Source: Coxiellaceae bacterium (GTDB taxonomy: Bacteria; Pseudomonadota; Gammaproteobacteria; Comchoanobacterales; Comchoanobacteraceae). Taken from it: a DNA stretch of 64,000 nt. The translations under genes were made by a program, and so were the position numbers. The first letter of the stretch is position 1; the number at the start of each line of letters is the position of its first letter. Below are positions 1 to 64,000 of this stretch, one piece after another. The stretch covers positions 62,001 through 126,000 of the forward strand of contig CACKTD010000001.1 in NCBI GenBank assembly GCA_902603055.1, read 5' to 3'. A model generated the notes under the pieces. It was not told the DNA's origin and did not search any database. It saw only the letters and a program-made list of their open reading frames with translations.

Positions 1-543
1 TTCAGCATAATTACATGCTTCATCTATAATGCTGTCAATCTTCTCCAATTGATCACGATTGGGAGATGATAACACATAATTGGATGATTCGCCATGTGCG
101 TTGCGGCCAATGCCAACTCTAAGACGTACAAAGTCTTCAGATGGAAGATGTAAAAGACAGTCTTTTATACCGTTATGCCCTGCACTACCTCCACCAAGTT
201 TTAATCGCATTGAGCCGGGTGTTAGGTCCATTTCATCATATGCGATGAGTATTTGGTTTGGTGCAATTTTGTAGTATTTTGCAAAACGAGCAATACCTGC
301 ACCACATTCATTCATATATTTTGTAGACTCGAAGAAAAACAGTTGTTGTTGTGAGGGAAGCGTCAGTTTTTGGTATGCACCCGAAGATGCAGTTTTAAAT
401 CCAGGCGCATTTAATTTGTCAGCCAGTAAACGCGTAAATCGTTGTCCAATGTTGTGGCGTGTTTCTTGGTAGATTGACCCTGGGTTTCCAAGACCAACAA
501 TAAGGCGTATCGGTTGATTATTGCTTATCGTTGTTTTCGTCAT
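1..543 (-). CDS. pth: Peptidyl-tRNA hydrolase (3' end outside window)
   Basis: The enzyme hydrolyses the ester bond of peptidyl-tRNAs that drop off ribosomes, recycling tRNA. Reading on the minus strand from the ATG at 543 gives a protein opening MTKTTISNNQPIRLIVGLGN, followed by a TRHNIGQRF stretch that contains the family's catalytic histidine, then GGGSAGHNG and RLRVGIGR motifs. 181 codons are visible. Pth is usually about 190 residues, so only the last few codons lie beyond position 1. The start overlaps the 3' end of rplY by 26 bases, so the two are probably translationally coupled in one operon with prs. Confidence 0.95.
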   Translation of the reverse strand, partial: MTKTTISNNQPIRLIVGLGNPGSIYQETRHNIGQRFTRLLADKLNAPGFKTASSGAYQKLTLPSQQQLFFFESTKYMNECGAGIARFAKYYKIAPNQILIAYDEMDLTPGSMRLKLGGGSAGHNGIKDCLLHLPSEDFVRLRVGIGRNAHGESSNYVLSSPNRDQLEKIDSIIDEACNYAE

Positions 544-1216
544 TGGTCTCTTCAGTGTTTGGCTTATCAACTTGTTCTTCAGTTACTTCATCACCTTCAG
601 ATACTTCACCGTCTTCATCGAGTATTTCCTCAACTACTGGTTCTGGTTCCTCTTCTTTAGTTGGAGGATGAATGGCAACAACCATTGGGTTATGTTCGTC
701 ATCAATTTCGATGGTGGTTTTCACACCTTTAGGAAATACAAGATCTGAAAAGTGTAAGCTACCATGTAGTTCAAGTTCGCTGATATCAATGGTGATGTTA
801 TCGGGAATTTGGTTTGCTTGGCAGATGATTTCAATTTCAGTGAACCCTTGGTCTAGAACACCATTGTCGTTCTTAATACCTGGACACTCCTCTTTACCAA
901 GTACTTCAACAGGTACTTTAACTTGTACTTCGGATGTATTACTAACTCTTAAAAAGTCTAGATGTAACACATCTCTTTTTATAGGATGTAAATGCCAATC
1001 TTTTAATAAAGCAGTCACGGTTTCTCCATCAATCTTTATATCAATAATATTTGTGTGAAATTGGTTGGTGAAAAATACTTTAGAAAGTGTTTTATGGTCT
1101 AAAACAATGGGGATGTTTGCTTTCTTTTGGCCATAAATAATTCCTGGCACTAAAGTGTTTTCAAGTTTTTGTTCCATGTCTCTTACAGAGGCACTTAGTT
1201 TAAGGTGTTTTGACAT
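518..1216 (-). CDS. rplY: 50S ribosomal protein L25 (TL5/Ctc long form)
   Basis: This protein binds 5S rRNA in the large ribosomal subunit. The N-terminal part (about residues 1-90, with VPGIIYGQKKANIPI and LHLDFLRVS) is the L25 domain. It is followed by the beta-rich C-terminal TL5 domain to about residue 185. The last 45 or so residues are a strongly acidic, low-complexity tail rich in E, D and N. At 232 residues it is the long Ctc type rather than the 95-residue E. coli type. It lies 10 bases downstream of prs and overlaps pth, the classical prs-rplY-pth order. Confidence 0.96.
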   Translation of the reverse strand: MSKHLKLSASVRDMEQKLENTLVPGIIYGQKKANIPIVLDHKTLSKVFFTNQFHTNIIDIKIDGETVTALLKDWHLHPIKRDVLHLDFLRVSNTSEVQVKVPVEVLGKEECPGIKNDNGVLDQGFTEIEIICQANQIPDNITIDISELELHGSLHFSDLVFPKGVKTTIEIDDEHNPMVVAIHPPTKEEEPEPVVEEILDEDGEVSEGDEVTEEQVDKPNTEETNDENNDKQ

Positions 1217-1226
1217 ATCAATCTCA

Positions 1227-2180
1227 CTAAAATAATTCGCTTACCGATTGGTGGGCTATCACTCGCTTGATTGTTTCAGCGAGCAACCCGCCAAGGGGTA
1301 ATACTCTAATTTTAGTAGATTTTTTGGATTTTGTGTTCAATGGTATTGAATCAGAGACTGTTAACTGTGTTATTTCAGATTCTTCAATCAGTTCTAAGGC
1401 TGGTTTTGATAGTACGGCATGCGTACAATAGGCATAAATGTTTTTGGCTCCAGCATCCTTCAATGCCTTTGCTGCTTGGGTTAAAGTCCCTGCTGTATCA
1501 ACAATGTCATCAATAATGACACAATCTAAACCGTTCACATCACCAATGATATTCATGACTTCTGCTTTATTTGGTGCTTGTCTTCTTTTATCAACAATTA
1601 CAAGGTGACTATCTGGCACCTTTTTAACTACGGCACGGGCTCTTACAACACCGCCAACATCAGGTGAAACCACTGCACAACCGGTAAGTTCTTGTGATAT
1701 TAGGTCTTCGATGATGACTCTTGAGAAATAGAGGTTGTCAGCAGGTATATCAAAGAAGCCTTGAATTTGGTCAGCATGTAAGTCAACAGTGATAATCCGT
1801 TGTATGCCTGTTGTGACAATTAAGTTGGCAATGACTTTTGCACTAATGGGCACACGTGAGTTCCTAGGGCGACGGTCTTGTCGGCCATAGCCATAATATG
1901 GAATAACAGCTGTTATGGTTGAAACAGATGCACGTTTTAATGCGTCAGCAATTAGCAAAATTTCAAGAATTGAGTCATTGACAGGGTTACACGTAGATTG
2001 AATGATAAATGCATCTTTACCGCGGACATGGTCTTTAACTTCAACCATGATTTCACCGTCTTTGAATCGGTCGATGAATGCATTGCCCACTTCCATTTCT
2101 AGATGTTTAGCAACACTATTTGCTAAGTCGGTTGAGGTACTTCCACTTACAAGAAGTGGTTTATTGGGCGATTTGTACAT
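1227..2180 (-). CDS. prs: Ribose-phosphate pyrophosphokinase (PRPP synthetase)
   Basis: Makes 5-phosphoribosyl diphosphate from ribose 5-phosphate and ATP for purine, pyrimidine, NAD, histidine and tryptophan synthesis in the cytosol. The 317-residue length is normal for class I bacterial enzymes. Visible signatures are the FKDGEIMVEV segment near the N-terminus, YGYGRQDRRPR in the ATP-binding flexible region, DLHADQIQGFFD, and the PRPP-binding loop VIIDDIVDTAGTL. The start is preceded by an AAAGG ribosome binding site. It is followed by rplY and preceded by tRNA-Gln in the same direction. Confidence 0.98.
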   Translation of the reverse strand: MYKSPNKPLLVSGSTSTDLANSVAKHLEMEVGNAFIDRFKDGEIMVEVKDHVRGKDAFIIQSTCNPVNDSILEILLIADALKRASVSTITAVIPYYGYGRQDRRPRNSRVPISAKVIANLIVTTGIQRIITVDLHADQIQGFFDIPADNLYFSRVIIEDLISQELTGCAVVSPDVGGVVRARAVVKKVPDSHLVIVDKRRQAPNKAEVMNIIGDVNGLDCVIIDDIVDTAGTLTQAAKALKDAGAKNIYAYCTHAVLSKPALELIEESEITQLTVSDSIPLNTKSKKSTKIRVLPLGGLLAETIKRVIAHQSVSELF

Positions 2181-2204
2181 AAAACCTTTTGCTATCCATT
2201 TAAC

Positions 2205-2279
2205 TGGCTGGGGTGGTAGGATTCGAACCTACGCATGCGGGGATCAAAACCCCGTGCCTTACCGCTTGGCGACACCCCA
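2205..2279 (-). tRNA. tRNA-Gln (anticodon TTG)
   Basis: The minus strand folds as a tRNA. The 7-bp acceptor stem pairs TGGGGTG with CACCCCA, the T arm contains GGTTCGAATCC, and the anticodon stem CGGGG/CCCCG encloses the loop TTTTGAT with anticodon TTG (UUG, glutamine). The discriminator base is G and CCA is encoded (2205-2207). It lies just upstream of prs, a common gammaproteobacterial arrangement. Confidence 0.96.
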
Positions 2280-2290
2280 ATAAAAATACC

Positions 2291-2319
2291 ATTTTGTCTT
2301 CATATGGCTTTATAGTCAA
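2291..2319 (-). promoter_or_regulatory. Putative sigma-70 promoter of tRNA-Gln (and possibly prs)
   Basis: On the minus strand a TTGACT -35 box (2314-2319) is followed after exactly 17 bases by CAAAAT (2291-2296), a 4/6 match to the -10 consensus. The -10 ends 11 bases before the mature 5' end of tRNA-Gln, leaving room for a very short leader. It is called from consensus match and position only. Confidence 0.45.
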
Positions 2320-2420
2320 TAGTAAAATGAATAAAACGGCTAGATACAACACAATTTTGGTCAATAATTAAGTTATTTTTTTATATGCACTGTCAAAACC
2401 TTGATTTTAATATTGCCTTG

Positions 2421-3512
2421 CTATTTGGTAATGGGGGTATGGTGGCATACTTGTTTAATGGTGGGGTGTAGCAGGAGTAATAGAATTTGTTGATGCTCAT
2501 ATTGGTGATTAAGGCAAAAAACTTTGTTTAACAGGGGTATTTGGTGTATTCCGATTAAGCAGCGTTTCTTTTGATCTACACGGTCTTCTTTGAGGCCTCC
2601 TAGCAGGACCATTTCTTGGTTTCTTATATATACTTCCGTAGATATTTCATTATTGATATTAATATGTGGGGAGTGGTTGTAAAGGTGCTTGAGACGCAAT
2701 TTTATAACTGCACTTTGGGGTCCGAAGTTCTCGGACGATAGATCAATTTTAAAGGTTCTTGGAGATAATGCTCCATTAGATGACGCGTGTTCCTCTGTAA
2801 GCAAAGATGCTTGGCCGCCTTCAATCACACTTAGCTGAGGCTTTGAGAGATATTGTGCTTGACCAATGGATTCTAGGTTTTTAATTTTAGTCATGATGTT
2901 TTGATATAGGCTGCTTTTTTTTTCAAAGTAAAGTGGTGATGAGGGATCAATGCCAAGCTCTTTGACCTGGTCTGCATTTATGGACACAATATCCATGTTG
3001 ATAATGATCTGTTTGGGTGCGCAATCGGCTTTTTCTAAAAACAACAATAAATCTTCGATATCTTCGGAATTACTTTTAATCGCAATTAAATTATCCTGGT
3101 CCCAAATAACTTTGTATCGATAGTCAAAATGTTGCTTTTGCAATAATGCGGTTAACTTGGTAGATGGTTGAAATTGCGGTTGAAAAAAATGATGAAACTT
3201 TAAGGTTTGGTTTTTTTCCTTAAAAAAAAGATGTTTAGTTGGGTCATATTGGACGTCATGTTCTGTTTCAAGCCATGTGACCCACTCCTCCCATGAGGTA
3301 TTCTCAAGTTGGGCAGATGTTATGTTGTTGATGTTTTGGATATGACAGGGCCTTTTAATAGCCCAACAAACTCGATTAATCATTGTAGATAATGAGGTAT
3401 GTGATGCTTTAAGGTTGATTTTGTTTTCGCTATACGTTACGTCAACTCCACTAAATGGATCTTCATATGCATTGGATAATGAAAATAAACAAAGGAGGAT
3501 TAGTGGCAGCAT
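2421..3512 (-). CDS. Short secretin, PilQ/HofQ-like
   Basis: This is an outer-membrane secretin of the type IV pilus / DNA-uptake class. The ATG at 3512 was chosen because it opens a clean signal peptide (MLPLILLCLFSLSNAYE); an upstream in-frame ATG at 3608 would add a hydrophilic leader. The N-terminal half looks like STN/N0 and N1 domains. QIIINMDIVSINADQVKELG matches the start of the secretin core, YLSKPQLSVIEGGQASL the middle, and EMVLLGGLKEDR plus IGIHQIPLLNKVFCL the C-terminal secretin signature. At about 363 residues it is far shorter than PilQ (about 700) and lacks AMIN domains. It overlaps the preceding gene by 13 bases. Confidence 0.82.
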   Translation of the reverse strand: MLPLILLCLFSLSNAYEDPFSGVDVTYSENKINLKASHTSLSTMINRVCWAIKRPCHIQNINNITSAQLENTSWEEWVTWLETEHDVQYDPTKHLFFKEKNQTLKFHHFFQPQFQPSTKLTALLQKQHFDYRYKVIWDQDNLIAIKSNSEDIEDLLLFLEKADCAPKQIIINMDIVSINADQVKELGIDPSSPLYFEKKSSLYQNIMTKIKNLESIGQAQYLSKPQLSVIEGGQASLLTEEHASSNGALSPRTFKIDLSSENFGPQSAVIKLRLKHLYNHSPHININNEISTEVYIRNQEMVLLGGLKEDRVDQKKRCLIGIHQIPLLNKVFCLNHQYEHQQILLLLLHPTIKQVCHHTPITK

Positions 3513-3805
3513 AAAGTGGCTTGATACTTTAGTTTTGTGAGATATTCCTCTAGTTTGAAGGCGCAAAGGTGCTCTGATTGCTGTAAAAAAGCAACCCATT
3601 GTTTCCATGTTGTGATGCCCTCGATCGTGATTTTGTCGTTGTAGATGGTGTGCTTTTGAATGTTAAGAGATGCATGTAACGCTAAACTCATTGGTGGGCA
3701 CGTTTGTTTTAATGGCAGTGTTTTTGATGAGGTGGCGTTATAAATCCACCCCAAGGAAAGCACCATTACTATACTAATCAGTGTCTTGGGTGAAGAAAAC
3801 AACAT
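3500..3805 (-). CDS. Small membrane-anchored protein, possible reduced PilO/PilP
   Basis: This is a 101-residue protein with one N-terminal membrane anchor (about residues 7-24) and a short periplasmic part ending in the KITIEGITTWKQWVAFLQQ stretch. That segment has the pattern of the ferredoxin-like fold in PilN/PilO-type pilus assembly proteins (beta strand, then helix). No domain can be assigned firmly. The assignment leans on its place between a PilN-like fragment and the secretin, overlapping both (31 and 13 bases). It may be a shrunken PilO or PilP equivalent. Confidence 0.55.
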   Translation of the reverse strand: MLFSSPKTLISIVMVLSLGWIYNATSSKTLPLKQTCPPMSLALHASLNIQKHTIYNDKITIEGITTWKQWVAFLQQSEHLCAFKLEEYLTKLKYQATLCCH

Positions 3806-4052
3806 GGTTTTTATCCTGATTAATAACTAAAGGGTGGCAACTATTTATTTTAGGCATCAGTGCGTAAACAGCATCTATGGTGGTGCTTTCTCCGAGTAGT
3901 TCATAACAACCATCGTGGTAATGGACGAAGTTTATATGAAGGCCTTCTGTAAAGGACATATCTAAAGATTGTAATGTTGTGTCGATGGGTAAATGGTGAG
4001 GCTGTTGGGATATGAGAGTAAATGCCGCCAATAAAATAAGTACAATAAACAT
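3774..4052 (-). CDS. Small PilN-like protein (membrane anchor plus C-terminal domain)
   Basis: The 92-residue product has a membrane segment at residues 1-15 followed by a compact domain. The run from LQSLDMSFTEGLHINFVHYH to LLGESTTIDAVYALMPKI resembles the C-terminal domain of PilN: a sentence-like order of 'gene product L..l..p.gv.i....' then '.l.G.a.....v..l...l'. PilN is normally about 190 residues and links cytoplasmic PilM to PilO at the inner membrane; here the N-terminal PilM-binding peptide and coiled coil are absent. It is the first gene of a three-gene overlapping operon with the secretin. No pilM is found upstream. Confidence 0.55.
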   Translation of the reverse strand: MFIVLILLAAFTLISQQPHHLPIDTTLQSLDMSFTEGLHINFVHYHDGCYELLGESTTIDAVYALMPKINSCHPLVINQDKNHVVFFTQDTD

Positions 4053-4120
4053 ATCGCTAGACTATTAAAGAGTATGCTGATTGTCGATACAGGCTTTTGA
4101 GATCAATAAATACGATCAGG

Positions 4121-4137
4121 GCATCCAGTTAGGATGC
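4121..4137. repeat. Perfect 6-bp hairpin between the unrecognised gene and the mini-pilus operon
   Basis: GCATCC and GGATGC flank a 5-base loop. No uridine tract follows on either strand, so it is at best a weak terminator for the minus-strand gene ending at 4177, or an RNA structure in the 5' leader of the pilN-like gene. Confidence 0.3.
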
Positions 4138-4155
4138 TTATTGAAGGGTTGGCTG

Positions 4156-4186
4156 GGTTAATTGGGTTCCGTTTTCTCAATTAACC
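4156..4186. repeat. 8-bp inverted repeat spanning the stop of the upstream gene
   Basis: GGTTAATT (4156-4163) and AATTAACC (4179-4186) are perfect reverse complements around a 15-base loop. The stem extends by two pairs if one bulged G is allowed. It overlaps the stop codon of the minus-strand gene. It may help terminate or protect that transcript, but there is no clean T run. Confidence 0.3.
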
Positions 4187-4869
4187 AGACCAGTACAGAA
4201 CTTAACACAGCTGTATTCATCATCCACCATACTTAAAGTGATATTTTCCATTAAGCTTTTTAGTGCTTTTAATGTGTCATCACAAAAACCCAGAATTGCT
4301 AAAGGTATTTGGGACAATGGAGATAAATTCAGATACAAAAACGAATCTTTAGTTGCTGTTGCAACGACTTCTATGATTGCAAGTACTAAGTCTAGCGCTT
4401 TGTGAGGAATGAAAAAGGCAGCATATAATAATGGTTGGATTAGCGAAGAACGTTGATTATTATAATAAGGATTACTCTTCAGCATGTTAAATGCGTTTTG
4501 GTAAGAGTGTCCGTTGAGACACAGAGCAAATACTTCCAAATCATTTTTCGTATAGTGCCCATAAATAGCTTCTTCTAAATTAGAAAAACCAATGTTTATG
4601 TTTATAATTAAGTTCTGGATATTGTATAGTTCTTGATCGCAGAAGTCTAAGACTCTACATGGAATCGAGTAAAAGATACCTAAACCGAACATGTTGGCCA
4701 CATGGTACAAACCTTTATTTATCTTATCTAGTACATATCGAAAGACTTCTAATGCCTCAATTGGTATTATAGAAAATGCTGCAAGAGGCATGGCTGCATA
4801 TCCGTTTCCAGCGTCTAGTCCATTGTAAGATATATTCTCTTCAGATATTAGATTTTGCATTTGTATCAC
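4177..4869 (-). CDS. Unrecognised protein with two 119-residue-spaced repeats
   Basis: I do not recognise a family. The 230-residue protein has no signal peptide but holds two hydrophobic modules that align without gaps at an offset of 119 residues. FxIxPxxAL around P36 matches P155, an IP pair at 69-70 matches 188-189, LxFCD at 74-78 matches 193-197, and the N-I pair at 90-91 matches 209-210. Each unit is a long hydrophobic helix pair. A polar linker of about 45 residues joins them. It stands alone between the mini-secretin operon and xseA. It could be a membrane-associated host-interaction protein, but nothing proves this. Confidence 0.75.
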   Translation of the reverse strand: MIQMQNLISEENISYNGLDAGNGYAAMPLAAFSIIPIEALEVFRYVLDKINKGLYHVANMFGLGIFYSIPCRVLDFCDQELYNIQNLIININIGFSNLEEAIYGHYTKNDLEVFALCLNGHSYQNAFNMLKSNPYYNNQRSSLIQPLLYAAFFIPHKALDLVLAIIEVVATATKDSFLYLNLSPLSQIPLAILGFCDDTLKALKSLMENITLSMVDDEYSCVKFCTGLVN

Positions 4870-4935
4870 CTTTGTTAAATATTATTATTGTATTATTATG
4901 CTGAAAATACTGTAAAAAGTCAAATTTTACGAAGG

Positions 4936-6264
4936 CTAAGTAGCGCTTCTTTTCTTTTTGCTCAATACTTTTGCTGTAATGGCGCCATCTTTTAAACGTA
5001 AGTTTATCTGGTCATTAATCGTAACATTTGCAATGCTCTTTAATGAGGTTTGGTTTTCACTAGTTACAATTGCATAACCTCTGTGCAGTGTCTTGAGTGG
5101 GCTTAGAATCTCAAGTTGTTTAATGCTTGATCCCATATTTTGTTGGCATGTTACGATTTTCTTCTCCATAAGCCATTTTAGCTGAATAGCTTTACGGATG
5201 ACATCGTTTTGTTGGCGCTCAAAATGAGGCTTAAGTTTTGTTAGTTTGATTTGTAATGTGTGTAGTTGATCTTGGCCCTGCTTGATTCGCATATTTAATG
5301 CAGCACGCAACTGCATCTCTGTTTGCTTTACTTGAGCGCGCAAACGCAGCAACATTTGCTCGGGTGTTAAAAGCCGTTTGCTCATCTGAAAAACCGTATC
5401 ATTAAGGCGATTAATCTTAATGTCCATTAATTGTTTTAGCTGTAAATTGATATGATCAATTTGTTCCATTAAGGTATGTTGGTCTTGACTTATAACTTGC
5501 GCAGCTGCAGTTGGAGTGGCTGCGCGAACATCGGCCACTAAATCAGCTAACGTGGTATCAACTTCATGACCTACTGCAGAGACAATTGGTTTCGTGGTGC
5601 TGAAAATATCACGAGCAAGTTGCTCATCGTTAAAGGGCCATAGATCTTCAACGCTACCACCGCCTCGAGTAATGACTAACACATCGCAATGTGATTGGTT
5701 AGCTGCTGCTAATCCTTGTCTAATAGACTCAGCTGCCTTATCTCCTTGTACTAAGACAGGGAAGATAATGATTTCAATCATCGGCATCCGTAAACTCAGT
5801 GTTTTTATGAAATCATGAATGGCCGCGCCATGCGGGGATGTGATGACACCGACTGATTGAGGAAAACGTGGTAGGTTGATTTTGTGTGTAGAGTCAAAAA
5901 GCCCCTCTTTAAGGAGCTTCCGTTTGAGAGCTTCAAGCTCAGCTTGTTTGTTGCCAAAGCCTTCAGGGTTAACGTCGAGTACCAAACATTGAAAAGTCCC
6001 TCTTGGCTCATAAAGTGAAATCTTTACAAAGGCTTGGATTTGATCGCCATTTTGAATTGGAATGGCACTATTTTGGTTGTGCTTAAACTGTACACAGCTA
6101 ATTTGTGCGTAGTCGTCTTTTAAAGAAAAATAGCGATGACCAGAGCTTGCTGTGATCAAATTTGAAATTTCGCCTATAATCAATGCGTGACCGATATTAT
6201 CTTCAAGTAGTGTTCGCGCTTGTTTATTGAGTTCTGATACGGAAATTGGTGTTAATAGGTCCAT
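4936..6264 (-). CDS. xseA: Exodeoxyribonuclease VII large subunit
   Basis: Catalytic subunit of ExoVII, which degrades single-stranded DNA in both directions in mismatch repair and recombination. The N-terminal OB-fold (ISVSELNKQ, IGEISNLITASSGHRYFSLKD) is followed by the nuclease domain with GVITSPHGAAIHDF, VLVITRGGGSVEDLWPFND and VSAVGHEVDTTLADLVAD. A long coiled coil and the C-terminal segment LHRGYAIVTSENQ follow. The ATG at 6264 was chosen because it matches the family N-terminus; the frame stays open to a TTG at 6345. The small subunit xseB is not in the window. Confidence 0.96.
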   Translation of the reverse strand: MDLLTPISVSELNKQARTLLEDNIGHALIIGEISNLITASSGHRYFSLKDDYAQISCVQFKHNQNSAIPIQNGDQIQAFVKISLYEPRGTFQCLVLDVNPEGFGNKQAELEALKRKLLKEGLFDSTHKINLPRFPQSVGVITSPHGAAIHDFIKTLSLRMPMIEIIIFPVLVQGDKAAESIRQGLAAANQSHCDVLVITRGGGSVEDLWPFNDEQLARDIFSTTKPIVSAVGHEVDTTLADLVADVRAATPTAAAQVISQDQHTLMEQIDHINLQLKQLMDIKINRLNDTVFQMSKRLLTPEQMLLRLRAQVKQTEMQLRAALNMRIKQGQDQLHTLQIKLTKLKPHFERQQNDVIRKAIQLKWLMEKKIVTCQQNMGSSIKQLEILSPLKTLHRGYAIVTSENQTSLKSIANVTINDQINLRLKDGAITAKVLSKKKRSAT

Positions 6265-6443
6265 GGAATTATCATACTTTAATTGAAGCGTTTTCGCCTC
6301 TTTTTTTAGGATTGATAGTTGGGATGAGTTTATATTATGATGCAAGTTAGTATAAATGGAGTATACGTGAGCGACAGTACAGGGTTTTATAACATAATGA
6401 TTGAAGTAAAACAGTTGTTATATAAGGTCGAGTCGCTAATAGG

Positions 6444-7400
6444 ATGATGCGAAATAAAATGATCAGAAGTTTATCGATACGTTTTTTGAGTTTTCTTTTA
6501 TTCGTCTTTTGTATGGATGCCGCTTGGTGCATGCGGTACGAATTAAAGAAAGGCCAAGAGATTTATGGTGATATGAAGTATGCGACCTATCAAAAAGGTG
6601 AAGATTTACTTGAATTTGCCAGAAAATACGATGTTGCTTATGATGTTTTAGTACAAGCAAATCCCGTGCTTAATCAAGAAAAAGTGCCTGCAAATACAGT
6701 TTTAATTTTACCCCGAAAATTTATTTTGCCTAATGTGCCTCGTAAAGGCATTGTCATTAATGTTGCTGAACGACGCATTTATTATTTTGAGCCAAATGGC
6801 AAATACTTTCACACATTCCCTGTTAGTGTTGGTCGAGATGACAAAGAGACACCTTTGGGTGTTTATAAAATTATTCAAAAGAAACGTAATCCTGTCTGGT
6901 ACGTTCCTAAGTCATTATACGACGAGGGTATTGCCAAAGGCATCGATATGCCTAAGTATGTTTTACCCGGAGAGGATAACCCACTTGGAAAGTATATGAT
7001 GCGCTTATCATCACCATCTTATTTAATTCATGGTACAAATGCACCCGAGCGAATTGGGCGAAGACAAACTGCTGGGTGTATCAGTCTTTATCCTGAAGAT
7101 ATTAAAGTATTATTTAATTTAGTGCCACTTAAAGAGCAGGTACGCATCATCAATCAACCAGTAAAAATGGTGATGATCAACGGGGTTTTAGTTGTCGAGT
7201 CTCATAATACTCCCGAGAACTGGAAGCACCCTTTCTTTAGCGACCCATCCACTGCAGTAGAAGATCGATTACACGGTATTTATATTGCATGGAAAAAACG
7301 GTATCATCAAACTGATGCTGCTTTGATGCAAGTCATCAAAGAGCAAGCAGGTATACCTCGGGAAGTTAAAGAGAGAAAAAAACGTGTTAAAAGAAGTTAG
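6444..7400 (+). CDS. L,D-transpeptidase (YkuD) with LysM-like domain
   Basis: This is a periplasmic peptidoglycan cross-linking or lipoprotein-attaching enzyme of the ErfK/YbiS group. A signal peptide spans about residues 1-30. A LysM-like segment (about 35-95, with [12 protein letters not shown]) precedes the YkuD domain, which shows [17 protein letters not shown] and [12 protein letters not shown]. The nucleophile lies in the motif [11 protein letters not shown]. In relatives this usually reads S-H-G-C-h-R, so the residues flanking Cys are unusual (Ala for His, Ser for Arg). The gene overlaps dut by 17 bases. The start follows an AGGATG sequence. Confidence 0.9.
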
Positions 7401-7848
7401 TTATAAGATTTTAGACCCTCGTATCGGGAAAGAGTTTTCATTACCTCATTATGCAACGCCCGGTTCAGGTGCGCTGGATCTTGTTGCGTGTATCGATGTC
7501 CCTTTAGAGTTACAGCCTGGCCAATCAACGTTGGTGAAGACAGGCATTGCAATTCATGTGAAAAACCCCGGATATGCGGCTGTAATTTTACCGCGCTCAG
7601 GTCTTGGTCACAAAAAAGGTATTGTAATGGGTAATGGCATTGGGTTGATTGATTCAGATTATCAAGGTGAGCTCATGGTTTCTTGTTGGAATCGAAAACA
7701 GGATGCGGATTATACGATTCAGCCTGGTGAGCGTATTGCACAGCTTATGTTTATCCCGGTAGTGCAACCGCAACTAAATGAAGTTGAAGATTTTAATGCT
7801 GTAACCGAGCGAGCTGACGGCGGCTTTGGTAGCACAGGACAATTTTAA
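7384..7848 (+). CDS. dut: Deoxyuridine 5'-triphosphate nucleotidohydrolase
   Basis: Hydrolyses dUTP to dUMP and pyrophosphate, keeping uracil out of DNA and supplying the thymidylate precursor. All five trimeric dUTPase motifs are present, including [26 protein letters not shown] and the C-terminal [13 protein letters not shown]. The 154-residue length is typical. Start is GTG at 7384, inside the 3' end of the transpeptidase gene, giving [14 protein letters not shown] as in the E. coli enzyme. Its stop overlaps the next ATG (TAATG), so translation is probably coupled. Confidence 0.97.
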
Positions 7849-9236
7849 TGTACACACTTAAAACAGACCCTTCTCAGGAAATATTCAGGGCGTATGATGT
7901 GCGTGGATTAGTTGATAAGAATTTATTTGAAGAGGACTACTATAGCATTGGTGTTGTTTATGGGCTTAAGGCTCTGCAGAAAAAATACACTCGCGTAATT
8001 GTTGCTCGGGATGTAAGGCCCTCCTCTAAACGGTTTGTTGAGGCGCTCACTGCGGGATTAAACCGGGTTGGGCTTGCTGTAGTTGATCTTGGCGAAGTGC
8101 CAACACCCGTTTTAAATTATGCTACAAAGTGTTTGAGTTCGGCAGGATTAATGGTAACTGGCAGCCATAATCCTAAACCATATAATGGCTTAAAAATGAT
8201 ATTAGATGGTGAGGTTTTAACATCTGAGGAGATACAAGACTTACGGAATCAGTTATTGAGCGACCCAGTATTACCCACTGTTGCTTCAAAGCCTGAAAAT
8301 ACCCACTTTGATATCATGCCTCGTTATTTAGATGAGATGTGTCGACGCTTGCCAGCTAAGAAAAAGTTAAAAGTTGTTGTTGACGCAGGTAATGGTGTTG
8401 GCGGTGTAGTTGCAAGTCAGCTATATGAAAAGCTTGGTATGGATGTTGAGCTAATGTATTGTGAGCCTGATGGCGAGTTTCCAAATCATCACCCAAATCC
8501 TGGTGACCCTAAGAATTTAGAAGATCTTATCGCTAAAGTGAAAACAACAAAAGCAGATGTAGGGTTAGCTTTTGATGGTGATGGTGATCGATTAGGCGTG
8601 ATAACAGCTTCTGGTCGAATTGTTTGGCCAGACCAGCTTTTGTTATGGATGACGCACTATTTGGTTAGTCAGGGGCTAAACCCAACAGTTGTCTTTGATG
8701 TAAAGTGCGAGCAGTATGTTGTCGATTACATTGCTAAGTGGTCAGGAACCCCTATTTTATGGAAAACAGGCCACTCTTTGATTCGGCAAAAAATTAAAGG
8801 CGCCTGTGCGCATATTGGTGGTGAGATGAGTGGCCACCTATTTTTGCCCTACTTTTGGTATGACTTTGATGATGCTTTTGCTGCAAGCGCGGTGTTGTTA
8901 AAAGTTCTTTCAGAGTCAATAGAGCCACTTGATAACCAACTGAACTTTATTCCCCATCGCTACAGTAGTGCTGAGATGATTGTTGACGTGCCAGAAAAAG
9001 ATAAGTTCGAGATTGTTGAGTCGTTTAAAAATGCGCTGTCTTTTGACAATGCATTAATTAACGAGATTGATGGTGTGAGAGTATGTACTGCAGATGCGTG
9101 GTTTCTGCTTAGAGCATCAAATACGACAAGTGCATTGACGATAAGAATTAGCGCAGAAAATAAGGCTGTTTATGATGAGGTGCAGCACGAGATTCAAAAG
9201 ACGTTATCAGCAGTTTATCCTGGTGTTAAATTGTAG
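7848..9236 (+). CDS. algC: Phosphomannomutase/phosphoglucomutase
   Basis: Alpha-D-phosphohexomutase that interconverts hexose 1- and 6-phosphates for sugar-nucleotide, LPS and exopolysaccharide precursors. The N-terminus has FRAYDVRGLVD, the active-site phosphoserine loop is VTGSHNPKPYNGLK, the metal-binding loop is DGDGDR, and the sugar-specificity loop has GGEMSGHLF. The C-terminal phosphate-binding loop contains LLRASNTTSALTIR. The 462-residue size and these motifs fit the AlgC/ManB dual-specificity group. Gene order with dut is common in gammaproteobacteria, where dfp/dut/algC are neighbours; dfp is missing here. Confidence 0.93.
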   Translation: MYTLKTDPSQEIFRAYDVRGLVDKNLFEEDYYSIGVVYGLKALQKKYTRVIVARDVRPSSKRFVEALTAGLNRVGLAVVDLGEVPTPVLNYATKCLSSAGLMVTGSHNPKPYNGLKMILDGEVLTSEEIQDLRNQLLSDPVLPTVASKPENTHFDIMPRYLDEMCRRLPAKKKLKVVVDAGNGVGGVVASQLYEKLGMDVELMYCEPDGEFPNHHPNPGDPKNLEDLIAKVKTTKADVGLAFDGDGDRLGVITASGRIVWPDQLLLWMTHYLVSQGLNPTVVFDVKCEQYVVDYIAKWSGTPILWKTGHSLIRQKIKGACAHIGGEMSGHLFLPYFWYDFDDAFAASAVLLKVLSESIEPLDNQLNFIPHRYSSAEMIVDVPEKDKFEIVESFKNALSFDNALINEIDGVRVCTADAWFLLRASNTTSALTIRISAENKAVYDEVQHEIQKTLSAVYPGVKL

Positions 9237-9318
9237 GGGTTAAATATCCTATATTTCTTTATTAATCAATAGATATTATGAATTTGACTTTGCATAAAGG
9301 ATTATGTAATTTCAAAGT

Positions 9319-10410
9319 ATGTATCATGGGCCAGAAAATAAAAGTCTCTTCAATGAGCGGAATTTGGAGAATACTTACCATGGAAAGTTTTTTATAGAAT
9401 TTTTCACTCCTAACGGCATGGATGCTTATATAGATCCAAAAGATATCAATATTACACAACAATTGCTAGACTTTAAGATAGCTTTATCTAATATTTACGA
9501 TAATGAAGACAAACTGAATATTTTAGAGTTGTGTAACGAAGAAGAGATTTCAATTAAAGAAGTTCATAAAAAAGTTAGAGAGCTTAGTAGAAAGCGCCAC
9601 CCAGATAGTAAAAAAAGCCAAGCGACGGATCAAGATGCTGTGCAGCAATTAAACGGCGCTAGAGATATCATTATCGATGCTATTAGAAATGACGACAACT
9701 ATAAAAGTGAATTGAAAGCCCAGCAGCGTAAAGATCTTATTAAATCTAAAAAAAGTGAGATAAGACAATTCAGAGAAAGTCTTGAGTCCATCAATAGAAC
9801 CCCCGGAACCATGCTTTCAGAAGAACAGAAAAAGATTTTACAGCCTTATAAAGCTTTACAGGAAAAATGCGAATTAAGTTTTGTAATATGGGAGTATTTT
9901 CAAGTTTCAGATGGCGAAAGAGAAGCTATGCAGCGACTTTTGTTACTCAATTTTTTAAGTCTTTTAAGTGTTATTGTAATTTTCCTATCAATTACTTTTC
10001 AATTAGAGCTTTATGTAGGCGTAAATGTTGCAGAACTAGTGCTTATTCCATTTATATCCTTAGCCGGCGTATTATGGACTGAGCTCTTAATGTTAATATT
10101 ATTTTCTGTTATGTTCGTATTAAAGTGCATTGTGTTCCCATTTGTGATGGTTTACGATTACTTTATGTCGAACCAAGATGAAGTGAACATTAATGTTTTA
10201 CCTTCTGAATATAAAGATATATATAATAACAGTAATTTTTTCGTACATAAGTTAAGTAAATCTGATTCAGAACTTAAAGCGGATTGGAAAAGGATGGAGC
10301 TGTTTAATGATGTTTTTGTGCATGGTTTTGATGCCGATGAGGTTGAAACGACTTTAAAAATCTTAAAAGATGCGACAAGTAAACCACGTTTTGTTGAGGT
10401 CCCCTCATAA
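9319..10410 (+). CDS. Membrane protein with degenerate J-like (HPD) module, member 1 of a three-gene cluster
   Basis: The product of 363 residues is not in a family I can name. Residues 70-120 resemble a J domain: a helix ending RKRHPDSKK (HPD at 94-96) followed by a helix with QLNGARDII. The J domain lacks a clear first helix. A charged helical linker runs to about 200, then hydrophobic segments at about 207-227, 237-253 and 255-281. The cytosolic-looking C-terminus contains a W-K-R-x-x-LF-x-x-x-F-x-x-G motif that recurs in modified form in the next two genes. A start-stop pair ATGTAA (9304-9309) lies just upstream, after AAAGG. J proteins stimulate DnaK-type chaperones; whether this one does is unknown. 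Confidence 0.75.
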   Translation: MYHGPENKSLFNERNLENTYHGKFFIEFFTPNGMDAYIDPKDINITQQLLDFKIALSNIYDNEDKLNILELCNEEEISIKEVHKKVRELSRKRHPDSKKSQATDQDAVQQLNGARDIIIDAIRNDDNYKSELKAQQRKDLIKSKKSEIRQFRESLESINRTPGTMLSEEQKKILQPYKALQEKCELSFVIWEYFQVSDGEREAMQRLLLLNFLSLLSVIVIFLSITFQLELYVGVNVAELVLIPFISLAGVLWTELLMLILFSVMFVLKCIVFPFVMVYDYFMSNQDEVNINVLPSEYKDIYNNSNFFVHKLSKSDSELKADWKRMELFNDVFVHGFDADEVETTLKILKDATSKPRFVEVPS

Positions 10411-10556
10411 TATCATTTCAACATGTTGCTCAGATTTATATTTCACAGTTCTTAGACATTATACCTAAAGACCTAAGATTAAAAGACGACATAGAACAAT
10501 CTAATACTATTAACGAGGAGATTAATGAGGGCAATTCGCAATCATCATATTTAAAA
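10398..10556 (+). other. Open stretch in frame with the next gene, encoding the missing J-domain start
   Basis: The frame of the 10557 gene is open from 10398 but holds no ATG, GTG, TTG or CTG before 10557. Its last codons read SSYLKV and supply helix I of the J domain. A strong Shine-Dalgarno GAGGAG (10515-10520) precedes an ATG at 10525 in another frame, which stops after 9 codons. One extra G in the GGG run at 10528-10530 would join that ATG to the J-domain frame (MRGNSQSSYLKVM). Confidence 0.6.
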
Positions 10557-11435
10557 GTGATGGAATTTGATCCAGCTGAAGGTGTACCAGAGCCTACAGT
10601 GCTTAGAAAACGTTATCACCAATTAAGTCTAAAATATCACCCAGATAAGAATGGGCCTGATGCAAGTAATGAGCAAATGCAAAAGATAAACGAAGCATAT
10701 AAAGCACTGGTTATAGCTTCATCATCAAAGGCAAAGACATCCGATTCGGATATAAATGAGGGTGCTAGTCTTAAACTGAGTACTCCCCTTGTGCTAATAC
10801 AAGCCATTAACTTAAATGAGGTTGATTTAGAAATCAGAAAAGGTTGGCTAGAGGCTTTACTTGCATATAAAAATTTTGAGGAAAAAGCGAACCTTATGTG
10901 GGCTTTAAGTAGTTTAAGTGTTGTTGATACATGGTGGCCCATATGTTTGGCGTTTACTGTGATTTTTGCGATGATGAGCGGTTGTGTCTATTTTGACATA
11001 TGGATACTTATTTTATCTTCACTTTTCATATTGTATAAGCTTTTGTTTGCTGCTTTGTTTTTATTTTGTTCTGTGAGTTATCTTAATGAGAACTTTAAAG
11101 GTTGGTTTGATAGACTTGATTTAATACTTAATTGTATATTAGCTTTTAAGGATATAACAATAACACAAGCACCAGATCATTTTGAAAATAATGCGAAATA
11201 CCTTTTTTTTAGTATTTATATGGGGGATGTACGAAGTTGTGACTTTAAAGATTTAATTAAAACATTAGAGAGAGCGGCATTATTTAAAAGATTCTATGGC
11301 AATGGGTTAGAGGAGAATTTAGAATTGTTTAACGATACTATATCAAAACTCAAAAGTTCAATTGTAGAAGACGACATAGAGAATGTAGATGATAGTTGGT
11401 TTGGCTGCTTTGGTTCCTGTGGCTTTGGAGTTTAA
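10557..11435 (+). CDS. J-domain membrane protein, member 2 of the cluster (start uncertain)
   Basis: Residues 1-52 are a convincing J domain: YHQLSLKYHPDKNG with HPD at 28-30, then MQKINEAYKAL. From the GTG at 10557 the first helix is missing; see the open stretch just upstream. A linker leads to DLxxxxxWLEAL at 90-101, then two membrane segments (about 126-144 and 148-173). The C-terminal helical domain carries ALFKRFYGNG (241-250) and ends in a WFGCFGSCGFG tail rich in Cys and Gly. The WLEAL and the K-x-F-x-G-x-G motifs recur in the third gene, so the two are paralogues. The function is unknown. Co-chaperone or host-directed roles are possible but unsupported. Confidence 0.75.
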   Translation: MMEFDPAEGVPEPTVLRKRYHQLSLKYHPDKNGPDASNEQMQKINEAYKALVIASSSKAKTSDSDINEGASLKLSTPLVLIQAINLNEVDLEIRKGWLEALLAYKNFEEKANLMWALSSLSVVDTWWPICLAFTVIFAMMSGCVYFDIWILILSSLFILYKLLFAALFLFCSVSYLNENFKGWFDRLDLILNCILAFKDITITQAPDHFENNAKYLFFSIYMGDVRSCDFKDLIKTLERAALFKRFYGNGLEENLELFNDTISKLKSSIVEDDIENVDDSWFGCFGSCGFGV

Positions 11436-11453
11436 ATTAAAAGGGAGATAATC

Positions 11454-12344
11454 ATGCCAACATATAATCAACCCTCTGATCACACAATAATAGTGAGCCT
11501 CTTAAGCTTTTTAAACTCAAAAGAGCTCAGAGAAAATGCGACTAGTTATCACGCCAATCTATTACTGGCATATTTAGGGAGGGAGGTTGAAAATGAGGAT
11601 AGATATTTTAAATCGATTGAGAACTCTCTTAATCTAGAGAAAAGAATTGATTTAACAGAGGAATATCTAAATAAAATAGAAGATATTAGAGAGGGCCTTT
11701 TAAAAAGATACGAAGTTTTTAAACAAGATAGGGAGTCTGTATTAAACGATTTTTTTGCTGCCCTGGAAAATATTGATTTGGAACATCTTGACCTAGCAGA
11801 AAAGCAAAATTGGTTAGAAGCTTTGAGACCTCAAGAGGATGAAGCTTGGTTGGTAGTGGCATTCCTTATTACATTTATAGCTATTACAGTTGCTTTTATT
11901 TGGTTCATGGTAAGCATGAGTCAACAGTTAGTCTTAGCTCAAGCAATAATACTCAATTTGACATTGGGGCCTGTTGTCCTGGCATGCTGTGTGCTCTTGT
12001 TCAATACATGTTTAAAGAGCTATTGTCCAGTTGACTGGTATAAATCTGATTACTTCACAAGCTACTATCCAGTTGAGTCACAGGCCATCTTGGAGCTATT
12101 GGAAATGAATGAGATAAACACTAATATTTTGCAGAGCAAGATAGCGAGTTTTCCTGGAAATGCTATGGCAGTCTATGGATATATACGCTTCCTGAAGATT
12201 TTTGGTGGTTATGGTCAGGACTTTGATCAAGATATATTGGACGAAAATACGAAAAAAATAAATACGTTTGTATCTAAGTTAGAGGAGTCTATTAAAGTTG
12301 ATAAGGAATGTATAGCATCTGAGCCATCCGCCCCTGGTGTTTAG
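11454..12344 (+). CDS. Membrane protein paralogue without J domain, member 3 of the cluster
   Basis: The 296-residue product begins with a helical, coiled-coil-like region (about 1-110) in place of a J domain. The DLxxxxxWLEAL motif at 113-124 has exactly the spacing seen in the preceding protein. Two membrane segments follow (about 131-152 and 159-184). The C-terminal domain has RFLKIFGGYG at 245-254, matching the preceding protein's motif, and a final amphipathic helix. It follows 18 bases after the previous stop with a good AGGGAGAT ribosome binding site, so the two are probably co-transcribed. I recognise no named family. Confidence 0.75.
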   Translation: MPTYNQPSDHTIIVSLLSFLNSKELRENATSYHANLLLAYLGREVENEDRYFKSIENSLNLEKRIDLTEEYLNKIEDIREGLLKRYEVFKQDRESVLNDFFAALENIDLEHLDLAEKQNWLEALRPQEDEAWLVVAFLITFIAITVAFIWFMVSMSQQLVLAQAIILNLTLGPVVLACCVLLFNTCLKSYCPVDWYKSDYFTSYYPVESQAILELLEMNEINTNILQSKIASFPGNAMAVYGYIRFLKIFGGYGQDFDQDILDENTKKINTFVSKLEESIKVDKECIASEPSAPGV

Positions 12345-12449
12345 CAATATATTGTCGGATTATTGAAAACCCCAGTTATTTAAAATACTTCTATTGTAAA
12401 GTAGGTATTAAAAAGAGTGCCTGCTTTCGACCGTCTTTAAAATCTAGAC

Positions 12450-12455
12450 TATAAT
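12450..12455 (+). promoter_or_regulatory. Putative -10 element upstream of petA
   Basis: A perfect TATAAT lies 27 bases before the petA ATG, with an AAGGA ribosome binding site between them. No convincing -35 is visible at the right distance. It would drive petA-petB-petC after the J-protein cluster. Confidence 0.4.
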
Positions 12456-12482
12456 AATCAAATATTTTAAGGAATCTTAGAC

Positions 12483-13070
12483 ATGGTAGTCAAAAATCCC
12501 GCACGTAGAACGTTTTTAAAGTGGCTTGTTGCTCTCCTTGGGTCGTTGGGCATCGCAGTAGGAATATTGCCCTTTGTTTCTTATATGCGACCATCAAGAA
12601 AAGCGATAGATGCTTCAAAACCGGTTACAGTAAACCTTGCAGGATTAGAATTCAATCAATTAAAAACAGTCATGTGGCGAGGGCTACCTATTTTTATTGT
12701 TCGTAGATCAGATAATCAGCTTGAAGAGTTGACACATGACACACAACAACTGAGAGATCCAAATTCTGAAATTTCAGAACAGCCGATGGGGGCAGATAAT
12801 ATATATCGTTCATTAAGAAAAGATATTTTTGTTGTGGTCGGGGTTTGTACACATTTAGGTTGCTCCCCTACTTTTAAGCCCAAGAAAGCAAGTGTTGGTG
12901 CTAAGTGGGAAGGCGGATTTTTTTGCGCATGCCATGGCTCTAAATTTGACATGTCTGGACGAGTATTTAAGGGGGTTCCTGCACCCACAAACTTATTAGT
13001 GCCACCCTATTTCTTTCAAGATGAGAACACACTGGTGATTGGTGAACTATCTGAGGGTGAAAATGGGTAG
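12483..13070 (+). CDS. petA: Ubiquinol-cytochrome c reductase Rieske iron-sulfur subunit
   Basis: Carries the 2Fe-2S cluster that takes the first electron from ubiquinol in the cytochrome bc1 complex. The N-terminus has a twin-arginine-like motif (ARRTFLKW) followed by a single membrane anchor (about 14-34). The cluster ligands sit in CTHLGCSPT and CACHGSKFD, with the disulfide cysteines in the same boxes. GVPAPTNL follows, as in the family. At 195 residues it has the normal length. It is the first gene of petABC and overlaps petB by 8 bases. Confidence 0.97.
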   Translation: MVVKNPARRTFLKWLVALLGSLGIAVGILPFVSYMRPSRKAIDASKPVTVNLAGLEFNQLKTVMWRGLPIFIVRRSDNQLEELTHDTQQLRDPNSEISEQPMGADNIYRSLRKDIFVVVGVCTHLGCSPTFKPKKASVGAKWEGGFFCACHGSKFDMSGRVFKGVPAPTNLLVPPYFFQDENTLVIGELSEGENG

Positions 13071-14268
13071 GCTTTCTGCTTGGATAAATAAACGATTACC
13101 GATTAATCATTTTTTTTCAGAGCACATTAAGAAATATTATGTGCATATTTCCTTAAACTTTTGGTATACCTTAGGCGCTATTGCGCTTTTTATTTTCATG
13201 TTGCAGATTGTAACCGGAATATTTTTAATTATGTATTATGTGCCAACTGCTGAAGAAGCATTTTCATCTATTCAGTTTTTAATGCGTGATGTCCCATATG
13301 GATGGTTGATACGCTACATGCATGTGGCGGGAGCGTCATTTTTTTTCATTATTATTTATGGGCATATGTTGCGTGCTCTTATGTATGGGTCTTATAAGGA
13401 GCCAAGGGAGCTTTTATGGTTAACGGGTGTAATAACCTATATCGTGTTGATGGCTGTTGCATATACTGGCTATGTATTGCCATGGGGGCAAATGTCCTAC
13501 TGGGCAACTAAAGTGTTTATTTCTTTTTTAACAGTTATTCCATATGTTGGAGATAATTTGGCAGTCTGGCTACAGGGAGATTTTGTTGTTTCTGGTGTTG
13601 TTTTAGGACGGTTCTTTGCATTTCACGTCGTGGCATTTCCACTAGTATTATTGTTTCTAGTGTTGATGCATATCATTTGTCTCCATTCGGTTGGGTCTAA
13701 TAATCCAGAGGGCATAAAAGTAAATGCTCATCAAAAACCAAAGCCAACTCAAAAGAAATCCATTAAAGCGTTTTACCCCTACTATGTGCTTAAGGACGTT
13801 TATGCTGTGGGGGTGTTTTTATTAGCCTATTTTGCTGTTGTTTTTTATATGCCTACTCTTAAGGGGCTATTTTTAGAGCACATTAACCAGGTTCCTGCTG
13901 ATCCATTAGTAACACCACCACATATCCATCCTGTGTGGTATTTATCGCCTTATTATGCGATTTTAAGAGCAATTCCTGATAAATTGATAGGTGTTATTTT
14001 GATGTTTGCTGCCATTTTAATCTTCTTTTTGTTACCATGGTTAGATCGAAGTCCTGTGAAGTCGATTCGATACAAGGGAGGGTTATCAAAATTTTTCTTA
14101 GTCTTATTCATTATCAGCGTATTAGCTTTAGGGTACCTTGGTTTAATTCCAGCGTCTCCAACTGCCGTTGTTATGGCAAGAGTGTTTACGATAGCTTATT
14201 TCGCATATTTTATACTCATGCCTATATATACACAGATTGAAAAATGCGCTACGCCACCACGCTCTTAA
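13063..14268 (+). CDS. petB: Cytochrome b subunit of the bc1 complex
   Basis: Integral membrane subunit holding hemes bL and bH and both quinone sites. The ATG at 13063 follows GAGGGTG and gives MGRLSAWINKRLPINHFF; a TTG at 13039 in the same frame is less likely. About eight membrane helices are visible. Conserved features are RYMHVAGASFFF and HMLR for the first pair of heme ligands, FHVVAFP and HIICLH for the second, and the Qo-site motif reading PVWYLSPYY rather than PEWY (Val in place of Glu at position 2 as written). At 401 residues it is the full-length, unsplit form. Confidence 0.96.
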   Translation: MGRLSAWINKRLPINHFFSEHIKKYYVHISLNFWYTLGAIALFIFMLQIVTGIFLIMYYVPTAEEAFSSIQFLMRDVPYGWLIRYMHVAGASFFFIIIYGHMLRALMYGSYKEPRELLWLTGVITYIVLMAVAYTGYVLPWGQMSYWATKVFISFLTVIPYVGDNLAVWLQGDFVVSGVVLGRFFAFHVVAFPLVLLFLVLMHIICLHSVGSNNPEGIKVNAHQKPKPTQKKSIKAFYPYYVLKDVYAVGVFLLAYFAVVFYMPTLKGLFLEHINQVPADPLVTPPHIHPVWYLSPYYAILRAIPDKLIGVILMFAAILIFFLLPWLDRSPVKSIRYKGGLSKFFLVLFIISVLALGYLGLIPASPTAVVMARVFTIAYFAYFILMPIYTQIEKCATPPRS

Positions 14269-14906
14269 TTCTATTATTATCTAGTATTTATGCTGAAACA
14301 CTTAACGTGAAGCTTCCTCATGTATTGGTGGATGTGACGAACCAAAAACGTGTGGAACGTGGTGCTCAATTTTTTGTACAAAATTGTCAAGCCTGCCATA
14401 CCATGAAATACTTAAAATTCGATCCGATTTCTGTTGATGCCGGGGTTTCAATGGCAAAAGTGCCCACATGGCCTGAGTCAGCCTGGGGTGGACACCACCC
14501 TCCTGATTTATCACTGATCACAATTACACGAGGTGCTGATTGGGTTTATGCTTACCTGAAAGGCTACTATTTTGAGGATGGTCAATTTCGAAATATTGTT
14601 ATGCCTGAAACACAAATGCCCAATCCCTACCCTCATTTACAAGGTAAGCAAATTTTGAATATGTCTATGGAAAAGATCCAAGCCTATCATCCACGCTTGT
14701 ACCTTGCGTTGCGTTTGGAACAAAAAGGGAGTATTCCTGCTCATGAGTTCAACGAAAAGGTCGAGGACTTGATGTATTACTTAGTTTATGCTTCTGACCC
14801 TTCGGCCGTGGATCGCGCGCACATGGCCCCATATGTAATGTTATTTTTAGGCTTGTTCGCCCTATTCGCTTTTTTCTTATACAAAGAGTTTCGGTTGGAC
14901 GATTAA
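14244..14906 (+). CDS. petC: Cytochrome c1
   Basis: Heme-c subunit that accepts electrons from the Rieske centre. A cleavable signal peptide is followed by the covalent heme site CQACHTMKYL. HPPDLSLITITRGADWVY is the conserved segment after the heme, and the methionine ligand probably lies in the MPETQMPNPYPHLQG region. A single C-terminal helix (about 192-212) anchors it to the inner membrane. The start overlaps the end of petB by 25 bases. The 220-residue length fits the short proteobacterial form. Confidence 0.95.
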   Translation: MRYATTLLILLLSSIYAETLNVKLPHVLVDVTNQKRVERGAQFFVQNCQACHTMKYLKFDPISVDAGVSMAKVPTWPESAWGGHHPPDLSLITITRGADWVYAYLKGYYFEDGQFRNIVMPETQMPNPYPHLQGKQILNMSMEKIQAYHPRLYLALRLEQKGSIPAHEFNEKVEDLMYYLVYASDPSAVDRAHMAPYVMLFLGLFALFAFFLYKEFRLDD

Positions 14907-14972
14907 ACTTAAGGGTTGTGCTTTCTGTACAATTTAGATTAAAATTAGAACTATTGTCACGGAGAAAATTGA

Positions 14973-15695
14973 ATGATTCGAATAATACTGGCCTTTATTA
15001 TGTTAATCACAACAGCGGTTGCTCAAGAACCCTTAACAAAAGATGATGTGAATACTCTAATTAAGCAATATATTAACAATAATCCACAAATAATTTATGA
15101 CGCGTTGATGACGCATCACAAAAATGAAATGGCCAAACAGGAACAGGAAGCAAAAAGCTCTATCATTAAAAATTACGACCTTCTTTTCAAAGATAGTGCA
15201 ACACCATATATTGGTAATCCCAATGCTAAATACCAAGTGGTGGAATTCATGGATTACGAGTGTGGGCACTGTAAGACCATGGGTCCACGTTTACAAGAGT
15301 TGGCTCAAAAAGGTCAAACTAAAGTAATCATCAAGCATTTGCCGATTCGAGGTAAGAATTCCTTGTACTCTTCTGAGCTCGCTATCGCTTCGATGAAACA
15401 AGGAAAATTTGCTCAGGTACATGAGGCACTACTCAACGCCAAAGATATTTCTACGCCTGCAAAAATCGATGCAGTGTTAATCTCAGCAGGACTTGATTTG
15501 CCAAAAGCTAAAAAAGATGTTGCATCAACAAAATCTGAAATTGACCAAAATTTCCGCTTAGCAGCGCAATTAAAGATTCAGGGAACGCCAACGATGATTT
15601 TCTCGAAAGGGACACCTGATGCAACCGTCTTTGTTCCAGGAGCTGTAAGCAATGAATCAATTCAAGGCATTATTAAACAACTTGATCATAGCTAG
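14973..15695 (+). CDS. DsbA-family thiol:disulfide protein (Com1-like)
   Basis: This periplasmic thioredoxin-fold oxidoreductase has a signal peptide of about 18 residues (cleavage after AVAQ). An N-terminal helical segment is followed by the redox site DYECGHCKTMG (CGHC) and the cis-proline loop GTPTMIF. It resembles the Com1/DsbA2 proteins of Coxiella and Legionella, which serve as disulfide oxidases or isomerases at the cell envelope. That relationship is a judgement from sequence pattern. The gene follows petC after 66 bases and its 3' end overlaps lptM. Confidence 0.88.
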   Translation: MIRIILAFIMLITTAVAQEPLTKDDVNTLIKQYINNNPQIIYDALMTHHKNEMAKQEQEAKSSIIKNYDLLFKDSATPYIGNPNAKYQVVEFMDYECGHCKTMGPRLQELAQKGQTKVIIKHLPIRGKNSLYSSELAIASMKQGKFAQVHEALLNAKDISTPAKIDAVLISAGLDLPKAKKDVASTKSEIDQNFRLAAQLKIQGTPTMIFSKGTPDATVFVPGAVSNESIQGIIKQLDHS

Positions 15696-15783
15696 TTTTA
15701 TTGCGATGAGTTTATTTGGATGTGGGCGTCAAGGCCCACTCTATTTAGAGTCCAGTAACTCCCATACTACATCCAATACCTGA
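15652..15783 (+). CDS. lptM: Small LPS-assembly lipoprotein LptM (YifL)
   Basis: A 43-residue ORF. Residues 1-24 form a lipoprotein signal peptide with lipobox LFGC (Cys24), and the mature start reads CGRQGPLYL, matching the hallmark CGxxGPLY of LptM/YifL. LptM is an outer-membrane lipoprotein known in E. coli to assist maturation of the LptD-LptE translocon. The ATG at 15652 lies inside the DsbA-like gene (44-base overlap) and the 3' end is antisense to the last 43 bases of waaC. The neighbouring thiol oxidoreductase is suggestive, because LptD needs correct disulfides. Confidence 0.82.
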   Translation: MNQFKALLNNLIIASFIAMSLFGCGRQGPLYLESSNSHTTSNT

Positions 15784-16673
15784 GTTTCACTTAGCGTTTC
15801 TAATTTTTCTTCAATAATTCTATGTGTTTTATGCCGTATCGCAAAATGGTTAGGCGATGTGACTGATTTCCCATAAATACTAATGCAAGGTATGTGCATC
15901 ATGCATGCAAGGTGTGTGAGTCCTGTATCCACACCGATAACAAGTGTTGCTTTGCTGATGATGTCTTTCGTCTTTTTCAAGGAGTATGGTTTTAGGATGG
16001 ATGCATTTGTGATGAGTCGGGAGTTAGTTTCATACTCTTTTATAGATCCATTTAAAACAGAAACATCAATACCAAAAGAGGTAAGCGTTTTAGCTAATAC
16101 GTCCCATTTATGCCAGGTTTTTTTTCTAAGAGAGGTATTGGGAAAGAAAAGAATTTTATGAGGTGTGGTGGCTGTATTCTCGTTAATTAAAAAGTGCCTA
16201 GAATCGGGATTTGATTTGTAGTTTAATACGTTTGCTAATAAATATCTGGTTTGTGTTGGGCGATGCTGCGTGTTGACACCAACACGCTTTGAATAAAAAA
16301 GACGCGCCAACTGTTCGTAAGGCGTGTCGTATCCGATATGGGCAATGTTAAACCGAAGCCATTTTGCAAAGAGTGCAGTGCGCATGAGTCCCTGTAGATC
16401 AATAATTAAATCATAGTTTTCTAAATTTATAGATTGGACTAGGGCTTTGAGTGCTCGCCAAGTTTCTTTTTTAAATAAGTTCTTACGCCATTTCCGAAAG
16501 TGGCTCTGATATATTTTACGGGTATTTGGCAGAAAGGTTGGTAATTCTGAAAATACATCTTCAACGAGCCAATCAAATTTAATGTGCGGTTGTTGGTTAT
16601 ATGCTTCTAAAAACCCCTCAAAACAATGGACAATATCACCTAGAGAGCTTGTTTTAATAATGAGTATTTTCAT
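15741..16673 (-). CDS. waaC: LPS heptosyltransferase I
   Basis: GT9-family enzyme that adds the first L-glycero-D-manno-heptose to Kdo of the LPS inner core, at the cytoplasmic face. The ATG at 16673 gives the family start MKILIIKTSSLGDIVH. DLIIDLQGLMRTALF and the C-terminal ADP-heptose site ATLVIGVDTGLTHLACMM are clear. The 310-residue length is usual. It overlaps waaF by 4 bases (ATGA), so the two are translationally coupled. WaaC rather than another GT9 enzyme is inferred from the LGDIVH start and pairing with waaF. Confidence 0.92.
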   Translation of the reverse strand: MKILIIKTSSLGDIVHCFEGFLEAYNQQPHIKFDWLVEDVFSELPTFLPNTRKIYQSHFRKWRKNLFKKETWRALKALVQSINLENYDLIIDLQGLMRTALFAKWLRFNIAHIGYDTPYEQLARLFYSKRVGVNTQHRPTQTRYLLANVLNYKSNPDSRHFLINENTATTPHKILFFPNTSLRKKTWHKWDVLAKTLTSFGIDVSVLNGSIKEYETNSRLITNASILKPYSLKKTKDIISKATLVIGVDTGLTHLACMMHIPCISIYGKSVTSPNHFAIRHKTHRIIEEKLETLSETQVLDVVWELLDSK

Positions 16674-17635
16674 GATGACAGCCGCCTTATAATATGAGGC
16701 CAAACAATCTCTGGAGATAAGTCATTAAGACACTGATGGTGCTTAAGAGGACACACCTTTTTTTGACAGGGCTGGCAAGATAAGTTGAGAGACACAATGG
16801 ATGCTGCACTAGATTTAGGTGGTGATTTATGGATCGAGGTTGCTCCAAACAGTGCGACAATGGGTACTTGTAATGCAGCAGCAACATGCATAAGCCCCGC
16901 ATCATTACAGAGTAAAAGACGAGCACGGGAAAGGTGTTCTAAGGTTTCCTGTAAACTAATTTTACCCACAAAATCTTGAGTTGATTTTTGCTCGAATTTA
17001 ATCTGTTGGCTTATGCTCTGATCGTTTGTGCTGCCTAATAACATACATCGATAACCATGGTCAGTCAGCTTACGTATGATTTTACTGTAATAGTTGGGTG
17101 GCCAACATTTAGACGGCCCAAAAGATGCTCCTGGTGCAATTGCAACGAGGTTGTTTTCTCGTTTTAAGGTTGAATTAATGGTGAGCTGTGGTTGGAGACA
17201 TGAAGTAAATCGTTCATAGGGCTGCATTAAATTACAATATTCAATGATGGTTTGTGGATCCATCGTTGATGATTTATTAGGAATCTGATTTAATAGCCCC
17301 CAGCGATATTCTCCTAGCCATCCAATACGTTTTGGAATACCCGCAAGCCAAGGGATCAGTGCCGCTTTAAATGCGTTTGGCAATATGAAAGCAGTATCAT
17401 AAGTGTTTTTTAATTGTTGAGCTAGTTTGAGCTTTTCACGTAAATTTAGTTTGCCGCTCTTATCCTGGGTGCTATATACTTGCCCTACTTCCACCATCAT
17501 TTTGAAAACAGGTACAAGATATGCACGACACACTATATCAATTTTATTGCCGTGTTTATTGAAAATTTTTTGAATAAGACTATGACTGACAACAGCATCA
17601 CCTAACCAAGAAGGTGCGATGACTAATGCCTTCAT
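16670..17635 (-). CDS. waaF: LPS heptosyltransferase II
   Basis: Adds the second heptose of the LPS core from ADP-heptose. Family features are the start APSWLGDAVVSHSL, IAPGASFGPSKCWPPNYYSK and the nucleotide-sugar motif LLCNDAGLMHVAAALQVP followed by ALFGATSIHKSPP. At 321 residues it is slightly short of the E. coli protein (348). Its start overlaps hemC by 4 bases and its end overlaps waaC by 4, so hemC-waaF-waaC read as one unit. Confidence 0.94.
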   Translation of the reverse strand: MKALVIAPSWLGDAVVSHSLIQKIFNKHGNKIDIVCRAYLVPVFKMMVEVGQVYSTQDKSGKLNLREKLKLAQQLKNTYDTAFILPNAFKAALIPWLAGIPKRIGWLGEYRWGLLNQIPNKSSTMDPQTIIEYCNLMQPYERFTSCLQPQLTINSTLKRENNLVAIAPGASFGPSKCWPPNYYSKIIRKLTDHGYRCMLLGSTNDQSISQQIKFEQKSTQDFVGKISLQETLEHLSRARLLLCNDAGLMHVAAALQVPIVALFGATSIHKSPPKSSAASIVSLNLSCQPCQKKVCPLKHHQCLNDLSPEIVWPHIIRRLSS

Positions 17636-18516
17636 TTTGAGCGGGCATCCCGAATTTCGTTCAAAAATACTTTGATCTGAGGGTTTGGGTCAATGGCGGT
17701 GTCAATGGTTGTTGAAAACTGTTTCAGTTCGTTTTGGACTTCAATGCCAACGGATAGCGCAATAGTATTATGTTGTTTGATGCGAGCATGAATACCAACA
17801 GCATCATGACAATCACAATCCAACTCTTGTGCAATTAAGCGTTCTAAATGGACACATTGACTGGTTGCTAAGTCATTCAGTTTAACGAGTGGTGATAATC
17901 GCTGGTAATGTAATTTGGCACATGTAATGATAATTGCACCTTGACCAGGTGCAGGGATCATTTCATCGGTACTAAAAAAATGCGTGATGGCGCTATCGTA
18001 TTGTAAACGCTTTAACCCTGCTGCTGCTAACACGATTCCATCAAAGTCGGATGCTTTTTGAATGCGAGTATCAATATTGCCACGCAGAGGATCTACAAAG
18101 ATATGAGGCCAGTGTTTTTTTATGAATAGTTTGCGGCGTTCACTTGACGTACCAATTAATGCACCATCTGGCAGTTCATTAATGTGTTTAAAGTTTTTAG
18201 AAATAAAGACATCTTGAGGGTTTTCGCGTGGCAGGATGGCTAAAATCCGTATTCGAGGGTCTAGTTTTGATGGTAGGTCTTTGCCAGAGTGTACAGCAAC
18301 ATCTGCTTTTTCAGCGATAACAGCTTCATCAATAAGTTTTGTAAATGTGCCTTTTAAGCCAAGCTTTACATCCAGTTTTTGTGGATATGGTGTCTTTATT
18401 GGGACGGGTTGGCAATAGGCATTGGGAAACATTGCATTGATTTGGTTTGAAACAATGTCAACTTGTTTTAATGCGAGAGCGCTATCGCGGGTCGCCATTC
18501 TTATATCATCAATCAT
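17632..18516 (-). CDS. hemC: Hydroxymethylbilane synthase (porphobilinogen deaminase)
   Basis: Polymerises four porphobilinogens into hydroxymethylbilane for heme. The N-terminus (IRMATRDSALALKQVD), the segment SGKDLPSKLDPRIRI, and LIGTSSERRKLF with RGNIDTRI are typical. The dipyrromethane cofactor cysteine lies in the segment DCDCHDAVGIHA, which usually reads GGCQVPIG; the surroundings are divergent here. At 294 residues it is a little short (about 310). Heme feeds the bc1 and heme A genes also found in this window. Confidence 0.95.
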   Translation of the reverse strand: MIDDIRMATRDSALALKQVDIVSNQINAMFPNAYCQPVPIKTPYPQKLDVKLGLKGTFTKLIDEAVIAEKADVAVHSGKDLPSKLDPRIRILAILPRENPQDVFISKNFKHINELPDGALIGTSSERRKLFIKKHWPHIFVDPLRGNIDTRIQKASDFDGIVLAAAGLKRLQYDSAITHFFSTDEMIPAPGQGAIIITCAKLHYQRLSPLVKLNDLATSQCVHLERLIAQELDCDCHDAVGIHARIKQHNTIALSVGIEVQNELKQFSTTIDTAIDPNPQIKVFLNEIRDARSK

Positions 18517-18539
18517 GGAAACATTATAAAAACTGAAAA

Positions 18540-18905
18540 TTAGCCTGTAAAGGCATATTCTTCCAGTATGTCCATGGATACATAATCTAAGAGCTCAACT
18601 GGACAAGCAGCTAACTTTATTTTTGGTGCGCAGCCTGCATGATAAGCCTCAAGCCACCTCGATATACATAAACACCATAAATCCCCAGCTTTAAGGCCAG
18701 GAAATTGTAGATACGGCTGAGGTGTAGTTAAATCATTCCCTTTGTTTTTTGTGAAGGTCAGAAATTCTTCAGTCACTTTAGCACAGACCATATGTTGACC
18801 CAGATCTTCTTTCACGTGATAACAAAATCCATCACGAATTATGCCACAATGTGGCCCACATGACTCTAATGGCTCATTGTAAATGTTTTTTAAAGACGTA
18901 TTCAT
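18540..18905 (-). CDS. DUF2237 family protein
   Basis: This is a small conserved protein of unknown function. The family pattern is clear: GFCYHVKEDLGQHMVCA, MTEEFL-like VTEEFLTFTKNKGNDLTTP, FPGLKAGDLWCLCISRW and a HAGCAPKI segment. It has several conserved cysteines and no signal peptide, so a cytosolic role, perhaps metal binding, is possible but unproven. The ATG lies 4 bases inside the ubiA stop region. It is followed by hemC in the same direction. Confidence 0.88.
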   Translation of the reverse strand: MNTSLKNIYNEPLESCGPHCGIIRDGFCYHVKEDLGQHMVCAKVTEEFLTFTKNKGNDLTTPQPYLQFPGLKAGDLWCLCISRWLEAYHAGCAPKIKLAACPVELLDYVSMDILEEYAFTG

Positions 18906-19768
18906 AAGCTAGCAGAAATAAATCCAAATAAAAGCATTGCGCCTGCCCAATGGTGATAATGAAATCCTTGCATATACTGCTTTTTATTATGGCATCGAAT
19001 CACACTGATTACCAATGCCATAAAGGTTGAAAGTAATATAATCCAGAAAACCCCCCGTAAATTTATAAAAAACCCTAGGCTTGCTAACAATACACAAACA
19101 GTTATTTCAATAGATATTATAAACGTAAGCGCATTGTCGTTTAACCATAGTGCACTCGAATGAATACCTATTTTCGCATCATCATGATGATCTGTTAGTG
19201 CATACAATGTGTCATAAGCCATTGGCCAAAGTAAGGCGCACACAAATAATAAACACCATTCAATACGTGTGTGTAACATATTTGTTGCAGAGTAAACAAT
19301 GGGGATAGACATGGCAAATGCTATGCCAAGAATTGCTTGGGGAAAGAAAAAAAACCGTTTGCAAAATGGATACAAGGTTGCAATTGCCAGTCCTAATATA
19401 CAGAGTGGCATTGTTTGTGATGGTAGTTGAATGGCAAGTAACAGGGCTGAAAATAAAAGTACGGCAAGAAAAATATATGCGCTTTTGGTAGATAGCCTAT
19501 TTGAAGCAAGTGGCCTTGTTTTGGTTCTCTCAACATGAATATCAATTTTGCGGTCCGCCAGATCGTTGATGATGCACCCTGCTGATCGCATGATAACAGT
19601 CCCAGTAAAAAATATACCCCAAAGTGCTAAATGATGTCCGTGAGTTGTTAGCCATAATGCCCACGCAGTAGGCCACCAAAGTAGCCAAATGCCGATAGGT
19701 TTATCGAGGCGTATTAATTTTGTTAGTAAATAAAGAGTTTGCACGCAAATATTATGGCATGAATGCAT
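18902..19768 (-). CDS. ubiA: 4-hydroxybenzoate polyprenyltransferase
   Basis: Membrane enzyme that attaches the polyprenyl tail to 4-hydroxybenzoate, the second step of ubiquinone synthesis. The two aspartate-rich motifs of the family are present: INDLADRKIDIHVERTKTRP near residue 70 and ALTDHHDDAKIGIHSSA near residue 187. Eight or nine membrane helices are visible. RLDKPIGIWLLWWPT opens the protein as in E. coli UbiA. At 288 residues it has the expected length. Its stop overlaps the DUF2237 gene. Confidence 0.96.
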   Translation of the reverse strand: MHSCHNICVQTLYLLTKLIRLDKPIGIWLLWWPTAWALWLTTHGHHLALWGIFFTGTVIMRSAGCIINDLADRKIDIHVERTKTRPLASNRLSTKSAYIFLAVLLFSALLLAIQLPSQTMPLCILGLAIATLYPFCKRFFFFPQAILGIAFAMSIPIVYSATNMLHTRIEWCLLFVCALLWPMAYDTLYALTDHHDDAKIGIHSSALWLNDNALTFIISIEITVCVLLASLGFFINLRGVFWIILLSTFMALVISVIRCHNKKQYMQGFHYHHWAGAMLLFGFISASL

Positions 19769-19782
19769 AGGTTTTGAAACGC

Positions 19783-20439
19783 TTAATCGTACTGCTCTAA
19801 ATGATAATGTTTAATTAAGTATTGTAACTTCTTTGGATAGGCTTTTCCCTGCCTGGAATAAGAAGTCAGCGTTTCTACCAATTTAGAGGCAGATATTTCG
19901 TGTTTGAAAAATTTCTTTCGTTGTTCTCTAAATTGTTTGTAGGAAGCGTGTCGATTGACATTAAGCATATAGTCATCAATTGACCCTTCTTTAGTTTCAT
20001 ATGATTTTACCGCAAAGAATGGCTTATTATCGTTTGGATTGACTGGTCGTAGACCACATCCTCTGGTAAAGCACCATTGTCCAAAATAAGCATTGCCCTC
20101 TCTGGCAAAACGGGACGATCCAAACCCACTTTCTAGTGCCGCTTGTGCCATGGTAACGCTGGTTGGTACGTAATTAACCTTAGTCAGTAAATCAGATTTG
20201 CATTGCGTAGAGAACGTTGAGCACGATTTAACTTTATATTGATCAGCGATGTAATTGATATAGTCAATCTCAGCTTGGTTATTCGTGTTTAAATCAATTT
20301 TTTTTATGTACTCCCTATCTTGCTTGATCTTCTCTTGGCTAATTTTAATGGATGGGAGAATAGACTCAAAGAAGTCTTCTTGGGGAGATGCGAATGAATC
20401 TGTGGCAAAAAATATGCAAAATAATAAATAAATAATCAT
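19783..20439 (-). CDS. Bax-like glucosaminidase domain protein
   Basis: This is a secreted or envelope protein of the Bax/FlgJ-type beta-N-acetylglucosaminidase family. A signal peptide covers about residues 1-17. The catalytic core is TMAQAALESGFGSSRFAREG (Glu likely catalytic) followed by NAYFGQWCFTRGCGLRP and DYMLNVNRHASYKQFR. Together with the M23 peptidase and the L,D-transpeptidase it forms the peptidoglycan-processing set of the window. A minus-strand TTGACT / TTTAAT pair upstream could be its promoter, leaving a very short leader. Confidence 0.88.
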   Translation of the reverse strand: MIIYLLFCIFFATDSFASPQEDFFESILPSIKISQEKIKQDREYIKKIDLNTNNQAEIDYINYIADQYKVKSCSTFSTQCKSDLLTKVNYVPTSVTMAQAALESGFGSSRFAREGNAYFGQWCFTRGCGLRPVNPNDNKPFFAVKSYETKEGSIDDYMLNVNRHASYKQFREQRKKFFKHEISASKLVETLTSYSRQGKAYPKKLQYLIKHYHLEQYD

Positions 20440-20528
20440 AATAATAATTTTTATGTATTAAAGCACAGAATGTATTATTGAGTCAAGTCATTTAAATGGT
20501 TTGAGCATGCTTTAAAGCAAAACCAGTA

Positions 20529-21659
20529 TTATTTGCGGAGTAAAGCGATTTTGTCGCCGTCTTGTAAAACGTCACTTCTAAATACAATAAAGTTTTTATT
20601 GTTGATGTTAGTTTCACCAAGAACTTCGACGGGTATTTGTTCCCATTCGTTATCATAAAAGCGATAAATGGATTGGCTTTCAGTAAAGGCAGTCTCTGGC
20701 AAGTTGAAAACAGTCGTCTTGGAACGATCCATCAGCTGCACTTTTACTTGCTCTCCATTAGAGAAGATATTCAGCTCTTTGATACCAAATGTTAAGTATA
20801 GGAGTCCTTTGTTATCTTTTTGGGTTTGATCATAGCTATTTAATAGAAATTCATGTGTGCCGTCTGTTGCAAAAAAGTCTTGAGGCCGATTTAAAAACGT
20901 GTCGTGCAGTCTTTTTGGCAGGCTTACTTTAAGCTCGAGTGGGTGAATCGGACGCATGTAAATGACTGGTTTGTTTTTGATATATGAAGACTGAGTATTG
21001 ATTTTAGTCATATAAATCTTGCCATCAACAGGAGCACGAACAGTTGCTTGTTCGAGTTGCTCTTCGATTTGGATATGACTGAGTAACAGGCGATCCAATT
21101 GTGCTTGAAGCTTTTGTTCAAACGCTTGACCTTCATTTATTTTATTTGTCTTATCCGCCATCTTGCCACGTAAAATCAAAGTTCTTTTGGATAGTTTCTG
21201 GATCTCAGGCGATTTAGGATATGCCACTTTAAGTCGATTAATGCTGCCATCTAGGCTTTGGAAGTCATTTTGTAACGTTTCCAGTGCAAAAATAGCTTTC
21301 TTATATTCAATTTGCACTTGTGTTTTTTTGCTACGTGTTTTTTTGATATCTGAATTTAGTCTTGATAGCTCTTGCTCTAATGGTCTTGTATCCATTTTCC
21401 ACAAGGCATCGCCTCGCTTAACGCCTTGTCCTGCTGTGACGTAAATCTCTCTAACGCGTCCTCTAAAAGGTGTTTGTACTGGGATATTTGTTGCGGTTTT
21501 CACGATCCCTGTTGTTTCAAGTGTTGCTACTTTTGATGGGCTCTTCAAAACAAGTGTCCCATACGGCTCTGTAAGCCCTTGAGCTAGGGCACTCATAGAA
21601 AGTAATGTGGAGACGCCAACAAGGAGAGTTTTTTTAAGAGAACATGCTATACCAATCAT
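20529..21659 (-). CDS. HlyD-family periplasmic adaptor (orphan)
   Basis: This is a membrane-fusion-type adaptor. A signal sequence (about 1-26, ending SMSALAQ) precedes a biotinyl-lipoyl-like hairpin (TPFRGRVREIYVTAGQGVKRGDALW written in parts: PVQTPFRGRV, VTAGQGVKRGD). A long alpha-helical coiled coil runs from about residue 100 to 190. A second lipoyl half (ATVRAPVDGKIYMTK) and beta-barrel domains complete it. Such proteins bridge an inner-membrane pump and an outer-membrane channel, but neither is encoded next to it. The pump partner must lie elsewhere or the protein has another role. Confidence 0.8.
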   Translation of the reverse strand: MIGIACSLKKTLLVGVSTLLSMSALAQGLTEPYGTLVLKSPSKVATLETTGIVKTATNIPVQTPFRGRVREIYVTAGQGVKRGDALWKMDTRPLEQELSRLNSDIKKTRSKKTQVQIEYKKAIFALETLQNDFQSLDGSINRLKVAYPKSPEIQKLSKRTLILRGKMADKTNKINEGQAFEQKLQAQLDRLLLSHIQIEEQLEQATVRAPVDGKIYMTKINTQSSYIKNKPVIYMRPIHPLELKVSLPKRLHDTFLNRPQDFFATDGTHEFLLNSYDQTQKDNKGLLYLTFGIKELNIFSNGEQVKVQLMDRSKTTVFNLPETAFTESQSIYRFYDNEWEQIPVEVLGETNINNKNFIVFRSDVLQDGDKIALLRK

Positions 21660-21725
21660 CCATTCATTAAAGCAAGGTTTTTATCAAATTTTCAAGCTTT
21701 AGATGAATAAAATTCATGAATCTGC

Positions 21726-21754
21726 TTGAGTATCGTTATATATCAAAGCATAAT
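21726..21754 (+). promoter_or_regulatory. Putative sigma-70 promoter of trpS, abutting the start codon
   Basis: TTGAGT (21726-21731), a 17-base spacer and CATAAT (21749-21754) form a good promoter. The -10 ends only 7 bases before the trpS ATG at 21762. Transcription would therefore begin at or next to the start codon, and no Shine-Dalgarno sequence is present. Confidence 0.5.
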
Positions 21755-21761
21755 AAGACTC

Positions 21762-22739
21762 ATGAAAAGAGTTTTAAGTGGAATGCAGCCAAGTGGGCCA
21801 CCTACATTAGCCCACCTGATTGGAACTGTAGATAGCTGGCGACAACTGCAATCCCAATATCACAGTATATTCTTTGTGGCAGATTTACATGCTATCACGG
21901 TGACTCAAGATCCCATTACCTTGAATAAGCGCATTTATGATCTCCTTGCCTTTTTTCTAGCAAGTGGAATTGATCCAAAGAAAAGTATAATTATTGTTCA
22001 GTCTCAATTGCCCCAACATTGTGAGCTAGCTTGGATCTTAAGTTGCGTGACTGCAACAGGTGAACTGTCTCGCATGACTCAATATAAAGACAAGTCTGAG
22101 AGCAATCAGCATCCTTATTTTGGTTTATATGCGTACCCTGTGTTAATGGCTGCAGATATTTTGTTGTACCAAACCGATCTAGTCCCAGTTGGTGCAGATC
22201 AAAAGCAACATCTTGAGTTGGCTAGATTACTAGCTAAGCGAATTAACCACCAGTTTGGTGAAGTACTAACTGTGCCAGAGCCCATTATCCCTAAAATTGG
22301 TAGTCGTATAATGTCACTTCAAGATCCAACGCGCAAAATGTCTAAATCGGATGCTAATCCCAATAACATTATTTCTCTTGATGACAGTCCTGAGCAAATT
22401 GTTAAAAAGATCAAGAAGGCGGTAACAGACTCTGTTGGGCAAGTGGCATATGATAAGGAGCGTCCCGGAATTACAAACTTGATTGAAATTTTTGCGCAAG
22501 TGAGTGGTAAGACCATAGAGCAGATTGAGTCGCATTATCTAGGTCAAGGTTATGGTCAATTCAAATCAGACTTAGCTGAAGCAACAGTTGAGTATTTAAG
22601 ACCCATTCAAACAGAGATGGCACAGTATTTAAAAGACACCAGTGCGTTGGATGCGGTGATTCAAGGAATGCGGGGACAAGCCGCTGAAATAGCAGATAAA
22701 ACACTGAGAAAATTAAAATCAAATATCGGTTTATATTAA
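21762..22739 (+). CDS. trpS: Tryptophanyl-tRNA synthetase
   Basis: Class I aminoacyl-tRNA synthetase charging tRNA-Trp. The ATG at 21762 gives the family start KRVLSGMQPSGPPTLAHLIG; the TTG at 21726 falls in the promoter and is rejected. FFVADLHAITV, PVGADQKQHLELAR and the KMSKS loop (RKMSKSDANPNN) are clear. The usual H-x-G-N signature reads LAHLIG here. At 325 residues it is normal. The stop is followed directly by the sbcB ATG (TAAATG), so the two are coupled. Confidence 0.96.
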   Translation: MKRVLSGMQPSGPPTLAHLIGTVDSWRQLQSQYHSIFFVADLHAITVTQDPITLNKRIYDLLAFFLASGIDPKKSIIIVQSQLPQHCELAWILSCVTATGELSRMTQYKDKSESNQHPYFGLYAYPVLMAADILLYQTDLVPVGADQKQHLELARLLAKRINHQFGEVLTVPEPIIPKIGSRIMSLQDPTRKMSKSDANPNNIISLDDSPEQIVKKIKKAVTDSVGQVAYDKERPGITNLIEIFAQVSGKTIEQIESHYLGQGYGQFKSDLAEATVEYLRPIQTEMAQYLKDTSALDAVIQGMRGQAAEIADKTLRKLKSNIGLY

Positions 22740-24073
22740 ATGGGAAAAACCTGGTTATTCTATGATGTTGAGTCGACAGATCTAAATCCAGCATTTGGTC
22801 AGATCATGCAATATGCATCCATTCGTGTGGATGAAAGCTGGCAAGAAGTGGATCGTACGATGTTTTATGTCTCATTAACACATGATCGTCTACTTAGCCC
22901 TGAAGCCATGCTAGTGCATCGTATCCCTGTTCTTGGAGTCGGTGAATCGCTCTGTGAGCATGAGGCAGCGCAACGCATATTTGATGATGTGAATGCAACT
23001 GATACTGTAAATGGTGGTTATAATACTCTTGGATTCGATGATGAAGTGTTACGCTTTACGTTTTTTCGCAATTTTCTTGAGCCTTACACACATGGTTTTA
23101 AAAATGGATGTCAGCGATTTGATTTATATCCCCTAATGTTGTTGTACTACTACTTTCAATCAGAGTGTGTAAAGTGGCCTACCATCTCAGATCGGCCAAC
23201 ATTTAAATTGGAGAAATTCAATGAATGTAACGATCTTGTTCAAGGAATGGCGCATGATGCGTTAGTTGATGTAAGTGTGTGCGTGGAATTAGCAAAACGG
23301 CTTTCTCATGATGAGGCATTGTGGGTACAAGGCTTATCAGCTTTAACGCAACGTCATTTTAATAAATCAGTTTCTTTGTTACTGGATGCAAGGCTTGGAG
23401 CGGAGTGTCGATATGCTGCATGGGTTATAAAGCTTGCAGAACATCACGTATATAAAAACACAAGTTTTTGGATCCGTCTTGATAAAGTTAAATTTCAGAA
23501 CTTGGAAGACGTTAAAAGCGTACTATTTAGAAAGAAAAGTGCTGATACACGTTTGATTATCCAAGATGAATCATTACAGCCTGATAATCAGTTAGTGGAT
23601 GATAATTTGATGTGGTTGGAATCGCATGGGGCAACGTTAAGTGCTTGGTTGAACGAGCTGACATCAAAGCTGTATTCTCGAGTGATGCATTTGGATGTTG
23701 ATGCATCTTTGTATGCGCTTGGAACGCTGAGCCCAAATGAAATGGCTTATGCAAGCAAATTCAAACAGGACCCACAACAGCCTTTAAAGCATATTGATGA
23801 TCAGCCACCTCGCTTAAAGCAAATGATTATGCGGTACTTATGGCGGCATTATCCGGGTAGTGAAAATTTAAAATCATCGGATATGTTATTTCATCAGCAC
23901 CAACTATATAGACCAGTTGTAAATGACTTTAGAGGTCGAGCAAGACAAACGCCTAACGATGTACTGCAGAGGACACGGGTACTGTTAGGGGAAAAAACAA
24001 ACCAAGAAGATATTAATCTATTAACGGATTTAGAAAGATACTTAGTCAATAATTTTTTGGGTGAGGCGCTTTG

Positions 24074-24074
<1 letters not shown>
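22740..24074 (+). CDS. sbcB: Exodeoxyribonuclease I
   Basis: 3'-5' single-strand DNA exonuclease used in recombination and mismatch repair. The DEDD-type active site is visible: LFYDVESTDLNPAF (motif I), YNTLGFDDEVLRFTFFRNF (motif II) and MAHDALVDVSVCVELAKRL (motif III). The SH3-like and C-terminal exonuclease-I domains follow. At 444 residues it is about 30 shorter than the E. coli protein. The first motif has Val-Glu-Ser in place of Tyr-Glu-Thr. Its stop overlaps the atpI start (TGATG). Confidence 0.93.
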
Positions 24075-25200
<1,126 letters not shown>

Positions 25201-25223
25201 TTATTTAAACAGGAGATATATAA

Positions 25224-26001
<778 letters not shown>

Positions 26002-26008
<7 letters not shown>

Positions 26009-26541
26009 AAAGCATTGCAAGGCCATACGCTGTTGCGGTCTCACAAACAGTTACAACGCCTAAAAAAAAGGCAAGCTGGGATGAGGCTTTGCAAATGCTT
26101 GATACATTGCTTCAAAACAAGCAAATATCCAACCTTTTACATGATCCTAGAGTATCTAAAAAAGAGCGTTTTGCTGTCTTAAAAGCAGCCACACAAAAGC
26201 AAGGATTTACAGAGTTTTGGCGGTTGATTGAAGTGTTGATTCAATATGGTCGTTTAAATCTAGTAAGCGAGATTAAGGATATTTTAGGTGAAATCTACAA
26301 CCTCCAGCATGATATTGTTTTAGCTAAGGTTCATGTGGCACGACTGCCTGCACCTGCAACTCAAAAGAGTATTATTAGTAATATAAAAAAACAACATGGC
26401 TGCAAAGAGGTTAAGGTTGATTGGGTTATTGACCCAAAAATCATTGGTGGTTCAGTGATAGAGATTAATTCTCAACAAATAGATCGTTCCTTATTAGGGC
26501 GAGTCAATCAATTTAAAAATTTATTAGGGGTGTCCGTATGA
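26002..26541 (+). CDS. atpH: ATP synthase F1 subunit delta
   Basis: Connects the F1 head to the b stalk. [12 protein letters not shown] and the ending [16 protein letters not shown] region with [17 protein letters not shown] are characteristic; the latter is the conserved C-terminal motif of OSCP/delta. It is 179 residues, as usual. It overlaps both neighbours, atpF by 7 bases and atpA by 4 bases. Confidence 0.96.
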
Positions 26542-28082
26542 CAACAATCAATGCAACAGAAATTAGTTCATTAATCAAAAATAAAATCGATGGTGTTGAT
26601 CTTGCTGAAGAAACAAAAGTTATTGGCCATGTTTTAAGTGTAAAAGATGGTGTGGTTGTAATTTATGGCTTAACTGAGGCCCTGTATGGTGAGATGCTTG
26701 TTTTACCTGGGGATGTTAAGGCAATTGCGTTGAATTTGGATAAAGATTCTGTTGCTGCTGTAGTGCTTGGGGACTATTCAACCATTCGTGAGGGTGATGA
26801 AGTGCGCTGTACTGGCAAGGTGCTTGAGACCCCTGTTGGAGAGGCTCTTTTAGGCCGTGTGGTTGATGCATTAGGTACACCGATTGATGGTAAAGGCGAT
26901 ATAAAAACAAATAAATCAATGCCTGTTGAGCGCGTAGCGCCTGGGGTTATTGCGCGTCAGTCAGTAAGTCAGCCATTACAAACAGGTATCAAGCCAATTG
27001 ATATTATGGTGCCAATTGGTCGAGGGCAGCGTGAATTGATCATTGGAGATCGTCAGACGGGTAAGACCGCTATTGCGATTGATACGATCATTAATCAAAA
27101 GTCTACAGGCGTTAAATGTATTTATGTAGCAATTGGTCAGAAACAAAGTTCTATTATCAATATTGCTAAAAAATTAGAAGAGCACGATGCCCTTAAAAAT
27201 ACGATTATTATTTCTGCAAGTGCTTCAACCCCTGCTGCAATGCAATACATCGCACCTTATGTTGGTTGTGCGATGGGCGAATTTTTCATGGATCAAGGTG
27301 AAGACGCATTAATTATTTATGATGATTTATCCAAGCATGCAGTAGCTTATCGTCAGATAAGTTTATTGTTAAGACGACCTCCTGGTCGTGAGGCGTTTCC
27401 TGGAGATATTTTCTATTTACATTCGCGTTTATTGGAGCGTGCTGCTCGAGTTAGTGCTGAGTATGTTGAAAAAACAACGAAGGGTAAGGTGAAAGGAAAA
27501 ACAGGATCATTAACTGCATTACCGATCATTGAGACTCAAGCCGGTGATGTATCTGCTTTTGTTCCAACTAACGTGATCTCAATTACAGATGGGCAAATTT
27601 ATCTGGATACGGATATGTTTAATGCTAATAAACGTCCAGCCATTAATGCGGGACTTTCTGTGTCTCGGGTTGGTGGTGCTGCACAAACACAAATCATTAA
27701 AAAATTAGGTGGAAATGTACGGTTATCGCTTGCACAGTTCCATGAACTTGAAGCTTTTGCACAGTTTGCCTCTGATCTCGATGATGCCACTAAGAAGCAA
27801 TTAGATCGTGGTGAACGGATTACCCAAATGCTTAAACAAAAACAATATCATCCTTATGCGGTAGCAGAAATTGCCTGTAGTCTTCATTTGGTTTCAGAAG
27901 GTCATCTAGATAAAGTGCCTTCCGATAAAGTAGAGCAATTTGAAGGTGACTTCCTCGATTATTTGAATACTGAGCAAAAAATGTGGATGCGTTCTATTGA
28001 AAAAAATCCAAAACTCACGGATGACTTTAAAGGAAAGTTCGATCAAGCAATTAAGGCATTTTTGAAAGGATATACAATCTAG
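26538..28082 (+). CDS. atpA: ATP synthase F1 subunit alpha
   Basis: Regulatory nucleotide-binding subunit of the F1 hexamer. The Walker A loop is [11 protein letters not shown] near residue 169, Walker B is [12 protein letters not shown], and [20 protein letters not shown] is the conserved central segment. [19 protein letters not shown] and [14 protein letters not shown] follow. It is 514 residues and full length. It is followed after 3 bases by atpG. Confidence 0.98.
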
Positions 28083-28085
28083 ATC

Positions 28086-30750
<2,665 letters not shown>

Positions 30751-30751
30751 T

Positions 30752-32131
30752 ATGGATCATATTGTTATTTTGGCTGCGGGCAAAGGTTCGCGCATGAAGA
30801 GCCAAAAATCAAAAGCTGCACAAGTATTTGCAGGGCAACCATTAATACAATGGGTATATCGTTTAGCAAAAGCGTGTAATCCTAAATTCATTCATATTGT
30901 GCACAATGACAAAAATCAGATTGAGTTAGTCCGATTGGTTCCAGATCCAGAAATTTTATGGACTCTACAAGAATCTGTGTGTGGTACTGCAAATGCATTA
31001 CAATCTGCATTAGCTAATATTTATGAAGGTGATGTATTGGTGCTATATGCAGATATGCCATTATCAAACCTTGATGATTTAAAAGTGTTGAATCAACAAC
31101 CCGGTGATTTGAAGCTACTATCAGCGCATATTGATAATCCTCGTGGTTATGGCCGTGTTGTAAGGGATGATGCGGGTTCTGTTGAAGCAATTGTGGAAGA
31201 GTCGAATGCAAACGAAGCACAACAAGCCATTCAAGAGGTTTTCACAGGGATCTTAAGTGCATCCGCTGAACAATTGAAACAGTGGCTTGCAGGTGTTGCA
31301 AAGAATAAAATTCAATCAGAGTTTTTGCTGACTGATATTATAGGTCAAGCGCGTAAAAATAATTTCCAAGTGAATGCTATGCAATCGTCTAGTCAGTTTG
31401 CAGCATGTGGCGTAAATACAGCCGCACAAATGACCGCTTTAGAGAAAAGTTACTATAGATCTAGGGCTGATTCATTTTTGGCTTCAGGTGTGCGTATTTC
31501 AGATCCTGACAGATTCGTGTGTAAAGGTGAAGTTAAAATTGGTGTGGATACAATTATTGATCCAGATGTTACTATTGTAGGACCATGTGAGATTGGTTCT
31601 GAATGTAGCATTAGTCAGGGAGTTATTTTAGAGCAGGTTCAGATTGGTGATAACGTTCAAATAAAACCCTATAGTTACCTCAAGGAAACATATCTAGCAG
31701 CCGAAACAATCGTTGGACCTTATGCATATTGCAGACAAGGCACTGTTTTAGCAGATAAAGCTGAAGTAGGTGCATTTGTAGAAACAAAACAAGCTTATAT
31801 TGGACATAATTCAAAGGCAAAGCACTTAAGCTACCTTGGTGATATTGATATTGGTCAGTTTGTAAATATTGGTGCTGGGACCATCGTATGTAACTATGAT
31901 GGTCATTCAAAACATAAAACAATTATTGGTAATCACGTTTTTGTGGGTTCTGATTGCCAGTTGATTGCACCAGTTAATCTAAAAGATTATGCATTTGTTG
32001 CAGCTGGTACTTGTGTAACAATGGATATTCCTGAAAACCAATTAGCCATTGGCAGAGCACGTCAGACTAATCAGAGAAAGACTAGCAATATCAAGAAAAC
32101 ACCGACACTGATTGATGATGAAGCAGGCTAA
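30752..32131 (+). CDS. glmU: Bifunctional GlmU: N-acetylglucosamine-1-phosphate uridyltransferase and acetyltransferase
   Basis: Makes UDP-GlcNAc for peptidoglycan and lipid A. The N-terminal pyrophosphorylase has ILAAGKGSRMKSQKSKAAQV (the usual PKV of the loop reads KAAQ here) and LYADMPLS. From about residue 250 a left-handed beta-helix of hexapeptide repeats carries the acetyltransferase, with KHLSYLGDIDIGQFVNIGAG and TIVCNYDGHSKHKT. The 459-residue length is full. It sits at the end of the atp operon, a common gammaproteobacterial arrangement, and converges on the aldolase gene. Confidence 0.97.
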   Translation: MDHIVILAAGKGSRMKSQKSKAAQVFAGQPLIQWVYRLAKACNPKFIHIVHNDKNQIELVRLVPDPEILWTLQESVCGTANALQSALANIYEGDVLVLYADMPLSNLDDLKVLNQQPGDLKLLSAHIDNPRGYGRVVRDDAGSVEAIVEESNANEAQQAIQEVFTGILSASAEQLKQWLAGVAKNKIQSEFLLTDIIGQARKNNFQVNAMQSSSQFAACGVNTAAQMTALEKSYYRSRADSFLASGVRISDPDRFVCKGEVKIGVDTIIDPDVTIVGPCEIGSECSISQGVILEQVQIGDNVQIKPYSYLKETYLAAETIVGPYAYCRQGTVLADKAEVGAFVETKQAYIGHNSKAKHLSYLGDIDIGQFVNIGAGTIVCNYDGHSKHKTIIGNHVFVGSDCQLIAPVNLKDYAFVAAGTCVTMDIPENQLAIGRARQTNQRKTSNIKKTPTLIDDEAG

Positions 32132-32132
32132 T

Positions 32133-33134
32133 TCAAGCAGCTGACTTTTCTGCTTCAACTTCTGCTAAGCTTTCACAATTTTTGCGTGCATACTCAATAA
32201 ACTTCTTTTGGGCTGCCTTGATGTTTTTGTCGTTTCCTTTCCAGGCATCCATACATGGCTCTTGAAGTGCTCTTGCAAATGAAAAACTCATTCTCCAAGG
32301 TAACCAGCTACCTAGTTCATTAATGGTTTTTAAACATTCATAAGCATTTTCTGCACTCAATCCACCAGATAAAAAGTTTATTGATCTCACTGAGGCAGGT
32401 ACATGGTTCATGAATGTACTGAGTGTCCATTGGGCAACAAGCTTAGGATCAATCCGATATTGTGATTTAAGACCAGGTGTAATCATGTTTGGCTTTAAAA
32501 TAATGAGTGATAAGTCCACACCATGGATCTTTAGGGCCTTAAATAAATGTTCTAATACTGTTGCAGTGGCATTGGCACAATCTTCAATTGAATGATTGCC
32601 GTCTAATAATACTTCAGGTTCTACAATCGGAACAAAATCGTATGCTTGAGCTATTGCAGCATAACGGGCTAGTACTTCACAATTTGAAATAATCGCAGTT
32701 TCCGAAGGTGTATTTTGACTGATTCTAAATACATTACGCCATTTCGTGAATGTTGCACCCAACTCTTTATATTCAATTAGGCGAGGACCCAATGTGTCCA
32801 GTCCACGTGTGATCTTTTCATTATCACAAAAAGGTAGATTTTCAAGGCCTTCATCAACCTTAATGCCAATCTCAATATTTTTAGCCATTTCTTTGATAGA
32901 GCCTGCATCACCAGTTTGTCTGATTGTTTCATCAAACAGGATAACACCACTGATATAGTCCTCTATATTTGGTGATTGAAGGAGTAAACTTCGATAGCGG
33001 TATCGATTTTCTGGGGTTGAGTCTACACGAATGTTATTAAGACGTTTTGTAATTGTCTTATTGCTTTCATCTGCAGCTAAAATACCTGTGCCTGTACGCG
33101 TAAGCGCATCCATAGTTTTTTCAAGATTAGACAT
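32133..33134 (-). CDS. Class I fructose-bisphosphate aldolase (eukaryotic type)
   Basis: Cleaves fructose 1,6-bisphosphate in glycolysis through a Schiff base. The N-terminus GTGILAADESNKTITKRL, the FTKWRNVFRI segment, VPIVEPEVLLDGNHSIE, and the Schiff-base lysine in LKPNMITPGLKSQY match the animal and plant class I enzyme closely. FLSGGLSAENAYECLKTINE follows. At 333 residues it is slightly shorter than the 363-residue muscle protein, and ends before the C-terminal tyrosine tail. Bacteria more often use class II. A strong AAGGGGG site precedes the ATG. Confidence 0.95.
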   Translation of the reverse strand: MSNLEKTMDALTRTGTGILAADESNKTITKRLNNIRVDSTPENRYRYRSLLLQSPNIEDYISGVILFDETIRQTGDAGSIKEMAKNIEIGIKVDEGLENLPFCDNEKITRGLDTLGPRLIEYKELGATFTKWRNVFRISQNTPSETAIISNCEVLARYAAIAQAYDFVPIVEPEVLLDGNHSIEDCANATATVLEHLFKALKIHGVDLSLIILKPNMITPGLKSQYRIDPKLVAQWTLSTFMNHVPASVRSINFLSGGLSAENAYECLKTINELGSWLPWRMSFSFARALQEPCMDAWKGNDKNIKAAQKKFIEYARKNCESLAEVEAEKSAA

Positions 33135-33205
33135 ATTAATCCCCCTTCCCGCTAAATTTACCCTATATTAACAAATTTAATTTTAAAATTGTATATTTTT
33201 TTAAA

Positions 33206-33228
33206 AATGTCAATATAAACTTGACATT
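33206..33228. promoter_or_regulatory. Inverted repeat between divergent genes, possible operator
   Basis: AATGTCAA (33206-33213) and TTGACATT (33221-33228) are perfect 8-bp arms around a 7-base spacer, centred between the divergent aldolase and thioredoxin-fold genes. Each arm contains a TTGACA on its own strand. Clear -10 elements at 17 bases are not evident, so a repressor site is as likely as two -35 boxes. Confidence 0.35.
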
Positions 33229-33256
33229 AATTGTTCATTTAATCAATTTGATAACT

Positions 33257-33793
33257 ATGGCTTTAGTAGAATCTTCATTAAATCTTGGCAATAAAATACC
33301 CGATGTTTCATTACTTGACGTAGATTGTCAATCCGTTGCTCTGTCCGAGTTTTTAAAGCGAAATTTCACTTTGCTAATGATTTGGTGTAATCATTGTCCT
33401 TATGTGCAGCGTTTAGAGTCAACAGTGCTTGATTTAGAAAGCAAATGGGGTAATGAAGTTGCGTTTATTGCGATTAGTGCAAGTGACCCTGTTGCCTATC
33501 CAGAGGATAATATTGATGCAATGAAATTAAAGTCCCAGCACTATTCATTTCCCTATTTATATGATGAATATGGTCTTGTGGCTAAGCTTTTAGATTGTCA
33601 GTGTACACCAGAGTTTTTACTTTTTGATCGTGAAAATAAATTGTGTTTTCGTGGCGCATGTGATGATTCTAAATTTGATGATTCTGCCACTGGAGTATTG
33701 TTAGATGATGCAATAACAGCACTTATCAATAACAAAGCTATTGGTAAAATGTCACCTGCACTAGGATGTAGCATTAAATTCAAGGAAAGTTAA
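33257..33793 (+). CDS. Thioredoxin-fold (AhpC/TSA-like) protein
   Basis: This is a cytosolic thioredoxin-superfamily protein with a CxxC-type site in the motif MIWCNHCPYVQRL. The sequence GNKIPDVSLLDVDCQ, FIAISASDP and TPEFLLFDRENKLCFRG matches the AhpC/TSA-type redoxin family found beside peroxiredoxins. A role in thiol redox or peroxide defence is plausible. The ATG at 33257 is preferred to the TTG at 33221, which overlaps the inverted repeat. It is divergent from the aldolase gene and converges on greA. Confidence 0.85.
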   Translation: MALVESSLNLGNKIPDVSLLDVDCQSVALSEFLKRNFTLLMIWCNHCPYVQRLESTVLDLESKWGNEVAFIAISASDPVAYPEDNIDAMKLKSQHYSFPYLYDEYGLVAKLLDCQCTPEFLLFDRENKLCFRGACDDSKFDDSATGVLLDDAITALINNKAIGKMSPALGCSIKFKES

Positions 33794-33801
33794 GCGTAGC
33801 T

Positions 33802-34296
33802 TTAAGCTTCTTCAGCTTTAATTGGGCTTAGAGATATCTCCAATACCTCGTATTCTTTTTGACCGTTAGGAGTCTCTACCAACGCAGTATCTCCAACCTG
33901 TTTTCGTAAAAGTGCACGGGCAATGGGTGATGCAATAGACAGAAGACCCTTTGAAACATTAGCTTCATATTCCCCCACTATCTGGAATATAAACATATGC
34001 TCTGATTCAATATCAATGATCTTTACGTAAGCACCAAATACTACAAATTCGTCACTCTTGATTTTCGATAAATCAATGACCTCACCTAGAGATAAATACT
34101 GTTCGAGAGTTGCAATTCGTTCTTCGTTTAAGCGCTGTTCTTCTTTAGCTGCATGATATTCAGCATTTTCTTTTAAATCTCCAAGCTCACGAGCTTCACC
34201 AATTGCTTTGGATACACGCTGTCTTTTATCTTTAAGTTCAACGATCTCATTTTTCAATTGTTCAAAACCTTTTTGGGTGGATGGATATCTTTTCAT
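33802..34296 (-). CDS. greA: Transcription elongation factor GreA
   Basis: Rescues stalled RNA polymerase by stimulating transcript cleavage. The N-terminal coiled coil carries KAIGEARELGDLKENAEYHA, the acidic tip that reaches the active site. The C-terminal FKBP-like domain shows SPIARALLRKQVGD and VETPNGQKEYEVLEI. It is 164 residues, full length. It lies 10 bases after rpoH and is probably co-transcribed. Confidence 0.95.
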   Translation of the reverse strand: MKRYPSTQKGFEQLKNEIVELKDKRQRVSKAIGEARELGDLKENAEYHAAKEEQRLNEERIATLEQYLSLGEVIDLSKIKSDEFVVFGAYVKIIDIESEHMFIFQIVGEYEANVSKGLLSIASPIARALLRKQVGDTALVETPNGQKEYEVLEISLSPIKAEEA

Positions 34297-34306
34297 AATT
34301 AACTTC

Positions 34307-35167
34307 TTAATGTGTGTTTAAAAAACGTTTTAACTTTGCCAGCGCTTCCTTTTCAAGTTGTCTGACTCTCTCATGAGATATGTTTAGATCTTTTGCTAAA
34401 TCGGTTAGTGTGACTTTCTTGTCTTCATTTAACCACCTTGCTTGTATGATGGTCTTGCTACGCTCATCAAGTTGAGCAACACATTTAGCAACAGATTGTG
34501 TCATTTTAGGGTCATAGCTAGTATCTTGATCTGGTGCATATGTTGTATCTGCAACAAGGGAATAATTGTTTTGTTGGACTTCGCCTTCATTTTGTTCTTC
34601 AAAATCATGAATCAGTTGTGTGTCAGATGCATAAAGTCTAGAAATCATAGTTTCTACATCTTTCTTGGTAACATTTAATGAAGAGCAAATATAATCAACA
34701 TCATTTTTATCAAACCAATTTTTTTTCATGCTCCGTAAGTTGAAAAACAACTTCTTATGCGCTTTAGTCGTCGCAACCTTAACAATTCTCCAGTTTTTTA
34801 GGACGAAATCATTGATTTTTGATTTGATCCAGTAAACAGCGAATGTTACTAGTCTGACGCCTGCTTGAGGGTTAAATCGTTTAACGGCTTCCATTAACCC
34901 AACATTGCCTTCCTGAATAAGGTCTGCCAATCCAAGTCCGTATCCTTTGTAACCACGGGCTACATGTACGACAAATCGAAGGTGCGACATGATTAATTGT
35001 CTTGCAGCGTTGATTGATCCATTACGCATCTCATCTAACAGTTCGATTTCCTGTTCTTTAGATAAGACAGGGATCCGATTGACGAAAGCCAGATAGGCTT
35101 CGAGAGATCCTATGGGGGCATTATTAATAATTGCTAACTTATTGTTGCTTATATTATAGTCATCCAT
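34307..35167 (-). CDS. rpoH: RNA polymerase sigma-32 (heat-shock sigma factor)
   Basis: Directs RNA polymerase to heat-shock promoters. Region 2 reads LADLIQEGNVGLMEAVKRFN and VRLVTFAVYWIKSKINDFVLK. The RpoH-box characteristic of sigma-32 is HKKLFFNLRSMKK. Region 4.2 has VTLTDLAKDLNISHERVRQLE. At 286 residues it is normal. Its start is preceded very closely by a TATTAT sequence. The presence of sigma-32 together with greA is unremarkable. Confidence 0.95.
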   Translation of the reverse strand: MDDYNISNNKLAIINNAPIGSLEAYLAFVNRIPVLSKEQEIELLDEMRNGSINAARQLIMSHLRFVVHVARGYKGYGLGLADLIQEGNVGLMEAVKRFNPQAGVRLVTFAVYWIKSKINDFVLKNWRIVKVATTKAHKKLFFNLRSMKKNWFDKNDVDYICSSLNVTKKDVETMISRLYASDTQLIHDFEEQNEGEVQQNNYSLVADTTYAPDQDTSYDPKMTQSVAKCVAQLDERSKTIIQARWLNEDKKVTLTDLAKDLNISHERVRQLEKEALAKLKRFLNTH

Positions 35168-35173
35168 GCTCGT

Positions 35174-35179
35174 ATAATA
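35174..35179 (-). promoter_or_regulatory. Putative -10 element of rpoH, six bases from the start codon
   Basis: On the minus strand TATTAT is followed by six bases and then ATG of rpoH. No Shine-Dalgarno sequence is seen. At a 17-base distance the -35 would read TAGATT, a weak match. A leaderless transcript is one reading. Confidence 0.3.
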
Positions 35180-35282
35180 GCACGCTTTAGATGCGAAATC
35201 TAGTTTCAGTGGCGCATGATTTATGGCTGGACTTATGATAAGAAAATGATATGCTGTAGCCTATGAATAATATGCTTTGTGT

Positions 35283-36473
35283 ATGAAATCGTATTTGGTG
35301 GTGGTATTTTCAGCAGTCCTCTCAATATTGGGACTATCCTTCTTTTTAGATGAGGTGTCTGCTGATAATCAGGAGTTCATCTTAGAGTCAGAGTCTGATG
35401 CTACAAGTATCAGCTCAGATATATTGTACCTCAAGCCAAAGCAAACTGTTTTAAATTTTCTCGAGTCTCAGGGTGTTTCACATTCGTTGGCAAAAACGAT
35501 CTGGAAAAACCCAAAATCAAAACAAACATTGCTATCGGGTATAACAACTGAAAACCCCATTATTTGCGATAAATCTAACGGTGTATGGCATTATTGTCAT
35601 ATTTTAATTGCGCCCAAGCGCGTGATTCGTATTGCAAAACATGGTGATGAGATTCTGATCACTGATCAATATAGCGAGCCTCAAAAATCCATTGATTATG
35701 GACGAATTCATATTAAAAGCTCTATCTTTAGAGATGGTGAGATTTACGATAAAATGCTCTTGAATGAGCTCAATTTAGCCCTTGTTGGTTTCTTGAAGCG
35801 CGGTAATGCAGTTCAACCGGATGATTTCGTTGAGTTTTTATATGAGCGTAAGCACTATGATCAAGGATTTGAGGTTGTTGGTCATGTGGTGGATATGGTT
35901 TACAAAGGTAAAAAACAAAATATTCATTTATCTCGTTATAAGACAAAGGGAAATAACTTCTTTGATGACAATGGTACCTCTGCTACAAAAGGGTTTTTAA
36001 AGTACCCTGTTAAAAATGCTTACATTAGCTCCCCTTTTTCTAAAGGACGAAAGCATCCAGTGTATGGTGTGACTAAGCCACATCATGGTGTGGATTTAGC
36101 TGCAAAGAAAAATAGTAAGATCGTTGCAACTGCCCCTGGAAAGGTTATTTTTGTGGGCCCTAAAGGTGGCTATGGTAATTCTGTCATGCTGCAGCATAAA
36201 AACAGTTATATCACATTATATGCACATATGAACAAGTTCCCAAAAGGGTTGAAGGTTGGTCAGAATGTCAAAGCAGGGGATCTCATTGGTTACGTTGGTT
36301 CAACGGGTATCTCAACAGGGCCGCATGTTCATTATGAGATTAGGCATCACAATATTCCTATTGATCCAATGAAGTCTCAGGTGAAGCGCTTATCCCAGTT
36401 AAGCGGTAAGGATTTGAAAGATCATAAACAAAATCAAGCAAATTGGGATATGTTGCGACTAAGTTTCAGTTAG
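35283..36473 (+). CDS. M23 family metallopeptidase (murein DD-endopeptidase type)
   Basis: Zn-dependent peptidoglycan hydrolase of the LytM/MepM group, exported to the periplasm. The start at ATG 35283 gives a signal/anchor segment (about 1-22). The middle region has an opacity-associated/LysM-like and CsgG-like fold area (about 50-240) with the LKPKQTVLNFLESQG stretch. The peptidase domain shows HPVYGVTKPHHGVDLAA (first His and Asp ligands) and GPHVHYEIR with the second histidine pair. It lacks no metal ligand that I can see. A role in cell-wall growth or daughter separation is inferred. Confidence 0.92.
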   Translation: MKSYLVVVFSAVLSILGLSFFLDEVSADNQEFILESESDATSISSDILYLKPKQTVLNFLESQGVSHSLAKTIWKNPKSKQTLLSGITTENPIICDKSNGVWHYCHILIAPKRVIRIAKHGDEILITDQYSEPQKSIDYGRIHIKSSIFRDGEIYDKMLLNELNLALVGFLKRGNAVQPDDFVEFLYERKHYDQGFEVVGHVVDMVYKGKKQNIHLSRYKTKGNNFFDDNGTSATKGFLKYPVKNAYISSPFSKGRKHPVYGVTKPHHGVDLAAKKNSKIVATAPGKVIFVGPKGGYGNSVMLQHKNSYITLYAHMNKFPKGLKVGQNVKAGDLIGYVGSTGISTGPHVHYEIRHHNIPIDPMKSQVKRLSQLSGKDLKDHKQNQANWDMLRLSFS

Positions 36474-36481
36474 TTGTCTGG

Positions 36482-37093
36482 TTAAACGTATAAAGCTACA
36501 GTTGTCATCAGTTTTGATTGAGCTTTCATTACTTTGATTAACAGTGGATGCAACTTGGAGTTTGTAAATTGTTGGGCTGTTTCGGAGTGTCCAAGTTCTT
36601 CTCCCCACATCTTGTCTAATATAAACTGTGATTGGGTATCGATCCAAGGCAAGATTGCAAGGTGACCTTCTAAATGTCGCCCCACCTGTTGTTCAGTTTC
36701 ATCTAGGAATGCCGCATTTTGCTCATCACTTAGGAAACTGATTGTATAACTTAATAAAAGTGCTCCCAAGAACCAGATTTCTAAGATGTGGCTGGGGTGT
36801 GTATCAAGTCGATCCATTGCTTTTTTACACCAAATTAAATGGTCGATTTCTTCATGTTTTGCATGCTCTAGTGTCGTTGAAAGTTTTTCTGTGTGAGCTG
36901 TATAAATTTGTGCAATATATAATGCTTGAGCACATACTTCACCAACATGATTCACTCGCATCATTCTCCCTGCTTTTTTACGGTCATAGTCGGACATGAA
37001 ATATTTTTGATGTTGCGTAAAGTCTCTATCGGTTGTGCTTGGATAGATGGTTTTAAGATTCGAGTCAATTGTTTCAATAATATAGTTAATCAT
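36482..37093 (-). CDS. coq7: 5-demethoxyubiquinol hydroxylase Coq7/UbiF type
   Basis: Di-iron hydroxylase acting late in ubiquinone synthesis. The family start RMMRVNHVGEVCAQALYIAQ supplies the first Glu ligand, HAKHEEIDHLIWC the E-x-x-H pair, and HLEGHLAILPWIDTQ with EELGHSE complete the ferritin-like four-helix ligands. At 203 residues it is a full COQ7-type enzyme rather than the flavin-dependent UbiF of E. coli. It works with ubiA in this window. Confidence 0.94.
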   Translation of the reverse strand: MINYIIETIDSNLKTIYPSTTDRDFTQHQKYFMSDYDRKKAGRMMRVNHVGEVCAQALYIAQIYTAHTEKLSTTLEHAKHEEIDHLIWCKKAMDRLDTHPSHILEIWFLGALLLSYTISFLSDEQNAAFLDETEQQVGRHLEGHLAILPWIDTQSQFILDKMWGEELGHSETAQQFTNSKLHPLLIKVMKAQSKLMTTVALYV

Positions 37094-37134
37094 ATACTAT
37101 TATTTTACTACTTTTTAAGATTTTTTGAAATCAT

Positions 37135-37164
37135 TGCATCAATCTAATTTCTAAGGTTATAATC
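37135..37164 (+). promoter_or_regulatory. Putative promoter of the yqgE-ruvX-dnaA block
   Basis: TTGCAT (37135-37140), an 18-base spacer and a perfect TATAAT (37159-37164) precede the yqgE ATG at 37171 by only six bases. Only three of six -35 bases match. The transcript would start at or next to the ATG, so a leaderless message is possible. The block through recF is then read from this promoter or from others inside it. Confidence 0.45.
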
Positions 37165-37170
37165 GCTGCT

Positions 37171-37710
37171 ATGGATAGTCAGCTGAATCTAGAGTCCCAA
37201 TTTCTTCTCGCAAACCCAAGATTGGATATTCATGAGATTTATGGTGATACGTTACTCTATGTTTACGAACAAACCCAAAGTTATGTTCGGGCATTGATTA
37301 TTAATAAGCCTCTTAATGTCTCTTTACAGCAATTAATGAACAAGCAATATGGTTCTACGCTATCGGTGATCGACGATATGGTTGTGTATGATGGTGGGCC
37401 TTATCATACGCATAAGACATTTGCATGTTTTTCTGATGACTATGTTCATTTTAGGGTGTCTGCGAGCAAGACTTTATTACGTGACATTGCCGAAGGACAT
37501 GGTCCATTAAAAAGCTTTTTATTTATGGGTTGTTGTGAATGGTCATTATCTAGTTTGATGAATGACTTATATCAAGATAATTGGATGGTTATTCCCGGTG
37601 TAATATCAGATGTGATGCGAATTGCTCCATGTGCTCGTAGAGAGTATCTTTTGAAGCATATAGGTGTTGATTTAAACTATTATTTTAATTTTCAAAGGCT
37701 TGAAGCTTGA
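37171..37710 (+). CDS. yqgE: YqgE/AlgH family protein (UPF0301)
   Basis: This is a cytosolic protein of unknown biochemical role. The family pattern SQFLLANPRLD, ALIINKPLNVSL, VYDGGPY and FMGCCEWSLSSLMNDL is clear, where the usual GYAGWSxGQLE-type segment is altered. Length of 179 residues is normal. It is often next to ruvX, as here (4-base overlap), so it is transcribed with it. Confidence 0.9.
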   Translation: MDSQLNLESQFLLANPRLDIHEIYGDTLLYVYEQTQSYVRALIINKPLNVSLQQLMNKQYGSTLSVIDDMVVYDGGPYHTHKTFACFSDDYVHFRVSASKTLLRDIAEGHGPLKSFLFMGCCEWSLSSLMNDLYQDNWMVIPGVISDVMRIAPCARREYLLKHIGVDLNYYFNFQRLEA

Positions 37711-38120
37711 TTGTACTAGGGATTGATTATGGCCCCATTCATTTGGGGTTAAGTGTCGGAGATACCTTGTCATGTCAAGCAAAGTCGTTAGATGGGCTTA
37801 AAGTGACTAAAAAGGGCGTTTATTGGCCCAAGCTTGATGACATTGTGCGCCATTGGCAACCTGTAAAGTTAATTGTTGGTTTGCCTTTAAATGCAGATGG
37901 CACGTATCAACATATGACTCGAGAAGCTATAAATTTTGCTGAACAGTGTAAGGCTCGTTATAATATTCCTTTTGAGTTATGCGACGAGCGTTGGACGACA
38001 GTTGAGGCGAAAGCGACGTTATTTTCTGAAAAAGGCACCAAGTCGCTTAAAAAAAACAAAATTGACGCGATGTCAGCGCAAATAATACTGCAGCAGTGGT
38101 TAGATAATTTGAATCGTTGA
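37707..38120 (+). CDS. ruvX: Putative pre-16S rRNA nuclease / Holliday junction resolvase-like (YqgF)
   Basis: RNase H-fold nuclease proposed to trim the 5' end of 16S rRNA. The start VLGIDYGPIHLGLSVGD holds the first catalytic Asp, followed by VGLPLNADG and DERWTTVEA. The start is TTG at 37707 overlapping the yqgE stop (TTGA). The 137-residue length is normal. The usual GxxRIG loop reads GPIHLG. It is followed 28 bases later by dnaA. Confidence 0.93.
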   Translation: MIVLGIDYGPIHLGLSVGDTLSCQAKSLDGLKVTKKGVYWPKLDDIVRHWQPVKLIVGLPLNADGTYQHMTREAINFAEQCKARYNIPFELCDERWTTVEAKATLFSEKGTKSLKKNKIDAMSAQIILQQWLDNLNR

Positions 38121-38147
38121 TTTGATTAATGTAATATAGGGTTTCTG

Positions 38148-39479
38148 ATGAGTGAAGTATCCCCGGTATGGCAAGATTGCCTAGATGAATTAAGAAGTGA
38201 AGTTGATGAAAGAAATTTCATGTTATGGCTGATGCCGCTTCAAGCTGTGGAGGAGACAAACACTTTAAAGCTGTATGCTCCTAATGTGCATGTTAAAGAT
38301 CATGTGGTTGAGCATTTTGTTGAAACAATAAAAAGTGTATTAGCAAGAATTGCTGATACTTATCAATTACAGATTACAGAGGGTGCGCCCCCTGTTCACT
38401 CTACTGCTCAAACGAATGGCTCTTCTTCAGTTCAAAAAAGCGCTGAGGCTACAAAGGAATCGACCGATGCATCGCTTTCACCTAATTTCACTATTGATCA
38501 ATTCGTTCCTGGTAAATCAAATGAACTAGCGTTGGCTGCGGTTAAGCAAATCGTTGCGCGCCCAGGTGTGTCTTATAATCCATTGTTTATTATTGGTGAC
38601 TCAGGTTTGGGGAAGACGCACTTGATGCAGGCAGCAGGGCATGCAATCAGCACTAAATTGCCGAATGTGATTTATGTGCCCTCCGAGCGATTTGTTACTG
38701 AGATGGTAAGAGCGTTGCAGGCAGGTGAAATAGATGCCTTTAAATCACGTTATCGTAATGCTGATGCATTGCTCATTGATGATGTTCAGTTTTTTTCAAA
38801 GAAGCTTAGAACACAAGAAGAGTTCTTTCATGCGTTTAATGCCTTAACTGAATCAGGGAAGCAGGTCATTTTAACGAGTGATAAATACCCTCAAGAATTA
38901 GAGGGGCTAGAAGGCCGCTTAAAGACCCGATTTAGTTATGGGTTGACTGTAAGTATGGATCCACCTGATTTAGAGACGAGGGTGGCTATTTTAAAGGCAA
39001 AAGCAGAATTTTCACATTTGGATCTTCCTGAGGATGTCGCATTTTTTATTGCGAGTAATATCCAGACAAATGTCAGGGAGTTAGAGGGTGCTCTTCGTAA
39101 GGTGATGGCTACGGCACACTTTTTGCAGGCCCCAATCGATGTTGCTTTTGCAAAAGAGTCCTTAAAGGAGTTGATTTCAATGCAGCAAAGGCTGATTACG
39201 ATTGACCGGATTCAAAGGACTGTTGCTAGTCACTTTAATATTAAGGTAGCAGACTTGAAGTCCACGAAACGAGCTCGTAATATTGCTCGTCCACGTCAAT
39301 TATCGATGTGTTTGTCCAAAGAGTTGTCTAATAAAAGTTTGATGGAGATCGGTGAGTATCATGGTGGTCGTGATCATACTACTGTGATTCATGCGTGTAA
39401 ACAGGTTGATAAAATTATTCGTGAAAACCCTGATTTTTATGAAGATTACAATATTATTAAAAGGTTGTTAGTTCAATAG
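38148..39479 (+). CDS. dnaA: Chromosomal replication initiator DnaA
   Basis: Binds DnaA boxes at oriC and opens the duplex. Domain I (residues 1-85, WQDCLDELRSEVDERNFMLW) and a short linker are followed by the AAA+ domain with IGDSGLGKTHLMQAAG (Walker A), ALLIDDVQFF (Walker B) and ETRVAILKAKAE (sensor II region). The DNA-binding domain ends in GGRDHTTVIHACKQ, the DnaA signature. It is 443 residues. Here it follows yqgE-ruvX, rather than the more usual rpmH-divergent setting. Confidence 0.98.
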   Translation: MSEVSPVWQDCLDELRSEVDERNFMLWLMPLQAVEETNTLKLYAPNVHVKDHVVEHFVETIKSVLARIADTYQLQITEGAPPVHSTAQTNGSSSVQKSAEATKESTDASLSPNFTIDQFVPGKSNELALAAVKQIVARPGVSYNPLFIIGDSGLGKTHLMQAAGHAISTKLPNVIYVPSERFVTEMVRALQAGEIDAFKSRYRNADALLIDDVQFFSKKLRTQEEFFHAFNALTESGKQVILTSDKYPQELEGLEGRLKTRFSYGLTVSMDPPDLETRVAILKAKAEFSHLDLPEDVAFFIASNIQTNVRELEGALRKVMATAHFLQAPIDVAFAKESLKELISMQQRLITIDRIQRTVASHFNIKVADLKSTKRARNIARPRQLSMCLSKELSNKSLMEIGEYHGGRDHTTVIHACKQVDKIIRENPDFYEDYNIIKRLLVQ

Positions 39480-39487
39480 GTGAAGAT

Positions 39488-40612
39488 ATGTCTGAAAAAG
39501 AAAAAACAGTATTAGCATTTGAGATTACAAGTGGTCGGCTATTGGAGGGATTAAAGCAAGTTGCGGGTGTTATTGAAAATGCACAAGTTATGCAGATTTT
39601 GTCGTGTGTGAAGATCACGCTTTATCCTGGTAAATTGGTGTTGCTTGCATCTGATTCAGATATTCAGATTTCAGCAGTCGTTGAGGATGAGCAATTGTCA
39701 GTGGATGGTGCGATGAGTGTTGCTGTCCCTGGAAAGAAATTGTTAGAAATTTGTCGCTCATTACCAGCAGATGAGCGCATTCAATTTGCTCAGTACGGCC
39801 ATTGGCTTGAGGTGAAGGCACGGCGCACACAGTTTAAGTTGGCGACCATGAATTATCAAGATTTTCCAGAGTACGTAGTTGACTCTGGCCAGCGTTTTTC
39901 TATACCTGCAAAGGATTTGATTCCTGCTTTATCTCAAACAGTGTTTGCAATGGCTATTCACGATGTTCGTCAATTTTTAAATGGTCTTTTGATTGATGTG
40001 ACTACTGATACAATTCGCTTTGTTGCAACCGATAGTCATCGTCTTGGAATGTATCAGATTGCTTCTACTGCTCATGAGTCGATTCGATTGATACTGCCAC
40101 GTAAAGCAACTCTTGAGCTGCAAAAGCTAATGCGTTATGGCTCTGAAGATGTTAATTTCATATGTACAGATAAAATGGTTAGTTTTGAGTCGGGATCCTT
40201 TATTTTGTCGAGTAGTTTAATTGCTGGTGCTTATCCGGATTACAATCGATTGATTCCCAAGGGGGAGCTTGCAAAGTGTGCATTGTCAACAGACGCCCTT
40301 AAATCTGCATTGAACCGAGCAGCAATTCTTTCACAAGACCGCTTCAAGTCAGTTCGGTTAAAATTTGCTAATAAGGAACTAACACTTTTCGCAGATAACT
40401 CACATAATGAGCAGGTTCAAGAGAGCGTTCCAGTTTTTGATTTAAATCATGAGGGGCAAATTGCATTTAATTTAAATTATTTGCTGGATGTTCTAAATGT
40501 CATTGATGCTGAAAATGTTGAAATAAATTTTGGAGAATCAAAGCAGGCTGTCTTAATTCGTTCTGATTCCAGCTCACCAGCATTATTTATTATCATGCCA
40601 CTTACTCTTTAA
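39488..40612 (+). CDS. dnaN: DNA polymerase III beta sliding clamp
   Basis: Ring-shaped processivity factor. Three tandem clamp folds are visible by weak repetition, including VVEDEQLSVDGAMSVAVPGKKLL, FVATDSHRLGMYQ and the C-terminal SSSPALFIIMPLTL that usually forms the last strand near the hydrophobic cleft. The length of 374 residues is close to the E. coli 366. It starts 9 bases after dnaA, and its stop overlaps recF (TAATG). Confidence 0.97.
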   Translation: MSEKEKTVLAFEITSGRLLEGLKQVAGVIENAQVMQILSCVKITLYPGKLVLLASDSDIQISAVVEDEQLSVDGAMSVAVPGKKLLEICRSLPADERIQFAQYGHWLEVKARRTQFKLATMNYQDFPEYVVDSGQRFSIPAKDLIPALSQTVFAMAIHDVRQFLNGLLIDVTTDTIRFVATDSHRLGMYQIASTAHESIRLILPRKATLELQKLMRYGSEDVNFICTDKMVSFESGSFILSSSLIAGAYPDYNRLIPKGELAKCALSTDALKSALNRAAILSQDRFKSVRLKFANKELTLFADNSHNEQVQESVPVFDLNHEGQIAFNLNYLLDVLNVIDAENVEINFGESKQAVLIRSDSSSPALFIIMPLTL

Positions 40613-41658
40613 TGATTTTAGATAAAATAGTACTTACCTCCTTTCGTTGTTTTAATCAGTTTAATTTGCAATTAGATTCTAATGCCACAATCATTGCGGG
40701 CGCTAATGGTTCAGGGAAGACGTCTATTCTTGAAGCAATTTATCTCTTAGGTTATATGCGGTCATTCCGTACGCATAAGCTAGGGCATTTAATTGGATAT
40801 GATCAAGGTGCATTTACGCTTTTTTCTAAATTGTCTACAGGATCCAGTTTTGGTGTCGAAAAAGGGTCAAGTGGGGATGTTCGTCGAATAGTAGATGGCG
40901 CTTCTGTTAAGGCCAATGAGTTTGTAAGTCAATTCTTGCCTATCTTATTCATTGATTCTTCATCTCATCGTTTGTTTACAAACCAAAGTGTTTATCGTCG
41001 TCAACTGTTGGATTGGGGCGTTTACTACGTGGATCCATTATTTGGTTCCACGTGGAACAAGTATCAACAAATATTAAAGCAGCGTAATAGCTTGTTGAAA
41101 CAAAGAGCACCAACAGAAGAGATAAAAGTATGGGATAGCCAATTAGTAATGCTGGGTGAAAAAATAAATAGCATGCGTAGAAACTATGCAGAAGAGTTGG
41201 ATAGACAATTTCAAAAAACAATTGAATCATTTGAATTGCCAAGAAGAGATATTAAACTACAATATTATTGTGGATGGGAGAAAGATAAGTCACTTGCAAC
41301 GGTACTGACAGAAAATCTATATAATGATATTAAACTCGGTTATACACAATACGGTCCACAAAGAGCTAAAATAGATACTGTGATAAATTCAGACAATATA
41401 AAATATCATTTTTCAGAAGGACAACAAAAAATAGTACATTACGCAATTAAAGTTGCTCAAAGTGAATATTTAAAAGAGAAACTCAATAAGAAGGTATTAT
41501 TCCTGGTAGATGATTTGAGTGCAGAGCTTGATATTAATAACCAAACAAAACTTATTAGATTGCTTGAAAATATTGAAAATCAGGTAATCATTACAACAGT
41601 TAAAGATGAAATATCAAAGGTAATAGAGAAAAGTTATAAAACAATTCATCTAGAATGA
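40612..41658 (+). CDS. recF: DNA replication and repair protein RecF
   Basis: SMC-like ATPase of the RecFOR gap-repair pathway. Walker A is AGANGSGKTSILEAIYLLGY, followed by the conserved RSFRTHKLGHLI. The GPQRAKI and SEGQQKIVHYAIKVAQ segments hold the signature motif, and VDDLSAELD is Walker B. The 348 residues are typical. It has dnaN overlapping its start by one base. gyrB, often next, is absent; nth converges 72 bases downstream. Confidence 0.95.
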   Translation: MILDKIVLTSFRCFNQFNLQLDSNATIIAGANGSGKTSILEAIYLLGYMRSFRTHKLGHLIGYDQGAFTLFSKLSTGSSFGVEKGSSGDVRRIVDGASVKANEFVSQFLPILFIDSSSHRLFTNQSVYRRQLLDWGVYYVDPLFGSTWNKYQQILKQRNSLLKQRAPTEEIKVWDSQLVMLGEKINSMRRNYAEELDRQFQKTIESFELPRRDIKLQYYCGWEKDKSLATVLTENLYNDIKLGYTQYGPQRAKIDTVINSDNIKYHFSEGQQKIVHYAIKVAQSEYLKEKLNKKVLFLVDDLSAELDINNQTKLIRLLENIENQVIITTVKDEISKVIEKSYKTIHLE

Positions 41659-41730
41659 TAGATATTTTAAATTAGTAAAAAAATATAATAGTAATAAAAT
41701 AATAATATGTTATTAACATTCATTATAATA

Positions 41731-42387
41731 TTAAGCATTTTTGGTTTTTATTACATTCGTTGATTTTTTGTAAAATTTACATATAGAAGTAATTGGGCAC
41801 ATTTCACAAAGAGGTGCTCGAGCTTTACAGATATAGCGCCCATGTAAAATTAAAAAGTGATGTGCGTATTTTAAATATTGTTTAGGTGTTACTTTAAGAA
41901 GTTTTTCTTCCACTGCAGTCAATGATTTGAAGTCAGCTAGACCTGTACGTCTGCTCACACGATAAACATGTGTATCAACAGCAATAGTTGGGATACCAAA
42001 TGCTTCGTTTAAGACAACATTAGCAGTTTTTCTACCAACGCCAGGCAGTTTTTCTAATGATTCTCTTGTAGATGGTACAATGCCATCATATTCCTCAATT
42101 AATATTTTACATGTCTTGATAATATTGTTTGCTTTGGCATTGTACAGACCAATTGTTTTAATGAATGGTATTAAACCATCTACTCCAAGATTAAAGATAG
42201 ATTCAGGATCGTTTGCAATTTTAAATAAGGGTTTAGTGGCTTTGTTAACACTAATATCAGTAGCTTGCGCCGACAGAATAACAGACACAAGCAGTTCAAA
42301 GTGATTATGATGTACAAGCTCAGTTTGTGGTGCTGGACTTTTCTTAGCAAGTGCTTTATAAAGTTCTAAAATATCAACTTTCTTCAA
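41731..42387 (-). CDS. nth: Endonuclease III
   Basis: Base-excision DNA glycosylase/AP lyase for oxidised pyrimidines. The helix-hairpin-helix LEKLPGVGRKTANVVLNEAF, the catalytic Asp in AVDTHVYRVSRRTGL and the 4Fe-4S cysteines in CKARAPLCEMCPITSICKF are all present. The TTG at 42387 was chosen: it follows AGGG and starts KKVDILELYKAL, matching the family N-terminus, whereas the in-frame ATG at 42450 adds unrelated residues. It overlaps the 3' end of rnfB by 14 bases. Confidence 0.93.
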   Translation of the reverse strand: MKKVDILELYKALAKKSPAPQTELVHHNHFELLVSVILSAQATDISVNKATKPLFKIANDPESIFNLGVDGLIPFIKTIGLYNAKANNIIKTCKILIEEYDGIVPSTRESLEKLPGVGRKTANVVLNEAFGIPTIAVDTHVYRVSRRTGLADFKSLTAVEEKLLKVTPKQYLKYAHHFLILHGRYICKARAPLCEMCPITSICKFYKKSTNVIKTKNA

Positions 42388-42982
42388 CAGTATGACCCTT
42401 GATAGAGGCAGCATGCGCAATTGCCATTTGAATGAAGTTTGATGCATCAATTTTTGATGAATGTTTTAATTGATGTGTGCTGGTTGTCTTTTTATGATGC
42501 TGATAACTGAGTCGATCATTACGTTGCTGATAACGTTCTTTTAAAAAGGCTGGTGCAGGTAATGTAGATGCATCAATTGTCTCAATACAATCGACTGGAC
42601 ATGCGGGAATACATAAGTTACAGCCAGTGCAAATATCTGAAATAATATGATGCATTGTGCGAGATGCCCCAATAATAGCATCTACGGGGCATGCTTGGAT
42701 GCATTTTGTACACCCCACGCAGTTTTTGGCATCAATCTCCACTTTAGAAATCGACTGTTCCTTATTCATAAGTTCATGTGTAAGTACATCAAAACGTGGA
42801 CGTTCTAATATATCTGAAATTGCATGGTAAGTTTTTACACCACCAGGAAGACATTTATTTATATTCTCATTCTTATTTATAATTGCGTCAGCGTATGGCC
42901 TACAACCATCATATTCACACTGCTTACACTGTGTTTGAGGTAGTAAGGATTCGATTTGATCAATTTGTTTTGAAGTGCTCAT
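42374..42982 (-). CDS. rnfB: RnfB-like ferredoxin, soluble stand-alone form
   Basis: This is an iron-sulfur protein of the RnfB family. The N-terminal Fe-S domain has the CKQCEYDGCRPYADAI and KCLPGGV pattern. Two 4Fe-4S ferredoxin motifs follow: CVGCTKCIQACPVDAI and CTGCNLCIPACPVDCIE. The N-terminal membrane anchor of canonical RnfB is missing, and no rnfA, C, D, G or E is nearby, so it is probably a soluble electron carrier rather than part of a pump. It overlaps metG (23 bases) and nth (14 bases). Confidence 0.87.
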   Translation of the reverse strand: MSTSKQIDQIESLLPQTQCKQCEYDGCRPYADAIINKNENINKCLPGGVKTYHAISDILERPRFDVLTHELMNKEQSISKVEIDAKNCVGCTKCIQACPVDAIIGASRTMHHIISDICTGCNLCIPACPVDCIETIDASTLPAPAFLKERYQQRNDRLSYQHHKKTTSTHQLKHSSKIDASNFIQMAIAHAASIKGHTVEES

Positions 42983-44576
42983 TTATTAAGTCAGTATCAA
43001 TGCGTTCAAAAAGCCTTGGAAATGGTGATATGGTTAAATCATTTGGATAAGCAATATCAAAGCTAATATCAATATTTAAGTACTCAAATGTCTTTGCAGC
43101 AAGTTCAGGCATAACAGGTGCTAAATAGGCAATGAGACGAATAAATAGATAAAAGCCAAGAGAACAAATTAATTGAGCATTTTCAATATCATTTGCTTTT
43201 GCCAGCTTCCACGGTGCACTTTCTGCAATAAATTGATTTACATGATCAGCAAAACTAGTAATGGTGCGGATTACATGATGAAATTGCCGTGCTTGAAAGT
43301 CTTTTAATATTTTTGAATGGTTTTCATGAAGGCGAGTTAACAGCGTATGATCCATAATGTTTTCTGAGAGCTTGCCATCACAGTATTTGACTAAAATACT
43401 CGCATTACGACTACCAATATTAATTATTTTACCAACAATATCTGTGTTGATTTTTTGTATAAAGTCATCCCAACTAAAATCAATGTCTTGAATTTGATCA
43501 GTTAGTTTAGATGCAAAGTAGTAACGCAATGCATCAGCTGGCAGATGTTTTAAGTATTGCTCAGCTGTAATATAAGTGCCTTTTGATTTAGACATCTTTT
43601 GTTTATTAATGGTAATAAATCCATGAGGAAATATAGAGGTCGGTACTTGAATATTGGCTGCATTTAGTACGCTTGGCCAAAAAATGCCATGAAAATACAT
43701 AATATCTTTTCCAATAAAGTGATATATTGATGAGGATGTATTTTCCCACCATAAAGATTCAAATTCATACTCAGGGTTTGAGTTGCAAAAATGCTTTAAT
43801 GCTGCGATATAGCCAATTGGGGCATCCATCCAAACATAGAAGTACTTGCTCTCCATCCCGGGTATTTTGAAGCCAAAATATGGTGCATCTCGCGTGATAT
43901 CCCAGTCTCGAAGTGGTTGATCGATCCATTCAGACAATTTGTTCTTAGCTTGAGGTGAAATCGGTGCGCTATTTAACCATTGTTTTATAAAATCTTGTTG
44001 AGATGAAAGTTGAAAAAAGACATGCTCGGTTTCCTTTGTGATCGGTTTTGCGTTAGAAAGCACAGAATACGGATTAATTAAATCAGTAGGTTCGTAACAT
44101 GCACCACATACCTCACAAGAGTCTCCATATTGATCAGGGGCGCCACACTTCGGACATGTCCCTTTAATGAATCGATCTGGTAAAAACATTTCTACTTTAG
44201 GATCATAAAGTTGTGAAATGGTCTTTTTAACAATATTATCTTGAATGCGACTATAAATGGATTCACATAATTCTTTATTCTCTTCGCTATCAGTGGTGTG
44301 ATAACAATCAAAACTGATATTAAATCCGGTGATGTCTGCTTTATGAAGCTTTGCAATTTTCTCGATATAATCTTTGGGTTTTGTATCATTTTTTTTCGCT
44401 GCAAGCATTATCTGTGTACCGTGCGCGTCATCACCACTTAAAAAAATACAAGGTGTCCCTATCATTCTAAGATACCGAACCCAAATATCCGCCTGAGTTT
44501 GTTCTAAAATATGACCAAGGTGTAGAGGGCCATTAGAATAACATAAGGCTGTGGTTACAATGGTGACGTTTGACAT
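42960..44576 (-). CDS. metG: Methionyl-tRNA synthetase (short form)
   Basis: Charges tRNA-Met and initiator tRNA. The ATG at 44576 gives SNVTIVTTALCYSNGPLHLGH with the HIGH-type motif HLGH. A zinc knuckle, CPKCGAPDQYGDSCEVCG, follows. The KMSKS loop reads KQKMSKSKGTYI. It is 538 residues, without the C-terminal tRNA-binding domain seen in the 677-residue E. coli enzyme, as in many small genomes. It is the first gene of a metG-rnfB-nth unit. Confidence 0.96.
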   Translation of the reverse strand: MSNVTIVTTALCYSNGPLHLGHILEQTQADIWVRYLRMIGTPCIFLSGDDAHGTQIMLAAKKNDTKPKDYIEKIAKLHKADITGFNISFDCYHTTDSEENKELCESIYSRIQDNIVKKTISQLYDPKVEMFLPDRFIKGTCPKCGAPDQYGDSCEVCGACYEPTDLINPYSVLSNAKPITKETEHVFFQLSSQQDFIKQWLNSAPISPQAKNKLSEWIDQPLRDWDITRDAPYFGFKIPGMESKYFYVWMDAPIGYIAALKHFCNSNPEYEFESLWWENTSSSIYHFIGKDIMYFHGIFWPSVLNAANIQVPTSIFPHGFITINKQKMSKSKGTYITAEQYLKHLPADALRYYFASKLTDQIQDIDFSWDDFIQKINTDIVGKIINIGSRNASILVKYCDGKLSENIMDHTLLTRLHENHSKILKDFQARQFHHVIRTITSFADHVNQFIAESAPWKLAKANDIENAQLICSLGFYLFIRLIAYLAPVMPELAAKTFEYLNIDISFDIAYPNDLTISPFPRLFERIDTDLINEHFKTN

Positions 44577-44636
44577 AAATTTCAATATAATCAATACCTG
44601 TAGTCTTTACAAGGCTTTAGTTATTAAGTTTGGAAG

Positions 44637-45938
44637 TTATTGAATTTTAAATTGTTGAGAATCTGCATCGTATTCAAAAATTTCTGCATAACGCCCCCAT
44701 TCGATAATGGTGTCTAAAAGTTCAGTAATGACTTCATCTGAGTAAAACTGATGAAGGCCCTCAGCAATATCTTTTAATTCTATGAAGTGATTAGGCGATT
44801 GTTCAATTTTTTTACGAATATGTAATGCAAGCTCTACATGGGTTAATAATTGGCGGGCAAAGATTTCCTTTCGGCCCAGAATATCGGCATTGATGAAATC
44901 AACCCCTTCACTGGAAAGTTTAATTTTCCCTTTTTTAGTATGTGCAAAGTCTAAAATATCCATCGTTTCTAAGGTATCAAAGAGTTCATCAACATCAAGC
45001 CCGTTTTCTTCTCCAAATCCTGCTAGATCAATGGGCTCATTACCCTCAACTGCTGACTCTAATGCTTCAATTACACCCAGTAATTCAGAGATGGAGGTAT
45101 TGGGTAGCTTGTGGCTAATGGGTGTTGATTTTCTTAAAGCGCCCTTGCCTTTTGCAACTAACTGCGTTTGACTCATATGTTGATAAATTTGGTCCACTAC
45201 TTTGCGGAATTCTGGATCTTCTTCATTACGCTCGTGAGGTAAATCAATTTTAATTTCACTTGCAACTTGCCCAGGGTTACTGGAAAAAATTAATATTCGA
45301 TCAGCAAGAAAAGCAGCTTCTTCAATATTATGCGTGACTAAAAGAATGGCTTGTAGTTGGGAGTTTTTGCTACGGTTGTGCCACATATCTAAAAGGTCTG
45401 CTCTTAAATTTTCTGCGGTCAAAATATCTAAGGATGAAAATGGTTCGTCCATAAGAATAACCTTAGGGTCAACAACCAGTGCGCGAGCAAAACCCACACG
45501 TTGACACATGCCTCCTGATAACTCTTTTGGGTATGCGGATTCAAATCCGTCCATACCTACGATATCAATGACTTTTAAGGATCGTTCCATACGTTCCTTT
45601 TCAGAAAGTGCATACGCATCAAGCCCTAACATAACGTTTTGTAAAACTGTCAACCATGGCAACAATGCAAAATTCTGAAAGACCATACTAAGGCCTTTGA
45701 TTGGTCCAGATATGCGTTGATCTTCCCAGTACACATCACCCTCATTGGGCTCAGAGAGTCCAGAAAGGATTCTCAATAAGGTGGATTTACCAGAGCCAGA
45801 TTTTCCTAGTATCGCAATAATCTCGCCATCGTATAATGAAATATCAATATCATCAAGAACTAAAAATGGATTGTTATCCTTTGTTTTGAAGGATTTTTTT
45901 AACCCAGATGCTCTTAATATTGGCGGTTGATTTTTCAT
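44637..45938 (-). CDS. ABC transporter ATP-binding protein with C-terminal AAA-associated domain
   Basis: Nucleotide-binding subunit of a nitrate/sulfonate/taurine-like importer. Walker A is LGKSGSGKSTLLRI near residue 45, the signature LSGGMCQRVGFARAL, Walker B VILMDEPFSSLD and the switch VTHNIEEAAFLADRI. The region after about residue 270 is a separate alpha-helical domain of the AAA-associated C-terminal type, of unknown function. The gene overlaps the permease by 4 bases. Substrate is unknown. Confidence 0.9.
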   Translation of the reverse strand: MKNQPPILRASGLKKSFKTKDNNPFLVLDDIDISLYDGEIIAILGKSGSGKSTLLRILSGLSEPNEGDVYWEDQRISGPIKGLSMVFQNFALLPWLTVLQNVMLGLDAYALSEKERMERSLKVIDIVGMDGFESAYPKELSGGMCQRVGFARALVVDPKVILMDEPFSSLDILTAENLRADLLDMWHNRSKNSQLQAILLVTHNIEEAAFLADRILIFSSNPGQVASEIKIDLPHERNEEDPEFRKVVDQIYQHMSQTQLVAKGKGALRKSTPISHKLPNTSISELLGVIEALESAVEGNEPIDLAGFGEENGLDVDELFDTLETMDILDFAHTKKGKIKLSSEGVDFINADILGRKEIFARQLLTHVELALHIRKKIEQSPNHFIELKDIAEGLHQFYSDEVITELLDTIIEWGRYAEIFEYDADSQQFKIQ

Positions 45939-47653
45939 AGCATTTTAAATCGTTCAATCGTAAAGTGATAAAGTGGTGCCCATATTAGGCGATTAATTAG
46001 TAACACGTAACAACATAATACCAAAATACCAAGCGCTTGCAATGTATATTCATTCGTATTACTTGCATCGGTAATAAAGGATCCAATGCCTGATGCGATG
46101 ATTTTTTGACCATGCCATGTAATATACTCAGCAACGATGCTAGCATTCCATGCACCACCTGCTGCAGTCACAATACCTGTCATTAGATCTGGCATAATTG
46201 CAGGTATAATAAGTGATCGCCAGTTTGCAAAAGCAGATAGATTTAGTGATTTTACAGCCACTTTTAAATCAGATGAGATGTTCTTCGTGCCAGCAATAAC
46301 GTTGAATAAGATATACCACTGTGTTCCCATAATAATCAATGGAGATACCCATATTTCAGGGTTTAAGTTATATTTTATGATGTAAAGTGTAACTATGGGA
46401 TAGATTAGATTCACTGGAAATGCTGCAATGATCTGAATTATCGGTAAACTAAAGCGTGCAGCACGTGGATTCAATCCAATCCACACCCCAATGGGTACCC
46501 AAACGATGATGCTTAATGTCAGCATACTGAAAATTCTTAAGAAAGTGTAAAACCCAAGTTCAACGACTGTTAAAAATTCCTGTAAGGTAACAAAACTAAG
46601 CAATTGATTAGATAATAATGCACAAAATGCTATGAGTGTTACAACCTCAAAAATTGTCCAAGCAAAGTCTTTATACTGTCTTGTAGCGATGCTCGGGGGC
46701 TCTTTTTTTATTGGTGGAATATCAATGGATGGATAATAAAAGTGCGAGAAAAATTTACCCATATACTTGCCTACTTTTTGGAGTAAAACGGCCTTTGAGC
46801 ATAATACGACGAGCCAAGACCGGTATGCGCTTTCTTTATCTTCCTCGAATTTGCCAAGCCAATGGAATATGGGAGCAAAAATAAATTCATTAGTAATAAT
46901 GATTGATATGAGCATTGTGATGAGCGCATAACCGATGGCATCTAACCGACCTAAATCATCCGCTTGTTGAATGTAGGATCCAATACCTGGTAGTTTGATT
47001 GTGAAAAATTTAAAATTAATGACTTCTGAGGCGACCACAAAAAACCAGCTAGCTGATAAGGAGAGCATCATATTAATAACTAAGGAAGGTGTTGCATATG
47101 GTAGCTCGATTTTTATGAATTTCTGCCATGATGTTAACCCGTAACTCGTCGATATTTCATGATAACTATCGGGAAGGCTTTTAAGGCTTTGATATAATGA
47201 TAAAGCCATGTTCCATGCTTGTGATGTGAAGATTGCAAAAATGGCAGCACACTCAGCTCCAAATAGTGTGCCAGGAAAGAACATTAAAAAACCCCATGAA
47301 AATAGTGATAAAAAACCTAAAATAGGAACTGACTGTAAGATATCAATCAGTGGTATGATGATGCGTTCAGCATATTTGTTTTTAGCAGCTAATGTTCCAA
47401 ATATAAAAGTGAAAATAATTGATATGGCTAGTCCAATTAACATTCGGCTAATACTTCTTAATGCATACTGTGGAAGGTAGATGATATCAAGATGGATTGT
47501 AGTTGTTTCTTCTGGAAGTAACGGTGAAAATTGAGAAAAGCTTAACGCAACAGAAAAGAAAATTACAACAACGAAAGCAAATACAATGATATCCCAACAA
47601 TTAATTGTGGAATGCTCAGATGCAGGCGTCCTTTCATAGCGCTTGAAGTTCAT
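45935..47653 (-). CDS. ABC transporter permease with two fused transmembrane domains
   Basis: The 572-residue protein holds two copies of the binding-protein-dependent permease domain, about residues 1-285 and 335-572. Each has a typical EAA-like loop: STSYGLTSWQKFIKIELPYA in the first and KSLNLSAFANWRSLIIPAIM in the second. It is therefore a complete membrane unit with the adjacent ATPase. No substrate-binding protein gene is next to it, so the ligand cannot be guessed; nitrate, sulfonate or taurine are family suggestions only. Confidence 0.88.
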   Translation of the reverse strand: MNFKRYERTPASEHSTINCWDIIVFAFVVVIFFSVALSFSQFSPLLPEETTTIHLDIIYLPQYALRSISRMLIGLAISIIFTFIFGTLAAKNKYAERIIIPLIDILQSVPILGFLSLFSWGFLMFFPGTLFGAECAAIFAIFTSQAWNMALSLYQSLKSLPDSYHEISTSYGLTSWQKFIKIELPYATPSLVINMMLSLSASWFFVVASEVINFKFFTIKLPGIGSYIQQADDLGRLDAIGYALITMLISIIITNEFIFAPIFHWLGKFEEDKESAYRSWLVVLCSKAVLLQKVGKYMGKFFSHFYYPSIDIPPIKKEPPSIATRQYKDFAWTIFEVVTLIAFCALLSNQLLSFVTLQEFLTVVELGFYTFLRIFSMLTLSIIVWVPIGVWIGLNPRAARFSLPIIQIIAAFPVNLIYPIVTLYIIKYNLNPEIWVSPLIIMGTQWYILFNVIAGTKNISSDLKVAVKSLNLSAFANWRSLIIPAIMPDLMTGIVTAAGGAWNASIVAEYITWHGQKIIASGIGSFITDASNTNEYTLQALGILVLCCYVLLINRLIWAPLYHFTIERFKML

Positions 47654-47768
47654 GATGCTATATTATTATAAATCCAACATAAAATCGACAGCCTAATACC
47701 TTGTTAGTATTAATTAAGCCAAAAAAGATTATATAATCTATAATTTTAAATAGAACCTTGGGGGTTTT

Positions 47769-48272
47769 ATGATAAAAAAAATAAAAATGATTTCAAAAAT
47801 AGCGATGTTTGCTTTATTAGGTGCCACGTATGCAGATGAAGTTACTGTGGATATGTATGATAAAAACGGTAAAGAATTTGGGGAAATAAAAATAATTGAC
47901 ACTGCTCAAGGTGTTTTATTGACAGGAGAGCTTAAAGGCTTACCACCAGGCGCCCATGGGTTTCATATTCATGAGGGTTCTAAATGTACCCCTCCCGATT
48001 TCGAATCAGCTGGTGGCCACTTCAATCCCTTCAATCACAAACATGGATTTTTAGAAAATAAAGAATACCATCTTGGGGATTTACCTAATATCATTGTGAA
48101 CTCAACAGGTGACGTTGCTTTCTCAACATTAGCGGTTGGTGCAACTTTGGAGCCTGGAAAAAACAGTATTAACAACCGGACACTGATTATCCATGAAGAC
48201 CCAGATGATTATGTATCACAACCTTCAGGAAATGCTGGTGCTCGAATATTATGCGGTGAAATAAAATCTTAA
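47769..48272 (+). CDS. sodC: Cu/Zn superoxide dismutase, periplasmic
   Basis: Converts superoxide in the periplasm. A signal peptide (about 1-22) is followed by the fold's copper and zinc ligands in HGFHIHEGSKC and SAGGHFNPFNHKHG. HLGDLPNIIVNSTGD carries further ligands, and GNAGARILCGEI holds the conserved Arg and the disulfide Cys. At 167 residues it is normal. A good GGGGG site precedes the ATG. Intracellular pathogens often carry it, but this alone proves nothing. Confidence 0.95.
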   Translation: MIKKIKMISKIAMFALLGATYADEVTVDMYDKNGKEFGEIKIIDTAQGVLLTGELKGLPPGAHGFHIHEGSKCTPPDFESAGGHFNPFNHKHGFLENKEYHLGDLPNIIVNSTGDVAFSTLAVGATLEPGKNSINNRTLIIHEDPDDYVSQPSGNAGARILCGEIKS

Positions 48273-48365
48273 CTCGGTGAAGGACATTTTCGAGTAATTA
48301 ATTTGCTGTATACACGTTTCTAACAACTGAGTGCAAAAGCATTGTCATCTGTTGCTTCGAATATT

Positions 48366-48818
48366 TCAGCCAAAGGAGTTTATCACTTGTAAAGTAAGGC
48401 TTTCATTATAATCGTCATTAGTCATATTTCTCATGGAATATGCCAAATCAAGAGTTTGGGACATTAAAATTAAAGTTAGCGATATAGTATATAATTGGAA
48501 AACGTAAAATAGGATTGCTAATGCCGGTACTAACAGCTCAAAGGACAATAAAAATAAAAAAGAATCAAGTTTGAGTTGATTGGGAAAAATTTCATTGTTC
48601 AAAAAAATCATGTAATCATTATAAAGCAATAGTTTAGGAGCCATTCCTATACAGTAAGTAGTAACAGATAAAGGTGTTAATGAGGCAAAAGTGGTGAATG
48701 CTGTAGCTGTGAGAGCAAGCGATGGCAGTTGGTAGCTTGTCATGAAAATTGGATTGATTGCTTGTTTAGTAGGCTTTCTATCTTTTCCCATATAGTCTCC
48801 AGATATTAATATATTCAT
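48366..48818 (-). CDS. Unrecognised membrane protein, 150 residues
   Basis: No family is recognised. After a basic N-terminus there is a hydrophobic segment at about residues 32-55 and two more at about 86-104 and 108-120, so three membrane helices are plausible. The C-terminus is polar. It sits alone between sodC and tRNA-Met with about 90 bases of non-coding sequence on the sodC side. It may be a real gene or a degraded one; start choice (ATG 48818) is uncertain. Confidence 0.5.
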   Translation of the reverse strand: MNILISGDYMGKDRKPTKQAINPIFMTSYQLPSLALTATAFTTFASLTPLSVTTYCIGMAPKLLLYNDYMIFLNNEIFPNQLKLDSFLFLLSFELLVPALAILFYVFQLYTISLTLILMSQTLDLAYSMRNMTNDDYNESLTLQVINSFG

Positions 48819-48883
48819 ATTAATCCTTGAAAAATGCTAGGTCAAATTTATTTGATGGGGTTGATGTTAGATGATTTTTAATG

Positions 48884-48957
48884 TGGCTATGGGTGGACTT
48901 GAACCACCGACCTCAGCATTATGAGTGCCGCGCTCTAACCAGCTGAGCTACATAGCC
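48884..48957 (-). tRNA. tRNA-Met, elongator type (anticodon CAT)
   Basis: The minus strand folds as a tRNA with a 7-bp acceptor stem (GGCTATG/CATAGCC), D arm TAGCTCAGCTGGTTAGAGC and anticodon loop CTCATAA with CAT. The T arm holds GGTTCAAGTCC. The acceptor resembles E. coli elongator tRNA-Met rather than initiator (no 1-72 mismatch). A tRNA-Ile with lysidine cannot be fully excluded. CCA is not encoded. Confidence 0.92.
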
Positions 48958-48966
48958 GATTATTGA

Positions 48967-48995
48967 ATATTGGCAATTTCTATCATGTAAGTCAA
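48967..48995 (-). promoter_or_regulatory. Putative promoter of tRNA-Met
   Basis: On the minus strand TTGACT (48990-48995), a 17-base spacer and CAATAT (48967-48972) precede the tRNA 5' end by nine bases. The -35 and spacing mirror the tRNA-Gln promoter in this window, but the -10 is weak. Confidence 0.4.
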
Positions 48996-49137
48996 TACAG
49001 TCTGTGATTTTTTCTTGAAAAAAATGAATTAAATAAAATAATCCGTATTGTTTTATTCAAATATTTTATGATAGCGCTTTTGGATTGCGACTTAAAAAAA
49101 TAGTTGCTAGTATTAAGCCGAGTGATGGGAGGATATA

Positions 49138-49704
49138 GTGGAATTTGCAACCAATCAGTTTAAAGGCGGCTTAAAAGTGTTAGTCGATGGAGATCCGTGT
49201 TCGATAATTCAAAACGATTATGTAAAGCCTGGTAAGGGTCAGGCATTTAATCGAGTGAAGTTTAGAAACTTAAAAACAGGACGGGTTATAGAAAAGACAC
49301 TAAAGTCAGGTGAGAAATTACCTGCAGCAGATGTTTTAGAAATTGAAATGAGTTATCTCTATAGTGATGATGACTTTCTTTATTTCATGAATCCTGAAAC
49401 CTATGACCAACAACCAGCAACGAAAGTAGCATCTAAACTTGCTGTTGAATGGATTAAAGAAGGTGATCTATGTAATGTGACCTTTTTTAATGGCGCTATC
49501 TTGGTTGTGGAGCCTCCGAACTTTGTGGAATTAAAAGTCATTGAAACAGAGCCTGCTATTAAGGGTGATACAGTGAGCGGTGGTTCTAAGACTGCGAAAC
49601 TGGAAACAGGAAAAACAATACGAGTACCTCTCTTTATTAATGAGGAAGAAATTTTAAAAATTGATACGCGCACAGGCGACTACGTTTCACGGGTAAAAAG
49701 TTAA
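49138..49704 (+). CDS. efp: Elongation factor P
   Basis: Relieves ribosome stalling at proline runs. The conserved loop VKPGKGQAFNRVKF carries the lysine expected to be beta-lysylated. KTGRVIEKTLKSGEKL and the KLETGKTIRVPLFINEEE segment follow. It is 188 residues in three beta-barrel domains. GTG start follows GGGAGG. It lies directly before epmA, its modifying enzyme. Confidence 0.97.
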   Translation: MEFATNQFKGGLKVLVDGDPCSIIQNDYVKPGKGQAFNRVKFRNLKTGRVIEKTLKSGEKLPAADVLEIEMSYLYSDDDFLYFMNPETYDQQPATKVASKLAVEWIKEGDLCNVTFFNGAILVVEPPNFVELKVIETEPAIKGDTVSGGSKTAKLETGKTIRVPLFINEEEILKIDTRTGDYVSRVKS

Positions 49705-50684
49705 TGATGAATAGCAAAATATTAGACAATATCCAACTGAGATCATCCATCTACAAAAAAATTCGTTCGTTTTTTGAGTTTAATAAAGTAATGGAAGTAG
49801 AAACTCCCCTCATGTGTGAAAATACAGTAACAGACCCGTTTATTGACAGTGTGAAAGTCAACATTAATGGAGCAGACTATTTCCTTCAAAGTTCGCCTGA
49901 AATGGAAATGAAGAAAATGATCTTATCTGGAATGGGTGATGTTTTTCAAATATGTAAAGCATTTAGGGCAGATGATTTTGGTCAGTATCATCAGCCTGAG
50001 TTTACGATGCTTGAATGGTATCGGTTGGAACAAGATTATTTGCAATTAATGCGAGAAGTGGTAAGTCTTTTAGTGACCATTATGGGGCCTATGAAAGTAG
50101 AATACGTTTCATATGCTGCATTATTTAAATCCAAGTTAGGTATATGTCCATTTGAGGCGACGATCAGTGATATGGCGTCTATTGCCTGTAAACATAACCT
50201 TAACCTTGGAAAGAGCTCGGCAACATTCTCATTAAGTGATTGGCAAAATTGCTTGTTTAGCTTATGTATTGAGCCAATGTTAGTAGATATCCCTTGTTTG
50301 ATCGTGTATGACTTTCCAATTGGTATTTCTTCACTTGCAAAAGCTGATCCAGAAAATAAGCGTATTGCCCAGCGGTTTGAGTTGTACTTAAATGGTATTG
50401 AATGTGGAAATGGTTATAGTGAATTAGAGGATAAATCAGATTATTTAGCACGTTTTAAAGTGCATAACGCACATCGTCAGCAAAATGGTTTAAATCCAAT
50501 GCAACCTGATGCAACGTTTATAAAAATGTTGGATCAATCTGCTCCAAAATGTGCAGGCGTTTCATTGGGACTAGATCGAATTTTAATGATTATATCAAAA
50601 TCAAAATCAATTGAGGAGATTATACCACGTTTTGTACACGACGAACTCGACGGATCCCCCAAACTGGTGGTAGGAGCATCATAA
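49704..50684 (+). CDS. epmA: EF-P beta-lysine ligase (EpmA/PoxA/GenX)
   Basis: Class II lysyl-tRNA synthetase paralogue that attaches (R)-beta-lysine to EF-P. FFEFNKVMEVETPLM, PEMEMKKMILSGMGDVFQIC, HQPEFTMLEWYRL and GVSLGLDRILMII match the family, which lacks the tRNA-anticodon domain. It is 326 residues. It follows efp with a one-base overlap. Its last 65 bases overlap the 3' end of the convergent permease gene. Confidence 0.95.
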   Translation: MMNSKILDNIQLRSSIYKKIRSFFEFNKVMEVETPLMCENTVTDPFIDSVKVNINGADYFLQSSPEMEMKKMILSGMGDVFQICKAFRADDFGQYHQPEFTMLEWYRLEQDYLQLMREVVSLLVTIMGPMKVEYVSYAALFKSKLGICPFEATISDMASIACKHNLNLGKSSATFSLSDWQNCLFSLCIEPMLVDIPCLIVYDFPIGISSLAKADPENKRIAQRFELYLNGIECGNGYSELEDKSDYLARFKVHNAHRQQNGLNPMQPDATFIKMLDQSAPKCAGVSLGLDRILMIISKSKSIEEIIPRFVHDELDGSPKLVVGAS

Positions 50685-51990
50685 TAACTACAGCCCCAAT
50701 AATCGTACTGTATAAGTATGGTCGATCATAATTGAGTTCAAGGGGTATGAAAAAGCCAAGGATGAAAATCGATACAGATGTTAAAATTCCTACAACACAA
50801 GCACTTCTTAGGAAAGGAGCTTTAAAAAACTTAGTGTCTGGTCGTTGTGCTCGAAGTTTAATCGCCGCAAGAAACAAGATAATATAAATCACCAAGCTCA
50901 GTTGTGTTGTGATAGCACTAATCATTACGAATGCAACCTCCAATGGAAAGAGTACAACGGCAAGGCTCAGTATTATAAAAATGATCATCTGAACTAGTAA
51001 AATCTTAGCGGGTACTCCTTGGCTATTTGTTTTTGCTAAAAAGGAGGGTAAAAACCCATCTTTTGTTGCAACAAAAAGTCCTCGTGTAACACCAATGATC
51101 CAAGTGATTGTTGTGGTGAGCGAACCAACAATTATCAGTAGACCAAAGATTGGAAATAGCCAAGATAAATGTTGTTTTTCTAACAAAAATTCAGCACATT
51201 GCATGATGCCAGCAATGATATTCAGTTCGTCTTTTGGAACTAGTAAGTACACTGATAAAGAAGAAAAGATGAGTGATGATAATATCACCATAGCTGTTAT
51301 CAATATAGCGCGAGGGTAAGCTGAAGCAGGATTAATAACTTTGTCAGCGTGTACCGCAGACATTTCAATACCAACTAATCCAAAAATAAGCTCTACAAGG
51401 TAGGGAAGACTTTCGTGTTGCTCGCTTAGGTTTGGTAAAAATTGTTGAAAGTTTAGGTGTGTCAATGATAATTGTGATAATTCGGATATACCTAATGAAC
51501 AAATTATTAACATAGGAATGAGTGTGCCAAATATTGCACCATAAGTTGAAATACGGCTTGAAAAATGCATGCCAAACATATTTGCAGCAGTACATAGAAT
51601 AAAAATAATATTAATGCCTAATAAGGTTGTAAGGGGGCCTAACATGGTATTGATGCCTGTTAGTTGTGCGATGCTCACCCATATAAAGATGACGATGGAT
51701 GGAAACCAAATGACATTATAAATCCACTGTATCCAAATAATAATAAAGCCTACATTGTGTCCAAAGGCTTCCTTTGCCCATACATACATACCACCTTGTT
51801 TAGGATATCTGGAAGCTAATTCAGCACATACTAGACTGATGGGTGCAAAAAATAGAATGGTTGCAAGAAAATAATAGCCAACTAAGCTCGTCCCAAATTT
51901 TGCCCCGAATGTAAGGGAGCGTAAGTTATCAATGGCAATGATATTGATCATTGCGATTGAAAAAGTGGTTAAGTAACGCTTGTTAGTCAT
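50620..51990 (-). CDS. APC family amino-acid permease
   Basis: This is a 456-residue inner-membrane transporter of the amino acid/polyamine/organocation superfamily with about 12 helices. The family segment SRYPKQGGMYVWAKEAFGH in helix 2-3 region is recognisable, along with NIIAIDNLRSL at the start. It resembles YjeM-type or GadC-like antiporters; E. coli yjeM lies next to epmA, so the neighbourhood supports that group. Substrate is unknown. Its 3' end overlaps epmA by 65 bases. Confidence 0.87.
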   Translation of the reverse strand: MTNKRYLTTFSIAMINIIAIDNLRSLTFGAKFGTSLVGYYFLATILFFAPISLVCAELASRYPKQGGMYVWAKEAFGHNVGFIIIWIQWIYNVIWFPSIVIFIWVSIAQLTGINTMLGPLTTLLGINIIFILCTAANMFGMHFSSRISTYGAIFGTLIPMLIICSLGISELSQLSLTHLNFQQFLPNLSEQHESLPYLVELIFGLVGIEMSAVHADKVINPASAYPRAILITAMVILSSLIFSSLSVYLLVPKDELNIIAGIMQCAEFLLEKQHLSWLFPIFGLLIIVGSLTTTITWIIGVTRGLFVATKDGFLPSFLAKTNSQGVPAKILLVQMIIFIILSLAVVLFPLEVAFVMISAITTQLSLVIYIILFLAAIKLRAQRPDTKFFKAPFLRSACVVGILTSVSIFILGFFIPLELNYDRPYLYSTIIGAVVIMMLLPPVWGIRRVRRVQNVV

Positions 51991-52066
51991 AGGTCATACC
52001 ATAACATATTTTTGCAAACATCCAAATTTAGGTTATATTGCATATATATAAGTTAAAGAGGCAATT

Positions 52067-53146
52067 GTGGAGATTTATTGTGTTGGTGGTGCAGTTCGTG
52101 ATGAATTGCTTGGGATAAAACCAAAAGAATATGACTGGGTAGTTGTTGGTAGCTCAGCAAAAGAAATGCTTAAATTGGGGTATCAGCAGGTCGGTAAGGA
52201 TTTCCCGGTTTTTTTACATCCTGAAACAAAGGAAGAATATGCGCTTGCGCGAACGGAGCGAAAAACAGGTGATGGCTACTATGGCTTTGAATGTGACACA
52301 TCTGCAAATATCTCTTTAGAAGATGATTTATTGCGTCGTGATTTAACAATAAATGCAATTGCTAAATCTCTGAAGGGTGCGATTATTGATCCATATAAAG
52401 GGTGCAATGATCTAGAAAGTCAGGTCTTACGTCATGTATCAGCAGCATTCATTGAGGACCCATTACGTATATTAAGGGTGGCACGTTTTGCATCTCAGTT
52501 ACCAGGTTTTACAGTACATCGTAATACGACGTTACTTATGCAAAATATGATTAAAACACGAGAACTGTTACATGTCTCTGTGGAAAGAGTGTGGAAAGAG
52601 TTTTCAAAAAGCATAATGTGTAATGCGCCATGGCGGTTTTTTGAGGTGTTGGACACAGTGGCTGCAAATCAACTGTTATGGCCTGAGTTAGAGTTATCCA
52701 CTAAAAGTCAGTTAAATATGGATACCATTCAATTTGCTCCAGATCTTGAGACACGATTAGGACTGGTTTTTTGGCTTCAAGATAAAGAATCATCGGAGTT
52801 ATTTGCCAAAAATTATGCCATACCAAACCGTTGTCAGCGTCTATTGTTTGTAATTACACATTTACAACCTGTCTATAAAGAATTACTTAAGACACCCCAT
52901 GGTGCTTTAGAGCTAATGGACATTGCAGATGGCTTGAGGCGGCCAGATGCTTTGAATGTGATGCTTAACATTCTAGTTGCTCTTAAAGAGCATGATGCTG
53001 TTGAAAGACTTAATTCGATTATTAGCTGTTTATCACAACTGAAATTTGACGAGGTAGCAACCAAGAATAAGCACGATATTAAGGCTGCTATTAAGATGTT
53101 TAAGCTGGATCATTTATCCCAGCTATACCAAACACAGAGGTGGTAA
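52067..53146 (+). CDS. cca: CCA tRNA nucleotidyltransferase
   Basis: Adds or repairs the 3' CCA end of tRNAs, which matters because tRNA-Met in this window does not encode CCA. The nucleotidyltransferase fold has YCVGGAVRDELLG and DYDW-like KEYDWVVVGSS, followed by RRDLTINAIAKSL and EDPLRILRVARFAS. The 359-residue length points to the form without the C-terminal HD phosphohydrolase. Start is GTG after AAAGAGG. Confidence 0.95.
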   Translation: MEIYCVGGAVRDELLGIKPKEYDWVVVGSSAKEMLKLGYQQVGKDFPVFLHPETKEEYALARTERKTGDGYYGFECDTSANISLEDDLLRRDLTINAIAKSLKGAIIDPYKGCNDLESQVLRHVSAAFIEDPLRILRVARFASQLPGFTVHRNTTLLMQNMIKTRELLHVSVERVWKEFSKSIMCNAPWRFFEVLDTVAANQLLWPELELSTKSQLNMDTIQFAPDLETRLGLVFWLQDKESSELFAKNYAIPNRCQRLLFVITHLQPVYKELLKTPHGALELMDIADGLRRPDALNVMLNILVALKEHDAVERLNSIISCLSQLKFDEVATKNKHDIKAAIKMFKLDHLSQLYQTQRW

Positions 53147-53147
53147 T

Positions 53148-53744
53148 TTAGAAAGTATAATCTTTCAATAGTTTCTCTAATGCTTTGGATCGATGACTTA
53201 ATCTGTTTTTAATTAATTGATCCATCTCTGCGGCTGTGCATTGATGCTCTGAGTCAAAGAAAATAGGATCATAGCCAAAACCATGGGTGCCTTTAGGCTC
53301 AAGAGTGATTTGACCATGCCAGAAGCCACCATACAATTTGGGAAGTGGATCATTTGCATGATTGCAGAATGCTAATACACAAACAAAAAATGCACCTCGA
53401 TCTTTAATGTCTTGCATGTTTAACAGGACTTTTTGAATGTTTTTATTGAAATCTTTTTCCATGCCTGCATATCGCGCGGAATAAATTCCTGGTTGTAAAT
53501 TAAGTGCATTAATACAAAGCCCTGAGTCATCACCTAGTGCAGGTAATTGTGTGAGTTTAGATGCAAATCTTGCTTTAAGTATTGCATTCTCATAAAAGCT
53601 AAGCCCGGTCTCCTCGACATCTTCTGTGGTAATATCCCCCAGAAATCGGACTGTGGTATCTATACTTGCAAAAAGTGCTTGCATCTCTTTAAATTTGCCA
53701 CGATTTTGACTAGCAAAAACAAACTCTTTTGGAAACTGATTCAT
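53148..53744 (-). CDS. rdgB: XTP/dITP pyrophosphatase
   Basis: Removes ITP, dITP and XTP from nucleotide pools. The Ham1-type fold shows the start VFASQNRGKFKEMQALF, the loop LPALGDDSGLCINALN, GIYSARYAGMEKD, and the C-terminal HGFGYDPIFF plus LSHRSKAL. At 198 residues it is typical. The 3' end is two bases from that of cca, and the genes converge. Confidence 0.95.
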   Translation of the reverse strand: MNQFPKEFVFASQNRGKFKEMQALFASIDTTVRFLGDITTEDVEETGLSFYENAILKARFASKLTQLPALGDDSGLCINALNLQPGIYSARYAGMEKDFNKNIQKVLLNMQDIKDRGAFFVCVLAFCNHANDPLPKLYGGFWHGQITLEPKGTHGFGYDPIFFDSEHQCTAAEMDQLIKNRLSHRSKALEKLLKDYTF

Positions 53745-53807
53745 ATATAGAATATTATCTAATTATATAACCTATATAAAGTATTAAATTCTTGATATAG
53801 TTATTTT

Positions 53808-55100
53808 ATGTCTAATACTTCTTTTGATCTCAATGCCCTCTCTAAACATCATTTTCTAACTCCTTGGCTGGTTTGTTGTACAGCGGCTTTATTTTTCCTA
53901 TATACATTTGTACAGCAAAATATGTTTAATGCCTTAGGTGCTGATTTAATGTCTTTTTTTAAGGTGGATGCTGTTGGTTTAAGTGCATTATCTGCAATGG
54001 GTGTTTGGGGAAATGTACTCATGATTCCATTTGCAGGGTTAGTCTTGGACCGTTTCTCTGCGCGTCAAATTCTGTTAACTGCAATGATGATTTGTGTTTT
54101 GATGGTTTTTGTGTTTGCAACAACGAGTTATTTTTCTATTGCAATTCTAGCTCGCTTTTTATCGGGAATGTCCTCAGGGTTTTGTTTTTTAGGCTGTGTT
54201 GTGGTTGCATCACGTTGGTTCCCGCCGGAGAAAATGGGACAGATTATTGGCGTTGTTGTCACCATGGCGATGCTTGGAGGCGCCCTTGCGCAAGAGCCAA
54301 TGGTGATTCTCATTGGTCAATTTGGATGGCAGCAAGCTATTTTCCTTACGGGCTTATTTGGGATAGCTCTTTGGTTTTTGATGTTTTTAGGTCTGAGTGA
54401 TACCCCAAAAGCACGCGTTTTTCAACCGGAAGCCCAAATGACAGTAGACGATCTATCGAAAAGTTTTGTTGCAGCAACCTCCAATCCACAAAACTGGTTC
54501 TGTGGTTTATATACTAGTTTGATGAACATTATGATTATGGTCATGGGAGCTGTTTGGGGGGCTGCATACTTAGAGAATGTTCATGGCTTGACACATCATC
54601 AGGCGAATGAAGTCACATTTTTAATTTTTATCGGGACAATGATTGGTTCACCTCTTGCAGGTGTTTTATCTGATCGAATCAAAAAGCGCAAAATCGTTAT
54701 GCAAGCAGGAGCTATTACCTCATTGATCATTGCGATAGCCATAATATATGTACCACAACATAGTTTTTTATCTTTAATGATTTTGTTTTTAGGGCTTGGC
54801 ATAACAACCAGTACGCAGGTTATTTCTTACCCAGTCATTGCTGAAAGCAACTTGTCTAGGAACACTGGTGTAAGCGAGGCATTGGCAAGCTTTTTGATTA
54901 TGGGTGGTGGTGCGATTAGTCAAAACCTATATGGTTTTATGATGAATTTACATTCTAGTGGCAGTTTCTTCTTACATTCACAATATGTATATCGGGCCAG
55001 TGATTATCAATATGGTTTTTGGCTTGTACCTTTAGCGTTTATTATAAGTTTATTGTTCTCATTCCTTGTCAAAGAAACTAATGCAAAATCAATTGTGTAA
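53808..55100 (+). CDS. MFS transporter
   Basis: The 430-residue protein has 12 predicted membrane helices. The central cytosolic loop contains the MFS signature SDRIKKRKIVM, and a first-half motif reads VLDRFSARQILL. GWQQAIFLTGLFGIALWF is in helix 6. It resembles transporters of small metabolites in intracellular gammaproteobacteria (including Legionella Pht-like proteins), which is a tentative suggestion. The substrate is unknown. A divergent short gap separates it from rdgB. Confidence 0.9.
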   Translation: MSNTSFDLNALSKHHFLTPWLVCCTAALFFLYTFVQQNMFNALGADLMSFFKVDAVGLSALSAMGVWGNVLMIPFAGLVLDRFSARQILLTAMMICVLMVFVFATTSYFSIAILARFLSGMSSGFCFLGCVVVASRWFPPEKMGQIIGVVVTMAMLGGALAQEPMVILIGQFGWQQAIFLTGLFGIALWFLMFLGLSDTPKARVFQPEAQMTVDDLSKSFVAATSNPQNWFCGLYTSLMNIMIMVMGAVWGAAYLENVHGLTHHQANEVTFLIFIGTMIGSPLAGVLSDRIKKRKIVMQAGAITSLIIAIAIIYVPQHSFLSLMILFLGLGITTSTQVISYPVIAESNLSRNTGVSEALASFLIMGGGAISQNLYGFMMNLHSSGSFFLHSQYVYRASDYQYGFWLVPLAFIISLLFSFLVKETNAKSIV

Positions 55101-55105
55101 TCTGA

Positions 55106-55594
55106 TCAATAGTTTATAAATTCCAGGCTATGCGCTTGATTAGATGCAATATAAAAAAAATGTAAATCACTATTATGTGCTGTCATTCGATCTGACCATT
55201 TATCACCAATAAAACATGCTTGATGACCTTCTATTTGGAAGTGACGCAGTATTGTTGAGATCATCTTAGTATTTGGCTTGCGGCATTCGCACCTTTCGTG
55301 GGGTGCATGAGGGCAATATGTGATGTAATCTATGCTACCCCCTGCTTTGTTTATTTCATGGCTTAATTTGGCGTGAATAGAGTCTACAGTTTTTTGAGTC
55401 ATTAAGCCTCTACCAATGCCTGATTGATTGGATGCAATTGCAATTTTATACCCAGACGTTGACCACTGACTGATTGCCTTTATTGCACCTGGGATTGGAT
55501 GCCATTCTTCGACAGATTTAATGTAATGTGGCGAATCATAATTGATGATACCATCACGATCTAAAATAATGACAGCATAGGGTTTAATATTCAT
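55106..55594 (-). CDS. gmhB: D-glycero-beta-D-manno-heptose 1,7-bisphosphate phosphatase
   Basis: HAD-type phosphatase that removes the 7-phosphate during ADP-heptose synthesis for LPS. ATG 55594 gives AVIILDRDGIINYDSPHYI with the DxD motif. The zinc loop reads CPHAPHERCECRKPN, followed by CFIGDKWSDRMTAH. The 162-residue length is close to the usual 185. It overlaps prmC by 11 bases. It supplies heptose used by WaaC and WaaF. Confidence 0.92.
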   Translation of the reverse strand: MNIKPYAVIILDRDGIINYDSPHYIKSVEEWHPIPGAIKAISQWSTSGYKIAIASNQSGIGRGLMTQKTVDSIHAKLSHEINKAGGSIDYITYCPHAPHERCECRKPNTKMISTILRHFQIEGHQACFIGDKWSDRMTAHNSDLHFFYIASNQAHSLEFINY

Positions 55595-56330
55595 TTTTTT
55601 GTGAGACGGCCTCCACAAACCTTTTTTTATTATATTGATCATGATGTTGCTTTACATGCCATCGTTTTGGAAACAGGGAAGGAATTTCTTGGTTTTCCCC
55701 ATGCTCGATCCAGATTTTAAGTGCATAAGGCGTTATTTGTTCAATGATGGTTTTTATATCTTGTAGGCCATTGTCATCTGCAAACAGTGCTGTATCTGGT
55801 TCATGTGATATCGAATCATGTTGCCAGCTCTGCTCAACGTAAGGTGGATTTGTAATAATGACGTCTATTTTGTTTAGATCGATGGCTTCTAGCCAATTTC
55901 CAGCCACCCATTCCACGGGGTGCTCAGGATATCTTGACTGGTTAATTAAGGCCACTGAGAGTGCTTCAAAGCTATTATCTATGCCGATAATTTGTTTTTG
56001 GGGAAATGCTTTTTTCAGCATTAGCGCAATGCAGCCAGAGCCTGTGCCTAAGTCGATAATGGTTTTATCTGTTGATGTGATGGATGATATGATTGCTTCA
56101 ATCATATGTTCAGTTTCTGGGCGTGGAATAAGGACTCGATGGTCAACAAAAAGCTCTAAGTCAAAAAAATGTGCATTATTGAGGATATATGCCAGAGGCT
56201 CTCCTTGGATACGTCGTTGAACGAATGCAGACAACGTCGCATCATCACTCGTTGCTTGTTTCATCCATTGATACTCTTGCATGTAGTTAGGTATGTTGGC
56301 GTCATGAAGGGTTTTTAGGTCTTTATTCAT
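55584..56330 (-). CDS. prmC: Release-factor glutamine methyltransferase
   Basis: Methylates the GGQ glutamine of release factors RF1 and RF2. The SAM site is IIDLGTGSGCIALMLKKAF, and the catalytic motif is VIITNPPYVEQSW. The N-terminal helical domain includes GEPLAYILNNAHFFDLEL and VLIPRPETEHMIE. ATG 56330 was chosen; a further in-frame start at 56381 would add 17 basic residues. It overlaps the 3' end of epmB by 8 bases. Confidence 0.94.
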   Translation of the reverse strand: MNKDLKTLHDANIPNYMQEYQWMKQATSDDATLSAFVQRRIQGEPLAYILNNAHFFDLELFVDHRVLIPRPETEHMIEAIISSITSTDKTIIDLGTGSGCIALMLKKAFPQKQIIGIDNSFEALSVALINQSRYPEHPVEWVAGNWLEAIDLNKIDVIITNPPYVEQSWQHDSISHEPDTALFADDNGLQDIKTIIEQITPYALKIWIEHGENQEIPSLFPKRWHVKQHHDQYNKKRFVEAVSQKNEY

Positions 56331-57210
56331 AACACTTTTTATGTTTGTCTTTAGGGATTTCTTGAGCAAGTTTAGGTACAAGGTATCCTGGTAAGTAATT
56401 TTTAAGTTCGTGATAAAGGGTCAGCGCTTCATGTTTCTTAACAGCAAAGTGCATAGCATTTTGGACAGGATCAAAAAGATGCAAATAGTATGGTAGAACA
56501 TTGTTTTGCCATAATGAATGTGACAATTTAATGAGTGTTTGTAATTCATCATTGACGTTTTTTAATAGCACAGACTGATTCAGTAATGTGAACTGATTTT
56601 GGTGCATTGATTGAATGGTTTGTTTATTCTCGGTGGTCCATTCACGTGGATGATTGATATGTAATACTGCCACCCAACGCCATTGATCATATTTTTTGGG
56701 TAATGAAAGAATATAGTTATCTATTCGGCTTGATTTTACAATGGGTATACGTGTATGTAATCGAATTGTTTGAATGTGCTTGAATTGTGTAAGTCGTGAG
56801 AGCACTTTATCAAGCTTGTCATTACTTAACATCAACGGATCACCACCGCTTAAGATGATTTCATGAATAGATGTCTGATGTCGAATATATTCCTCAATCT
56901 CTGGTAAGTATTTGAATGGGTTTGCATGTTGGTAGTCAAAATGCCGTCGAAAGCAATATCTACAATGTACAGCACAAGCTTGTGTTAACGTTAATAATAT
57001 GCGCCCGTGATACTTATGTAAAACGCCAGGAATAACCATGCAAGCATCCTCTTCTAAAGGGTCCAATTTTCCGGATGCTATATGTTCTAAGTGAGAGGGT
57101 AAAAACTGTGATAGCACTTCAGGGCTACTAGAGATGCTGGCTAAATAAGACTCTGGTATTTTTACTGGGAATCCATAATCGTTTTCAGTCGCAATATGAG
57201 AGTTATTCAT
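56323..57210 (-). CDS. epmB: EF-P (R)-beta-lysine synthesis enzyme EpmB (radical SAM)
   Basis: Lysine 2,3-aminomutase that makes (R)-beta-lysine for EF-P. The radical SAM cluster is CAVHCRYCFRRHF (CxxxCxxC), followed by EIILSGGDPLMLSND. QSVLLKNVNDELQTL and YLHLFDPVQNAMHF are typical. ATG 57210 gives MNNSHIATENDYGFPVKIPE; the frame is open to 57252. At 295 residues it lacks the zinc-binding C-terminus of clostridial KamA. efp and epmA lie about 6 kb away. Confidence 0.94.
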   Translation of the reverse strand: MNNSHIATENDYGFPVKIPESYLASISSSPEVLSQFLPSHLEHIASGKLDPLEEDACMVIPGVLHKYHGRILLTLTQACAVHCRYCFRRHFDYQHANPFKYLPEIEEYIRHQTSIHEIILSGGDPLMLSNDKLDKVLSRLTQFKHIQTIRLHTRIPIVKSSRIDNYILSLPKKYDQWRWVAVLHINHPREWTTENKQTIQSMHQNQFTLLNQSVLLKNVNDELQTLIKLSHSLWQNNVLPYYLHLFDPVQNAMHFAVKKHEALTLYHELKNYLPGYLVPKLAQEIPKDKHKKCYE

Positions 57211-57934
57211 TGTTTTGAACCATGGGCTCAAAGAATATACTCGCTCTATCAAATGAATTTAAATTAGGATTACGTATAGGTGCTGTGTAACTGACCTGAG
57301 ATTGGCCTTGAGCAAAAACACTTAAGTTAATAATGGGGTGGACTGCAGCCTTAGACATTTGACTCGTTCTTGCTAAAACACGATGAGCCCTGAGTTGACT
57401 CCCATTGAGTTCAGAGTTGCCACTTAACGATAAAACCAGTTGTCTAATATCTCCCGCTAAAAACATTTTACCTGCTTTTCCATCCACAAAAAGCTTGCCT
57501 GGGTTATCAATCCAATAAACCATTAAGCGTCCATCTCCATTGTGGGAAATGTTATGGATGGTGTAGAACCCCTCTAAGAACGTATCTGCTGTACTTTCGA
57601 TGTTCATATTGCGAATTGTCCCGTTCCAATGCTTGGCGGTAACTTGGCAGTTTCCTAAAACAGCGAAACTATTAAGTGCATAGTCAGGTGCAGAGAATTT
57701 CCAAATGCCACCACTGATATTAATCACATCATCATCAATGGATACATTTCCCATATTTCTGCTGGTGAGGCTATCTGTATTAAATGTGAGCATGCCCTCA
57801 TCATAATCTCGACCTTCAATAAATACTTCAGCATTACCAGAGCAGGTAAAGTGCTTAATTAAGTTGATGTCTCTTGGCATCGCAAGTGCTGGTGGTAGGA
57901 TGAAGCAAATAATGAGTAAATAGGTTCTAAACAT
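57203..57934 (-). CDS. GIN (DUF2807-like) domain secreted protein
   Basis: The 243-residue protein has a signal peptide (about 1-18). The rest is repetitive beta-rich sequence with short turns typical of a single-stranded beta-helix: NAEVFIEGR, NCQVTAKHW, GRLMVYWID, GNSELNGSQL and AQGQSQVSYTA. This is the pattern of the head GIN / putative autotransporter adhesin domain. It sits next to an OmpA-like gene. A surface or periplasmic location is inferred. The function is unknown. Confidence 0.72.
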   Translation of the reverse strand: MFRTYLLIICFILPPALAMPRDINLIKHFTCSGNAEVFIEGRDYDEGMLTFNTDSLTSRNMGNVSIDDDVINISGGIWKFSAPDYALNSFAVLGNCQVTAKHWNGTIRNMNIESTADTFLEGFYTIHNISHNGDGRLMVYWIDNPGKLFVDGKAGKMFLAGDIRQLVLSLSGNSELNGSQLRAHRVLARTSQMSKAAVHPIINLSVFAQGQSQVSYTAPIRNPNLNSFDRASIFFEPMVQNNE

Positions 57935-57942
57935 GGAGGCTC

Positions 57943-58437
57943 CTAACTGATATCAATTTCCACACGACGATTAAAATAAGCAACTCGAAGGTCGCTATTG
58001 ATATAGTCTTGATCAAATAGTAAATCTGCAGCTCCCATACCCTTTGCGCTCATAATGCTGAAAGGAACGCCCATAAACCAAAGATACTCCAAGATTCGGT
58101 CTGCTTGTTGTTGCGATATCTGGGTGCCTGTCTGGCCTTCTAAACTTTGGTCTGTGAATGCATAAATCCGAATGGTTCTTGCATTTCTAGCATTTTTGAG
58201 GACAGGTGAAAGCAGTTGACCAATGTTAACGCTATATCTGCCATTATGTTGAAATAGCGTATCTGTATTAATTTTAAAGCGTGTTGCAAAAGGTAGGTCT
58301 TGCTTTAGAGTGTTATTTACCAAAAATTGCACTCGTGTGTCAGTTTCTGTTAATGGTAAAGAATGCTCTAAACGTTGTGACATTGCCAAATTGGCAATAA
58401 CTGTCATGAACAATACTAAAATTTTGATCATACTCAT
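57943..58437 (-). CDS. OmpA-family C-terminal domain protein
   Basis: A signal peptide (about 1-20) is followed by a peptidoglycan-binding OmpA domain. Supporting segments are TIRIYAFTDQS, QQQADRILEYLWFMGVP, SAKGMGAADLL and the terminal FNRRVEIDIS. There is no beta-barrel or lipobox, so a small periplasmic protein is likely, possibly tied to the GIN-domain protein downstream (8 bases apart). Role unknown. Confidence 0.82.
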   Translation of the reverse strand: MSMIKILVLFMTVIANLAMSQRLEHSLPLTETDTRVQFLVNNTLKQDLPFATRFKINTDTLFQHNGRYSVNIGQLLSPVLKNARNARTIRIYAFTDQSLEGQTGTQISQQQADRILEYLWFMGVPFSIMSAKGMGAADLLFDQDYINSDLRVAYFNRRVEIDIS

Positions 58438-58493
58438 CCCTCTTTGAGTACTTTAACATGCTCGTTTTTAATTTGGTATAGCTAAATTGAACT

Positions 58494-59048
58494 TTAACTA
58501 TTAAATTGCCAGTGATTAATGATGATATTTGCTGTGAATTCTGGATGAGTAATGCGGATTTTTTTTGGTACAATTCGACTGTCAACACATGTTTTATGTG
58601 TGACTTCAATGGTTGCTTTGCCTTTAACGATTTTATCTTCTTTGTCTAATGTGTTTTTGATCCAATAGTAGGCTTCATCAAAGGGTAATTTCCAACCTGT
58701 GGAATCATAAAGTAAAGGGTTCATATTGACATTTACCGAATGTGATTCACCTTGATGCCACTCGTAGCCTTTATCTGTCTGTAACATGGTTCCATAGGGT
58801 AATCCAACAGGGTTGAGCAAAATCAGCCTGAGTCTTTCATCGTTTTGTTCCCAAATGATCCGACCAGTATATCGAGACTCTTTGTCTTTAACAGCGATGA
58901 CACCCCGAGCAGTCCAATATTTTGGCAGAGGTAGGTTTTTACAATGAGCGGGAATCACTTCAGTTTCAACATGCTCACTAATACAACCCGACAATAAAAT
59001 AGGAATGAAAAAAAAGCTAAGGATTAATTTTAAATGAATAATTTTCAT
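58494..59048 (-). CDS. lolB: Outer membrane lipoprotein LolB
   Basis: Receives lipoproteins from LolA and inserts them in the outer membrane. The lipobox is LLSGC (Cys22) after a signal peptide. WTARGVIAVKDKESRYTGRI and RLRLILLNPVGLPYGTMLQT give the family's beta-strand pattern with the exposed hydrophobic loop. At 184 residues it is normal. It lies in a run with a DUF2909 protein upstream. LolB is usually next to ispE, which is not here. Confidence 0.85.
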   Translation of the reverse strand: MKIIHLKLILSFFFIPILLSGCISEHVETEVIPAHCKNLPLPKYWTARGVIAVKDKESRYTGRIIWEQNDERLRLILLNPVGLPYGTMLQTDKGYEWHQGESHSVNVNMNPLLYDSTGWKLPFDEAYYWIKNTLDKEDKIVKGKATIEVTHKTCVDSRIVPKKIRITHPEFTANIIINHWQFNS

Positions 59049-59049
59049 A

Positions 59050-59235
59050 CTATCTGAAAAAGTAACTACCCAGCATGACTAGGATAAATGCACCTAGTGA
59101 AAAGCTAATACGAAGAGATAATGCTTTTACCATATCGCGTCGATCAGCATTAGGGTTGATCAGTAAAAAGTAGGCTTTGCCTAAGCCGAAAAGGGCTATT
59201 GCTAAGAACGCTAATATAATGATATTAAACAACAT
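59050..59235 (-). CDS. DUF2909 twin-helix membrane protein
   Basis: This is a 61-residue protein with two membrane helices (about 2-25 and 42-60) separated by a charged loop, NPNADRRDMVKALSLRIS. The pattern matches the DUF2909 family, commonly beside SURF1 and other cytochrome oxidase assembly genes in gammaproteobacteria. It is divergent from surf1 here. A role in oxidase biogenesis is inferred from context only. Confidence 0.85.
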   Translation of the reverse strand: MLFNIIILAFLAIALFGLGKAYFLLINPNADRRDMVKALSLRISFSLGAFILVMLGSYFFR

Positions 59236-59309
59236 ACCTATAGCGTATCTTAAAGTAGTATCTTTGGGAAGTTTTGTTTAATGCAGTTTAATTGTTACAG
59301 TATGAGAAG

Positions 59310-59975
59310 ATGATCACAAAGCTAAACATATTGAGTCGTGCACTGAAGTCCTTTTCTTGGTTTCAGATTTTAGTCGTTATTGCTTTTGTAGGGTTCGCAA
59401 TGCTGGGCCATTGGCAAATTGTACGAGCACAGTTCAAAACGCGTATGGTACGAGCACTTGCACATCAAGGTCAAACGATCGACTTTAAAGATGTGAGTCA
59501 ACTGAATGTAGAGTATCATCGTCTCACTGTAAAAAATGGCCAATGGCATACAGGTGTTTTTGTTTTAGACAATCAAATTCAGGAACATCAAGTGGGGTAC
59601 CGCACTTACCGATTGCTGTGTGAACAATCAAGTTGTTTGTTGGTTAGAGGCCCCTGGTATGCAAAAGATAAAAAGCGCAAGGATATTAACGATGATAGCC
59701 ATCAATTAAGAGGGTTATTACGTCCAGTACCCATTTCGCTAATCAGACATAAAGAGAGTGACATGCACACGGGTGCGTTGATTTTGGCAAGCTTAGATAC
59801 TGGATTTTTAGAGCAACATTTTAATGTGAAGTTGTTACCTTATGAATTCATATTGGAAAAGTATAATGATTTAGATCTTTTTAAATCAAGACTTACAATC
59901 CATCGGCATTATGCTTACGCACTGCAGTTTTATTTGCTTGCTTTTGTGGTTGTTGTTGGATATATTTTTATTTAG
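59310..59975 (+). CDS. SURF1 family cytochrome oxidase assembly protein
   Basis: Helps insert heme A into cytochrome oxidase. The 221 residues begin with a membrane helix (about 16-34), run through a periplasmic domain containing the VFVLDNQIQEHQVGYRTY segment and LVRGPWYA, and end in a second membrane helix (about 200-220). The ATG at 59310 is preferred over a TTG at 59292. It is the first gene of a heme A block with ctaA and ctaB. Confidence 0.9.
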   Translation: MITKLNILSRALKSFSWFQILVVIAFVGFAMLGHWQIVRAQFKTRMVRALAHQGQTIDFKDVSQLNVEYHRLTVKNGQWHTGVFVLDNQIQEHQVGYRTYRLLCEQSSCLLVRGPWYAKDKKRKDINDDSHQLRGLLRPVPISLIRHKESDMHTGALILASLDTGFLEQHFNVKLLPYEFILEKYNDLDLFKSRLTIHRHYAYALQFYLLAFVVVVGYIFI

Positions 59976-59979
59976 GTAA

Positions 59980-60477
59980 ATGACTATCTCAGCTAATAAA
60001 AAATTCTTTATATTTACAGCGATGCTTACTCTTGCGCCATTTTTGTTTGTGGGTTGGTGGATGGTGTTTGGTAAACCAAACCCTACGAGTCAAAAAGGTC
60101 ACTTGATTAACCCATACATCACCGCACAACTTGACCAATCAGAGCATCCACAGTGGACTTTAGCTTACTTTGCAGATGACCGTTGTGATTTGGAATGTCT
60201 CGGGAAGATTTATTTATTGGATCGTATACGTGTGAGTATGGGGAAAAACCAAGATCGAGTTAGGGTATTGTTGTTAACTTCAACACAGTTTACTGTCGAT
60301 AAAGTGAAATCAATGGTGGTCAGTGACTTTAAACAGCTAAAGGAAGCTATCAATGATGATGAGATTGTCATTATTGATCCCAAAAACCAAATGGTCATGA
60401 GTTATAATCAAAATGTGGATCCACGAAATATTAGTGCTGATCTGAAAAAATTACTGAAGTTCTCTAGGATTGGCTAA
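59980..60477 (+). CDS. SCO-like thioredoxin-fold protein lacking the distal histidine
   Basis: One membrane anchor (about 8-28) precedes a thioredoxin-like domain. The CDLEC site is a CxxxC as in SCO copper chaperones. However no histidine follows it in the protein, so the third copper ligand is missing. This suggests a thiol-redox rather than copper-binding role, or a protein that works with a partner. It lies between surf1 and ctaA, a usual place for small oxidase-assembly proteins. Confidence 0.75.
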   Translation: MTISANKKFFIFTAMLTLAPFLFVGWWMVFGKPNPTSQKGHLINPYITAQLDQSEHPQWTLAYFADDRCDLECLGKIYLLDRIRVSMGKNQDRVRVLLLTSTQFTVDKVKSMVVSDFKQLKEAINDDEIVIIDPKNQMVMSYNQNVDPRNISADLKKLLKFSRIG

Positions 60478-61472
60478 TGCACTCGCCACGTATGCAACTA
60501 ATTGTAAAATCTTTTCTAATTTGGGGTGTGATTACCGTACTCTTGGGTGCGTACACTCGAATATCAGATGCGGGTCTTGGCTGCCCTGATTGGCCGGGTT
60601 GTTTTGGTCAGTTATTAGCACCCTACACCGACAAACAAGTCGAAGCATTACAAGTAAATTATGCTGCAGATCAAATGGAAGTTTCTTCATTCAAGGCGTG
60701 GCTTGAAATGGTGCATCGATATGCAGCAAGTATTTTTGGTACATTCTTAATCATTTTAGGCCTTTATATGTTGTGTAGTAATACGTTTACAAATAAAAGG
60801 TGGCCTGGTGCAGCGCTCATTGCATTGGTTGTTTTTCAAGCGCTTTTAGGGATGTGGACAGTTACTTGGAAATTGCACCCATTAGTTGTTATGGGCCATT
60901 TAATGGGAGGGTTAACACTAACAGGTATTCTTTTTTGGATAGTGATCAACATGCGTCCGCGACAAACCCTTTTTTTAAATGTAAACCATACCTCTCGTGC
61001 AGTTGGTATTGGGTTGATTCTACTAATTATACAACTAATATTAGGCGGATGGACTAGCTCCACCTATTCTGGAGTAGCATGTGTTGGTTTTCCTTTGTGT
61101 GAAGGGACACTATGGCCTCACATGAATTTCACCGAAGGGTTTTATCCGTTATTAAGCATTGGTAAAAATTACCAAGGTGGACTATTTAGCCATTCCGCGC
61201 GCGTTGCCATTCAAATGATGCATCGATATTGGGCGTTTGTGGTGGTTATGTACTTCCTTTATATTAGCGTACGAGTTCCACCGAAGAATAAACGTGCACG
61301 CCAATGGAATTGGTGTTTTTTGTTTGTTTTATTTTTACAAGTGATGGTTGGCGTACTAAATATTGTATGGTATTTACCAATTTCTCTTGCGGTATTGCAT
61401 AATGGGTTAGCGCTGTTATTATTGCTTTTGGCATTAGGCTGGTACCATACAGAGCAACATCAGCCATGCTAG
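60477..61472 (+). CDS. ctaA: Heme A synthase (COX15/CtaA)
   Basis: Oxidises heme O to heme A for aa3-type oxidases. Eight membrane helices are visible. YTRISDAGLGCPDWPGC and EMVHRYAASIFGTFLI give the family's first His region, and IQMMHRYWAFVVVMYF with the ending VLHNGLALLLLL complete the heme ligand helices. GGWTSSTYSGVACVGFPLC is the second repeat's conserved Cys pair. The 331 residues are usual. It overlaps ctaB by 7 bases. Confidence 0.95.
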   Translation: MHSPRMQLIVKSFLIWGVITVLLGAYTRISDAGLGCPDWPGCFGQLLAPYTDKQVEALQVNYAADQMEVSSFKAWLEMVHRYAASIFGTFLIILGLYMLCSNTFTNKRWPGAALIALVVFQALLGMWTVTWKLHPLVVMGHLMGGLTLTGILFWIVINMRPRQTLFLNVNHTSRAVGIGLILLIIQLILGGWTSSTYSGVACVGFPLCEGTLWPHMNFTEGFYPLLSIGKNYQGGLFSHSARVAIQMMHRYWAFVVVMYFLYISVRVPPKNKRARQWNWCFLFVLFLQVMVGVLNIVWYLPISLAVLHNGLALLLLLLALGWYHTEQHQPC

Positions 61473-62341
61473 ATGTCCGTTTAATTCAAGAATACCTCGT
61501 ATTATGTAAATTTCGAGTGGTTGGATTAATGTTGATTTGTGCATTTGTGGGGATGCTTTTAGCAAGTAACGAGTTACAGCCTATGCTGATGTTCAATGCA
61601 TTGCTTGGCATTGGATTTATCTGTGCAGCAGGTGGTATTTGTAATCAGGTTTTTGAAGTTCATATTGATGCTTTAATGAGTCGCACTAAAAATAGGCCAT
61701 TGCTCAGTCAAAACATCAGTGTGAAAGATGCCACGCGTGTGGCGATTCTATGTGCATTTGTTGGGACTTCGATATTGTTATACTACGTAAATACAGTGAC
61801 CGCTTATTTAAGTTTAGCGGGTGTCATTGGTTATGCGCTTATCTACACATGTTTCCTTAAAGCTTCGACACCACAAAATATCGTGATTGGTGGCTTAAAC
61901 GGTGCACTACCTCCATTGCTGGGTTGGACAGCAATCACTGGACATTATTCAGCAGAAGCATTAGTTTTAGTTGCCATTATATATACTTGGACACCGCCAC
62001 ACTTTTGGGCATTAGCAATTCATCGTCGAGAGGATTATGCGAAGGCAGACGTACCCATGCTACCAGTTACGCACGGTGTGAAGTTCACCTGTCAGCAAAT
62101 TGTTTTATATACAATTTTGATGGTCATTGTAACCATGTTTCCAGTGTTGTTAATGATGTCAGGTTTAATTTATGCGCTTGTAGCAGCCTTACTGAATATT
62201 CTTTTTTTAAGTTCCGTATGGCAACTATACCATCGACCAACCAATCATAATGCATTATCTACATTTCATTTAAGTATTCATTATTTAATGTGGTTGTTTG
62301 TAGCGTTAATGGTTGATCATTTTTATCTGATTCCTATTTAA
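61466..62341 (+). CDS. ctaB: Protoheme IX farnesyltransferase (heme O synthase)
   Basis: Adds a farnesyl tail to heme b. The aspartate-rich region NQVFEVHIDALMSRTKNRPL is the diphosphate site, and TPPHFWALAIHRREDYAKAD is the second conserved loop. Nine membrane helices are visible. At 291 residues it has the typical length. It acts before ctaA, so these two give heme A for the terminal oxidase, whose subunits are outside this window. Confidence 0.95.
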   Translation: MLDVRLIQEYLVLCKFRVVGLMLICAFVGMLLASNELQPMLMFNALLGIGFICAAGGICNQVFEVHIDALMSRTKNRPLLSQNISVKDATRVAILCAFVGTSILLYYVNTVTAYLSLAGVIGYALIYTCFLKASTPQNIVIGGLNGALPPLLGWTAITGHYSAEALVLVAIIYTWTPPHFWALAIHRREDYAKADVPMLPVTHGVKFTCQQIVLYTILMVIVTMFPVLLMMSGLIYALVAALLNILFLSSVWQLYHRPTNHNALSTFHLSIHYLMWLFVALMVDHFYLIPI

Positions 62342-62354
62342 TGGTGTCTAGAAC

Positions 62355-63047
62355 GTGTCTTGGTTAAATTGGTTGAAACAAGTAGATCCTGATTTTGGGG
62401 AGCAACATGCTTCATTGCTGCATGAAGATGATGAAGGCATGTACTGGGAATTTAATAACAAAAAACAACGCATTGATTGGGCTAGAAAACTCAGTGCCAT
62501 GCATCCACGCGATCTTTATAAATCAAAGCACCTGTTATTACGAAGTATTTGGGGAAAAAGAGCTACACCACCATTTGTTTTAGATGGTTTTGCGGGCATG
62601 GGAGCTGATGGCTATTTAATGGTTTATAGTGGGTGTCAGGTTTTAAGTTGTGAAACAAAGCCTGCAGTTTTTGCCATCTTAAAGGATGCTTATAACAGAG
62701 TTTATGACCGGTCTCATTCCAACTACTTGTCTAAATGGTGTATGATGCCACAAAACGTCTTTGATCTCATAAAGACTTGGCCTCGGCATCGTGTACGACC
62801 AGATGTGGTCTATTTAGACCCTATGTTCAAAGTCGATTTTAGAGGACAAGTTAAACAGTACGCGTGGCTTTTGAATCAAATTGGAGATCAAACTGTACCA
62901 CAAAATGTTTTACAGGTAGCATTGAATTTTGCGATTGAGCGAGTGGTTGTTAAGCGAAGTATTAAAAGTGGTTTTGTAGACGACAAAAAACCAACCTATT
63001 CCATAAGTGGTAAAACCATTCGGTATGATATTTACCAAGTGCGATAA
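62355..63047 (+). CDS. rsmJ: 16S rRNA (guanine1516-N2)-methyltransferase
   Basis: Methylates G1516 of 16S rRNA. The SAM-binding part FVLDGFAGMGADGYLMVYSG is followed by VVYLDPMFKVDF, and the end SISGKTIRYDIYQV matches the family C-terminus, where R-F-D is usual. Start is GTG at 62355. At 230 residues it is somewhat shorter than the 250-residue E. coli protein at the N-terminus. The stop converges on queE with no gap. Confidence 0.88.
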   Translation: MSWLNWLKQVDPDFGEQHASLLHEDDEGMYWEFNNKKQRIDWARKLSAMHPRDLYKSKHLLLRSIWGKRATPPFVLDGFAGMGADGYLMVYSGCQVLSCETKPAVFAILKDAYNRVYDRSHSNYLSKWCMMPQNVFDLIKTWPRHRVRPDVVYLDPMFKVDFRGQVKQYAWLLNQIGDQTVPQNVLQVALNFAIERVVVKRSIKSGFVDDKKPTYSISGKTIRYDIYQVR

Positions 63048-63695
63048 TCATTTTCCAGGTACATCACCCCAAAGGTGCTTGTGAAGCTGGATTTGAAAAC
63101 GCACGGGAAGGGCTTCTTCGAGGATCAAATTTGCTAGTTCTTGGTGTTTCATATTGGGTTCACATGGTGAAAACCAAGTTTGGCAGATGGCATCTAGTTT
63201 TAGCTGGCGCACTTTTTCTTTTGACCATGTAAAGTCATCCAAATCACCTATTACAAATTTAATTTGATCTGTTGGTTTTAGAAGCTTGAGATTATCCCAG
63301 CGCATTTTATCTGTTTCGTTGGATGAGGGAGTCTTAATATCCATGACAATAGTGACACGTTCATCAACATCCTGGATATTTAGGGCCCCACTGGTTTCAA
63401 GTGAAACATGATAGTCTTGATCACATAATGTGCTTAATAAATGCAGTACCGATTGTTGAGCAAGTGGTTCACCACCCGTAACGCATACATGTTTTGTTTT
63501 GTAGTGTTCGATGGCTTTTAGGATTTCAGAGGTTGTTTGTAATGAGCCTCCTTTAAATGCATAAGCAGTATCACAATAGGTGCATCGTAGAGGGCAACCA
63601 GTTAATCTAATAAAGATGGTTGGTAAGCCGCTGGTATTTGATTCACCTTGCAATGAGAAAAATATTTCGTGAATTCTAAGTTTCTGTTGGCTCAT
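63048..63695 (-). CDS. queE: 7-carboxy-7-deazaguanine synthase
   Basis: Radical SAM enzyme in queuosine biosynthesis. The cluster motif is CPLRCTYCDTAYAF. IFFSLQGESNTSGLPTIFIR, VCVTGGEPLAQQSVLHLL and the SLETSGAL segment are characteristic. At 215 residues it is normal. It overlaps queD by 20 bases. The presence of both suggests de novo queuosine synthesis. Confidence 0.95.
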   Translation of the reverse strand: MSQQKLRIHEIFFSLQGESNTSGLPTIFIRLTGCPLRCTYCDTAYAFKGGSLQTTSEILKAIEHYKTKHVCVTGGEPLAQQSVLHLLSTLCDQDYHVSLETSGALNIQDVDERVTIVMDIKTPSSNETDKMRWDNLKLLKPTDQIKFVIGDLDDFTWSKEKVRQLKLDAICQTWFSPCEPNMKHQELANLILEEALPVRFQIQLHKHLWGDVPGK

Positions 63696-64000
63696 AAATT
63701 ACTGCAAAAACGTCGTTTTCAGCCAATCGAATACGGGTGATACGTAGGTGATTGGGGATTAATTGTTTTAATTGTGCATAAATCCATTTTGCGATATTTT
63801 CAGAGGTTGGGCTGGTTGTTTTAAACGCATCTAACGTATTGAGATGTGCATAATTTAATGGTTTGATCGCTGTGTCCACCCACTCTTTAGCTTGATAGTA
63901 ATCGGCAACCATGTCCGCAGTTTCATCTTCATTACAAATGATTGCTTGTAAATGATAGGTGTGACCGTGCAGTTGACTACATGGCCCAGCATAATTTGTT
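63676..64000 (-). CDS. queD: 6-carboxytetrahydropterin synthase, 5' end outside window
   Basis: First dedicated enzyme of queuosine synthesis. The visible part (from about residue 20) reads through CSQLHGHTYHLQ, which holds the catalytic cysteine and zinc histidines, then ADMVADYYQAKEWVD and the typical TSENIAKWIY segment. The frame is open to position 64000, so the true start lies beyond the window. The internal ATG at 63912 is not the start. Confidence 0.93.
   Translation of the reverse strand, partial: TNYAGPCSQLHGHTYHLQAIICNEDETADMVADYYQAKEWVDTAIKPLNYAHLNTLDAFKTTSPTSENIAKWIYAQLKQLIPNHLRITRIRLAENDVFAVIYEPTET

Follow-up and report, generated by a model that had tools for sequence, protein, structure and literature searches.

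A strongly reduced three-gene secretin operon that probably encodes a HofNOQ-type DNA-uptake complex

Introduction

The question raised by this locus is what is encoded by a short secretin gene and the two very small genes that overlap in front of it, and whether such a trio can form the core of an apparatus for DNA uptake. In the initial annotation it was read as a miniaturised PilN/PilO/PilQ-like operon, possibly a competence-only apparatus. Competence-type clusters of this kind are represented by hofMNOPQ in E. coli and comABCDE in Haemophilus. In Neisseria, PilMNOP are essential within a minimal set of eight genes, and several other filament systems manage without them, as described in the available part of the source (PMC6668835). 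The trio presented here would lie below the Neisseria minimal set.

The window, i.e., the whole 64,000-nucleotide stretch of DNA that was analysed, is part of a 977-kb draft genome (G000; 24 contigs, 74% complete by markers) of a tiny-genome marine bacterium, which is probably a protist symbiont. The comparison covered 14 genomes of one family (G000-G013), in which G001 is the sister of G000. We infer that the family is Comchoanobacteraceae/UBA7916, on a basis that includes a rhodopsin-like ORF (recognised by eye) and the Dot/Icm system. Two choanoflagellate-associated genomes of Ca. Comchoanobacterales have been described, Comchoano-1 (circular, 1.01 Mb) and Comchoano-2 (two contigs, 1.07 Mb) (PMC9418006). 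In the available text of that paper, type IV pili were excluded from the initial secretion-system scan, and the words "competence", "comEC" and "secretin" are absent from the main text.

Operon structure and coding capacity

The operon occupies positions 2421-4052 of the window on the minus strand, and the three overlapping genes announced by the initial annotation were confirmed as open reading frames (ORFs). They encode a putative PilN/HofN-type protein of 92 aa (3774..4052), a putative PilO/GspM-type protein of 101 aa (3500..3805) and a HofQ-like secretin of 363 aa recognised by PF00263 (2421..3512), with overlaps of 32 nt between the first and second genes and 13 nt between the second gene and the secretin gene. 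The ATG at 3512 is the secretin start that fits the relatives; a longer reading from the first ATG gives 395 aa (2421..3608, minus strand), and residues 303-384 of this reading (2457..2702) form the best PF00263 stretch, with a GGL motif. Upstream of the operon lie a 230-aa ORF (4177..4869, minus strand) and xseA, and downstream tRNA-Gln, prs and rplY/pth, the protein genes being named by eye. The 230-aa ORF, which has no family match and was not found at the corresponding place in the sister genome, is not claimed as a part of the system. Between 2180 and 4960, promoter-like sites numbered 16, close to the 10.7 (sd 3.4) of shuffled sequence, and no terminator-like sites were found.

The sister genome carries the trio in the same order (89, 105 and 357 aa) between xseA and prs, again named by eye. 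Identity between the two genomes is 37% for the first protein, 30% for the second and 34% for the secretin. The differences at codon positions 1, 2 and 3 amount to 42/31/52 in the first gene, 57/43/62 in the second and 203/129/223 in the secretin gene. In all three genes the third positions are thus the most different and the second positions the least, which is the pattern of coding sequences. One TGA falls within the secretin match of the sister genome; the ORF is open from L003 1576 on, which indicates that this TGA precedes its start. The three operon genes are real. These results bear on an explanation by decay, in which the operon would be a functionless leftover of a disappearing type IV pilus. 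The very small size of the proteins, their extreme divergence, the missing partners and the reduction of the genome all fit such a leftover, but the coding-type substitution pattern between the two sister genomes speaks against it, and we consider it unlikely.

The counter-evidence named in the initial annotation, a full-length pilMNOPQ operon elsewhere in the genome, did not appear. No second secretin was found in the assembled part of G000 (74% complete by markers), and this part therefore holds no second operon of that kind. The reported lack of PilM from the operon held as well, as no PilM- or PilP-like ORF was noticed by eye beside the operon in the loci of G000, G001, G003, G006, G007 and G009.

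The secretin

The match of the third gene product to PF00263 reaches 40.7 bits, with the cut-off at 27.5, and AMIN domains, given as missing in the initial annotation, showed no match in Pfam at E up to 10. We take the parts of the protein, labelled by eye, to be a signal peptide, a short N-terminal domain and an N1-like domain. A profile of three secretin copies aligned with HofQ/PilQ at 96.3% probability (hhalign) over columns 63-354, which takes in everything from the N-terminal domain onwards. HofQ, too, presumably lacks AMIN domains. The description of the secretin as miniaturised is borne out in comparison with PilQ of two genomes of the same class (702 and 782 aa), but not with HofQ (412 aa), to which it is inferior by only 49 residues; the secretin domain is about 25 residues shorter than that of HofQ, at the domain start, as judged by eye from the alignment.

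The subtype of the secretin is less sure than its identity as a secretin, because the NCBIfam models, in the order MshL, GspD, SctC and PilQ, are all below their cut-offs for the window copy. This order is one of the elements in favour of a role in protein or phage-like export, in which a type II-secretion- or filamentous-phage-like secretin would work with GspL/GspM-type partners on a task unrelated to DNA. MshL and GspD lead among the models, GspD comes first in a PDB search with the secretin profile, and the PHROG match is to protein IV of M13 (48.8 bits). On the other hand, the best model for the secretins of G003, G007 and G009 is the type IV pilus PilQ, below its cut-off, and no pseudopilin or GspC-type gene was noticed by eye in the loci read. 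Export of this kind appears distinctly unlikely to us, also in view of the first small protein discussed below.

The two small proteins

Neither the 92-aa nor the 101-aa protein has a match in Pfam or NCBIfam (E up to 10) or in PHROGs (E up to 0.1), and the comparison of small-protein profiles with PilN, PilO, GspL and GspM gave nothing usable, the best probability being 7.9%. Structure prediction with AlphaFold2, suggested in the initial annotation as a check for a ferredoxin-like fold, returned such a fold in both, a beta-beta-alpha-beta-beta core matching GspL/PilN- and PilO/GspM-type domains; the best structural matches are the periplasmic domains of GspL, PilO and GspM. The predictions cover the G000 pair and were made from alignments of two rows each, and most of the hydrophobic starts were modelled with pLDDT <50. 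None of the Foldseek matches of either protein reaches E 0.001, and in the structure tool a Z below 8 can be a common arrangement.

The 92-aa protein starts with a hydrophobic segment (about residues 2-15) and continues into a single predicted ferredoxin-like domain (residues 38-88) with strands 38-46 and 49-56, a helix 59-68 and strands 75-80 and 83-88 (core pLDDT 84-89, mean 70.8, pTM 0.55). Its hydropathy at residues 1-19 is just over the threshold (1.62 against 1.6). A PilM-binding cytoplasmic tail would not fit, since the hydrophobic segment starts as early as residue 2. The top five of 490 PDB matches obtained with Foldseek (E up to 10) are all GspL periplasmic domains, with E of 0.09-0.31. 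After re-alignment, the first five rows consist of four GspL and PilO (Z 5.2-6.0, rmsd 3.0-3.9, 63-73 residues), with unrelated chains from Z 4.6 and PilN at 4.0. In sequence, none of 2000 shuffles was as good as the alignment of the 92-aa protein with E. coli HofN 97-151; HofN was picked after 42 comparisons (six proteins with seven references), in which only this pair gave 0/200. The first proteins of G001 and G007 align within the same HofN segment, with 84 and 55 of the 2000 shuffles doing equally well, and those of G003, G006 and G009 are not HofN-like (1864, 1373 and 293 of 2000). By predicted fold and sequence, the 92-aa protein looks like a PilN/HofN-type protein, which agrees with its initial description as a PilN-like anchor plus domain. 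For both small proteins GspL comes first structurally after re-alignment, a further point in favour of export; however, the shuffle tests place the first protein closer to HofN than to GspL or GspM.

In the 101-aa protein a hydrophobic start (about residues 9-22) precedes a predicted ferredoxin-like domain (residues 49-99). This protein had been called anchored, and the hydrophobic start is indeed present, but it remains below the hydropathy threshold; it could serve as an anchor or as a signal peptide. The AlphaFold2 model comprises strands 49-54 and 58-65, a helix 67-76 and strands 80-88 and 91-99 (E E H E E), with a core pLDDT of 83-89, a mean of 67.9 and pTM 0.51. Foldseek placed ACT-like domains first and GspL sixth. 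On re-alignment with VIA-align, GspL, PilO and GspM fill the whole of the top ten (Z 7.2-8.5 over 64-70 residues, with rmsd 1.9-2.4), and unrelated chains follow from Z 6.7. No sequence match to canonical PilO was found, and none of the second small proteins stands out in the test with 2000 shuffles (152-1974 of 2000 as good). The 101-aa protein looks PilO-type solely by its predicted fold and the position of its gene.

Among the five first and five second proteins tested, hydropathy is over the threshold in four and two, respectively. In the five lineages compared first, only the pairs G000-G001 and G003-G006 have small proteins that outscore all of 300 shuffles, and G007 adds none. Outside these two pairs the small proteins of separate lineages are not clearly alike in sequence, and they are taken as equivalent on account of position, size and the neighbouring secretin. 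Both look like PilN- and PilO-type proteins cut down to a hydrophobic start and one predicted domain. The long coiled coils of PilN and PilO are missing, as initially stated, since lengths of 92 and 101 aa leave no room for them.

Motor, pilus and competence genes

Two ATPases of G000 exceed the PF00437 cut-off, DotB and one further protein of 271 aa encoded on contig 4 (L046 9540-10355; 95.5 bits). The presence of pilB, one of the checks suggested in the initial annotation, was confirmed in this reduced PilB-type form. The PF00437 match starts at residue 7, which leaves no room for an N1 domain, and MshEN is not among the 25 of 39 Pfam families listed for the protein. Its best PDB matches are PilB/GspE (phmmer). 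The Walker A, Asp-box and His-box patterns are present, and GELRD, missed by the Walker B pattern, was recognised by eye; the CxxC pairs of HofB and GspE were not found in it. The ATPase gene is overlapped by 41 nt by a 343-aa ORF with hydrophobic segments at 196-214 and 315-333. This ORF resembles PilC in position and size, and as a candidate pilC it was confirmed by no sequence method, with no homology found by Pfam, the 14-genome search, phmmer, BLAST or hhalign.

ComEC is present in G000 as a protein of 631 aa with PF03772 (Competence) and Lactamase_B domains. In the checks for comEA and pilT in G000, PF12836 had no match over the cut-off, with four weak matches in frames of 324, 605, 716 and 1128 aa, and no third ATPase was over the PF00437 cut-off, with three further matches below it. 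Neither a prepilin peptidase nor a pilin was found in this assembly (74% complete). The sole match to a GF[ST][LF]xE-type DNA pattern is antisense, within an ORF of 452 aa, and was rejected as a pilin candidate; a backward control pattern gives two matches in G000. A Dot/Icm origin was also rejected, as the other T2SSE ATPase is DotB, in a DotD-DotC-DotB-DotA order read by eye, and the secretin locus lies elsewhere. DotB occurs in 12 of the 13 other genomes with 58.7-80.5% identity and was not found in G008 (53% complete).

Relation to known systems

The operon shares with E. coli hofMNOPQ the gene order N-O-Q, the overlapping small genes, a secretin comparable in length and alignable over 290 columns, and a HofN-like first protein. 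In contrast to the E. coli cluster, it is devoid of HofM and HofP. The reduction relative to the references is strong for the small proteins (92 aa against 179 for HofN, 101 aa against 146 for HofO) and the ATPase (271 against 461 aa), unlike that of the secretin. With PilMNOPQ of Neisseria, Pseudomonas, Thermus and Myxococcus it has in common the predicted fold of the small proteins (PilO 2rjz/5uvr, PilN 4bhq) and the secretin domain, but AMIN domains, PilM and PilP are missing from the operon. The closest solved folds come from type II secretion, namely periplasmic GspL (5hl8, 6ghu, 5n7l, 2w7v) and GspM (8a9x, 1uv7); unlike in type II secretion, GspC and pseudopilins were not noticed, the cytoplasmic domain of GspL is lacking, and the first protein is HofN-like in sequence. 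In monoderm bacteria, the ComGA/ComGB pair consists of a small PilB-type ATPase without an N1 domain beside a PilC-type protein and is not known to work with PilMNOP. The present system is similar in its small N1-less PilB-type ATPase adjoining a PilC-like protein and in the lack of PilM and PilP at the locus, but, unlike ComGA/ComGB, it has kept an outer-membrane secretin with PilN/PilO-type partners. What is new is a strongly reduced version of a known alignment complex.

Distribution in the family

All 14 family genomes contain ComEC, and nine contain any secretin at E <= 1. The reduced-type secretin is present in seven of them (G000, G001, G003, G006, G007, G009 and G011), a count from which larger secretins and ATPases were set aside as Tad-like (G010) or MSHA-like (G012 and contig 33 of G009). 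We take G010 to be Tad-like and G012 MSHA-like by gene order, and for the contig 33 secretin both the order of the genes and the MshL model (191 of 250 bits) point to an MSHA-like system. With 26.0 of the 27.5 bits required, the reduced secretin of G009 narrowly misses the PF00263 cut-off. Two small ORFs accompany the reduced secretin in six of the seven genomes; the G011 contig starts with the secretin. The three genes stand in a row in G000, G001, G003, G006 and G007, and in G009 a divergent pair lies beside the secretin. That half of the family (7/14) is without such a secretin would suit a decaying remnant. Against this, the ORFs have stayed open in six genomes despite secretin identity to the window copy down to 14-15% (G007 being outside the alignment), and the place beside prs has been kept in four of the seven (G000, G001, G003 and G011, names by eye; the prs of G003 lies on the opposite side and the opposite strand).

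A PilB-type ATPase able to serve the reduced secretin was found in G000 (271 aa) and G009 (298 aa). The latter genome also carries PilC (330 aa), a 135-aa peptidase and a pilin, which its second, MSHA-like system could use too. In G003, G006, G007 and G011, only DotB is over the PF00437 cut-off, and PF00482, PF01478 and PF07963 give nothing over their cut-offs. The absence of PilB from G001 was not used, as the putA flank, the site of PilB/PilC in G000, reads N. The stretches read beside putA in G002, G004, G007 and G012 contain no PilB/PilC-like ORF by eye.

This distribution leads to a variant of the HofNOQ-type explanation, compatible with it, in which the secretin and its two partners would be a motorless outer-membrane gate that passes DNA or another cargo together with ComEC and without a pilus. 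The ATPase of G000 would then be a late remnant, or would serve the gate in some species only. Four genomes with the secretin and ComEC but only DotB over the PF00437 cut-off fit this possibility, as do the two small ORFs preceding the secretin in G003, G006 and G007. Moreover, G003 is a single contig of 1,007,335 bp and probably a closed chromosome; if so, a closed chromosome would lack the motor as far as the profiles can detect it, although markers give 89%. G006 consists of two contigs. However, the reduced PilB-type ATPases of G000 and G009, and the PilC, peptidase and pilin of the latter, stand against a gate without a motor, and G003, G006, G007 and G011 are 89, 88, 81 and 61% complete by markers. 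In addition, matches to PF00437 below the cut-off occur in G003, G007 and G011. Divergence of the pilus genes is rapid in this family, and Pfam does not see the PilC-like protein of G000; absence by profile is therefore weak for all but the ATPase. We regard the motorless gate as possible but doubtful. With the same tentative standing, a secretin with two one-domain partners might act in this protist-associated family as a stand-alone DNA gate and feed ComEC without a pilus or pilus ATPase, and the series from G009 (reduced pilus set) through G000 (reduced ATPase) to G003, G006 and G007 (no motor detected) might represent steps by which a DNA-uptake machine lost its pilus.

The link between ComEC and the secretin is weakened by five genomes that have ComEC without a secretin match, namely G002, G004, G005, G008 and G013 (90, 82, 84, 53 and 83% complete by markers). 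The initial PilN/PilO/PilQ reading of the trio thus proved largely correct. Of the competence-only apparatus initially proposed, the presence of comEC and a reduced pilB supports the DNA-uptake part, but these five genomes and the four secretin genomes without a motor over the cut-off count against it. The competence-only reading is plausible, and on account of the same two groups of genomes even a pilus is not certain.

Proposed function and significance

The explanation that we favour as probable is that the trio forms a reduced HofNOQ-type DNA-uptake complex, that is, a type IVa pilus/competence alignment complex whose motor has sometimes been lost. In such a complex the secretin would be the outer-membrane channel, and the 92- and 101-aa proteins, presumably anchored, would pair through their predicted ferredoxin-like domains near the inner membrane, where they would hold the channel or set its position. 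The operon lacks PilM and PilP, and the cytoplasmic tail of PilN and the coiled coils of PilN and PilO would have been lost. The likely motor in G000 would be the 271-aa PilB-type ATPase without its N-terminal domain and the overlapping PilC-like membrane protein. The most likely role would be to lead DNA via the secretin to the inner-membrane channel ComEC; DNA as the cargo is suggested by ComEC and by the likeness to HofNOQ. The failure to find ComEA, a prepilin peptidase or a pilin in G000 counts against this explanation, although the assembly is 74% complete.

According to the available part of one source, a cytoplasmic stretch of PilN is the binding site of PilM, and the ATPase has been proposed to contact other pilus components or the inner-membrane complex through its N1 domains (PMC6145873). 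The motor part thought to meet the inner-membrane complex would thus have been lost along with the PilM-binding part of PilN. The locus has no PilM and the two contact parts are missing as well, so that the losses look coordinated. In Thermus PilF, removal of N1-type domains disrupted hexamer assembly, as stated in the same available part (PMC6145873), which is a point against a working motor without N1 domains.

If the HofNOQ-type explanation is right, the operon would show how little alignment machinery suffices: a PilN and a PilO of one domain each, at a locus without PilM, PilP and AMIN domains. The absence of PilM would be linked to the loss of its would-be contacts, the tail of PilN and the N-terminal domain of PilB. 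Current models couple the passage of DNA through the secretin with pilus retraction. The motorless gate, if true, would separate the two processes. For the biology of the family, the retention of ComEC in all 14 genomes examined suggests that DNA uptake persists in these marine bacteria despite their reduction and their dependence on hosts.

Pilus and secretion loci in the family and neighboring genes

The prepilin peptidase of the compared genome G009 is a protein of just 135 aa (contig stretch L075, 9732-10139) whose whole length is spanned by the A24 domain, and therefore the N-terminal methylase part cannot fit; its gene overlaps the PilC gene. Judged by gene order, G009 (L119 3631-8620; L051 367-3218) and G012 (L053 8132-13022), two relatives whose genomes are otherwise reduced, have larger MSHA-like pilus gene sets. 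In L051, the MSHA-like genes are followed by a series of secreted proteins that look alike. A Tad-like pilus operon, also recognized by gene order, encodes a secretin of 443 aa and an ATPase of 510 aa in G010, a further member of the family (L052 7020-14373).

On contig 4 of the window's own genome, a gene for a rhodopsin-like membrane protein of 237 aa, identified by eye (L046:7784-8497), separates putA from the PilC-like gene. According to PMC9418006, rhodopsins are common among Comchoanobacterales. The window's 230-aa ORF (4177-4869, minus strand), whose two halves look alike, had no family match and is absent from the corresponding place in the sister genome; membrane ORFs of similar look adjoin putA in G002 (L123).

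Contig 1 of the window's genome carries a Dot/Icm locus with DotD-, DotC-, DotB-, and DotA-like genes (L078 7920-19001), and a DotB-type ATPase is present in 13 of the 14 family genomes, this one included.
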